Shown: positions 1 to 43,064 of the stretch, in pieces
Position numbering within the stretch: the stretch's first letter is position 1
How the letters are laid out: each line of letters begins with the position of its first letter
Virus record (IMG/VR): IMGVR_UViG_3300032307_000475
Location: 1-43,064 of that record
Origin: a virus
Strand: one strand, 5' to 3'
DNA: 43,064 nucleotides
Translations under genes and position numbers: made by a program
The notes under the pieces: model-generated
The model's input: only the letters and a program-made list of their open reading frames with translations
What the model was told of the DNA's origin: nothing
Databases searched by the model: none

Positions 1-568
1 ACAAAGAGCAATCGGATACACAAATGGAGCATTCCCTTACTTAGTTTACAACGAAGCAAGTTGTTCTCGTGATACTGGTTTGATTGTGGATGCTTGTTGT
101 ACGGATTTATTGTATGGTGGTAATGAAAGAGGTATTGCAGCAGCATCTTCTTACTTTACAGGTCAATACGGAAGTGCAATTGCAGTGACTAGAGACCAAT
201 TATTAGAAACTTTGGAAACTAATAGATATTTAAGAACAAGAGCAGAGTTTATAGCAGCTGGTGCACCATTAGAAGCATTTGGTTCATTGATTGTGGCAAC
301 TGGTATTGACTACTCTTATAATGGTAGTGGTGTAACATTCAAAGCACTCCCTCCAAATCAGGGTGGTAGTGGTGTTGCAAATCCATTATACGAAATTACG
401 GAATTAGGTGGTGGTAGAATCTACTTTACATCTGGTAACGAAACTGGTGACTTTAGAATTGGTACGGGATTGAGTATTAATCAGGCAACTGGTACTCTTG
501 TGGGTAGAACATTTAGTAAATCTCTATTCTCATTAGTAACTCCGTTCTCATTGGCTCTACAAATTTAA
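1..568 (+). CDS. Virion structural protein, C-terminal part (5' truncated by window)
   Basis: The reading frame is open from nucleotide 2, so the gene begins before the window and only its last ~188 residues are visible; the TTG at 80 is not a convincing start. The visible part is rich in Gly, Thr, Ser and Ala. It ends with the segment TGDFRIGTGLSINQATG followed by a hydrophobic tail, a pattern I associate with beta-rich surface or fibre-type structural proteins of T4-like phages. It lies 25 nt upstream of another structural gene with no octamer or terminator between them, so the two are probably co-transcribed. The exact role (fibre, wedge or neck) cannot be told from this fragment. Confidence 0.6.
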   Translation, partial: QRAIGYTNGAFPYLVYNEASCSRDTGLIVDACCTDLLYGGNERGIAAASSYFTGQYGSAIAVTRDQLLETLETNRYLRTRAEFIAAGAPLEAFGSLIVATGIDYSYNGSGVTFKALPPNQGGSGVANPLYEITELGGGRIYFTSGNETGDFRIGTGLSINQATGTLVGRTFSKSLFSLVTPFSLALQI

Positions 569-593
569 AAAAAGAAATAAAATATAAAAAGAA

Positions 594-1526
594 ATGGCAG
601 AAGTTTTTGTACCACTAAATCGATTCCAGTCAGTAGTAACATCTCTGACTGGTGAAGAAGATGAAATATATGTAACACCAACAGGCGTTTCATCAATTGT
701 ACTATCGGCTCAAATTACAAATAATAGTTTTGTAACTCAACCTGTGACAATTTTTGTAACATCAAATAAAGAACTACCAGTTCCTAATTTTGAGAATGTA
801 TATAGTGGAAGTAGTTTTTTAAGTGCTTCTGTTAGTGGATATCAAACATTAGATAATTTTAGTGGAAGTTTTGATAGTGCATCTGCACTTCTTACGTTGA
901 ATAGACAGTTTATTCGTAGAGAAGTAGCAGCATATACATCATTTCAAAATAATTTACAAGAAACTCCATTTTCTTTTACATCATCTCGATTTGAAAATTA
1001 TGCATTGGGTGCAACTGATGCTATTGCATACGATATAGCAAATTTTAAAAAAATTAGAACGGATAAAGAAGCTAAATCTTACTTTACTAAAAATGGAGAT
1101 AATATCATAAAAACTTTATATAGTGAAGAATATTCATCATCATTATTTTCATTAGATTATGTTGGAAAATTAGCATCACAAATTATAAGAAATCAATCAG
1201 TAACAGGTTCTTCTCAAGTTGGTAGATTATATCAAACTGCAGTAACTCAATCATTTACTACATTTGTACCAAATACACTACAATTAAGTAGTTCTATCTA
1301 TGTTATTGATGAGTTGTTGGGTGTTATACGAGATACAATAGAAAATCCTAATTTAGTAGCACAGCAACCTATACAATTGGTAACAAATGTAACTATACCA
1401 GCCGCTGATTCGCTTTCACCGGTAGTATCTGGTAAATTGGTGTTAGAAGAAGGATATGGATTCATTGTTTCTGGTTCATCGGATTTAAGTGTAATTCTTT
1501 CTCTGCTTGAAAGTGCGAATGAATAA
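594..1526 (+). CDS. Putative virion structural protein (310 aa)
   Basis: ATG at 594 is preceded by an A-rich leader without a Shine-Dalgarno sequence. The N-terminal ~65 residues (FQSVVTSLTG, then IYVTPTGVSSIVLSAQITN, then VTIFVTSNKE) look like a small beta-sandwich of the kind I associate with marine T4-like phage structural proteins. The remaining ~240 residues are Ser/Thr/Phe-rich with no motif I can name. There is no signal peptide or membrane segment. It sits between a structural gene fragment and a giant fibre, and is followed by two late-type octamers. A virion role is inferred from context and composition; the specific function is unknown. Confidence 0.6.
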   Translation: MAEVFVPLNRFQSVVTSLTGEEDEIYVTPTGVSSIVLSAQITNNSFVTQPVTIFVTSNKELPVPNFENVYSGSSFLSASVSGYQTLDNFSGSFDSASALLTLNRQFIRREVAAYTSFQNNLQETPFSFTSSRFENYALGATDAIAYDIANFKKIRTDKEAKSYFTKNGDNIIKTLYSEEYSSSLFSLDYVGKLASQIIRNQSVTGSSQVGRLYQTAVTQSFTTFVPNTLQLSSSIYVIDELLGVIRDTIENPNLVAQQPIQLVTNVTIPAADSLSPVVSGKLVLEEGYGFIVSGSSDLSVILSLLESANE

Positions 1527-1547
1527 GTGATATTATCATTGGGTAAT

Positions 1548-1555
1548 ATTTATAA
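1548..1555 (+). promoter_or_regulatory. TATTTATA octamer, first of a tandem pair
   Basis: Perfect TATTTATA in the 68-nt gap before the first giant fibre. It lies 47 nt before the ATG and exactly 20 nt upstream of a second copy. I infer a phage late promoter element because the same octamer recurs in the larger gaps between virion genes. Confidence 0.5.
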
Positions 1556-1567
1556 GGGATTCATTAT

Positions 1568-1575
1568 ATTTATAA
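1568..1575 (+). promoter_or_regulatory. TATTTATA octamer, second of a tandem pair
   Basis: Perfect octamer 27 nt before the ATG of the giant fibre at 1595. The spacing matches the copies at 21771 (27 nt) and 22537 (26 nt). Confidence 0.55.
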
Positions 1576-1594
1576 AAAAGCTGGAAAGTAAAGA

Positions 1595-4500
1595 ATGGCA
1601 ATTAGTAATCTATTAACAGGAAGGGTAAGGGTAGTTTCACCTAAAAATGTAACACAAGAAAGGTATCAGTTTTTGGATTTATCACAAGCTGAACCAAATT
1701 TAGGTGTCCCAAATTTCTCAGCATCACTTTCTGGTTCTCCAGCTATTGTAGTTTCGGATGACCAGGGTAATAGAGGGTTTGTAAGAAGTTTAGATTTAGA
1801 TAGAGTAACTGGACAATTTACAGGTTCGTTTACTGGTAGTGCTGAATCATTAAGTGGTAGTTTTTCTGGCTCGTTTACTGGTTCATTTATAGGTGATGGT
1901 TCTCAATTGGTTAATTTACCGGCTGCAACATTTATAGCAAGTGGTTCAGCAACTGCATCTTTTGTAGAAGGTGATTTAGTAGTAAATACAAATACAAGAG
2001 TTAAAGGTGACCTTTATGTTGATGATACAATATATGCAGAAAGTATAATTGTAAGTTATATATCATCATCAATAATTTATTCTTCTGGTTCGAATATTTT
2101 CGGAGATAACTACACCGATACCCAACAATTTACTGGTTCAGTATTAGTAAGTTCATCGATTATTGTAAATGATATTACGGCATCTCAATCTATTAGCGGT
2201 TCATTTACTGGTTCGTTTTTTGGTGATGGTAAACATTTATTTAATTTACCTGAAGCAACAAAATTAGCAACAGGTTCTGTAACTGCTTCAGTATCACCGG
2301 AATTTGGATTTAAAGTAGAATCAATAGGTACTGGTTCTCAATTTACTGGAAGTGTTGATATTAGTGGTAGTTTGTTTATAAAACCATATAGTGGTTCTAT
2401 ACAATTAGCAACAGGTTCATCTTATTATGGTGAGGGTAGATATCTTAGAGAAATACCTCGTTCAGCATTAACGGAAGATGCATTAATTAGTACGGAAATT
2501 AAATCAGGTTCAGTAACCGCATCAGTAGCACCAAATTATGGATTTAAAGTAGAATCGATAGCAAGCGGTTCAAGAATTACTGGTAGTGTATTTGTAACTG
2601 GTAGTATGATTATAACAGCTACTAGCGGTGCATTAATACTTGGTTCATCATCGGCTTATTTTGGTGAAGGTACTTATTTAAGAAATATTCCTAGAAACGC
2701 ACTTACTGAAGATGCTTTAATATCTACTGAAATTAAAAGTGGTAGTGTAACGGCATCAGTATCTCCTAATTTTGGATTTGTAGTAACATCTGTTGCTAGT
2801 GGTTCTAAATTTACTGGTTCACTTTTTGTAAGTGGTAATATTCAACTTGGACAAGGTTCAATTTATTCTGGTAGTGGTGCTGGTTTATTTGATATTCCTC
2901 TATCCGCATTAGCAGAAGAAGTTGTAGCAGCTACAAGAATACAAACAGGTAGTGTAACAGCATCAGTATCTCCTGAAAAAGGATTTCAAGTTATTTCTGT
3001 AGAAAGTGGTTCTCAATTTACTGGTTCAATTTTTATAACTGGTAGTGGTGTTGAATTATCGTCTGGTTCGTTTAGTGGTAGTGGTGCAAGACTATTTAAT
3101 ATACCTAAAACAGCAATTTCCGATTTAGATACATCATTAATATTTTCTGGTTCATATACTGCATCTATTAATCCTGATTTTGGATTTAGAGTTAATACTC
3201 GTTCTACAATTAGTGGTAGTTTTGTAGTATCATCATCAGCAGAACCATTAGCAACATCATCAATACCAAATTATTTTTATGTAACTAATATCGGTGCATC
3301 ATCATATAATTTTGATGGAGCAGCTTCGGGTCAAAATCCTATATTAACATTAGTTAGAGGAGTAACATATCAATTTGAAGTAAATGCAACAGGACATCCT
3401 TTCTATATAAAAACATCAGCAACAACTGGAACTGGTGGACAATATACAAGCGGTGTTGTAAATAATGGTGAGGAGAGTGGTTCTATATTCTTCACACCAC
3501 CATCTGGGTCTCCTGATACCTTATTCTATCAGTGTCAATTCCACTCAGCGATGGGAGCATCAATGAGTATTGTTGATAATTTATATTTGGAAGATAGAAT
3601 TTTATTTGAAGGAAATACGGCAATTAGTGGTGGTTTATATGTACGAGATTATGTAAGAGCAAGAGAATTCACTGGTTCATTTAGTGCATCATTTATTCAA
3701 GGTGATGGTGGGGGATTATTTAATATACCTCGTTCAGCCTTTACCGGAGATGCTTTTAGAATAGCATCTGGTTCGGTAACGGCATCAACTACACCTGATT
3801 TTGGATTTAGAGTAGAAACCGCAGCAACTGGTTCGGCATTTGGTTCTCAATTTACTGGTTCTATTGATGTTAGCGGTAGTGTTAAAGCATTTGCTGTAAG
3901 CGCATCTATTATATCTGGTTCGTTCTTTGGTGATGGTAGTAATTTAAGAAATGTACCATCTGAAGTATCAAATAGGATTTCAAGTGGTAGTGTAACTGCA
4001 TCTGTAAACCCCGATGGTGTTGGATTTAAAGTAGAATCATCTGAATTTGGTTCTAGATTTACTGGTTCTCTATTTGTAAGTGGTGGTGGTATATTTTTAG
4101 AAAGTGGGTCTTCATACTCTGGTAGTGGTAAATTCCTTTATGATATACCACGTTCAGCATTATCATTTGATATTAGTTTAATAGCAAGTGGTAGTATAAC
4201 AGCATCAGTATCACCTGCATTTGGTTTTAAAGTAGAATCGGCACCAAGTGGTTCTAGATTTACAGGTTCTTTATTTGTAAGTGGTGGAATTTATGTAAAA
4301 AGTGGTTCACATTATAGTGGTAGTGGTAGGTATCTATTTGATATTCCTGCTGCAGCAATTTCTGATTTAGATACTTCAAAAATATTTAGTGGTAGTGTTA
4401 CTGCATCTGTATCTCCTGATTTTGGATTTGTTGTCAATTCTGTAGCAAGTGGTTCTAGAATTAGTGGTAGTTTAATTGTTAGTGGGTCATCACGCTTCTT

Positions 4501-7500
4501 TATGGGAGTATCAGCATCGGTATTTAGTGGTAGTGGTGCTGGATTAACTGATATTCCATTTTCAGCACTTTCACAAGAATTATTTAGAATTGCTTCTGGT
4601 TCTGTAACTGCATCTGCATTACCTGATTTTGGTTTTAAAGTGGATTCGGTAGCAAGTGGTTCACAATTTACAGGAAGTGTTGCAATTACTGGTAGTTTAC
4701 GAGTAACAGCAACATCGGGTTCATTTATATTAGATTCATCATCAGCATATTTTGGCGAAGGTACATATTTGAGAAACATTCCAAGAAATGCTTTGAGTGA
4801 AGATGCATTAATTTCAACCGAAATTAAATCTGGATCTGTAACAGCTTCTGTTTCTCCTAATTTTGGATTTGTAGTAAAATCTACTGATAGTGGTTCTATT
4901 TTTAGTGGAAGTATTAGAGTAAGTGGTAGTTTATATGTAGAAACCGGTTCTTATTTTGTAGGAGATGGTTCTCAATTAACAAATATAACTCTTGCTAATT
5001 TAGCAATAGATTCAACTAAAATATTTAGTGGAAGTGTAACTGCATCTATTTCTCCTGATAAAGGATTTGTTGTAAACACTTATTCTACAATTAGTGGTAG
5101 TTTTATAGTATCATCATCTGCTAGAGAAGTATTAACATCATCTTTATTTCCTGTTTATGACGTAACAAATGATGGAAGTGATTCTTATATATTTAGTGGG
5201 TCGATTCAAGGTGAAAATCCAACAATAACTTTAGTTAGAGGGGTAGAGCATGTATTTAACATAGATGCAGTAGGACATCCATTTTGGATTAAAAGTGTAA
5301 ATTCAACTGGAACTGGAAACGCATATAACAACGGAGTTACTAATAATGGAGATGATAGTGGTACAATAGTATTTACTCCACCATTGGATTCGCCTGATAC
5401 ACTCTATTACAATTGCCAATTGCATTCAGCAATGGCGGGTACATTTAATATTGTTAATTCGATAATATTACCTGCTGAAATTAGATTTATTGGTGATACG
5501 AAAATAGAAGGTACTTTAACCGCTTCGATGTATAGTGGTAGTGGTAGAGGATTATTTGATATACCTCGTTCAGCTATAACTGAAGATTCCGTTAGAATAT
5601 CAACAGGTAGTATCACTGCTTCCGTATCTCCTGAATTTGGTTTTGTAGTAGAAACACCATTTACATCATCATTTGGAGAGGATGGCTCATTTACCGCATC
5701 AATTGCTTCTCAATTTACTGGTTCAGTTGATATAAGTGGTAGTTTATTTGTAAATGACATTAGTGGTGGGTTATTTATAAATTCTTCTTCGTTCTTATAT
5801 GCAGATGGTACATACCTTAGAAGAATACCTCGTTCAGCATTAACTGAAGATGCATTAATTAGTACCGAAATCAAATCAGGTTCAGTAACTGCTTCAGTTT
5901 CACCTGATTTTGGATTTGTTGTTACATCTCCATTCACATCATCATTTGGAGAGGATGGTTCATTTACGGCATCGATAGCATCTCAATTTACTGGTTCTAT
6001 TTCTGTAAGTGGTAGTTTATTTGTAAATGATAATAGTGGTGGTTTATTTATAGAATCATCATCATTCATCTATGCGGAAGGTACTTATTTAAGAAACATC
6101 CCCCGTTCAGCATTAACTGAAGATGCATTAATTAGTACGGAAATTAAATCGGGTTCGATAACAGCATCTGTAACACCTGATGAAGGATTTAGAGTTATTA
6201 CCGATAGAACTGGTTCTCAATTAGGTTCTCAATTCACTGGTTCAATTGAAGTTAGTGGAAGCATAAGAGCAACCGATTTCTTATTTGGTGATGGTAGATT
6301 TATTACTAATGTACAAGCGGCAGCAGCTCCATTGATAGCAAGTGGAAGTGCAACGGCATCGGTAGCAAGTGGTGAATCATTTATAGTAACAACTGCTAAA
6401 ACAGGTTCTGAAATAGGTTCTGAATTTACTGGTTCGATTAGTATTAGTGGTTCATTATATACATCAGATTTTATATTTGGTGATGGTAGATATATTACAA
6501 ATGTACAAGCGGCAGCAGCTCCGTTAATAGCAAGTGGTTCGGCAACGGCATCTGTACAAAGTGGAGATACTTTTGTAGTAACAACGATAGCAACTGGTTC
6601 TCAAATTGGTTCACAATTTACTGGTTCAATAGATGTAAGTGGTAGTGTAAAAGCATTCTCATTCATTGGAGATGGTTCTCAATTAACAAATGTACAAGCG
6701 GCAGCATCTCCATTGATAGCAAGTGGTTCGGCAACGGCATCAGTAGCAAGTGGTGAAAGATTTATAGTAGAAACTTCACCACAATCTGGTTCATATAAAT
6801 CACAATTCACATCATCGGTAGCAATTAGTGGTTCAATTACCGCATCTATTTATTTTGGTGATGGTGGTGGATTATTTAATATCCCACCTGATGCTATTGA
6901 AAACTTAGAGTTATTTAAAATTAACTCTGGTTCTGGTGTTGCTATTATTGACCCGACTAAATTAGATGTAAACGTACCAATCACTGCAGCAAGATATGAT
7001 GGTGATGGTAGTGGATTATTTAACATTCCACCTGAAGCGTTAGATGACCTTAAGATTGATAGAATCCAATCTGGTTCGGTAGAAGCTGTAATTTCTCCAA
7101 ATAGAGGATTAGAAATCGGAACTAGAACATTCGTATCTGGTAACTTGAGTGTTACTGGTTCATTGTTTGTTAGTGGTGGAAACATTGTAGCAAATTCTGG
7201 TTCTGTTTTCTTTGGAGATGGTAGTGGATTACGAAACATTAATATTGCTAATTTATCATTTGAAACATTTATATTAAAGAGTGGTTCTGCAACTGCATCA
7301 ATTTCCCCTGATAATGGGTTTGTAGTTAATACATCTTCATTTGTTTGGGGTGATTCTTATGTAGATGGTAGATTGAGAGCAAATGAAATAACTGGTAGTA
7401 ATTATATTTTCTCTCCTTTAGTTAGTTCATCTTTCTTAGGAACGTATAACTTCCAAGGAGTTGGACCTACCGCATCTGCTGAATATGATATTTTAAGGTT

Positions 7501-10500
7501 TGATGAAAGTAGAGGATATTTTATACCTCAACCTGAAACATCATTAACTGAAACTGTATCCTTTAGTAATGTAAGTAATTTAACAATTGTACACAACTTA
7601 GGAATTTTATATCCTATGGTTCAGGTATATGCAACTGGGTCTGAAGACCAAATTATTCCTGGTACAATTAAATCAATTGATGAGGATACAATTCAAATTG
7701 TATTTGCTGGATTAACTTCTGGACATGTTGTGATTGGTAGTGGTGGTTCATTAATCAATGGAACTATAAATGGTGATAGAGTATTTGGTACGGTATTATC
7801 CGCATCACATGCGGTTAGAGCAGATATAGCTGAATCGGTAGTTGGATTCGATCCCGCATCTTTAGCAGCATTATCTGCTTCATTAGCGGATGCATCGGCT
7901 TATGTAAAAGCATCTCAAACATCATCTATGGCTGTGTTTAGTGCAGTAAGTTCATCTTATGCATTAACTGCTTCATACGCATTAAACGCTGGAGATGGTG
8001 GTGGTACTGATTTATTCATCTATCATACAAGCTCATTAGTAAAATCACAAGTTGCTAAAATTAACTTTAGTGGTTCTGGTGTTGATGTAATTCCATCTGG
8101 TTCTGATGGTGTATTAGTAACTATAAATGGAGGAGCAGCTGAAAGTTCTCAAACGGCATCATACATATTATCAACTGGTGTAGATGGTCCTTTGGGAATG
8201 AATAGTATCTATTATGCTATCACTTCATTAACAGCATCTTACGCATTAAATTCAGCAAATACTGATACCTCATCATTCTTAAATATTAATACTGACCAAA
8301 CAATAAACGCATCACTTACGATTAGCGGAAGCTTGGGTGTTAGTGGTAGTGTTTTCTTCAGTAGTAGTGTTTCATTACAAAGTTTACCTTCTGGTTCTGC
8401 CAATGAGGTTGTAGTTTGGGATCCTGTAACTAAGAGATTAGCATATAGAAACGTAGCAGCAGCTGTTGGTTCTTCTGGAACTGGTGGTACTTCTGGATTT
8501 GATGGTTCGTCTGGGTCTTCTGGAACTTCAGGTTCTTCTGGAACTTCTGGTGTGGATGGTACATCTGGTTCATCCGGTTCTTCTGGTAGTAGTGGAACGT
8601 CTGGGGTAGATGGAACTTCAGGTTCATCCGGTTCATCTGGAAGTAGTGGTTCTTCTGGTTCATCTGGAAGTAGTGGTTCTTCTGGTTCTTCTGGAAGTAG
8701 TGGTACATCTGGAAGTAGTGGTTCATCTGGTTCTTCTGGTTCAAGCGGAACAAGCGGAACAACAGGTTCTTCTGGTTCGTCTGGTTCAAGTGGAAGTAGT
8801 GGAACATCTGGAAGTAGTGGTTCATCCGGCTCATCTGGTTCGTCTGGTACAACAGGTTCAGCTGGTACGTCTGGTTCAAGTGGAACTTCAGGTTCAAGCG
8901 GAAGTAGTGGAACATCTGGAAGTAGTGGTTCATCCGGCTCATCTGGTACAACTGGTTCTGATGGTACAAGTGGTAGTAGTGGAAGTGGTGGCACATCTGG
9001 TTCAAGTGGAACTTCAGGTTCAAGCGGCTCATCTGGAACATCTGGAAGTTCTGGTACACAAGGAACTTCTGGTTCTTCTGGAAGTGGGGGTACATCTGGT
9101 TCATCTGGAACAGCTGGAACTTCTGGGTCAACAGGTACTGCTGGTTCTTCTGGCACGTCTGGAACATCTGGTTCATCTGGTTCTTCTGGAAGTGGAGGTA
9201 CATCTGCAACCGCTGGTACGGGAGGTTCATCTGGTACTTCAGGAACTTCTGGTTCAACTGGTACAGCTGGTACTTCGGGAAGTTCTGGTGAAGATGGTAC
9301 ATCGGGTTCTTCTGGTACATCTGGTAGTAGTGGTGAAGCTGGAACTTCAGGAACTTCTGGTTCGTCTGGAACAGCAGGCACATCTGGTAGTGGTGGAACA
9401 TCTGGGTCATCTGGTTCTTCTGGTAGTAGTGGTACAACAGGTTCAGCTGGTTCAAGCGGAAGTAGTGGTACAAGCGGAGAAGATGGCACATCTGGTTCAT
9501 CTGGCTCATCTGGTAGTAGTGGAACAACAGGTTCGTCTGGTTCATCAGGCACATCTGGTAGTAGCGGTTCATCTGGAACGTCTGGCACATCAGGAACTTC
9601 TGGAAGTAGTGGAACAAGTGGTACAACTGGTTCTTCGGGAACTTCTGGGTCTTCTGGAACTGCTGGTTCATCTGGGGTAGATGGTACTTCGGGAACATCT
9701 GGCAGTTCGGGTAGTAGTGGAAGTAGTGGAACTACTGGCACATCGGGAAGTTCTGGAACTTCTGGTTCGGATGGTAGTAGTGGAACGGCTGGTTCATCTG
9801 GTAGTAGTGGTTCTGCTGGAAGTAGTGGTTCTGCTGGAAGCAGTGGAAGTAGTGGTACAACAGGCACATCTGGTTCTTCAGGAACGTCTGGTTCGTCTGG
9901 TTCTGCTGGTAGTAGTGGTACTGATGGTAGTAGTGGTTCTGCTGGAACATCTGGCACAACAGGTACATCTGGTACAACTGGTTCTGAAGGAACTTCTGGT
10001 AGTAGTGGAGTAGATGGTTCGTCTGGTAGTAGTGGTTCAAGTGGAAGTAGTGGTAGTAGTGGTTCTACTGGAACGAATGGTACATCTGGTACGACCGGTT
10101 CTGATGGCACATCTGGAACATCTGGAACGGATGGTTCATCTGGAACGGATGGTAGTTCGGGTTCGTCTGGTTCTACTGGAACTGATGGAACAAGCGGCAC
10201 AACGGGTTCATCTGGTACAACTGGTTCGGATGGAACTTCTGGTATAGATGGTAGTTCTGGAACTAGCGGTACAAATGGTACAAGCGGAACGGATGGTTCA
10301 ACAGGTTCAGCTGGTTCTTCTGGTTCGTCTGGGTCATCTGGTACTTCTGGTTTAGATGGTACTTTCTTTGGAAGTAGTGGAACAGCTGGAAGCAGTGGTT
10401 CTTCGGGTTCGTCTGGTTCTACTGGAACTGATGGTACATCTGGTTCGTCTGGAAGTTCTGGTGCAGATGGTACTTTCTTTGGAAGTAGTGGAACGGCTGG

Positions 10501-11986
10501 TTCATCTGGTACATCTGGTACATCTGGTTCTTCTGGTGAGAGTGGTACTGACGGAACAACTGGAAGTAGTGGTACTTCTGGTTTAGATGGAACTTTCTTT
10601 GGTTCATCTGGTTCGTCTGGTACAAGCGGTACTGGTGGCACCTCTGGTTTGGATGGTTCTTCTGGGACAAGTGGAGAAAGTGGTTCTTCTGGTTCTTCTG
10701 GTTCTTCTGGTTTAGATGGTACATTTTTTGGAAGTAGTGGTACATCATCTAGCTCTGGTTCGTCTGGTTCAAGTGGAGAATCTGGGACTAGTGGAACTAG
10801 CGGAAGTAGCGGAAGTAGTGGTTCGTCTGGTTTAGATGGTACATTCTTCGGAAGTAGTGGTACATCATCAACATCAGGCACATCTGGTTCAACGGGTACG
10901 GCTGGTTCAACAGGTACTGCTGGTTCTTCTGGTACATCATCAACATCAGGCACATCTGGTTTAGATGGTACTTTCTTTGGTAGTAGTGGTACATCATCAA
11001 CATCTGGTACTTCAGGTTCTTCTGGGTCTAGCGGAATAAGTGGAACTAATGGAACATCTGGTTCATCTGGTACATCTGGTTTGGATGGTACGTTCTTTGG
11101 TACAAATGGCACAAGCGGTACATCTGGTACAAATGGAACAACAGGTACGGCTGGTTCGTCTGGGTCTACTGGAACTGATGGTACATCTGGAACTACTGGA
11201 ACATCTGGTAGTGGTGGAACTTCTGGTTTAGATGGAACTTTCTTTGGTACATCTGGTACATCGGGAACAAATGGAGCTCTTGGTAGTACTGGACAGGATG
11301 GTACATCGGGTACATCTGGTACATCATTTAATGGAGTAACTTCAGGTACTTCTGGACAAAATGGAACATCTGGTATATCAGGAACTTCGGGTACATCAAC
11401 ACCTGGAATTACTTCTGGTACTTCTGGAACGCCTGGTATTAGTGGTACATCCGGAACATCACCGGCAGGATTTAGTTCTGGTACATCTGGTGGAGCTGGA
11501 ACAAATGGTACTTCTGGATTTACTACAATAAGTGGTACAACTGATAATGGTGTATTAACATTAGAGGGTTCATCTCCAAATGTAAGAGCAGAAGATAATA
11601 TGACATTTGATGGTAGTACGTTGACTGTAACTGGTAATGTTATTGTAACTACATCGGTAGCATCAACAACATTTAGAGAAACATATAGTGATTTAGGAAC
11701 AGGCGGTAGTGCAACATTAGATTTAGCAACAGCAAATAACTTCAGAAGACAATTTAATGCAGGAGCAACAATAACATTCAGTAATCCACCAGCATCAAAC
11801 GCGTTTGGATTTACATTCACAATGGTTAATGCTGGTACTTATTCTATAACATGGCCAGCATCAATTGATTGGGTGGGTGGTACACCTCCAATATTAACAT
11901 CATCTGGTGTTGATATACTAACATTCTTTACATTTAATGGTGGTACAACATATTATGGATTTGTAGTTGGAAAAAATCTTAGTTAA
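1595..11986 (+). CDS. Giant tail fibre / adhesin with triplet-repeat shaft (3463 aa)
   Basis: The frame is continuous over 10.4 kb. Residues ~110-1920 consist of 20 or more degenerate modules, each with GSVTASVSPxFGF, then FTGS, then GDGSGLFNIPRSA-like segments. Two cupredoxin-like domains are inserted at ~558-664 and ~1187-1289. Around 1990-2055 there is a HNLG...YPMVQVY...GHVVIGSGG module found in other phage fibres. Residues ~2290-3307 are Gly-X-X triplets, almost all G-S-S, G-T-S, G-A/T/D-x, interrupted eight times by DGTFFG. The C-terminus (~3310-3463) has LTLEG...FDGSTLTVTG and then a beta tip with GTYSITWPASIDW and FFTFNGGTTYYGF. It probably forms a long trimeric receptor-binding fibre. 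No S74 chaperone is visible. Start ATG at 1595 follows tandem octamers. Confidence 0.85.
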   Translation: MAISNLLTGRVRVVSPKNVTQERYQFLDLSQAEPNLGVPNFSASLSGSPAIVVSDDQGNRGFVRSLDLDRVTGQFTGSFTGSAESLSGSFSGSFTGSFIGDGSQLVNLPAATFIASGSATASFVEGDLVVNTNTRVKGDLYVDDTIYAESIIVSYISSSIIYSSGSNIFGDNYTDTQQFTGSVLVSSSIIVNDITASQSISGSFTGSFFGDGKHLFNLPEATKLATGSVTASVSPEFGFKVESIGTGSQFTGSVDISGSLFIKPYSGSIQLATGSSYYGEGRYLREIPRSALTEDALISTEIKSGSVTASVAPNYGFKVESIASGSRITGSVFVTGSMIITATSGALILGSSSAYFGEGTYLRNIPRNALTEDALISTEIKSGSVTASVSPNFGFVVTSVASGSKFTGSLFVSGNIQLGQGSIYSGSGAGLFDIPLSALAEEVVAATRIQTGSVTASVSPEKGFQVISVESGSQFTGSIFITGSGVELSSGSFSGSGARLFNIPKTAISDLDTSLIFSGSYTASINPDFGFRVNTRSTISGSFVVSSSAEPLATSSIPNYFYVTNIGASSYNFDGAASGQNPILTLVRGVTYQFEVNATGHPFYIKTSATTGTGGQYTSGVVNNGEESGSIFFTPPSGSPDTLFYQCQFHSAMGASMSIVDNLYLEDRILFEGNTAISGGLYVRDYVRAREFTGSFSASFIQGDGGGLFNIPRSAFTGDAFRIASGSVTASTTPDFGFRVETAATGSAFGSQFTGSIDVSGSVKAFAVSASIISGSFFGDGSNLRNVPSEVSNRISSGSVTASVNPDGVGFKVESSEFGSRFTGSLFVSGGGIFLESGSSYSGSGKFLYDIPRSALSFDISLIASGSITASVSPAFGFKVESAPSGSRFTGSLFVSGGIYVKSGSHYSGSGRYLFDIPAAAISDLDTSKIFSGSVTASVSPDFGFVVNSVASGSRISGSLIVSGSSRFFMGVSASVFSGSGAGLTDIPFSALSQELFRIASGSVTASALPDFGFKVDSVASGSQFTGSVAITGSLRVTATSGSFILDSSSAYFGEGTYLRNIPRNALSEDALISTEIKSGSVTASVSPNFGFVVKSTDSGSIFSGSIRVSGSLYVETGSYFVGDGSQLTNITLANLAIDSTKIFSGSVTASISPDKGFVVNTYSTISGSFIVSSSAREVLTSSLFPVYDVTNDGSDSYIFSGSIQGENPTITLVRGVEHVFNIDAVGHPFWIKSVNSTGTGNAYNNGVTNNGDDSGTIVFTPPLDSPDTLYYNCQLHSAMAGTFNIVNSIILPAEIRFIGDTKIEGTLTASMYSGSGRGLFDIPRSAITEDSVRISTGSITASVSPEFGFVVETPFTSSFGEDGSFTASIASQFTGSVDISGSLFVNDISGGLFINSSSFLYADGTYLRRIPRSALTEDALISTEIKSGSVTASVSPDFGFVVTSPFTSSFGEDGSFTASIASQFTGSISVSGSLFVNDNSGGLFIESSSFIYAEGTYLRNIPRSALTEDALISTEIKSGSITASVTPDEGFRVITDRTGSQLGSQFTGSIEVSGSIRATDFLFGDGRFITNVQAAAAPLIASGSATASVASGESFIVTTAKTGSEIGSEFTGSISISGSLYTSDFIFGDGRYITNVQAAAAPLIASGSATASVQSGDTFVVTTIATGSQIGSQFTGSIDVSGSVKAFSFIGDGSQLTNVQAAASPLIASGSATASVASGERFIVETSPQSGSYKSQFTSSVAISGSITASIYFGDGGGLFNIPPDAIENLELFKINSGSGVAIIDPTKLDVNVPITAARYDGDGSGLFNIPPEALDDLKIDRIQSGSVEAVISPNRGLEIGTRTFVSGNLSVTGSLFVSGGNIVANSGSVFFGDGSGLRNINIANLSFETFILKSGSATASISPDNGFVVNTSSFVWGDSYVDGRLRANEITGSNYIFSPLVSSSFLGTYNFQGVGPTASAEYDILRFDESRGYFIPQPETSLTETVSFSNVSNLTIVHNLGILYPMVQVYATGSEDQIIPGTIKSIDEDTIQIVFAGLTSGHVVIGSGGSLINGTINGDRVFGTVLSASHAVRADIAESVVGFDPASLAALSASLADASAYVKASQTSSMAVFSAVSSSYALTASYALNAGDGGGTDLFIYHTSSLVKSQVAKINFSGSGVDVIPSGSDGVLVTINGGAAESSQTASYILSTGVDGPLGMNSIYYAITSLTASYALNSANTDTSSFLNINTDQTINASLTISGSLGVSGSVFFSSSVSLQSLPSGSANEVVVWDPVTKRLAYRNVAAAVGSSGTGGTSGFDGSSGSSGTSGSSGTSGVDGTSGSSGSSGSSGTSGVDGTSGSSGSSGSSGSSGSSGSSGSSGSSGSSGTSGSSGSSGSSGSSGTSGTTGSSGSSGSSGSSGTSGSSGSSGSSGSSGTTGSAGTSGSSGTSGSSGSSGTSGSSGSSGSSGTTGSDGTSGSSGSGGTSGSSGTSGSSGSSGTSGSSGTQGTSGSSGSGGTSGSSGTAGTSGSTGTAGSSGTSGTSGSSGSSGSGGTSATAGTGGSSGTSGTSGSTGTAGTSGSSGEDGTSGSSGTSGSSGEAGTSGTSGSSGTAGTSGSGGTSGSSGSSGSSGTTGSAGSSGSSGTSGEDGTSGSSGSSGSSGTTGSSGSSGTSGSSGSSGTSGTSGTSGSSGTSGTTGSSGTSGSSGTAGSSGVDGTSGTSGSSGSSGSSGTTGTSGSSGTSGSDGSSGTAGSSGSSGSAGSSGSAGSSGSSGTTGTSGSSGTSGSSGSAGSSGTDGSSGSAGTSGTTGTSGTTGSEGTSGSSGVDGSSGSSGSSGSSGSSGSTGTNGTSGTTGSDGTSGTSGTDGSSGTDGSSGSSGSTGTDGTSGTTGSSGTTGSDGTSGIDGSSGTSGTNGTSGTDGSTGSAGSSGSSGSSGTSGLDGTFFGSSGTAGSSGSSGSSGSTGTDGTSGSSGSSGADGTFFGSSGTAGSSGTSGTSGSSGESGTDGTTGSSGTSGLDGTFFGSSGSSGTSGTGGTSGLDGSSGTSGESGSSGSSGSSGLDGTFFGSSGTSSSSGSSGSSGESGTSGTSGSSGSSGSSGLDGTFFGSSGTSSTSGTSGSTGTAGSTGTAGSSGTSSTSGTSGLDGTFFGSSGTSSTSGTSGSSGSSGISGTNGTSGSSGTSGLDGTFFGTNGTSGTSGTNGTTGTAGSSGSTGTDGTSGTTGTSGSGGTSGLDGTFFGTSGTSGTNGALGSTGQDGTSGTSGTSFNGVTSGTSGQNGTSGISGTSGTSTPGITSGTSGTPGISGTSGTSPAGFSSGTSGGAGTNGTSGFTTISGTTDNGVLTLEGSSPNVRAEDNMTFDGSTLTVTGNVIVTTSVASTTFRETYSDLGTGGSATLDLATANNFRRQFNAGATITFSNPPASNAFGFTFTMVNAGTYSITWPASIDWVGGTPPILTSSGVDILTFFTFNGGTTYYGFVVGKNLS
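3266..3585 (+). other. Cupredoxin-like domain 1 inside the fibre
   Basis: Residues ~558-664 read FYVTN...LTLVRGVTYQFEV, then GHPF (H601), then TPPSGSPDTLFYQC with C647-x2-H650-x2-M653. A beta-rich segment with an upstream His and a C-terminal CxxH...M resembles type-1 copper ligands of plastocyanin-like domains. In plastocyanin, however, the Met lies further from the Cys, so copper binding is only a possibility. Confidence 0.55.
5150..5462 (+). other. Cupredoxin-like domain 2 inside the fibre
   Basis: Second copy of the domain at 3266-3585, residues ~1187-1289: VTNDGSDSYIF, LTLVRGVEHVF-like strand, GHPF (H1228), TPPLDSPDTLYYNC with C1274-x2-H1277-x2-M1280. All candidate ligands are kept while surrounding positions differ, which favours a functional constraint on them. 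Confidence 0.55.
8465..11515 (+). repeat. Gly-Ser/Thr-Ser triplet tract (collagen-like) of the first fibre
   Basis: About 1,015 residues of Gly-X-X, mostly GSS and GTS, encoded by ~3 kb of quasi-repetitive DNA with mixed codons (ggt/gga/ggc with tct/tca/agt/aca/act). The last ~1.2 kb contains eight DGTFFG interruptions starting at 10355, 10466, 10586, 10715, 10835, 10964, 11084 and 11231. There is no proline at the usual collagen positions, so it may be a polyglycine-II-like or collagen-like shaft. Confidence 0.9.
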
Positions 11987-11997
11987 TAATTAAAGTT

Positions 11998-12900
11998 ATG
12001 AGTATAGCAAGAAAATTAATACCATCGGATTCAGCAATTGTGTTTCCGTTTGTTTTTAGAATAACAACAACAGTAGCTAATACTGTGTTTACATGTCCTT
12101 TATCGGATTATAGTGGATTAACACCAGTTCTTAATATAAATTGGGGAGATGGTAATGTTTCTCCATTAATTACATCATCATCATCGGTTGATAGAATTCA
12201 TACATTTGTATCACCTGGAACTTATACAATTACTATAAGTGGATTTATGCCAGGATTTACGGTTAATAATAATTCTGGTATTAGAAATTTAATTACTGAA
12301 TTGGTACAATGGGGAATCGTTGGATTGCGTTCTATAAATTTTTATGGTTGTTTAAATCTAACAACCATACCTGGAAGTGATGATTTGGATTTAGTTGGTG
12401 GTTATACTGGATTGGGTGAAGTGGTTTCTTTTGCTAATTTTATGAGAGGAACTAGAATAACAGCAATACCATCTGATATATTTGATTTTTCACCAAATGC
12501 TACAACATTTACGGATACATTTTCATCTATAACAACATTAACAACTGTACCTACGGGATTGTTTGATAATGTAACATCAGCAACAACATTTGCATCATGC
12601 TTTTTTGGGTGTAGTGCACTCACATCAGTTCCATCAACTTTGTTTGATACGAATACTAATGTTGTAAACTTTTCTGGTACATTCAGAAACTGTCGTTCTC
12701 TTACAAATGTATTACAATTTACATATAACACAAATGTAACAATTTTTAATAACGTTTATAATATGAGTTCTACGGCAAACGCATTAGCTGGAACTGCTCC
12801 TGAACTTTGGAATAGAACTCCAACTCCATCTGGAACTGATGCATTCAATAATTGTACAGGTTTATCAAACTATGCATCTATACCTTTAAATTGGAAATAA
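11998..12900 (+). CDS. PKD-like + DUF285 (BspA-type) repeat protein, probable adhesin
   Basis: 300 aa. Residues ~45-80 contain NINWGDG and later HTFVSPGTYTITISG, the WGDG...PGTYT signature of PKD-type beta-sandwich domains. Residues ~100-270 carry BspA/DUF285-type repeats of about 25 residues: LTTVPTGLFDNVTSATTFASCFFGC, ALTSVPSTLFD, VVNFSGTFRNC. Such repeats occur in bacterial surface proteins and in tail-associated proteins of phages. No signal peptide is visible, consistent with a virion component rather than an exported host protein. It lies 11 nt after the giant fibre and 3 nt before the next gene, so it belongs to the fibre operon. A receptor-binding or fibre-accessory role is inferred. 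Confidence 0.7.
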   Translation: MSIARKLIPSDSAIVFPFVFRITTTVANTVFTCPLSDYSGLTPVLNINWGDGNVSPLITSSSSVDRIHTFVSPGTYTITISGFMPGFTVNNNSGIRNLITELVQWGIVGLRSINFYGCLNLTTIPGSDDLDLVGGYTGLGEVVSFANFMRGTRITAIPSDIFDFSPNATTFTDTFSSITTLTTVPTGLFDNVTSATTFASCFFGCSALTSVPSTLFDTNTNVVNFSGTFRNCRSLTNVLQFTYNTNVTIFNNVYNMSSTANALAGTAPELWNRTPTPSGTDAFNNCTGLSNYASIPLNWK

Positions 12901-12903
12901 ATT

Positions 12904-13347
12904 ATGTATTTAAGAATAGTAAATAATACAACAACTTACCCATATACAATAAAAGATTTAAGAGAATCTCTACCAAATGTAAGTTTACCTGCTAGTTTAA
13001 CAAATGAACAATTAGTAGAATGGGATATGTACGAAGTAGAATTTGTACCCGCTCCTAATGATTATACAAAAAATATTATAGAAGGTACACCAACCTTAAT
13101 AGATGGTAAGTATTATCAAAATTGGGTACAAACAAATGCAACTGAATCTGAAATCGAACAAAGATTGGAAGATAAGTGGTTTGAGATTAGAGAACTAAGA
13201 AATCAATTATTGCAAGAATGTGATTGGACACAATTGAATGATATTCCAACTGAAACAAAAAATTTATGGAGTTCGTATAGACAAAATTTGAGAGATATAA
13301 CAAATCAATCAAATCCTTTCAATATAAATTGGCCTGTTAAACCTTAA
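12904..13347 (+). CDS. Probable phage tail-fibre assembly chaperone
   Basis: 147 aa. The C-terminal third reads RNQLLQECDWTQLNDIP, then W-x2-YRQNLRDI, then NINWPVKP. This matches the hallmark of small phage tail assembly chaperone proteins (Pfam Phage_TAC family): R-N-x-L-L-x-x-x-D-W, YRQxLRD, WPxxP. The N-terminal half contains an aromatic strand region with LIDGKYYQNW. It follows the PKD/DUF285 gene by only 3 nt, fitting a chaperone for that protein or for the fibres. There is no membrane segment. It could also be a domain-bearing structural protein, but length and C-terminal motif favour a chaperone. The match is by eye. Confidence 0.65.
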   Translation: MYLRIVNNTTTYPYTIKDLRESLPNVSLPASLTNEQLVEWDMYEVEFVPAPNDYTKNIIEGTPTLIDGKYYQNWVQTNATESEIEQRLEDKWFEIRELRNQLLQECDWTQLNDIPTETKNLWSSYRQNLRDITNQSNPFNINWPVKP

Positions 13348-13362
13348 AAGAGGGATAGTTTA

Positions 13363-13370
13363 TATTTATA
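13363..13370 (+). promoter_or_regulatory. TATTTATA octamer
   Basis: Perfect octamer in the 49-nt gap before the small fibre-like gene at 13397, 34 nt upstream of its ATG. Candidate late promoter element. Confidence 0.5.
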
Positions 13371-13396
13371 TCTATAACTTAAAAGATTAGATACGA

Positions 13397-13678
13397 ATGG
13401 TAATTCATAGTCCCATATTTTCGGGTTCAATAATTCAAGATAGAAATAATGCTTACGCAGACCTTAGTGGTTCATTTACTGGTTCGCTAACTGGTTCTTT
13501 TAAAGGAACTATTGATGTACAACAAGCATCTTTTGATAATCTTGTTGTAAATAATAGTTTATCAGTAAGTGGTTCTATTAAAATGACCGGTTCAATGAAT
13601 TTAACGGCTGGTGGATATTTAGTAGATGGGGTGAATGTATTGGATTCAGCTATCGCATTTGCAATAGCATTGGGATAA
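13397..13678 (+). CDS. Small fibre-module protein (93 aa)
   Basis: A short stand-alone protein made from the same shaft vocabulary as the giant fibres: LSGSFTGSLTGSFKGTI, then VNNSLSVSGSIKMTGSMNL, ending in a short Ala-rich helix (DSAIAFAIALG). No chaperone or triplet tract is present. It could be an adaptor or capping piece for a fibre, or a remnant left by module duplication. It is preceded by its own octamer, which favours expression. Specific role unknown. Confidence 0.55.
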   Translation: MVIHSPIFSGSIIQDRNNAYADLSGSFTGSLTGSFKGTIDVQQASFDNLVVNNSLSVSGSIKMTGSMNLTAGGYLVDGVNVLDSAIAFAIALG

Positions 13679-13692
13679 ATAAATAAAAACAA

Positions 13693-14025
13693 ATGGCAAA
13701 CGCATTTAAAAATAGTATAACAGGTTCAATCGGAACAGCAGGTGTTAAAGTTTATGAAACACCTTCTAATACATCAACAACTGTAATTGGTGTTGGTGTA
13801 GCAAATGTAAACACAAATAATATTTCAGTTAGTGTGATGGTTAGAGATAATTCAGCAAATAAAACTGTATATGTTGTAAAAGATTCCTTAATTATGCCTG
13901 GTAGTTCTAATGTATTAGTTGGTGGTGAACAAAAATTAGTTTTGGAAGCTGGAGATTTTCTTTCAGTAACCTCATCATTAGCAAATTCTGCGGATGTAAT
14001 TGTTTCAGTATTGGAGATAACATAA
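13693..14025 (+). CDS. Small beta-rich virion protein (110 aa)
   Basis: The protein is almost entirely beta-type: TTVIGVGVANVNTNNISVSVMV, a VKDSLIMPGSSNVLVGGEQKLVLEAGD segment, then VTSSLANSADVIVSVLEI. This pattern (trimethylene-like linker, GG-x-QKLVLE-x-GD, then a C-terminal VxVxxLEI strand) is one I associate with small structural or decoration proteins of marine myoviruses. It lies 14 nt after the previous gene and 12 nt before the second giant fibre. A virion surface role is inferred. Confidence 0.55.
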   Translation: MANAFKNSITGSIGTAGVKVYETPSNTSTTVIGVGVANVNTNNISVSVMVRDNSANKTVYVVKDSLIMPGSSNVLVGGEQKLVLEAGDFLSVTSSLANSADVIVSVLEIT

Positions 14026-14037
14026 AAGTTTTAATGA

Positions 14038-17000
14038 ATGGAATATTTAGGAGGTAACCCTAATGGTTTAAATCAACTAAGCTCATCCTTAGTTGCGTTA
14101 TTTGTGAGTGGAAGTAGAATAGCCAACTTCACATCGGAATCGGTGAATGTAGTAGGTAATTTTACTGCTTCTGGTATTCAAACTAATTTAATAGTTAGTC
14201 AATCAAATTCTCCAATATCGATAAGAGGTAATGTTCAAATTACAGGTTCACTTAATATATCATCATCGATATCCGCATCTTTATTTAGAGGAGATGGTAG
14301 TGGATTATTTAATATTCAAGCATCATCAATTGGCGATTTAGACCAAATTAAATCTGGTTCTGCAATAGCTAACATTTCACCAAATAAAGGATTGGTTGTA
14401 AATGTACCAACTTCAATTAGTGGTGGATTAGCTGTAAATGGTAATTCAAATATAACTGGTTCGGTAATTATTACACAAAATTTAAATGTTGGTGGTAAAA
14501 TTACAACAACCGAATTACATACAACATTCATTTCATCTTCAGTAATATTTTCATCTGGTTCAAATAAATTTGGTGATAACGTAACTGATAGACAAGAAAT
14601 AACTGGTAGTTTATCTGTTAGTGGTAGTATAGGTGTAACTGGAAATACAATTCCAACTGATGATACTACAAATGAGGTATTGGTAGTAAACTTAACAACA
14701 GGTAGAATAGGTAGAAGATTTGCGGCAGCAACGTCTGGTACATCTGGAACGTCCGGTACAACGGGTTCTTCTGGTACATCTGGCACAAGTGGTAGTGGTG
14801 GTTCATCCGGCTCATCTGGAACTTCTGGAAGTGGTGGTACATCTGGAACATCAGCTACATCTGGAACGTCTGGAACTTCTGGTTCATCTGGAAGCTCAGG
14901 TTCAACTGGTTCTGCTGGTACATCTGGTAGTGGTGGTAGTTCGGGAACTTCTGGTTCAAGTGGTTCATCCGGTACTAGAGGTACGGCGGGTAGTGGTGGT
15001 ACATCTGGCTCTTCTGGAAGTGGGGGAACATCTGGAACTTCTGGTACGAATGGTTCATCTGGAAGTGGAGGTACTTCGGGAACTTCTGGAAGTGGTGGTT
15101 CATCTGGTAGTGGTGGTTCATCTGGTAGTGGAGGCACATCAGGAACTTCTGGTTCTACTGGTTCAGCTGGTACAACTGGTTCAGCGGGTACATCTGGTAC
15201 AACAGGTTCAAGTGGTACTTCTGGATTGACAGGTTCATCTGGAACTTCTGGAAGTAATGGTTCTTCGGGAATAAATGGCACATCTGGAAGTGGTGGTACA
15301 AGCGGTACTGCTGGTAGTGGTGGTATAAGTGGAGCTGGTGGTTCGGCTGGTACATCTGGTACTGGTGGTACATCAGGAACTTCTGGTTCTTCTGGTACAA
15401 CAGGTACTGGTGGTACATCTGGTTCTTCTGGATTAAGTGGAGCTGGTGGTACTGGTGGTTCTGCTGGTACATCGGGAACATCTGGCTCATCTGGTAGTAG
15501 TGGTAGTGGAGGAACTTCGGGTACATCGGCAACAAGTGGTTCATCTGGATTAACAGGTTCATCTGGTACGGGAGGTTCATCTGGAACTTCTGGAACAACA
15601 GGTTCGGCTGGTACATCAGGTTCAACCGGCTCAGCTGGTACAACCGGAACTTCTGGCTCGGCTGGAACTTCTGGTACAACTGGTACAAGCGGTAGTGGTG
15701 GTACGAGCGGACAAAGTGGTGGAATCAAATATAATTTTTCAACAACAATAACTGATTCAGATCCTGGTAATGGATTAATTAGATATAATAACACAACAAT
15801 TGGTTCAGTAACTTTCTTATATATTGATATTTTAGACCAAAATGGTAATACTCAATTAACATGGTTTAATACTTGGGATGATAGTAATACACCAAACAAT
15901 AGAGGTACTCTTATATTATCATCAAGAGATAGTGGTACTGTAAATAATATATTCACAATAACAGGAGCAGTTACAAACGCATCTGGATATTTTAAAATAC
16001 CTGTAACGTATGTTAGTGGTACACTACCAACTAATAACGCTCAATTAGTAGTTGATTTTGCAAGAACAGGAGATAGTGGTACATCCGGCTCATCCGGTAC
16101 TACCGGTACATCTGGAAGTGCTGGTACTTCTGGCACATCTGGTACAACTGGTACATCAGGCTCAGCTGGAACATCTGGTTCTGCTGGTACATCTGGAAGT
16201 GGAGGCACATCAGGTTCAGCTGGTTCATCTGGAAGTGGAGGTACATCTGGAACAAGAGGAACATCTGGAAGTGGAGGCACATCAGGAACTTCTGGTTCGG
16301 CTGGTACGGCTGGTAGTGGTGGAACTTCAGGAACTTCTGGCTCGGCTGGAACAGCTGGTAGTGGTGGTACATCTGGTACAAGAGGAACATCTGGAAGTGG
16401 AGGCACATCTGGAACTACTGGAAGTGCTGGTACATCTGGAAGTGGGGGTACTTCTGGAACTTCTGGTTCAGCTGGTTCATCTGGTAGTGGTGGTACATCT
16501 GGATTATTATCATTAACTGGTACAACAAACAATGGTGTAATAACTTTAGATGGCACTGCCCCAAATGCAACTGTTGAAAGTAACTTATTGTTTGATGGAA
16601 GTACATTGACAGTAAATGGAGCAGCGGTAATTACTGGTAACTTAGTTGTAAATGGTACAACTACGACTGTAAATTCAAATACAATAAATTTAGGTGATAA
16701 TATAATCACATTAAACGGAGATTTTACAGGCTCATCTGCGCCAACTGAAAATGCTGGTATAGAAGTTAAAAGAGGTAATGCGGCAACTGTATCATTCTAT
16801 TGGAATGAAACAAATGATAGATGGACTTCTGATAATAATTTTAGAGTAGAGGGAAATGTAACATTAAGTGGTACGATAGATACTGGGCAAGGTGCAACTG
16901 AAGTTTATTTAATGAACCAAAACGTAAGAACTACGGATGCGGTTACATTTGCTACGGTTGATACTGGACAAGGTGCAAACGAATTGTACGCAATGAACCA

Positions 17001-20000
17001 AAACGTAAGAACTACGGATGCGGTTACATTTACAACAGTTAATACTGGTCAAGGTGCAAACGAATTGTACGCTATGGACCAAAATGTTCGTACAACGGAT
17101 GCGGTAACATTTACCACTGTAAATACTGGACAGGGTGCAAACGAATTGTACGCAATGAATCAAAACGTAAGAACTACGGATGCGGTTACATTTGCTACGG
17201 TTGATACTGGTCAAGGTGCAACAGAAGTTCACTTAATGAATCAGAATTTAAGAACAACGGATTCTGTAACTTTTGCTAACGTAACTTCAAATTTAACTGG
17301 TACTGCTGATAGAGCAGAAGCTGTTGATTCAAATGATACTCGTAACACAAATGATACACCATCTAGTAAAAATGCTGGAGTTTACTTTGATTTTAAAGCA
17401 AATACTACAAACGGATTAAGTGATGGTGGTACATATAACGGCCAAATGTTTTGGAGAAGTTATGGTAGTAGTACTGATTTAAGTGGTGGTTATCCAATTC
17501 AAATTGCATATACCGCAAATGGTAGATTATGGAGTAGATTAGGGACATCATCATCAGCATGGGCAGCTTGGAGACAAATATTAAATAGTGTTGACCAGGT
17601 TTACGCTTACAATATGAACCAAAATGTTCGTACAACGGATTCACCTACGTTTGCAACATTAACATTAACAGGTAATTTAGGTGTTGATGGTACTTGGAGA
17701 TTAGGACCTTCTTCTGGTAATCACATTTATGGTGGTAGCGATAGTGGTGGTTATTATATTGAACAAAGTGGTACTACAAGAGCATTAAGAATACAATCAT
17801 CAAATGGTAGTAGTACATATACACAATTATATATTGATGGAGCAAACCAGAGAATATATACATCTGGTGGAGCCAGAGTTGGTATAAATACAAATGATTT
17901 TTCATACACCGCATCTGATAATAGTGCAGCTGCTGGTAGTATAACAAATAATAGACTATTTGTAGATGGTTCTATTCAATTACTTGGTAATAACGATGCT
18001 ATTGTATTTGGTAGAGGAACTTCAACATTTCTTAAAGATGAAGAATTAGGATTTGGCTGGGGTGGTGGTTGGTATATGATTGATGGAACCTGGATTCGTT
18101 CTAGAGGTTCTAAGAATGTTTATGTTGATGCCTATGTTAGAGCACAAGGTTCATTTAGAGTAGGTTCTGAATATTCAATATGGGCACCTTATGGTACATA
18201 TAGTGCTTATATAAGTAGAATTGCATATTTCTCATTTGATTGGAACGCTAATTACGATTCATATTCTAATCATGGTATAGCATCAACCGATTTAAACGGA
18301 AGTTTTTCAGATTCAATGAGTATTAACTCATATAATGATATTATCTTAAGAGTAGATTCAAACGATAACAATAACAATTCGTATGTTCGCTTTATGGATA
18401 ATACCTCTGGCAATAACCAATTTGCATATATTGGTAGAGAAAGTGGTTCTCCTATTGCATATTTTGCAGGGTCTGTTTATGGTAGTATATTCTATGATTC
18501 TAATGATAGTGGATATTATGTAGACCCGAACTCAACGGGTCAATCGGCCGGTAGAATGAGAGGTGGTTTCTTACATGGACCAAATCCAACTTGGGGAGCA
18601 TATCTTCTTGTTGGTGGAGATGGTAGACAAGGTTATATCGATAGTTCATTCGCATCGGTAGCAACCACAAATGGTAATTTACACTTAGATGCCGGTAATG
18701 GATATCAATTATATCTTAACTATTATGATGGTAATGTAATATACTTTGGTGCAGGTAACACTAGTAACTGGGGTGAATTCAGTAGTGGTATATTTTACGC
18801 ATACAATCAAATGCGTTCACCAATAATGTATGATTACAATGATACTGGATATTATGTAGACCCTAACGCCACTACAAATATTCGTTATCTAAAAGTTAAT
18901 ACAACAGGTACATCATCCGCAACAAGAGCTCTTACAATTAAGAACGATGGATTCGGTGAGTATAACTTTGGTTCATACCCTGGAGCTTGGACATCTGCAT
19001 TACAAATCCAAAATAACGATAATACCAAAATGATTTGGATATCACCATTGGATTCTGGAAATCATGCTAGATTCAATGTAAATGGTTCAACATCTGGATT
19101 GCACTTTAATGTTGGAGGGTCTATTAATAATAGTGGTACTACATCTTTTGAAATTTATAGTTCTTATGTTTATAGTGGATACCCTGTTTATGGTACTATT
19201 TTCTATGATGCAAATGATAGTGGATATTATGTAAATCCAAATGGTACATCACGTATAGGTGGTATTCAAATTGGACCAGCTTCATCTACTTCAAATGAAA
19301 TTCGTTTTTATGGAATTAATGGTGATGGTACAGCTGGATATAATCACGCCGCTATTATTGAAAGACAGTGGAGAAATGCAGATGAATCTGAATTATTAAT
19401 ATTCAAAGGAAATGACCCTGATACATCTACTATACATGACCGTGTAAGAATAGCAGCAACCGGTAGAGTTGTTTTCCATTCTTATAATGGATATGGAAAC
19501 GTTGATGATTATATATCAGCAGTTGGTACTGGTAATATTGATGGTAGTGGATATTTCAATGGTGGTGAATTTCACGTACCTGGTAATATACAATCACCTA
19601 TATTTTATGATAGAAATAATACTGGATACTATGTAGATGCAGCATCTCGTTCTCGTTTATCATCAATAGATTATGGAGATGGCGGTTATTACTTTGGTGG
19701 TGGTAGCTGGGGTTGGAGACACAATACTCCGTATGGATATATTGAATTTGGACCTGCAAACTCTGGACATGCTCACATTTATACTAACCGCTCTAACTTC
19801 TATTTCAACGTATATGAAATGTACCTTAATGGGTATAGAGTAGCAATGTACAACTATTGGGTTGGTAATATGTACTTAGGTAGTGGTGGTGATTTTTACG
19901 CAACTATCTTCTATGATTCAAATAATAGTGGATACTATTGTGACCCTGCTTCTACAAACCGATTAAACTTTGTAAACGCAAACAACATATACATCAATGC

Positions 20001-21762
20001 CGGTCACATGTTATATAGTGATAGTGGTGGATGGACCGGTGAATATAATAAAATACAATGGCATAGTTCCCACATGTATTTCCAAAAAATGCAAGAGGGA
20101 TATTGGATATTCAGAAGACCTTCTGGGGCTGAACCACATCAATTTGCAGTAGATGGAAACCATTATACTTCGTATTTAGGTTGGTTATCTAACTGGGCTA
20201 ACCAAAACGTAAGAACTGATGCCTCACCAACTTTCTATGACCTTTATGTAAACGGATGGTTTAGAAATAATACTTCTGGTCACGGTTTGTATAACCAAAA
20301 CAGAGGAATGCACTGGTATTCAAATAACGGATATTGGAAATCAGCCGGTGGCGGATATGGATATGGTGGTGTTGTAATGTACAATAACTACGAATCTGAT
20401 TTAAGAGGATACTCTGGATATTGGGATGGTAGTGGATTTGGTATGTTGAATAGTTCTGGTAACTGGCAGATTCGTATTGAATATGGTAATGCTCACATGG
20501 AGTTGTATCGTATTACATATATGAACGATGCTAGAGCATATATCTACTATGATAGAAATGATACTGGTTACTATATGGACCCTAATGCTCGTTCTCAATG
20601 GTTGGGATTAGAAAATAGAGGTAAAGGTAACATTTCACTTACAGGTAAATCAAACTGGAGAAGACCACAAGATTATACCGGAGATAGCAACTATTGGACT
20701 GGTAATATGGGTTGGGGTACTACGGACTTCAACTGGGTAATGGACTGGGGTAGTGGTGATATTGATACTTGGTCAAACCCGGCTAACCAACCTCCTGGTA
20801 CATCTCACTGGGTTGGTGTTCAATCATATCACTATGTAAACTCATACAATAGTGGATACGGATGGCAGTTAGTTGGTGGACCTGTTGATAGATTATGGTT
20901 TAGAAACTCTTGGTCTGGTAATACTGGTTGGAAAGCACAAATCGACTCTAACAACAGAGCAGAATATTGTTTACCAACATACGATTTTACCACAACATCA
21001 AGACTATACTTCTTATACAATAGAGGATACTATGGTACACAAACCGATTCGGCAATGTGTCAACCATACTCTACTGGTAACAATGGTGCATTTATGTCAT
21101 TCCATAAGTCTGGATACTACGCTATCAACTTAGGACTGGATGGTGATAACCTTATACGTTGGGGTGGTTGGTCTTCTAGATGGCAGAGATACTATTTGAA
21201 CGATGATACTTTAGGTACTCCTTATATCCTACGTTCAAACTTTGATAACTATGGTTCTGGTGGTATTTGGGTATCTGATGATGGTGATTTAGTAGACTTG
21301 AATGATGGTTACTTAGCATTAAGAGCTTCGTATGGTTTAAGAATTCATAGTGGTAATAGAGGTGGTGGTGCAAATATCAACTTAAGATATGATGGTGTTA
21401 TTATTGCATCAAATAACATTATTGCGTATGGTTCTCCTTCGGATAGACGATTAAAAGATAATGTAAAACCTTTAGAAAATTCATTAGAAAAAGTAATGAA
21501 GATGAGAGGTGTTGAATTTGATTGGAGAGAGGGTACTGATGAATACGAAACTACAAATCTAAGACATGATATTGGTTTTATCGCACAAGAAATTGAAGAT
21601 GTGGTTCCTGATTTGGTTAGAGCTGGGGAAGATGGGTATTTAGCAGTAAGAGATAGAGGTATCCCAGCATTATTATTAGAAGCTATTAAAGAATTAAAAG
21701 GTGAATTGGATGAAGCTAGAGCTGAAATAAAAATGTTAAAAGAAAAAATAGGTTTTGAGTAA
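14038..21762 (+). CDS. Giant tail fibre with S74 intramolecular chaperone (2574 aa)
   Basis: Residues 1-232 are shaft modules like those of the first fibre (GDGSGLFNI, ELHTTFISSSVIFSSGSNKFGDN). Triplet tracts cover ~233-561 and ~680-822, split by a ~118-residue globular domain (residues ~562-680). A shared FDGSTLTVNG module and a TVNSNTINLGDNIITLNG domain follow. Next come five 27-residue tandem repeats, a pyocin-knob-like segment (~1098-1188; SAWAAWRQI), and a ~1300-residue Tyr/Trp/Asn-rich distal region with six IFYDxNxxGYYxDP repeats. The C-terminal ~107 residues are a Peptidase_S74 chaperone starting at S2468 (SDRRLKDNV), which in the family trimerises, folds the fibre and self-cleaves. 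ATG at 14038 is used; an out-of-frame ATG lies 4 nt upstream. Confidence 0.9.
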   Translation: MEYLGGNPNGLNQLSSSLVALFVSGSRIANFTSESVNVVGNFTASGIQTNLIVSQSNSPISIRGNVQITGSLNISSSISASLFRGDGSGLFNIQASSIGDLDQIKSGSAIANISPNKGLVVNVPTSISGGLAVNGNSNITGSVIITQNLNVGGKITTTELHTTFISSSVIFSSGSNKFGDNVTDRQEITGSLSVSGSIGVTGNTIPTDDTTNEVLVVNLTTGRIGRRFAAATSGTSGTSGTTGSSGTSGTSGSGGSSGSSGTSGSGGTSGTSATSGTSGTSGSSGSSGSTGSAGTSGSGGSSGTSGSSGSSGTRGTAGSGGTSGSSGSGGTSGTSGTNGSSGSGGTSGTSGSGGSSGSGGSSGSGGTSGTSGSTGSAGTTGSAGTSGTTGSSGTSGLTGSSGTSGSNGSSGINGTSGSGGTSGTAGSGGISGAGGSAGTSGTGGTSGTSGSSGTTGTGGTSGSSGLSGAGGTGGSAGTSGTSGSSGSSGSGGTSGTSATSGSSGLTGSSGTGGSSGTSGTTGSAGTSGSTGSAGTTGTSGSAGTSGTTGTSGSGGTSGQSGGIKYNFSTTITDSDPGNGLIRYNNTTIGSVTFLYIDILDQNGNTQLTWFNTWDDSNTPNNRGTLILSSRDSGTVNNIFTITGAVTNASGYFKIPVTYVSGTLPTNNAQLVVDFARTGDSGTSGSSGTTGTSGSAGTSGTSGTTGTSGSAGTSGSAGTSGSGGTSGSAGSSGSGGTSGTRGTSGSGGTSGTSGSAGTAGSGGTSGTSGSAGTAGSGGTSGTRGTSGSGGTSGTTGSAGTSGSGGTSGTSGSAGSSGSGGTSGLLSLTGTTNNGVITLDGTAPNATVESNLLFDGSTLTVNGAAVITGNLVVNGTTTTVNSNTINLGDNIITLNGDFTGSSAPTENAGIEVKRGNAATVSFYWNETNDRWTSDNNFRVEGNVTLSGTIDTGQGATEVYLMNQNVRTTDAVTFATVDTGQGANELYAMNQNVRTTDAVTFTTVNTGQGANELYAMDQNVRTTDAVTFTTVNTGQGANELYAMNQNVRTTDAVTFATVDTGQGATEVHLMNQNLRTTDSVTFANVTSNLTGTADRAEAVDSNDTRNTNDTPSSKNAGVYFDFKANTTNGLSDGGTYNGQMFWRSYGSSTDLSGGYPIQIAYTANGRLWSRLGTSSSAWAAWRQILNSVDQVYAYNMNQNVRTTDSPTFATLTLTGNLGVDGTWRLGPSSGNHIYGGSDSGGYYIEQSGTTRALRIQSSNGSSTYTQLYIDGANQRIYTSGGARVGINTNDFSYTASDNSAAAGSITNNRLFVDGSIQLLGNNDAIVFGRGTSTFLKDEELGFGWGGGWYMIDGTWIRSRGSKNVYVDAYVRAQGSFRVGSEYSIWAPYGTYSAYISRIAYFSFDWNANYDSYSNHGIASTDLNGSFSDSMSINSYNDIILRVDSNDNNNNSYVRFMDNTSGNNQFAYIGRESGSPIAYFAGSVYGSIFYDSNDSGYYVDPNSTGQSAGRMRGGFLHGPNPTWGAYLLVGGDGRQGYIDSSFASVATTNGNLHLDAGNGYQLYLNYYDGNVIYFGAGNTSNWGEFSSGIFYAYNQMRSPIMYDYNDTGYYVDPNATTNIRYLKVNTTGTSSATRALTIKNDGFGEYNFGSYPGAWTSALQIQNNDNTKMIWISPLDSGNHARFNVNGSTSGLHFNVGGSINNSGTTSFEIYSSYVYSGYPVYGTIFYDANDSGYYVNPNGTSRIGGIQIGPASSTSNEIRFYGINGDGTAGYNHAAIIERQWRNADESELLIFKGNDPDTSTIHDRVRIAATGRVVFHSYNGYGNVDDYISAVGTGNIDGSGYFNGGEFHVPGNIQSPIFYDRNNTGYYVDAASRSRLSSIDYGDGGYYFGGGSWGWRHNTPYGYIEFGPANSGHAHIYTNRSNFYFNVYEMYLNGYRVAMYNYWVGNMYLGSGGDFYATIFYDSNNSGYYCDPASTNRLNFVNANNIYINAGHMLYSDSGGWTGEYNKIQWHSSHMYFQKMQEGYWIFRRPSGAEPHQFAVDGNHYTSYLGWLSNWANQNVRTDASPTFYDLYVNGWFRNNTSGHGLYNQNRGMHWYSNNGYWKSAGGGYGYGGVVMYNNYESDLRGYSGYWDGSGFGMLNSSGNWQIRIEYGNAHMELYRITYMNDARAYIYYDRNDTGYYMDPNARSQWLGLENRGKGNISLTGKSNWRRPQDYTGDSNYWTGNMGWGTTDFNWVMDWGSGDIDTWSNPANQPPGTSHWVGVQSYHYVNSYNSGYGWQLVGGPVDRLWFRNSWSGNTGWKAQIDSNNRAEYCLPTYDFTTTSRLYFLYNRGYYGTQTDSAMCQPYSTGNNGAFMSFHKSGYYAINLGLDGDNLIRWGGWSSRWQRYYLNDDTLGTPYILRSNFDNYGSGGIWVSDDGDLVDLNDGYLALRASYGLRIHSGNRGGGANINLRYDGVIIASNNIIAYGSPSDRRLKDNVKPLENSLEKVMKMRGVEFDWREGTDEYETTNLRHDIGFIAQEIEDVVPDLVRAGEDGYLAVRDRGIPALLLEAIKELKGELDEARAEIKMLKEKIGFE
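14733..15720 (+). repeat. Triplet (GTS/GSS/GSG) tract A of the second fibre
   Basis: About 330 residues of Gly-X-X, with more GSGGTSG and GTAG units than the tract of the first fibre. No DGTFFG interruptions are seen. It ends at GQSGGIKYNFS, where a globular domain begins. Confidence 0.88.
16076..16503 (+). repeat. Triplet tract B of the second fibre
   Basis: About 142 residues of Gly-X-X after the embedded globular domain. It contains two nearly identical GTRGTSGSGGTSG units (near 16250 and 16375), indicating recent duplication, and ends at GGTSGLLSLTGTTNNG. Confidence 0.85.
16879..17283 (+). repeat. Five tandem 81-bp repeats
   Basis: Units begin at 16879, 16960, 17041, 17122 and 17203, each encoding 27 residues of the type DTGQGANELYAMNQNVRTTD followed by AVTFTTV. 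The spacing is exactly 81 nt throughout. More divergent single copies of NQNVRTTD occur near 17620 and 20200. Confidence 0.9.
21433..21762 (+). other. Peptidase_S74 self-cleaving chaperone domain
   Basis: Begins SPSDRRLKDNV with the candidate catalytic Ser2468 encoded at 21439. It continues with GVEFDWRE, DIGFIAQEIEDVVPDLV, LAVRDRGIPALLLEAIKEL and a terminal coiled coil. Conserved parts of the family are in the expected order, so cleavage just before Ser2468 and release of ~107 residues are predicted. Confidence 0.88.
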
Positions 21763-21770
21763 AAACTATA

Positions 21771-21778
21771 TATTTATA
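21771..21778 (+). promoter_or_regulatory. TATTTATA octamer
   Basis: Perfect octamer in the 35-nt gap after the second fibre, 27 nt before the ATG at 21798. Candidate late promoter element. Confidence 0.5.
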
Positions 21779-21797
21779 TATATAAAAGGAAATAATT

Positions 21798-22223
21798 ATG
21801 GCAATTAAAATAGCAGCAGAAATTGGAACATCCCAAGGTATAACTGATGGGGCTTATGTTAGAATCTATCGTTATGTGGTAGATAGAAATAAAGGTGCAT
21901 TAGAATTATATGTAAATGTATTTAAAGATGAAGAAAGTGCACGATTATTAGAAACAAATATTTCTAATCGTATGGGAGCACCTATCCAAGAAAGATTTCT
22001 TGCAAAAGTAGATGCTATTCCACATTGGCATTCATTACCAATGTATTCAGTTCAAGAAGAAGTAATTGATGGTAGAGTTTATGAAAAGAAAGTACCTAAT
22101 TTTACTGCATTGGAAGGTGAAGATATATTTTCTAAAGCATATCCTTTATTGAAAGCAAAGATAGCAGCAGATTTAATTGAAAGAAATGTAATACAATCAG
22201 CAACAGTATTGCAAGACGTATAA
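21798..22223 (+). CDS. Conserved-type small phage protein of unknown function (141 aa)
   Basis: The N-terminal ~60 residues look like paired strands (YVRIYRYVVDRNKGALELYV). A middle section contains HWHSLPMY and an acidic-basic stretch, and the C-terminus is helical (FSKAYPLLKAKIAADLIE). No catalytic motif, signal peptide or membrane segment is visible. It is preceded by its own octamer and followed after 11 nt by another small unknown gene. Its position between the fibre and the sheath suggests a tail or virion accessory role, but the function is unknown. Confidence 0.6.
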   Translation: MAIKIAAEIGTSQGITDGAYVRIYRYVVDRNKGALELYVNVFKDEESARLLETNISNRMGAPIQERFLAKVDAIPHWHSLPMYSVQEEVIDGRVYEKKVPNFTALEGEDIFSKAYPLLKAKIAADLIERNVIQSATVLQDV

Positions 22224-22234
22224 AATAAAATAAA

Positions 22235-22522
22235 ATGACAACACATATAGAAGATAAAATTGTATTTGGAAAAACTATAAACAATGTTTTTACAAATTTA
22301 TTAAGATACGATTTGGAACAAGATGATTGTGTACTTAGGTATGAATTAAGATATAGAAATCCTAATAGAGAATCTGTAGCTACTTCAGATACCATTATCA
22401 CAAATGGTGAATGGAAAGTTCCTGAAACGGTATTGAATGCATGGACTGGTAGTAATTATTTTTTAGCAGAAAAATTATGTGAAGACTTTAATTTTACAGT
22501 CTTAGGACATGACAATAGTTAA
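22235..22522 (+). CDS. Small protein of unknown function (95 aa)
   Basis: A compact mixed protein with VLRYELRYRNPNRE and a C-terminal helix region (NYFLAEKLCEDFNF). It has two Cys residues far apart in the sequence, no export signal and no motif I recognise. It follows the previous gene by 11 nt and ends 40 nt before a gene with its own octamer, so it probably belongs to the transcription unit starting at 21771. No function can be assigned. Confidence 0.55.
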   Translation: MTTHIEDKIVFGKTINNVFTNLLRYDLEQDDCVLRYELRYRNPNRESVATSDTIITNGEWKVPETVLNAWTGSNYFLAEKLCEDFNFTVLGHDNS

Positions 22523-22536
22523 TTTATAATTTAATA

Positions 22537-22544
22537 TATTTATA
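22537..22544 (+). promoter_or_regulatory. TATTTATA octamer
   Basis: Perfect octamer 26 nt before the ATG at 22563. Candidate late promoter element. Confidence 0.5.
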
Positions 22545-22562
22545 CTAAACAACAATAAAAAA

Positions 22563-22952
22563 ATGGCAATTAATTATACTTGGAGAATAACATCCTTAAA
22601 AAAAGCAAATAGTAACGATTTGGAAAATGTTATTATCGGAACTAGATGGGAATGTATAGGTACAGATGATTCCGATGGAGTATCTGGTACTTTTGTTGGA
22701 GCAACTCCGTTTTCATTGAATTCGGTAGATTCTGATAACTTTGTAGAATATTCATCTTTGACAGAAAGTGATGTTTTAGGTTGGGTTAAAAATCACGTTA
22801 GTGGTTCTGGTCCAACAAACTATTGGCCTCATATTAGTGAAAGAATACAAAAAGCAATTGAAGCTTCCAGAGGAGTTGTTCAAGATGTAAACGAAATTGA
22901 TTTACCTTGGTCACCGGTATCTGGTTCTAATTCTGGTTCAATAGCAAGATAA
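22563..22952 (+). CDS. DUF7936-like small phage protein (129 aa)
   Basis: The sequence starts YTWRITSLKK and continues with RWECIGTDDSDGVSGTFVGATPF, then FVEYSSLTESDVLGWVKNHV and a C-terminal helix IQKAIEA. This order (Y-T-W-x-I start, G-T-D-x-D-G-x-x-G-T-F-x-G-A-T-P, then L-T-E-x-x-V-L-G-W) matches a small protein family that recurs in T4-like phages of marine bacteria and has no assigned function. It has its own octamer and is followed by a strong terminator, so it is a monocistronic unit. The family match is from memory and not searched. Confidence 0.6.
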   Translation: MAINYTWRITSLKKANSNDLENVIIGTRWECIGTDDSDGVSGTFVGATPFSLNSVDSDNFVEYSSLTESDVLGWVKNHVSGSGPTNYWPHISERIQKAIEASRGVVQDVNEIDLPWSPVSGSNSGSIAR

Positions 22953-22976
22953 TATTGGAAAAAATAACATAGATTA

Positions 22977-23016
22977 AATATCCAAAGCATTATATTATGT
23001 TTTGGATATTTTCTTT
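22977..23016 (+). terminator. Rho-independent terminator before the sheath gene
   Basis: A 10-bp stem (aatatccaaa at 22977-22986 pairing with tttggatatt at 23001-23010) with a 14-nt loop, followed by a T-rich run to 23016. An octamer begins two bases later at 23018. Confidence 0.65.
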
Positions 23017-23017
23017 A

Positions 23018-23025
23018 TATTTATA
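23018..23025 (+). promoter_or_regulatory. TATTTATA octamer of the sheath gene
   Basis: Perfect octamer immediately after the terminator and 62 nt before the sheath ATG, the longest predicted leader of the set. The leader also carries ggag about 10 nt before the ATG, one of the few SD-like sequences in the window. Confidence 0.55.
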
Positions 23026-23079
23026 TCTGTATTTCACAACTAGCAAATACAAACTTAAAATACAAATTGGAGAAATAAA

Positions 23080-25404
23080 ATGGCAGAAAGAATCGTATCA
23101 CCTGGCGTATTCACAAGAGAAAATGACCTATCCTTCTTAGCGCAAGGAATTGGAGAAATTGGAGCAGCATTCATAGGACCTTTTAAACAAGGACCTGTAT
23201 TCGTTCCAACTATTGTGAGAACACAATCAGAATTCGAAAGTATTTTCGGAACACCTGATGGGACTTATTATACTGAATATGCAGTACAAAACTATTTAAG
23301 AGAAGCTGGAGTAGCAACAATCGTAAGAGTAGGTGGAATTGGTGGATACCAAGAAGCAGCACCTATTGGTATTTTTGCTTCTGGTGGTCTTGTTGGTGAA
23401 AAATTAATTGGTGTATTACACTCAACTAAAAACGGAAATCAAAATGTAGCGAAATCAGTAGTTTTGGCATCAAGCCCAACTGTATCTGGTTCGTTTTTAA
23501 TATCTGGTTCTGATTTTGGTTGGATATCTGCATCAATATTACCAACAGCTACTAATGATTTAGCAGATGTATTTGGTACTTCTCCATTTGGTTCTAAAAA
23601 AGCATACTCATATACATATTTTGAAAACTTAGCATCTGCATCTTATTCTAACGCAGCAGCGGGTGAGTGGGGTGGTACTGTTGTAAGTGCAACGGCATTA
23701 CCTGTGCAAGATTTTGCATTTGATGCACAAGCTGCAGAAACTCCAATGGTTCAATCACAATTAATTAGTGGTGAGAGATATGACCTATTTAAGTTTGTAA
23801 CTTTAGGACATGGTACATTATATAATACTAAATTTAAAATTGGTATCTCTAATGTAAAAGCAGCTGGTGAAGATGGTGGTACTGATTATTCTACATTTAC
23901 TGTAACAATCCGTTCATTCGGTGATACTGATAAGAGAAAGAGTGTTGTTGAAACATTTAACAATGTAAACTTAGACCCTGCTTCTCCAAACTATATCGCT
24001 AGAAGAATTGGTGATAGATATTTCACAATTGGTTTAGATGGTAAGATTACTGAATTTGGTGATTACTCAAATAAATCACAATATGTAAGAGTGGTAGTAT
24101 CTGACGCAGGTTCATTCCCAATTTCAGCAGCACCATTTGGACACGGAGCATATACTAACCCTATTAAGGCAACTAATAACGCACAAGCATTAAAGGTACA
24201 ACCTGTAACATATCAAACTAATTCTACTGGTAACACAGCATCATCTCCAATCTATTTTAGTGGATTTGATTTTGAAACAAACGGAATTAAGTTGGATAAT
24301 GCAAACTACTTAAAACCAATCCCAACAAACGCTGAGACTGGTTCTAACGTATCATTCGCATTTGATGCAAATGGTTTAACTTATCAAATGACTGGTTCAG
24401 TATCAGCTGATATGGTTAAGAGACAATTCGTATTAGGATTCCAAATGGGATTTGATGGTACTAATCCTGTAACACCAATATTAAAAGCTGGTGAGAGTGG
24501 ATGGGGTGCTGGTAATACACAAGGATTCAATTGTTCTACATCAACATCATCTGGTTCAGTTGCATACACTAAAGCAATTGCAGCAATTTCAAATCCTGAT
24601 GAATATGATATCAATATGGTGGTAACTCCTGGTATTGTAAGAAGATTACACCCAGCTATTACTACTAGAGTAATTGATATGGTGGAAGAAAGACAAGATG
24701 CATTCTATATCGCTGACTTTAACGATTCAGCAGATACAATAACTCAAGCAACTGAAGAAGCTAACTCTGTTGATTCAAACTATGTTGGTACTTACTATCC
24801 TTGGGTTAAAACAATTGATACAAATACTAACAAACTTACAACTGTTCCACCATCTACATTGTTACCAGCGGTTTACGCTTCTAACGATAGATTGGCAGCT
24901 GAATGGTTCGCACCTGCTGGTTTAAATAGAGGTGGTATTGTAGGCGCAGTTAGTGTATTGAATAGATTAACACATGCAGAAAGAGATACTCTATATGAGA
25001 ACAAAGTAAACCCAATCGCAGCATTCCCTGGACAAGGTATTGTAGCATTCGGACAGAAGACATTGCAAGATAAAGCATCAGCTTTAGATAGAATCAATGT
25101 TAGAAGATTACTTATCACTGTTAAGAAGTTTATCGCATCTACTTCTCGTTACTTAGTATTCGAACAAAATACTTCAGAGACTAGAGGAAGATTCTTAAAC
25201 ACTGTTAATCCATATTTGGAAACAATTCAACAAAGACAAGGTCTATACGCATTCAAAGTGGTGATGGATGAAACCAACAACACTCCGGATGTAATAGATA
25301 GAAATATTATGGCGGGACAAATTTTCTTACAACCGGCTAAGACAGCTGAATTCATCGTAATTGATTTCAACATCTTACCAACTGGAGCAAGTTTCTCAGC
25401 ATAA
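23080..25404 (+). CDS. Contractile tail sheath protein (T4 gp18-like)
   Basis: 774 aa. The N-terminus MAERIVSPGVFTRENDLSF and the following AAFIGPFKQGPVFVPTIV, F-x-S-I-F-G and YTEYAVQNYLREAG segments are typical of gp18-family sheath proteins. The C-terminal ~200 residues contain the conserved sheath core (LNRGGIVGAVSVLNRLTHAERDTLYENKVNPI, then RLLITVKKFI, then EFIVIDFNILPTGASF). The N- and C-terminal arms form the handshake lattice in this family. It is longer than T4 gp18 (~659 aa), with a large variable central region (~130-480) that probably forms exposed domains. It contracts to drive the tube through the envelope. It is followed by the tube gene after 50 nt. Confidence 0.93.
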   Translation: MAERIVSPGVFTRENDLSFLAQGIGEIGAAFIGPFKQGPVFVPTIVRTQSEFESIFGTPDGTYYTEYAVQNYLREAGVATIVRVGGIGGYQEAAPIGIFASGGLVGEKLIGVLHSTKNGNQNVAKSVVLASSPTVSGSFLISGSDFGWISASILPTATNDLADVFGTSPFGSKKAYSYTYFENLASASYSNAAAGEWGGTVVSATALPVQDFAFDAQAAETPMVQSQLISGERYDLFKFVTLGHGTLYNTKFKIGISNVKAAGEDGGTDYSTFTVTIRSFGDTDKRKSVVETFNNVNLDPASPNYIARRIGDRYFTIGLDGKITEFGDYSNKSQYVRVVVSDAGSFPISAAPFGHGAYTNPIKATNNAQALKVQPVTYQTNSTGNTASSPIYFSGFDFETNGIKLDNANYLKPIPTNAETGSNVSFAFDANGLTYQMTGSVSADMVKRQFVLGFQMGFDGTNPVTPILKAGESGWGAGNTQGFNCSTSTSSGSVAYTKAIAAISNPDEYDINMVVTPGIVRRLHPAITTRVIDMVEERQDAFYIADFNDSADTITQATEEANSVDSNYVGTYYPWVKTIDTNTNKLTTVPPSTLLPAVYASNDRLAAEWFAPAGLNRGGIVGAVSVLNRLTHAERDTLYENKVNPIAAFPGQGIVAFGQKTLQDKASALDRINVRRLLITVKKFIASTSRYLVFEQNTSETRGRFLNTVNPYLETIQQRQGLYAFKVVMDETNNTPDVIDRNIMAGQIFLQPAKTAEFIVIDFNILPTGASFSA

Positions 25405-25425
25405 TATAAAAACAAACAAATTAGA

Positions 25426-25433
25426 TATTTATA
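25426..25433 (+). promoter_or_regulatory. TATTTATA octamer of the tube gene
   Basis: Perfect octamer 29 nt before the tube ATG. There is no terminator between sheath and tube, so the tube could be made from both read-through and its own transcript, fitting a high copy number. Confidence 0.5.
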
Positions 25434-25454
25434 ATTAAATAAAAGGGCAATAAA

Positions 25455-25952
25455 ATGGCAGATATTCTATCCTTCGATAAGATGTTCTATACGAACTTCG
25501 AACCAAAAATGAAAAACCGTTATATAATGGAATTGACCGATACGGCAATACCATCATTTACGGTAAGTGCGGCTAACCGACCATCAATTCAATTTGAGAC
25601 TGTAAAAATAGACCACATCAACGTTTATAGAAAATTGAAAGGTAAGGGCGAGTGGCAAGACTTGGAAATTACTTTGTATGACCCAATCGTACCATCGGCA
25701 GCACAGGCAGTAATGGAGTGGGTTCGTTTATCACATGAATCTATTACTGGTAGAGATGGATATGCAGAAATGTATAAAAAGGATATCGATTTTTACCTAT
25801 TAGGACCTGTTGGTGATAAGATTGAACAATGGAAATTGAAAGGTGCATTTATCTCTCAAGCAAACTTTGGAGATTTAGCATATAGTACAACAAATGAGCC
25901 TGTAACAATTACATTAACATTAACTTACGATTACGCAATCTTAGAATTCTAA
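25455..25952 (+). CDS. Tail tube protein (T4 gp19-like)
   Basis: 165 aa, the usual size of the gp19 family. Visible hallmarks are an N-terminal F-x-M-F-Y-T-N-F-E-P-K-x-K-N-R-Y-I-M segment, IPSFTVSAANRP, GEWQDLEITLYDPI, and the C-terminal strands GDLAYSTTNEPVTITLTLTYDYAIL. Members form hexameric rings that stack into the inner tube through which DNA passes. It lies directly after the sheath, the standard order in contractile phages, and is followed by a double hairpin with a T tract. The assignment is confident from length, motif and position. Confidence 0.92.
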   Translation: MADILSFDKMFYTNFEPKMKNRYIMELTDTAIPSFTVSAANRPSIQFETVKIDHINVYRKLKGKGEWQDLEITLYDPIVPSAAQAVMEWVRLSHESITGRDGYAEMYKKDIDFYLLGPVGDKIEQWKLKGAFISQANFGDLAYSTTNEPVTITLTLTYDYAILEF

Positions 25953-25958
25953 AATATT

Positions 25959-26017
25959 CCTTACGGAAGCTACCGAAGGACAACCCTCATCAGAAATGGT
26001 GGGGGTTTTTTATTTTT
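25959..26017 (+). terminator. Double-hairpin terminator after the tube gene
   Basis: The first hairpin at 25959-25979 pairs CCTT-CGG with CCG-AAGG around a six-base loop, with one bulged A. The second at 25982-26007 pairs aaccctcatc with ggtgggggtt around agaaat and is followed by T6-A-T5. The second is a canonical intrinsic terminator; the first may stabilise the 3' end of abundant tube mRNA. Confidence 0.78.
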
Positions 26018-26035
26018 AAAAATTTTAATTTAATG

Positions 26036-26043
26036 TATTTATA
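26036..26043 (+). promoter_or_regulatory. TATTTATA octamer
   Basis: Perfect octamer 18 nt after the T tract of the tube terminator and 34 nt before the ATG at 26070. Confidence 0.55.
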
Positions 26044-26069
26044 TATACAAACTTAAAAATAATAAAGTT

Positions 26070-26831
26070 ATGAGCGAAAAGCAATATGATTTTCCAACGG
26101 AAGTGTTGGATTTGCCATCGGAAGGTAAGGTATATCCAAAAGATAACCCACTATCATCTGGTAGGATTACAATTAAATTAATGACAGCAAAAGAAGAAGA
26201 TATTCTTTCTTCTACCAACCTTATCAAAAAAGGTATTGTATTGGATAAACTATTCGAATCTATTATAGTGGATAGTGTAAACCCAAAAGATATTATAATT
26301 GGTGATAAGAACGCAATCCTTTTAGCAACAAGAGTATTGGGTTATGGACCTGAGTATAATTTCAGCTTTTATTCATCTAAAAAAGGTGATTATGTAAATG
26401 TAAATATGGATTTGACACAGGTTAAAACTAAAGATGTTGATTTATCCGTATTTAATAATAAGAATGAATTTGAATATATTACACCACATGGTAAGAACAA
26501 AATAGTATTTAAAATTCTTACTCATGGTGATGAAAACGATATAGATAAAGAAGTTGAAGCTCTTAAAAAATTAAATAAAGATTTATCATCTGATATTACA
26601 ACTCGTTTGAGATATATGATTAAATCAGTTGATGGAAACGCTGAAGTAGGGCATATTACTAGATTTGTTAATAATATGAGAGCCTTAGATAGTAGAGCAT
26701 TCAGACAGCATGTTAAAGAAATATCTCCTGATATGGATATGACTTATGTTCATACACATGAAGATGGTGAGGTGGAGGAGGAGCCTATCACATTAGGGGT
26801 TGGCTTTTTTTGGCCTACCACCGGGTCATAG
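26070..26831 (+). CDS. Baseplate hub/assembly protein (T4 gp26-like, T4_baseplate family)
   Basis: 253 aa. Residues 8-45 read LDLPSEGKVYPKDNPLSSG, then ITIKLMTAKEEDIL, followed by LIKKGIVLDKLFESIIVD and GDKNAILLATRVLGYG. This is the strongly conserved start of the T4_baseplate (gp26) family. The C-terminus ends ITLGVGFFWPTTGS; an FFWP-type ending also fits the family. The gene overlaps the next frame by 32 nt. At the overlap, codons GGC TTT TTT TGG form a run of seven T (26805-26811), a possible slip site that would make a 318-aa fusion with the downstream frame. T4 genes 26 and 51 are also adjacent. Confidence 0.8.
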   Translation: MSEKQYDFPTEVLDLPSEGKVYPKDNPLSSGRITIKLMTAKEEDILSSTNLIKKGIVLDKLFESIIVDSVNPKDIIIGDKNAILLATRVLGYGPEYNFSFYSSKKGDYVNVNMDLTQVKTKDVDLSVFNNKNEFEYITPHGKNKIVFKILTHGDENDIDKEVEALKKLNKDLSSDITTRLRYMIKSVDGNAEVGHITRFVNNMRALDSRAFRQHVKEISPDMDMTYVHTHEDGEVEEEPITLGVGFFWPTTGS

Positions 26832-27027
26832 TATAGATTTGCATTCTCAAATATTTGATATGGTAAATTACGGAAACGGATTTACTGTTATGGAATTGTA
26901 TAAAATGCCAACCCGATTGAGGATGTTCTATTATAATAAATTAGTTGATGCAAAGAAGAAAGAAAACGAACAAATAGAAAAATCAAATAAAGCAGCATCA
27001 GCATCAAAAGTTAGGGTTAGACGATAA
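26800..27027 (+). CDS. Small overlapping gene (gp51-like), possibly expressed by frameshift
   Basis: The frame opens at TTG 26800, just after an in-frame TAG, and is +1 relative to the gp26-like gene. The first ATG is at 26860, but residues before it (LPPGHSIDLHSQIFDMVNYG) look like part of the protein. The core IFDMVNYGNGFTVMELYKMPTRLRMFYYNKL matches the pattern of small assembly proteins encoded next to gp26 in T4-like phages (aromatic-G-GFT, then MP, then LR-x-FY). The last ~25 residues are Lys-rich. Translation either starts at TTG or continues from the upstream gene by a +1 or -2 shift on T7. The stop codon lies within the loop of the terminator. Confidence 0.6.
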   Translation: MAFFGLPPGHSIDLHSQIFDMVNYGNGFTVMELYKMPTRLRMFYYNKLVDAKKKENEQIEKSNKAASASKVRVRR

Positions 27028-27040
27028 TCCTAACTTTTTT
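27006..27040 (+). terminator. Rho-independent terminator overlapping the gp51-like stop
   Basis: aaaagttagg (27006-27015) pairs with cctaactttt (27029-27038) around a 13-nt loop, ending in T6 at 27035-27040. The 5' arm encodes the last residues of the upstream protein and the stop codon is in the loop. An octamer follows 10 nt later. Confidence 0.72.
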
Positions 27041-27050
27041 ATTTATGGGA

Positions 27051-27058
27051 TATTTATA
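27051..27058 (+). promoter_or_regulatory. TATTTATA octamer
   Basis: Perfect octamer 28 nt before the ATG at 27079, directly downstream of a terminator. It would start the unit for the tape measure and baseplate genes. Confidence 0.55.
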
Positions 27059-27078
27059 GATGTTAAACTATATTGATT

Positions 27079-27321
27079 ATGAAAAAATACAAAATATCAA
27101 AAGAAAATTTAAATGAGTTTTGGGGATTGTTTGGTAAAAAGAAACCACAAACACTGCAGCAAGTTATAGATAATGACCCAATTTTAAACAAATTGGATGA
27201 TGAACTATATGATATTAATAGAAGCTATATTCCAAAATTACAAAAAATAAAAGATAACGAACCTGAAATGTGGAAGCAACTGCTAAAATATGGTTTAGTG
27301 GACCCTAAAGACTTTAAATAA
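27079..27321 (+). CDS. Small Lys-rich protein of unknown function (80 aa)
   Basis: ATG 27079 (MKKYKISKENLNEFWGLFGKK) is preferred over the in-frame TTG at 27073. The protein is basic at the N-terminus and helical throughout, with QQVIDNDPILNKLDDELYDIN and a final YGLVDPKDF. No membrane segment or catalytic motif is visible. It lies 10 nt before the tape measure gene and directly after a terminator-octamer pair, so it is the first gene of the tail-core unit. The position suggests a small tail or hub accessory protein, but the function is unknown. Confidence 0.6.
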   Translation: MKKYKISKENLNEFWGLFGKKKPQTLQQVIDNDPILNKLDDELYDINRSYIPKLQKIKDNEPEMWKQLLKYGLVDPKDFK

Positions 27322-27331
27322 TTTTTTATAA

Positions 27332-29725
27332 ATGGCGGTAAACGAAATTACACCAGAACAGCAACAAGAACTTAATGTGCTTTTAGAAAAAGAAGCACTT
27401 ATCAGGGAAAGAATTGCGGAAATAAATAAAAGAGTAGCAACAGCCCAAGGTAAAGAAAAGCAAAGACTTGAAAATGCTATTAATCAAGAAAATATAAGAT
27501 TAAAAAATGGTGCTCAACGTATTGCTCAATTAAAAAAGTTACAAGAAGCTGCGCAATATGAAGAAACTATATTCAAATCAATATCTGGAGTAAACGAGCA
27601 TATTAAAAAACAAATAAACGGTCAAACAACAAATACACAAACATTGGGTAATGTGACTGCTATGCTTGTTAGATTAAAAAAAGAAGAAGTAACAGCTTCA
27701 GAAGATGATGCAAAATTAATAGCAGCACGAAGGGAAACATTACAAGGTATTGCACAAAAAACTATTGATATAGCAAAAGAAGCAGATGCACATCATCATC
27801 ATAGTGAAACATCCGCACAAAAGAGAGAAAAATTTCAAAAAAGTATAGCACATTTAACAGCTGCAGAAAAAGAAGAAGCTGAAACATTATATGAAGTTCA
27901 TGAGAGATTAGAAAAGAAAATAGAAAGACAAAAAGCTTTACATGAGCAAATGCATGGTGTTATACACCACATACCAGAACCAATAAGTGATGCTGTAAAA
28001 TTTACAAAGAATATGGTTTCAAACTTAGGAAAGGGTGTATTTCTTACTGGATTATTAGCTGCCGGATTAATGGCTGGTATGCATGCATTTATGGAAATGG
28101 ATGAGGCTTCAGCAAAGTACAAAGAAAACACAGGCTTTACCAATAATATGACCAAAGAAATTGATGACACAGTACATCATACTGGATTGGCATATAGAGG
28201 GTTGGGTGTTACTATGGAGAAGGCTTATGAGGTTCAAAATCAATTAGCAAATCAGCAGAGTGATATGTTCCACTTTGCACAAGGTACTACCGATGCGTTA
28301 TCTCTTATGGAAGCAACGATGGGTATTAGTGCAGCAAACTCAGCAGCAGTACAAGCATCGTTTGAGCAAATAGGTGGATTATCAGAAGCTACTGCGGCTA
28401 ATACTCAAATGATGGCGGCTAAATTAGCAGAAGGGGTTGGCGTATCTCCTGCTGAAATGTTTGCTGATATGTCAAAAAGTGCTGGAGTTCTTTCTAAGCA
28501 CATGAAAGGAAATGTAAATCTATTCATACAATCTGCAGCAAAAGCTAAAATGTTAGGTACTTCATTGGAGGATACCGCAAAGGTAGCTGAAGATTTATTA
28601 GATTTTGAATCGGGTATAGAAGCTGAATTAGTAGCAGCAACAATGGTTGGTGGTCAATTCAATCTTAGTAGAGCTAGAGCCTTAGCCTATGAAGGTAAGA
28701 TTGTTGAAGCAAACGAAGCAACATTAGATGCAATAGAGCAAAGTGGGGATTTCAGTAAGCAAGATTATCACACAAAAATGGCCTTAGCTAAAGCAGCTAA
28801 CATGGAAGTGGAGGAAATTGAAAAGCAAATAGGTATCCGAAACAAATTAAATACAATGGGTGGGGATACTTTAAAAAATGCAAAAGCTCTTATAGAATCT
28901 GGGGTTGATATTAGTACAATGGATGATGATACATTGAAGAAAAAAGCAGAACAATTTGCAACCCAACAAAGAATAACCAGCCAAATGGATGAATTTAAAA
29001 ATGCTATTGCTGGTTCGGTGGAGCAAATTGGAGGAAGAATGTTACCAGCGTTTCAAGCTATAATGCCGATTTTAGTTGGTATGGCTAATGTATTTGGTGT
29101 AATTGGTGATACGATAAAATTTATGCAAGATAACACTTGGGCTATGATAGCAGGATTAACAGCAATGAGTATTATTGCTTATGTAATAGTTGCAGCAAAA
29201 TTAAAAGAATTAGCACTTGAAAGGCAAATCAGAGCAGCAAAATTACAAGCATTAGGTATTGAAACTGCAAAAGCAACTGCTAGTATATTCGGTGGAGGTG
29301 GTGGTTTGGGACCTGTTGGTTGGGCATTAGCTGGAGCAGCTGTATTAGGTATGTTAGCTATGATTGCATCTGCAACTAAAAAGGGGGATGACGTATTTTC
29401 ACCTGGAAGTAATTCATCTGGATATGGTTCTAGAACCTTAATGGGACCTGAAGGAGCAATACAACTTAATAATAAAGATTCGGTAATAGCAGGTACTGAT
29501 TTATTTTCAAAACCAAAAGAATCACAACCAACTCCACTACAAACATCATCTCCAGTGGCTACATCAAGTAATAATATGATTGGTGCACTAATAAATGAAT
29601 TTAGAGGAGTTAGAGCTGATATGGCAAGTGGTAAGATAGGAGTTTATATGGATAATCAAAAGGTTACTGCTAACGTAACTAGAACTATGGATAATAGTAC
29701 TAGAAATAATTTTGCATTAGTATAA
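27332..29725 (+). CDS. Tape measure protein (797 aa)
   Basis: The first ~215 residues are highly charged, Gln/Lys/Glu-rich coiled coil (LLEKEALIRERIAEINKRV and similar) with a HHHH cluster at residues 154-157. Hydrophobic segments at ~232-250 (GVFLTGLLAAGLMAGMHAF), ~590-625 and ~655-690 (GPVGWALAGAAVLGMLAM) are typical of tape measures, which thread through the tube and enter the envelope. The C-terminal part has SRTLMGPEGAIQLNNKDSVIAGTDLF, a segment I have seen in tape measure proteins of other contractile phages. At about 0.15 nm per residue the tail would be near 120 nm. It follows tube and baseplate chaperone genes, as expected. Confidence 0.85.
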   Translation: MAVNEITPEQQQELNVLLEKEALIRERIAEINKRVATAQGKEKQRLENAINQENIRLKNGAQRIAQLKKLQEAAQYEETIFKSISGVNEHIKKQINGQTTNTQTLGNVTAMLVRLKKEEVTASEDDAKLIAARRETLQGIAQKTIDIAKEADAHHHHSETSAQKREKFQKSIAHLTAAEKEEAETLYEVHERLEKKIERQKALHEQMHGVIHHIPEPISDAVKFTKNMVSNLGKGVFLTGLLAAGLMAGMHAFMEMDEASAKYKENTGFTNNMTKEIDDTVHHTGLAYRGLGVTMEKAYEVQNQLANQQSDMFHFAQGTTDALSLMEATMGISAANSAAVQASFEQIGGLSEATAANTQMMAAKLAEGVGVSPAEMFADMSKSAGVLSKHMKGNVNLFIQSAAKAKMLGTSLEDTAKVAEDLLDFESGIEAELVAATMVGGQFNLSRARALAYEGKIVEANEATLDAIEQSGDFSKQDYHTKMALAKAANMEVEEIEKQIGIRNKLNTMGGDTLKNAKALIESGVDISTMDDDTLKKKAEQFATQQRITSQMDEFKNAIAGSVEQIGGRMLPAFQAIMPILVGMANVFGVIGDTIKFMQDNTWAMIAGLTAMSIIAYVIVAAKLKELALERQIRAAKLQALGIETAKATASIFGGGGGLGPVGWALAGAAVLGMLAMIASATKKGDDVFSPGSNSSGYGSRTLMGPEGAIQLNNKDSVIAGTDLFSKPKESQPTPLQTSSPVATSSNNMIGALINEFRGVRADMASGKIGVYMDNQKVTANVTRTMDNSTRNNFALV

Positions 29726-29737
29726 AATATAATTTAA

Positions 29738-31873
29738 ATGCCAACTTTAGAAGAATTATTTAAGAATAAAAAATATGAAAAACTTGGGGATAAAACTCCA
29801 CAGGAGGCATTTGCTGTTAGAAACAGTAAAGATATTCAAATATCAACAATAAGTCCTTTATTGAATAGTACATCTGTACCTTTAATAAATAAAATAAGAT
29901 TAGGTACTAATGCAGACAGATTTTCAGAAACGCGTATAGAAAGTGAATTAATAGGATTACTACCATTCACAAACTTTTCAGAGCCAATATTATATGGTAC
30001 TGATATACTTAGAATAACTGCACAACAAACTTCATTAGGGGAAGCTATGAAAGCTGGAACTGGTGGTAGAGGTTTAGTAGCAACAGCTGCAAGAGTTGTA
30101 GGTGATGTTGTTGGTGATGGTGTTCAATTTGGAGCATCTAGATTATTAAAAGTACCATCTACATTTAATCCAAAAACAGCTGCTATAAAAGCAGGTGCAT
30201 CTATAAAAAACACTTTAGGTGCTTTATTTCCGGATGTATTAATTCCATCTAAAATTGTTGCAAGTCCTGCATTTACAGCTAAAATACCGGGATTCAATGA
30301 AGAATACAGAACCCATGAAGCATTAGCAAATTTAAAAGCATTTTCAGCTGGAACTAAAGTTGCATCATTTTTAGCAAAAAATGCAACAGGAACTCCTGAC
30401 CAAATTAAACAAGCTGTTATTGGGCAAGGTCTTAATATAGCACAACAACAAACAAAGAAATTTGTATCAAATCAATTGGTTAAAATATTATCTAAAGGAG
30501 GTGATAAAGCACAGCAAATGGCAAAGGAGTTGCAACAAAGTCAAGTTGCGTTTCTTAGATGGTCATCTTTAAAAAAATATACTGATGTTGTAAAAAATGT
30601 AAGGCAATTTGGAGTACCTCCATTAAATTTCGCTAATCAGGAATATGTAGGAATTGATAGTGATATATCAGAAAGATTTGACCTTTCAACTAAATATTCA
30701 ATAGAATTTAGTGGTGAAGCGGATGAAAAGAAAAGAGGAAAAGCTAGATTTTTAAAAGAAAAAAATCAAGCGGAATCAAATTATATTGATGGTGAAACTA
30801 ATGGTGTTTGGAAATATTCAAAAATCCCACGCAAAACAGATAGAACAACACTTGGAATAGGTAGCACTAGCGATAATAAAAATAGAGCATATCCCTATAA
30901 TGGAGAAACATCGGATGTAAATAGTGAAAATGATTATGTACCATTAAAATTCACATCAGTAGCTACAGGAACATCTGTAATATTTAGAGGTACTATTACT
31001 GGATTAAGTGAACAATTTTCACCATCATGGGATAGTAGTAGATTTATAGGAGCCCCATTCAACTTTTATACATATCAAAGTATAGAAAGAACTGTACAAT
31101 TTTCATTTAAAGTATTTTCTCTTACCGGACTTGAACATAAAGCTTGTTGGTCAAAGTTAGGTTACTTATCTTCATTATGTTATCCTCAAACTTATATGTC
31201 TAACACTGGTGCGGTAACTGCTCCATTTTTAAAATTTACATTGGGAGATATGTATCGAAATAAGGAATGTTTTATTGAAAACATGTCTTATAATATAGAT
31301 GATAACTATCCTTGGGAAGTAGGACTGAATGGTAAAGACTTGCAAAATTATAGATTACCAACAATTGTTGAAGTTACAATTACATTAAAATTTGTTGAAG
31401 CAAAATCAAATACATATAATGAAAAAACTGATTCTGACGGTAAAATAGATAATACTGAACTTGGAAGTAAGATGTATGGATTTAAAGAAACTTACAATAA
31501 TGTTGAGAGTAAACAAAATGATAAAAAGTTCACATCAACAAATAAACCTGATGTACCAGCTGACCCATTAAAACCTGAATCTGAAAAAAATCAGCAAGAA
31601 CAGGGAGACCCATATCCACAAGATTCAACAGAAGAAGCATTATTTATCCAAAAACAATTTAAATTACAAAAAACAAATATATTCCACACAGCGTTAGGAC
31701 AAACAAAAGCAAGACCAGTTTATAGACAAAAGAAAACTGGTAAATTGTATTTTGGAGATGGTACTCCTTATGATGGATTTGGAAAAGAAAAAGCAGGACC
31801 TGATTTAAGTTTTATTGGTGATGTGGATGTAGTAAATAATCCAAATACTCCTAATATAAATAACATAGCATAA
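29738..31873 (+). CDS. Baseplate tail-tube protein (T4 gp48/gp54-like), 711 aa
   Basis: The diagnostic part is the C-terminal half, residues ~405-565: FRGTITGLSEQFSPSWDSSR, then FYTYQSIERTVQFSFKVFSLTG, then CWSKLGYLSSLCYPQTY, LKFTLGDMYRN and the YPWEVGL...LPTIVEVTITLKFVE ending. This resembles tube-like baseplate proteins that cap the baseplate and start the tail tube in T4-like phages (gp48/gp54). The N-terminal ~250 residues are Ala-rich and helical with no clear motif. The last ~130 residues are hydrophilic and probably disordered. It lies between the tape measure and wedge/hub genes, which fits. It could also be a tube initiator specific to this phage group. Confidence 0.68.
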   Translation: MPTLEELFKNKKYEKLGDKTPQEAFAVRNSKDIQISTISPLLNSTSVPLINKIRLGTNADRFSETRIESELIGLLPFTNFSEPILYGTDILRITAQQTSLGEAMKAGTGGRGLVATAARVVGDVVGDGVQFGASRLLKVPSTFNPKTAAIKAGASIKNTLGALFPDVLIPSKIVASPAFTAKIPGFNEEYRTHEALANLKAFSAGTKVASFLAKNATGTPDQIKQAVIGQGLNIAQQQTKKFVSNQLVKILSKGGDKAQQMAKELQQSQVAFLRWSSLKKYTDVVKNVRQFGVPPLNFANQEYVGIDSDISERFDLSTKYSIEFSGEADEKKRGKARFLKEKNQAESNYIDGETNGVWKYSKIPRKTDRTTLGIGSTSDNKNRAYPYNGETSDVNSENDYVPLKFTSVATGTSVIFRGTITGLSEQFSPSWDSSRFIGAPFNFYTYQSIERTVQFSFKVFSLTGLEHKACWSKLGYLSSLCYPQTYMSNTGAVTAPFLKFTLGDMYRNKECFIENMSYNIDDNYPWEVGLNGKDLQNYRLPTIVEVTITLKFVEAKSNTYNEKTDSDGKIDNTELGSKMYGFKETYNNVESKQNDKKFTSTNKPDVPADPLKPESEKNQQEQGDPYPQDSTEEALFIQKQFKLQKTNIFHTALGQTKARPVYRQKKTGKLYFGDGTPYDGFGKEKAGPDLSFIGDVDVVNNPNTPNINNIA

Positions 31874-31874
31874 T

Positions 31875-32168
31875 ATGAGAAGTAGATACGAAACAAATGA
31901 TACTAAAAAAACTAAAGATGGTAGAATAGTTTATAAAGCTAAAAGATATGCAAATATACCATTACGAGAAACTGATGTATATGTTGCTACTGAAACTGGT
32001 GATAGATTGGATACATTGGCTAATTATTTTTATAACAACTCATCTCTTTGGTGGATAATAGCAACAGCAAATAATATACATGATGCTAAGTTTTCTTTTC
32101 CGGATGGTACTATACTTAGAATTCCAACACAATATATAGAAATTGTAAATAACGAAACTAATATATAA
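31875..32168 (+). CDS. Baseplate wedge protein, gp53/LysM-like (97 aa)
   Basis: Residues 29-93 read PLRETDVYVATETGDRLDTLANYFYNN, then LWWIIATANNIHDAKFSFPDGTILRIP. This is the core of small gp53-like baseplate proteins with a LysM-type fold (T-x-x-G-D-R-x-D-x-L-A, LWW-x-I-A-x-x-N, P-x-G-x-x-L-x-I-P). In contractile phages such proteins connect the hub to the wedges. The gene starts 2 nt after the preceding stop and ends 6 nt before the hub gene, so the three are tightly coupled. Confidence is good for a baseplate LysM-like protein and lower for strict gp53 orthology. Confidence 0.75.
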   Translation: MRSRYETNDTKKTKDGRIVYKAKRYANIPLRETDVYVATETGDRLDTLANYFYNNSSLWWIIATANNIHDAKFSFPDGTILRIPTQYIEIVNNETNI

Positions 32169-32173
32169 AATAC

Positions 32174-35100
32174 ATGTGGCCTCAGCTTACAAATATAGAA
32201 CCCATTATTGTAAAAAAAATAAAGGAAACCGATTCTATCGAAACATCCAAATTAAATTGTTTTGTTAGAATTATATCTGGAACTGGTAACGGTCTTATAA
32301 TGTCATCCAACCCAGATTGGAAATTATTTAGTGCCGCTGGAATATCAAATCCATCTTTTTATGGTGATGGTAATAGTAGTGGTACGATTGGTATGGATTG
32401 GTTTAACAGACCCGTATATGCAGATGTATCATCTTCAATTGATGTACCATATAAGCCATCACCAATAGTAACAGCTATAAATGTAAAGGAGGGTAAAGAC
32501 CAAATATCAAGACACTGTGATTTAAAATTAACAGCATTTACTTTAGCACAAGTGGAAACTTTACAAGCTTACATAATGGAACCGGGTCATTCTCTTTTAA
32601 TAGAATATGGTTGGAATACAAATTTTGGTGTAAGTGGATTGATACCATTAAATGCAAATACAATTGTTTCTGATGCTGGTAAATATAATTTAGGGCAAAC
32701 TAGTTTACATAACAAGCGAGTAGTTTGCCAAGGTGAATATGATTCATTTTTTGGTTTTATAGTTGGAGGCAGTGTTAGTTCAAACGGAGATGCATTTGAT
32801 ATATCAATTAAATTGAGAGGAGCACCGGGAATTCCAACATATTTACAATCTCAAGCAAGTATAGAAAATATAGACCCTACTACTGGAAAGGTTACAAATA
32901 CATTAGCAGACATTCCATTTGGTGTAACTGAATTAAATTTGGAAGCTCAAGACCAAATGGCTGAAAGACGTTTTAAAAAAATGTTTAATGATTTACCAAC
33001 AACAAGGCAAACTAAACCTGTTAAAAGTTTATTATTTCGCACTGCTGATAATATTTGGACTAGTGATGATTTTGTAAATTTCGATCCTGTTATTGATAAT
33101 CAAATATCAAATTGGAGAGATGGTAGAGATGTAAATGGAGAAGAAATCCCAGAAGAAGGTGCTGGTAATAAAATTCAACAGCCGGCTGCAGGGGCACTTA
33201 ATGCACAACAAACTAAAACGCTTTCCAAAGAAGAACAAGATGCTATTAATAGAAAAGAAAATATAGCAAAAAAGATAGTTCAATATCAAATGGAAAAGGG
33301 TGTTGTTTTTAATTCTGATTGGGATGATTATGTTGAACAATGGAAAATAACACAGGCGGAAATAGATGAGGTTTTAAAAACTAGAGTTAAAAAAATAGAA
33401 TGGACCGAAACACAAGGTTCATACGGTGGAGCAACTACAGTATATAAAGTAAAATATGAATTAATACCCCAACCACCAGCTGACCCACCTGCACCAGACC
33501 CGGCACCAGCAGCTGCAACAGAAGTAACGGTAGCTAATGAAATAGGAACTGCTGGAGGTGGTAGTGTATCTGGGATTGAAATAGGTAAAACTGAAATTAG
33601 AGTAAATGGTGGTTTAACAATACCAAAGGAAAAGTTATTTTCTAAAAACAAATATATTAGATTTGCAAAAGCAGTTGATATATTAAACACAAATTCTGCA
33701 ATAGAATCGATAAAATATGGAGGTAGAAATATTAACATTGTTTTGGATATAAAAGATTGTCATATCGGAGCATTCGAAGGGATATATTCTACTAAGCCAG
33801 AAACATTATTAATACCTGGTAGAATTCCTGATTTTAGTAAATATTTTATGGAGCAAAATTTACAAACCTTAAGTGAAAATATTGTACTTGTAGATAAATC
33901 AATAGGTGATATATCATTTGCACAATCAACGCAATTAACTGGTAAGCATAAAGAAAAACCTTATTATTGGGGAAAATTAGAAAATTTGTATATAAATTTT
34001 GATTTATTTAAAAAAGAATTAGAAGCACCTAATAAAACTATTCGTGATGTATTGGAAACACTATTAAATGAAATGAGTACTGCGGTAGATTCATTTTGGC
34101 ATTTTCAAATAGTAGAAAAAGATGCAACTGTTAAAGATAAAGAAACATTAGTTTATACTGTGATAGATGAAAATTGGGTAGGTGAAAACACATCCACACC
34201 TGTATTATTTGTACATAGTGGTGAGCAGTCTAGATTTTTACAAGCTGATTTGGATATTGATATACCGGGCTCTATGACTAGTGCAATAATATCAAAAAGA
34301 TTGAGTTTAGCTACAAACCCATCTCAACCAAATTTAGAGGTTGGTGGTAAGGGTTCTATTTTTTCTGGAAAATTGGATAAGTTTATGACTGGTTATGTAA
34401 AAGGACCTGGCTTAGCAGCTGGAACTGCTGGAACTTCTGGAACTTCTGGAGCATCGAATGCAGAGCAAACAGCTAGGGAAAGAACATTAAATTCATACGG
34501 AAGTAGTACATTAACGCCCGCCCAAGAAGAAGAAAGAAAAAAAATAGTTGGAGACGAAAAAGCAAATAATGAAGCCAAAGCTAAATTAGAAAAGGAATAC
34601 AAAGAAGCTGTTGCTTCATATAATGCTGTAATAGCAGCTCAAAAGATTGAGATAGAAAAAAATGACCCGATTGGATTAAATACCGATGCACAAAATAAAG
34701 CCATAGCAAACGCAGAAGCTATAATAACTGCATCTCAAAATAAAATAAAAGAATTAAAAACAAAATATGAGGCAGACTTAGAACCACTTGTAAAAAAAGA
34801 AACAGAACTTGATGAATCGGTTAAAAAATTTGGAGAAGGAGTAGCTGCTCAAATAGTTGCTAACATATCATCCAATTTGGAAAAGATTGATGTAGTACCT
34901 AACCCAAGATCAAATAGTATTACAGAAGATAGTTTAGCTAATTTTATGACTGATTTGGGTGTATTTGACCAGCATTTTAGAGTATTTTGTTGTAAGGATA
35001 ATAAATTTTTCAATGTATTAAAAGCAAATACATTAGGAAAGAAAGCAGGAGGTGGTGGTAGGTTATCACACCCATTACCAATTAAATATTCATTTACAAT

Positions 35101-35263
35101 TATGGGAAAGAGTGGTATAAGAAGGGGTGATACTTTTAATATACTTGGAATACCAAAAAAATATGCAGCTAGTGGATTGTTTCAAGTTACTCAAGTGGAA
35201 CATACTATACAGGATATGAAATGGACAACTAGAGTTCAAGGAGAATATAGACAACAGCAATAA
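32174..35263 (+). CDS. Baseplate hub protein (gp27-like), 1029 aa
   Basis: The N-terminal ~230 residues carry hub-like strands (SPIVTAINVKEGKDQISRHCDLKLTAF), then LIEYGWNT and GEYDSFFGFIVGGSVSS. The middle has KTIRDVLETLLNEMSTAVDSFWHFQIV. The C-terminal 70 residues (IKYSFTIMGKSGIRRGDTFNILGIP, then GLFQVTQVEHTI, then W-T-T-R-V-Q-G-E-Y) match the ending of gp27/gpD-type hub proteins that form the central trimer holding the spike. An Ala/Lys/Glu-rich coiled coil at ~770-900 and a short triplet motif (AGTAGTSGTSGAS, ~750) are inserted, making it far larger than T4 gp27 (~390 aa). No lysozyme or spike domain is visible, so those must be elsewhere. Confidence 0.7.
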   Translation: MWPQLTNIEPIIVKKIKETDSIETSKLNCFVRIISGTGNGLIMSSNPDWKLFSAAGISNPSFYGDGNSSGTIGMDWFNRPVYADVSSSIDVPYKPSPIVTAINVKEGKDQISRHCDLKLTAFTLAQVETLQAYIMEPGHSLLIEYGWNTNFGVSGLIPLNANTIVSDAGKYNLGQTSLHNKRVVCQGEYDSFFGFIVGGSVSSNGDAFDISIKLRGAPGIPTYLQSQASIENIDPTTGKVTNTLADIPFGVTELNLEAQDQMAERRFKKMFNDLPTTRQTKPVKSLLFRTADNIWTSDDFVNFDPVIDNQISNWRDGRDVNGEEIPEEGAGNKIQQPAAGALNAQQTKTLSKEEQDAINRKENIAKKIVQYQMEKGVVFNSDWDDYVEQWKITQAEIDEVLKTRVKKIEWTETQGSYGGATTVYKVKYELIPQPPADPPAPDPAPAAATEVTVANEIGTAGGGSVSGIEIGKTEIRVNGGLTIPKEKLFSKNKYIRFAKAVDILNTNSAIESIKYGGRNINIVLDIKDCHIGAFEGIYSTKPETLLIPGRIPDFSKYFMEQNLQTLSENIVLVDKSIGDISFAQSTQLTGKHKEKPYYWGKLENLYINFDLFKKELEAPNKTIRDVLETLLNEMSTAVDSFWHFQIVEKDATVKDKETLVYTVIDENWVGENTSTPVLFVHSGEQSRFLQADLDIDIPGSMTSAIISKRLSLATNPSQPNLEVGGKGSIFSGKLDKFMTGYVKGPGLAAGTAGTSGTSGASNAEQTARERTLNSYGSSTLTPAQEEERKKIVGDEKANNEAKAKLEKEYKEAVASYNAVIAAQKIEIEKNDPIGLNTDAQNKAIANAEAIITASQNKIKELKTKYEADLEPLVKKETELDESVKKFGEGVAAQIVANISSNLEKIDVVPNPRSNSITEDSLANFMTDLGVFDQHFRVFCCKDNKFFNVLKANTLGKKAGGGGRLSHPLPIKYSFTIMGKSGIRRGDTFNILGIPKKYAASGLFQVTQVEHTIQDMKWTTRVQGEYRQQQ

Positions 35264-35264
35264 C

Positions 35265-35630
35265 ATGGAAATTAGTAAAATAGAATATAATGAATTGGTA
35301 AAAATTTCTGGAAAAGATTTGATAAAAAATCAAATAATTAGAAGTTATTTACCAATGCCAACGTATAATGATTATAGGAAAGGATATATTGTCAGATATT
35401 TTATACAAAGAATAAACGATGATAATTCAATAATATACGAAGTAAGTGAAAACGATTATTTAAAGTTTTCATTAGATACATTTTATAACACTGTAAATAT
35501 TGATTGGAGATTGGCTGGTGGTGAACAAATTATAAAAGATTCGAATGAAAAATCGGTAAAATTGGGTTCTAAAAAAATGAAAAGTTTGATTTTCTATTTA
35601 CCAAATTATTTACAATTTAGTGGTTATTAA
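35265..35630 (+). CDS. Conserved-type small phage protein, function unknown (121 aa)
   Basis: Key segments are IIRSYLPMPTYNDYRKGYIVRYFIQ, YEVSENDYLKFS, FYNTVNIDWRLAGG and LIFYLPNYLQFSGY. The arrangement (R-S-Y-L-P-M-P-T, D-Y-x-x-G-Y-I-x-R-Y-F, then D-W-R, then L-P-N-x-L-Q-F) recurs in small proteins encoded next to baseplate genes of T4-like phages, as I recall it, without known function. It starts one base after the hub stop codon, so it is translationally coupled. No terminator is seen before the tmRNA promoter that begins at its stop codon. Probably a baseplate or virion accessory protein. Confidence 0.6.
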   Translation: MEISKIEYNELVKISGKDLIKNQIIRSYLPMPTYNDYRKGYIVRYFIQRINDDNSIIYEVSENDYLKFSLDTFYNTVNIDWRLAGGEQIIKDSNEKSVKLGSKKMKSLIFYLPNYLQFSGY

Positions 35631-35662
35631 TTTGGTGGTTTAATTATTTTTTCGTATATTTG
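35631..35662 (+). promoter_or_regulatory. Host-type (Bacteroidota) promoter of the tmRNA gene
   Basis: TTTG at 35631-35634 and TATATTTG at 35655-35662 are separated by exactly 20 nt. This matches the published Bacteroidota housekeeping consensus TTTG-N19-21-TAnnTTTG. It lies 13 nt upstream of the predicted mature tmRNA 5' end, with no octamer nearby. Confidence 0.75.
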
Positions 35663-35675
35663 TATTTATTAATAT

Positions 35676-36062
35676 GGGGGTGACTCGGAATTGATTACAA
35701 TGAGAATTGTAGTATCACACGTAGACAGAAGTGCTAGATGTCTTTAAATCTGTACAAAACAATAACTGACGTAGAATTATCTACTTGGAACTTCGAAGAT
35801 GCTATGGCATTTGTAGGAGCTTACGATTACGCTGTAGCAGCCTAATCACCACCCGCATCACTCGTGGGTTTTAAATAGAAGTGAACAAACCGGAGCATTA
35901 CTTATCGGCTCCCTAAAACTGATAGGTTGGTGGAATCGCTGAACTAACCATTCGGCCCCAATTATTTTGGAAAGTTAATAAGATTAAACTTTATCCTAAA
36001 CGTGTGAAACGCTGGTATTATGGTTACTTTGTAAGACATGGGTTCGAATCCCATCACCTCCA
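35676..36062 (+). ncRNA. ssrA: tmRNA (transfer-messenger RNA)
   Basis: The 5' end GGGGGTG (35676-35682) pairs with CACCTCC (36055-36061) to form a tRNA-like acceptor stem with A36062 as discriminator; CCA is not encoded. The T arm is intact at 36038-36054 (ATGGG-TTCGAAT-CCCAT). The 5' side carries the degenerate D-arm region GACTCGGAATTGATT typical of tmRNA. In the middle, a short frame 35816-35845 encodes the tag GAYDYAVAA and a TAA stop, ending in the small-hydrophobic AA that marks proteins for ClpXP-type proteases. The total of ~387 nt is normal for a one-piece tmRNA. It has its own host-type promoter and terminator. It should rescue ribosomes stalled during infection. This is the only long stretch in the window without a protein gene. 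Confidence 0.9.
35816..35845 (+). other. tmRNA tag reading frame (GAYDYAVAA-stop)
   Basis: GGA is the inferred resume codon, followed by GCT TAC GAT TAC GCT GTA GCA GCC TAA. The pattern G-x3-YA-x-AA is typical of tmRNA tags; the usual Leu before AA is Val here. The upstream frame is open too, so the resume position is inferred from tag length and composition. Confidence 0.75.
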
Positions 36063-36067
36063 CAACA

Positions 36068-36104
36068 ATCCCGAACTATTATTTGGTAGTTTGGGATTTT
36101 TTTT
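36068..36104 (+). terminator. Rho-independent terminator of the tmRNA gene
   Basis: An 11-bp stem, atcccgaacta with tagtttgggat (one G-T pair), and an 8-nt loop, followed by a run of T to 36104. The loop and 3' arm also contain the -33 box of the next promoter. Confidence 0.85.
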
Positions 36105-36113
36105 GTATCTTTG
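36082..36113 (+). promoter_or_regulatory. Host-type (Bacteroidota) promoter of the polymerase gene
   Basis: TTTG at 36082-36085 and TATCTTTG at 36106-36113, again 20 nt apart. It overlaps the tmRNA terminator. The ATG of the polymerase lies at 36120, only six bases after the -7 box, so the transcript would be leaderless or nearly so. Confidence 0.7.
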
Positions 36114-36119
36114 TACCCT

Positions 36120-37403
36120 ATGATTATTGTTGAGTCTATCGGTGAATTAAACGAATTAAAGAGATTGCTGGAAACGGAAGCATCTATTTGGTATCCATTG
36201 TGGGTAGATAATGAGAAGCATCCGCAAAACACTCCTATTTCGTTTATATTCATCAAAACCCAATCGGATAAGTATATCATACCACAACAACATACAGACG
36301 CTCTATCACTCTCTAATGAGCAAATAAATGAGTTGTTAAATACTGCCGGTGAAAAGTGGGTATTTCAAAAGAAAAAGCTACTACAATCTTTTGTTACACT
36401 TAGGGAAGGATTGAATGATGTTGACACCGCTTATTTTTTAAAGTATGGTGAAACGATAGACTACTCTCAACCACTACAACACTTAGTAGCTCCTTATTTA
36501 CACAAAGGTTACAAAAAGGACATCATTCAATCTATTCCCATTCTTAAACTTGCGGAAGCAATAGAACCACAATTCGTAAAATGTATTCCTCTAAAATACA
36601 AAACTTACAATTGGTATAACGATATATTCTTACCTACTCTTTCAGATATTGAACGACATGGGATTCGGGTCGATGGGAAAAAATTTATTGATAGATGGCC
36701 TCAAGCTCTTAAGCAACTTTCATCCGATAGTAGAGTGTTTACGGAATACAATCCATTTACGGTAACCGGTAGACCATCCAATAGACATGGTGGTGTGAAC
36801 TATGCCGCCCTAAACAAAACCGATGGTAGTAGAGATGTGTTCGTTTCCGATGGGATATTCCTACAAATGGATTATAACGCATATCACCCCCGTCTAATTG
36901 CTAAGTTGATTGGATTCGATGTGCCGGATGGAAATATGCACCAATGGTTAGCTGACCAATATGGTTGTAGTGTGGATGAATCGAAGGGGATAACATTCCA
37001 ATTACTTTATGGTGGTATCGATGATGAGTTCCGCCAAATCCCATACTTTGATAAGGTTGCTGATTACATTGATACCCTGTGGATTGAAACACAAACGAAA
37101 GGATTCCTACAAACACCACATAGAGAGATTCCGTTAGAGTGGATAGAACAACCGAATGCACAAAAGGTATTCAACTACTTACTACAAGCGGTGGAAACTG
37201 AAATGAATGTGGATGTGATGAGAAGGGTATTGGATTATATTGATGGGAGTGAAATCCGCTTTTGCCTTTATACATACGATTCATTCCTTTTTGATGTTCC
37301 TACTGATGTTGATAAGGAATTGATTAGAGGATTGAAAGAAATAATTGAAGGAAGTGGGTTTCCTGTTAAGGCTAGTTGGGGATTGGATTACGGAAAATTA
37401 TAA
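36120..37403 (+). CDS. Small divergent family A DNA polymerase
   Basis: 427 aa from ATG 36120; the in-frame TTG at 36111 lies inside the promoter -7 box. The C-terminal ~250 residues show PolA landmarks in order: FTVTGRPSNRHGGVNYAAL (T-G-R-P-S), motif A QMDYNAYHPRLIAKL with D251, motif B K289-x3-F293-x3-Y297-G, and motif C TYDSFLFDV with D387. The usual Arg of motif B (K-4) is absent and motif C is TYDS instead of VHDE. The N-terminal ~170 residues resemble a 3'-5' exonuclease region without clear acidic metal ligands, and there is no 5'-3' exonuclease. Retention of both catalytic Asp suggests activity. It is the only replication gene seen here, set among virion genes. Confidence 0.8.
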   Translation: MIIVESIGELNELKRLLETEASIWYPLWVDNEKHPQNTPISFIFIKTQSDKYIIPQQHTDALSLSNEQINELLNTAGEKWVFQKKKLLQSFVTLREGLNDVDTAYFLKYGETIDYSQPLQHLVAPYLHKGYKKDIIQSIPILKLAEAIEPQFVKCIPLKYKTYNWYNDIFLPTLSDIERHGIRVDGKKFIDRWPQALKQLSSDSRVFTEYNPFTVTGRPSNRHGGVNYAALNKTDGSRDVFVSDGIFLQMDYNAYHPRLIAKLIGFDVPDGNMHQWLADQYGCSVDESKGITFQLLYGGIDDEFRQIPYFDKVADYIDTLWIETQTKGFLQTPHREIPLEWIEQPNAQKVFNYLLQAVETEMNVDVMRRVLDYIDGSEIRFCLYTYDSFLFDVPTDVDKELIRGLKEIIEGSGFPVKASWGLDYGKL

Positions 37404-37409
37404 GGGGTA

Positions 37410-37417
37410 TATTTATA
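37410..37417 (+). promoter_or_regulatory. TATTTATA octamer
   Basis: Perfect octamer in the 40 nt between the polymerase stop and the nuclease start, 34 nt before ATG 37444. It implies that the nuclease and the large gene after it are late-expressed. Confidence 0.5.
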
Positions 37418-37443
37418 GTATATAGAAAAAAATGTGCTATAAT

Positions 37444-38046
37444 ATGAAAAAAATCAGTATTCTTATCGGTTTCCTACTTGTTTCTTTAATTTCGTTTGGA
37501 CAAGATGTTAGAATTAAAAACGAAGTATTTGAAGTTCTTTATTCCCAATCATTAGAACAACCCTTAATAATTAAGTATCGTTCAATAAACCGTCCTACAA
37601 ATGTGAATAGAGGGGCTATGGATTTTTACAAAGAACCAAACATAAAAACATCTGATGCGGATGATTATAAAGCAAACATATACGATAAAGGACATGGTGC
37701 ACCAGCTGCAACATTCTCTGATAATATGGTAAATCTAAAACAAACATTTTCTTATCTAAATTGTATAATGCAAGACCAGTACCTTAATAGAGGTGAGTGG
37801 AGATTGTTAGAGGAGCAAGAAAGAAAATGGGATGATACCGAAAACTTAACAATATTAGTAAAATCTTTCTTTGATACACCTGTAAAAAAAGTAGCAACTG
37901 GAGCTGCAATTCCATCATATTTACAAAAACATATCTATTTTGAAAAAAGTAACAAATGGAAATGTTTTGTATTTCTAAATCAAAAACCAAAATTCAAATG
38001 GGATGAATTAGAAATGATATGTGAAGCGGAAGACCACAAATTTTAA
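37444..38046 (+). CDS. Secreted DNA/RNA non-specific endonuclease (NUC family)
   Basis: 200 aa from ATG 37444; an in-frame ATG at 37432 would add MCYN before the signal peptide. Residues 1-20 form a clear signal peptide: KK, then a hydrophobic core, then SFGQ; there is no lipobox. The catalytic motif is D81-K82-G83-H84 (family DRGH), followed by GAPAATFSDN and by L-N115-R-G-E-W-R-L-L-E-E, where the Asn is the expected metal ligand of the beta-beta-alpha-metal fold. Serratia nuclease has the same order. It should act outside the cytoplasm, in the periplasm or medium. Its stop overlaps the next ATG by one base. Possible roles are blocking incoming phage DNA or degrading extracellular DNA. Confidence 0.8.
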   Translation: MKKISILIGFLLVSLISFGQDVRIKNEVFEVLYSQSLEQPLIIKYRSINRPTNVNRGAMDFYKEPNIKTSDADDYKANIYDKGHGAPAATFSDNMVNLKQTFSYLNCIMQDQYLNRGEWRLLEEQERKWDDTENLTILVKSFFDTPVKKVATGAAIPSYLQKHIYFEKSNKWKCFVFLNQKPKFKWDELEMICEAEDHKF

Positions 38047-41000
38047 TGAATATGAATTTATCTGAATTAATAAACGAAATACTTTCTGAATGGGCATACC
38101 GAGTAGATGATGGGATGCCAAATCCAAAGAACCCAACCCACTTAAAGGAGTTGGGTATGGTACTTTCAGAAATGGGGTTATCTCATATTAAGAATACATT
38201 AGTAGAGAATCTATTGATGGAGAAAGGAAAAACACCAGAGCCTGTTAAGGAAGAAGAAGGCTCTTTCTCAAATCCAATCCTTAATAAAAAAATTAAATAT
38301 AAAAATACAAAAGGTGAAGATGCGGAGGGTTTGGTTGGCAACCTATTAAGATTACCAGCGGAACATCCCGGTAGACAGGCAGCTGAAAGATTATTACCCG
38401 CTGATGGAACTCCGGAAAGAGATAAGATGAATCAGGATTTAGGTGGACAAGGACAAGCTGGTGGTGCTGAAAAACCAAAAGATGATAAAGGAGGTGAAGA
38501 ACCTGCAGCTGGTGGTGGAGAAGAAGAAAAAGCAAAATCTGCACAGGCTATGTTTGACCCTAAAGTAGACCCAGCAATGGCTGCTCGTTTAGATAAAGAA
38601 AAAGAAGTTCAAGCTCAATTAGCAAAAGATGCGGAAGCTGATAAAGGAGCAGAAAAACAAGCAGAAGAACAACCAAAGGAAGATGGTGAATTTAATCCGA
38701 TAGATAGTAAAGATGTTGCAGAAGAAATGCCACAAGCTGACCCGGAAACATTCAATGGTGATTCTGATATACCGGATGGCGTAACACCTGAAGAGCTAAA
38801 TAAATTTAATACTGATATCCAAAAAATTGCACAACAAATAGCTGATGCAAAGGCTAACGGAGAACAGGCACCAAACATTAACTTATGTGATGTGACTGTG
38901 CCTGGTACAAACTTATATTGTGATGATAACTTAGGAATACCAAGAGATGAGATGCCACAATTTAAAGGTACTGCTCAACCTGGTAGTAGAGCAGCTTCAA
39001 TGGAAGCTGATGCTAGTGGTGAAGTAGATACTGAACCTGTATTTAGAGAAATGTTGGCACAAAAAGGTATTAAGACCCTTCAAACCGAAGTACCTGCTGA
39101 TAAATTAAAAGCAACACAAAAAGATTTAGTTGGAGCAAAGGTAGTTGGTATGATGGGAGCTTTAGAGAAAGACCCTAATCATCCAAAAATTACTGCACCA
39201 ATATATGTGAGTAGAGATGGTTATGTAATTGATGGACATCACCGTTGGGCAGCTGTGGTGGCATATAATGCAGCACATCCAGATGCACAAATACCAATGA
39301 AAACAACGGTATTAGATATGGATATTAAAGATGCAATCCCAATGGCAAATAAGTTTGCTGAAGATATGGGAATTGCAGCTAAAAAAGCGGATGCAAATAA
39401 AGAAGATGTAATTGAACCAAAAGCAGCTGAAGTAAAACCAAACGAAAGTGACCCAACATCAAATGTGAAAACATTTAAAGGTGAATCTTCTGGTAAAGAA
39501 ATTAAAACCATGGAATTAGAAGGTGGTGGCTTCCTTTTTGGTACTCAACATAGAGATACTAAAATGGCTGATGATATTATAAATCAAGTCAAAGCAACTA
39601 TACCAAAAGAAAAATGGAAAGATATTGTGTTCGTTGGTGAAGGTGGTGCAACTGGAGATAGTGGTGAGATAGAATTCAATGATGAAATGGAATATTCTGC
39701 ACCTAAGTTTAAAGAAATGGGTGCATCAATTGATACTTGGGATGGTGATGAATTAGATGTACACAATGACCAATCTGGTTTGTATAAATCACAAGCTGAA
39801 CAAACAGGTCTTTCACAAAGTAAAATTAAAGCTGGTAATTGGGCTAGTATGATTGGACAAGGTGAAGGAACTGATACAATGTCACCAAATGATTATTTAG
39901 ATGATGAGGGTAAAGAATTTTTACAAAACGCAGCTAAAGAAGCTGGATTCCCGCCAATAGAAAATTGGGATAATCCATCTGAACAGGATAAAGATACATT
40001 ATATAGATTATCATTCCCAGAAGATAATGGTGATAAAGAGACAGGTGTTAATGATGTTCAGGTTGCATTTAATAAAGCAAGAGACCTTAATTTGATTAAA
40101 AAGCAAAAAGAACTTGCAGCTCAGGGTAAAATACCTGTTGTAATGGCAGGTGAATCTCATGCAGAGTTGGTTGATGATATAATGAAAGGTAAAGAAGAAG
40201 AACCAAAAGGAACTGAAAAATTACCTGAACCTGAAGAACCATCTAAAGAAGATGGTGGTGTAGTTTATAGTTTAGGTGGTGGGTATTATTCAGATAAACC
40301 CGGAGGGCCTGCACAATATAGAACTGTAGAAAGTGTAGTTGAAAAAGTATTGATTGAAGGTGATGCGAGTTTAGCATATATGTTATTTGAAGCTGTTGTT
40401 ACTAAGAAAACTGCAAAAGGTAAAACTGTCAAACTTCAAACAATTGAACCTAAGAATCAAAAGAAAGCAACTGCTAATGCAAAGGCTAAAAAGGAAGTAC
40501 CAACTACAAAAGAAAGAAGTGTAACTAAAAATTCTAATAAGAAAAACGGAGATGAAGGCGAAACTATAAAAGAATTATCGAATGAGGAAATTAATTCTAT
40601 ATTAGAAAAATATGTAAATAGTGGTGAAGCAACTCCAGATGAAATGAGACCATTGAAAGATGGATATTCAGATGATGATATGGCGGAGGGATATTCGGAT
40701 GAGGATTTCTATTCAGAGGAAAATAAAGCATCTCTACTAAAACAAAAAATAAAAGTAAGGCAAGAACCTTATACAATAGATGATTCTACAAGAGAACAAT
40801 TAAAAAAAGCAGGATTTCCTGAAAAATATATTAAGTTTTTGGAAAGATGTATAAACACTCAAGTTAGTGGTAAAAAGCCTTCTGTAACTGAACTTATAAA
40901 GCAAGGTGGTGCAGGACAAATACAATCTCAATTTGGTGAAGTAATGGCTATGGCCTTTATGTCTATTAGAGACCCAAAAATGAGAAGAAAGTTTGCAGAT

Positions 41001-42434
41001 GTAATAAATTCTGAAATACAAAAATCAGTTGATGAATTTGGTGCTGGTGGTAAAAAAGCATCACCCATAGCAACTAAAGAATGGGTTGAAGCTTCTGTTA
41101 CCCATGCTGAAGCATTTGATTCAGCTATGGATGAAAAATATGGAAAAGGTCAATGGAGATTTGAAGGCGCAGCTTGGGATATTAAAGGTGATATTGAATC
41201 ATTGGGATTGGATTATAAAAACAAAGGGTTTTCAACCGATGTAATGTTAAGAGTACAACCTTTAGATAAAAATGGTAAGCCAAATGGACCTGCTAGAGCA
41301 CAAAAGAATTCTCTTAAAAAAGATGAAAACATATTCTTCTTTAATGGCTCGATTAATGAAGTTAATAACTTTGTATTAAACTTTGTAGATGAAGGTGAAA
41401 GAAAAAGAGTAAGAGGATATGAAACAATTGTAACTAAAGCAAGTCCATCTAATAAAAACAAAGAAGAAAAAGCAGCAGCACAGGCAGCAGCTGAACGAAT
41501 AACTGGATTAAAAGGACAAGCGGCTGTTAAAGCCCTTAAACAATTAGCGAATGATATTAGAGAAAAAGCATTTAACAAAGCACCTAAAGAAGTACAAGAT
41601 GCAGTTTCTAAGGTTAGAAATTTTGGGGCCGCTCAAACCGCATCTGCTGAGAAGTTAATTAAGGGTGCAAACACAACTATTAAGAATCCAAATAATGTAA
41701 TCGATAATGCAAAGAATATAGATGGTGGTGATAAAGATTTTGCTAAATTTGCATACAAAGCAGTAAAAGATTGTAAAGCTAGTGGTACTAAAGATATTAC
41801 TTTATGTATAAGACAAAAACTTAAAGCAGCTGGTGAAGAAACTGGTGATGATAGAGTATGTAAAGTAGCAGTGATGGCAACTAAAGTAGCTATTGCGGCT
41901 GGTGATACTAAAGCTGAAAAAGCTTTAGGTAAACATTACAATTTGGCAGTAGAAGCTGGAAACGCATTAATGGAAATATTACCGGAAAGTGAGCAATTAA
42001 TGGGAGGATTAATGCAAAAATTAGCAGATGCGTTTCCTATGAAAACTTGTATGGATGGTGAGGAGTTTATGTGCATTGATGGTATGAAAGTAACTCAAAA
42101 AACTTTACAAACTGTATTTGGTGTATCAACTTATGAGGAATTACAAAAAGGTATGAAATTGAAAAGAATGCCAAATGGTGAAACTATATTAGTATATGGT
42201 GCTAAGAACAAAAAAGGTGAAGATATTCCAATTGGTGTAGTTGGTGCTAGACAAAAAGGTAAAGGATATGAGGGAACTGTTGGATTTGAAATATCTTGTT
42301 CTGATGATTTTGCATTAGCAATTGCCGAAGCCAATAAGAAAAATGGAGATACATCATCATCAAACGAATCGGCTAGACAATCTATTGGTAAGAGAGTGGG
42401 TAATAGAAAAGCAAAAGCTAATAAGAAAAAGTAG
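38046..42434 (+). CDS. Large multidomain protein with ParB-like and TraB/EreA-like motifs (1462 aa)
   Basis: Residues 1-60 are a small helical domain (LSELINEILSEW). Residues ~65-115 carry KYKNTKGEDAEGLVGNLLRLP and a Pro/Gly linker, followed by ~100 acidic residues. Residues ~345-445 form a ParB/Srx-like domain: PIYVSRDGYVIDGHHRWAA with D396-G-H-H-R400. Residues ~490-715 show two GxxH motifs (G499-T-Q-H502 and G702-E-S-H705) with E532 in FVGEGG, the TraB/EreA/ChaN pattern. Residues ~790-830 are Lys-rich. The C-terminal ~600 residues include coiled coil and a Cys-containing end (DFALAIAEANKK). No transmembrane segment is visible. It may be an injected internal or effector-like virion protein; that is a guess. 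Confidence 0.55.
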   Translation: MNMNLSELINEILSEWAYRVDDGMPNPKNPTHLKELGMVLSEMGLSHIKNTLVENLLMEKGKTPEPVKEEEGSFSNPILNKKIKYKNTKGEDAEGLVGNLLRLPAEHPGRQAAERLLPADGTPERDKMNQDLGGQGQAGGAEKPKDDKGGEEPAAGGGEEEKAKSAQAMFDPKVDPAMAARLDKEKEVQAQLAKDAEADKGAEKQAEEQPKEDGEFNPIDSKDVAEEMPQADPETFNGDSDIPDGVTPEELNKFNTDIQKIAQQIADAKANGEQAPNINLCDVTVPGTNLYCDDNLGIPRDEMPQFKGTAQPGSRAASMEADASGEVDTEPVFREMLAQKGIKTLQTEVPADKLKATQKDLVGAKVVGMMGALEKDPNHPKITAPIYVSRDGYVIDGHHRWAAVVAYNAAHPDAQIPMKTTVLDMDIKDAIPMANKFAEDMGIAAKKADANKEDVIEPKAAEVKPNESDPTSNVKTFKGESSGKEIKTMELEGGGFLFGTQHRDTKMADDIINQVKATIPKEKWKDIVFVGEGGATGDSGEIEFNDEMEYSAPKFKEMGASIDTWDGDELDVHNDQSGLYKSQAEQTGLSQSKIKAGNWASMIGQGEGTDTMSPNDYLDDEGKEFLQNAAKEAGFPPIENWDNPSEQDKDTLYRLSFPEDNGDKETGVNDVQVAFNKARDLNLIKKQKELAAQGKIPVVMAGESHAELVDDIMKGKEEEPKGTEKLPEPEEPSKEDGGVVYSLGGGYYSDKPGGPAQYRTVESVVEKVLIEGDASLAYMLFEAVVTKKTAKGKTVKLQTIEPKNQKKATANAKAKKEVPTTKERSVTKNSNKKNGDEGETIKELSNEEINSILEKYVNSGEATPDEMRPLKDGYSDDDMAEGYSDEDFYSEENKASLLKQKIKVRQEPYTIDDSTREQLKKAGFPEKYIKFLERCINTQVSGKKPSVTELIKQGGAGQIQSQFGEVMAMAFMSIRDPKMRRKFADVINSEIQKSVDEFGAGGKKASPIATKEWVEASVTHAEAFDSAMDEKYGKGQWRFEGAAWDIKGDIESLGLDYKNKGFSTDVMLRVQPLDKNGKPNGPARAQKNSLKKDENIFFFNGSINEVNNFVLNFVDEGERKRVRGYETIVTKASPSNKNKEEKAAAQAAAERITGLKGQAAVKALKQLANDIREKAFNKAPKEVQDAVSKVRNFGAAQTASAEKLIKGANTTIKNPNNVIDNAKNIDGGDKDFAKFAYKAVKDCKASGTKDITLCIRQKLKAAGEETGDDRVCKVAVMATKVAIAAGDTKAEKALGKHYNLAVEAGNALMEILPESEQLMGGLMQKLADAFPMKTCMDGEEFMCIDGMKVTQKTLQTVFGVSTYEELQKGMKLKRMPNGETILVYGAKNKKGEDIPIGVVGARQKGKGYEGTVGFEISCSDDFALAIAEANKKNGDTSSSNESARQSIGKRVGNRKAKANKKK

Positions 42435-42462
42435 TGTTTTTATCCTTCCATTTCCTTTTTGA

Positions 42463-42470
42463 TATTTATA
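42463..42470 (+). promoter_or_regulatory. TATTTATA octamer within an inverted repeat
   Basis: Perfect octamer 39 nt before ATG 42502. It sits in the loop of a 10-bp A/T-rich inverted repeat (42451-42460 with 42484-42493). Confidence 0.5.
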
Positions 42471-42501
42471 GAAGATATAAAAGAAAAAGGAAAAAAAGAG
42501 G

Positions 42502-42933
42502 ATGAAGACACAGTTACTTTGTACATTTACAACAAAAGGAGAATTACAAAATACTCTACAACAAATTAGAGAAACGTATCATATAGTGTATAATTACATA
42601 TATATTTTACAAAATAAATCTAATTTGGATGAGTTGTTTATTACATACAATATAGATACAGCATTCCAACCGGATACTCCGTTGGAAAATACAATCCTAA
42701 TACATAGAAAAAAGGAATCTAATTCACTTTATACTATTAACGCCTTAAACGAATTGGTTAAGGAAGAAAATGGTGGTGTGTTGGACACTTCTTTTGTCAT
42801 TAATTGGCAAAAATTTAAGAATTCAATCATATTAACAAATGCGGAAGGTACTAAGAAAATTCAGACAAGAGTTTTTGAAGTAATGTCATTTGGTGAAGCT
42901 GAAACAAATAACGATAAAAATAGTGAGGGATAA
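42502..42933 (+). CDS. Protein of unknown function (143 aa)
   Basis: Start ATG 42502 is preceded by the purine run aaaaaaagagg, the best SD-like sequence in the window. The protein begins with a strand-helix-strand pattern: LLCTFTTKGELQNTLQQI, then YNYIYILQN. It continues with DELFITYNI, ILIHRKKESNSLYTINALNELV, a segment VINWQKFKNSIILTN and an acidic tail. Helix-strand alternation suggests a compact alpha/beta fold, but I recognise no family. The TINALNELV...INWQ pattern reminds me of short phage proteins of the T4-like group. Function unknown. Confidence 0.6.
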   Translation: MKTQLLCTFTTKGELQNTLQQIRETYHIVYNYIYILQNKSNLDELFITYNIDTAFQPDTPLENTILIHRKKESNSLYTINALNELVKEENGGVLDTSFVINWQKFKNSIILTNAEGTKKIQTRVFEVMSFGEAETNNDKNSEG

Positions 42934-42940
42934 TTAAAAA

Positions 42941-43064
42941 ATGTTTATACCAAATCATTTACATTTGCTTGTAAAAGGATATATAAAAACACCACCACAA
43001 ACCGAAAACGTATTAAACGAGTGGTTTAGAAAATTAGTTACTAAAGTAGGAATGAAAGTAGTAG
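42941..43064 (+). CDS. 5' part of a gene, possibly S-adenosylmethionine decarboxylase-like (3' truncated)
   Basis: ATG 42941 follows the preceding stop by 7 nt, and 41 residues are visible before the window ends. The start (HLHLLVKGYIKTPPQ, then NEWFRKLVTKVGMKVV) resembles the N-terminus of short phage AdoMet decarboxylase-like proteins: HL-x-[IL]-x-G, then PP, then a W-x-x-x-L-V-x-K-[IV]-x-M-K motif. The catalytic region, which contains the pyruvoyl-forming Ser or the conserved His, lies outside the window, so this is a lead only. A polyamine role would be plausible, since other phages carry such genes. Confidence 0.4.
   Translation, partial: MFIPNHLHLLVKGYIKTPPQTENVLNEWFRKLVTKVGMKVV

Follow-up and report, generated by a model that had tools for sequence, protein, structure and literature searches.

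Two overlapping reading frames lie between the tail tube gene and the tape measure gene of the virus IMGVR_UViG_3300032307_000475, which raises the question whether they are two genes or a single gene decoded in two ways. In the following, the window denotes the whole stretch of DNA that was analysed (43,064 nucleotides, positions 1 to 43,064 of this IMG/VR record). An initial annotation of the window had proposed that a programmed frameshift joins a gp26-like and a gp51-like frame. Comparison with relatives supports this proposal, and none of the sequence findings that would speak against it turned up. We consider it highly probable from this comparison that positions 26070-27027 represent one T4-like myophage chaperone gene, decoded in two ways through programmed +1 frameshifting.

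According to this reading, most ribosomes would terminate at the zero-frame TAG and release the gp26-like short form, G. A minority would slip at TTT TTT_TGG, where the P-site tRNA-Phe would move one base forward onto TTT. Reading would then restart at GGC in the +1 frame, resulting in a long form, GT, which carries a gp51-type T domain. The fusion junction in the window would read GVGFFGLPPGH. We infer that such frameshifting occurs, and with it a rate, a G:GT ratio and a function: by analogy with lambda, many copies of G and few of GT would coat the tape measure protein, while T would recruit tail tube subunits. The features of the locus are listed in Table 1.

Table 1. Features of the predicted G/GT locus, in positions of the window.
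Feature	Positions	Strand	Basis
Terminator-like hairpin 5' of G	25982-26007	+	
G (TAC-N), short form (253 aa) of the predicted gp26-like tail assembly chaperone	26070-26831	+	PF12322, phrog_150, AlphaFold model
GGAGGAGG with the conserved GGAGG, -34 and -31 relative to the slip codon	26774-26781	+	
+1-frame TAG closing that frame 5' of the shift site	26794-26796	+	sequence
Putative shift site TTT TTT T (TTT 26808-26810 as slip codon, T 26811 as skipped base)	26805-26811	+	
Predicted T domain, +1 frame after the shift (GLPPGHSIDLHSQIFDM...RVRR); 318-aa fusion overall	26812-27027	+	
TAG, zero-frame stop, end of the short form	26829-26831	+	sequence
Terminator-like hairpin across the 3' end of the T frame	27006-27038	+	
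Predicted tape measure protein gene, expected chaperone client	27332-29725	+	phrog_167 E 4.6e-5

Reading frames at the end of the gp26-like gene

The first frame, ORF1, ends in GTT GGC TTT TTT TGG CCT ACC ACC GGG TCA TAG. A run of seven T (T7) is thus present in the gp26-like frame as described initially; the distance between this run and the stop, given as 18 nt, is in fact 17 nt. The second frame is indeed +1, is closed upstream by a TAG and offers only a TTG (26800) before protein-like sequence begins. Skipping one base yields the fusion of 318 residues that had been announced. The label gp51-like for the second frame holds for the C-terminal (T) part of gp51, not for the whole protein.

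The window is AT-rich, and T7 matches it 28 times on both strands together, compared to 42 matches expected. T7 alone is therefore not rare here, and the evidence lies in its conservation and not in the run itself. Nevertheless, the copy at the shift site is the only T7 inside a plus strand gene in the whole window, and all other plus strand matches are confined to 36097-36104, just 3' of a tmRNA gene.

Identity of G and its genomic context

Family membership was assigned by comparison. G of the window matches PF12322 with 28.5 bits (cut-off 24.5, E 1.5e-6) and phrog_150, the T4 gp26 family, with an E value of 2.4e-8. The AlphaFold model of G (pLDDT 89.9) matches predicted proteins of the gp26 family. 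In the fold search the HK97 chaperone 2ob9 ranked top by VIA, a weak match with Z 4.4, and no other family stood out in the VIA-align list. The same structure was the only PDB match among those listed with a Foldseek probability >0.5, which is again weak. A search by sequence for a solved structure of this protein found none.

The comparison likewise gives the gene order: tube (25455-25952), G, T, one small ORF and the tape measure gene. Sheath and tube genes are thus located 5' of G and the tape measure gene 3' of it. Taken together with the family of G, this arrangement identifies the window as the predicted tail module of a T4-like myophage. The small ORF that separates T from the tape measure gene (27073-27321, plus strand, 82 aa) has no match in PHROGs or Pfam.

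Conservation of the putative shift site

We compared 160 related loci, 80 close and 80 more distant ones, with a few contigs present in both sets. All 160 show YTT_T in phase at the end of the gp26-like gene, as TTT TTT T in 158 loci, TTC TTT T in one and TTT CTT T in one. The following codon is TGG, TAC or TAT and is followed by CCT in 159 loci. Run and overlap are kept in relatives down to 46% identity, and relatives devoid of the run, which the initial annotation had named as a refutation, did not appear, since T7 is found in the same phase in 158 of the 160. The essential site, however, is YTT_T and not T7 itself. Codon usage underlines this fixation: among the other conserved Phe codons 21-36% are TTC, but at the two site codons it occurs only once among 231. 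The Phe and Pro codons of the site are fixed, whereas Phe and Pro codons elsewhere in the gene vary. Even more distant phages place T in the +1 frame, namely SP-15, GXN1 and LR756508, in which the site is TTT_C, and RM378, in which T follows TTT TTT TGG.

The same comparison refutes a sequencing or assembly indel in one continuous gene. Homopolymers are error-prone, and one locus of the cyanophage group does carry G and T fused in frame. However, the same phase break recurs in 160 loci, which stem from many contigs, and several phages that were isolated and sequenced have it as well, leaving an artefact with practically no chance.

Coding in the +1 frame

A T-like domain follows the site in the +1 frame in every one of the 160 related loci. 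Between the site and the zero-frame stop, mean peptide identity between loci amounts to 73% in the +1 frame versus 31% in the zero frame. The zero-frame tail comprises four residues in some loci and six in others, its end moving by two codons. The comparison thereby shows dual-frame coding at the putative shift site.

T might alternatively be a separate gene, translated from its own start (the TTG at 26800) or by re-initiation after the TAG. The TTG is present in the window but reads TTA in L001-L003, relatives with 96-97% identity. Among 118 distinct junctions, 54 lack any ATG, GTG or TTG upstream of the T core and 78 lack ATG or GTG, while some potentially usable ATG, GTG or TTG is found in 64. 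No set of relatives exhibits a consistent ATG, the clear start of a second gene that the initial annotation had considered decisive. Moreover, conservation of the +1 frame starts at the shift site and not at a start codon. In 76 of 80 cyanophage-type loci an ATG or GTG lies no more than a few bases from the zero-frame stop, so that a stand-alone T is possible in those loci. As an explanation of the present locus we regard a separate T gene as very unlikely.

With two overlapping frames between the tail tube and tape measure genes, a conserved slippery site near the end of the first frame and nearly half of the junctions devoid of a second-frame start, the programmed frameshift reading places the locus among the G/GT pairs. 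The likeness to the G/GT tail chaperones drawn initially holds well: the tape measure gene comes after this gene, T4 gp26 and gp51 are members of its family, and cyanophages and KVP40 have -1 G/GT sites in the homologous place.

In the checked database records the T domain is shortened, doubtfully started or unnamed. For phages immuto (L082, 6851-6961), Mel-JY01 (L083, 6749-6985) and SP-15 (L086, 5827-5946), the records list the T frame as a short hypothetical protein or give it a doubtful start, and the fusion is unannotated in all three.

Direction of the proposed shift

On T7 alone, both a +1 and a -2 shift permit re-pairing, and the initial annotation had named both. In a -2 shift, as used by phage Mu (PMC5009743), tRNA-Phe could re-pair two bases back on T7, and the product would contain one extra residue (FFFG versus FFG). 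The rare variants of the site are informative here. At TTC TTT TAC (L238) and TTT CTT TGG (L258 and phage immuto), +1 re-pairing is possible while a -2 shift would work only with a mismatch. Of the two directions, +1 was upheld, whereas -2 is incompatible with these three sites and seems exceedingly improbable to us. A +1 rather than a -2 direction is hence supported by comparison of the sites. In phage immuto on Flavobacterium sp. LMO8 the tryptic junction peptide would be expected to end ...GVSFLGLTPEYR after a +1 shift and ...GVSFLFGLTPEYR after a -2 shift; a peptide spanning the junction was not found in the literature searched.

The same loci bear on slippage of RNA polymerase on T7, by which transcripts with one T fewer would arise and ordinary translation would produce the fusion. 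Such slippage would be compatible with the T7 homopolymer in 158 of 160 loci. Yet immuto, L258 and L238 keep the layout with T runs of only three or four, which makes polymerase slippage unlikely, and the run is also broken in GXN1 and LR756508. Furthermore, slippage alone has no need for a fixed codon phase. We thus assign polymerase slippage a low probability.

Relationship to other T4-like chaperones

T4 gp26 and gp51 score 215.6 and 177.5 bits against PF12322, both over the gp26-like part. In the alignment, gp26 stops where gp51 continues for ~45 more residues. By this alignment T4 gp26 and gp51 are paralogues, gp26 corresponding to G and gp51 to G plus T. In profile comparison, the T domain here matches cyanophage T with a probability of 94% (E 1.4e-7), and cyanophage T in turn matches the end of T4 gp51 with 97% (E 1.1e-10). 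The direct comparison of T with gp51 is weak (4%), hence membership in the gp51 C-terminal domain is reached via the cyanophage intermediate.

The single gp26-like gene of P-SSM2, S-PM2, Cr30, phiW-14 and KVP40 ends in T TTT TTC, and their T occupies the -1 frame; HTVC008M uses T TTT TTT, likewise with a -1-frame T. As in the present lineage, these phages have one PF12322 gene, poly-T at the same FF position and T in an overlapping frame; their stop follows the site directly or after 3 nt. Among cyanophage-type loci, T TTT TTC with a -1-frame T is found in 79 of 80, and GAGG is located at -15 in 73 of the 79, a spacing that resembles that of dnaX. The cyanophage -1 sites have GAGGG ~9 nt 5' of the site, unlike the locus studied here. 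The latter does not belong to the X XXY YYZ class of -1 sites, as its T is read in +1 and its site in the zero frame is (C/G) TTT TTT T.

A tree built from the G domain unites the +1 group as one clade on one side of a branch with support of 100/100, and places the -1 group together with the duplicated group on the other side of the same branch. Some branches are long, which renders finer placements unsure. T4-type gp26 and gp51 fall into a common group (100/98) that excludes KVP40, the pattern that a duplication within Straboviridae would be expected to produce. For one orthologous gene and one problem there are seemingly three solutions: T4 has two genes, other T4-like phages shift -1 at poly-T, and this lineage has one gene with a predicted +1 shift. 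The split on a single branch makes the direction of frameshifting a traceable and testable trait at the same FF position.

Two loci deviate in layout. The cyanophage-type locus L159 (1977-2870) shows an in-frame fusion of G and T, with T5GG instead of T6CGG, which is either a natural form or an assembly indel; the model of this fusion has a pLDDT of 67 overall and is poor in the T region. In L087 (~5763, LR756511), a distant jumbo-phage relative, T is seemingly reached by -1 (GGT TTT TTC TTC) or from an ATG overlapping the stop.

A conserved GGAGG element upstream of the site

GGAGG is located at -34 in 104 of 118 junctions, whereas the rest of the gene contains it 0.42 times per kb. Within the element, two third-codon positions are fixed as G. 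In immuto, L255 and L257 the element is displaced by 1-3 bases, in immuto out of codon register. The fixed third positions and the displaced copies, including the one off register, indicate that GGAGG is selected as a nucleotide sequence.

At ~30 nt 5' of the site the element is too far away for known Shine-Dalgarno stimulation, and we know of no stimulator acting at such a distance. At many gene starts of the window there is little Shine-Dalgarno; little use of it is a trait of Bacteroidota. The A-site codon (TGG, TAC or TAT) is no stop and is not clearly rare. Folding of the up- and downstream regions with alifold in search of a stimulating RNA structure gave an empty consensus, a weak negative as column-shuffled controls were empty too. 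Two further roles of the element were considered and rejected. The bases for pairing of GGAGG with a downstream CCTNCC are explained by Leu/Pro codons of the +1 frame, with no covariation. A start signal of an internal gene was dismissed because in none of 116 junctions does ATG, GTG or TTG take the place of the Ile codon ~8 nt further on.

We tentatively suggest, while holding it for rather doubtful, that YTT_T before a sense codon is an undescribed bacterial +1 signal driven by GGAGG ~30 nt upstream. Its mechanism would differ from the short-range Shine-Dalgarno mechanism of prfB, and the hosts would probably be Bacteroidota that hardly use Shine-Dalgarno. The fixed nucleotide elements offer simple mutants for testing.

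Comparison with known frameshift systems

Frameshifting in G/GT genes is long established and can go in the -1, -2 or +1 direction (PMC5009743). In lambda (Levin 1993; Xu 2004; reviewed in PMC5009743) the shift is -1, whereas here a +1 shift at YTT_T is predicted; no sequence link was found between lambda G and this PF12322 protein. T4 gp26 and gp51 are of the same family and form the same pair of short and long proteins as here. A review from 2016 set T4 apart from the other long-tailed phages as the exception to G/GT frameshifting (PMC5009743). A 2007 paper had already pointed out a G/GT pair of the duplication form in phage 0305phi8-36 (PMC2147016). Later papers credit Vladimirov, Gautam and Davidson 2022 with both the two-gene chaperones and the -1 poly-T sites of T4-like phages (PMC10885494, PMC12846349).

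Mechanistic parallels are prfB (RF2) with CUU_UGA and PA-X with UUU_CGU, in which the P-site YUU slips +1 onto UUU or UUC, as proposed here (PMC10885494, PMC3498833). CUU_U is the prfB site (PMC10885494), and the +1 site UUU_CGU, of the UUU_C type that SP-15, GXN1 and LR756508 show as TTT_C, was proved by mass spectrometry in another virus (PMC3498833). The A site of the present lineage holds a sense codon (TGG, TAC or TAT), and a Shine-Dalgarno sequence 3 nt upstream is absent. The haloarchaeal myovirus HSTV-2, as cited in PMC5009743, is an archaeal virus whose tail chaperone gene pair is likewise probably read by a +1 shift. A description of a +1 class in gp26-type chaperones was not found in the literature searched, in which Vladimirov et al. 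2022 is represented by the papers citing it. Within this scope the +1 class, the YTT_T rule and the conserved GGAGG ~30 nt upstream appear to be new.

Terminator-like hairpins and a nearby tmRNA gene

Terminator-like sites precede G in 98 of 116 loci and accompany the T end in 72 of 110, in both cases versus 0 of 348 shuffled stretches. As these hairpins bracket G/GT and recur in most relatives, G/GT may be a transcription unit of its own, separate from the tape measure gene.

A tmRNA gene is located inside the structural region of the phage at 35676-36065 on the plus strand. ARAGORN predicts the tag VNKPEHYLSAP* for it, and it matches Rfam RF00023 with 66.7 bits. The gene is followed by a T8 run at 36097-36104.
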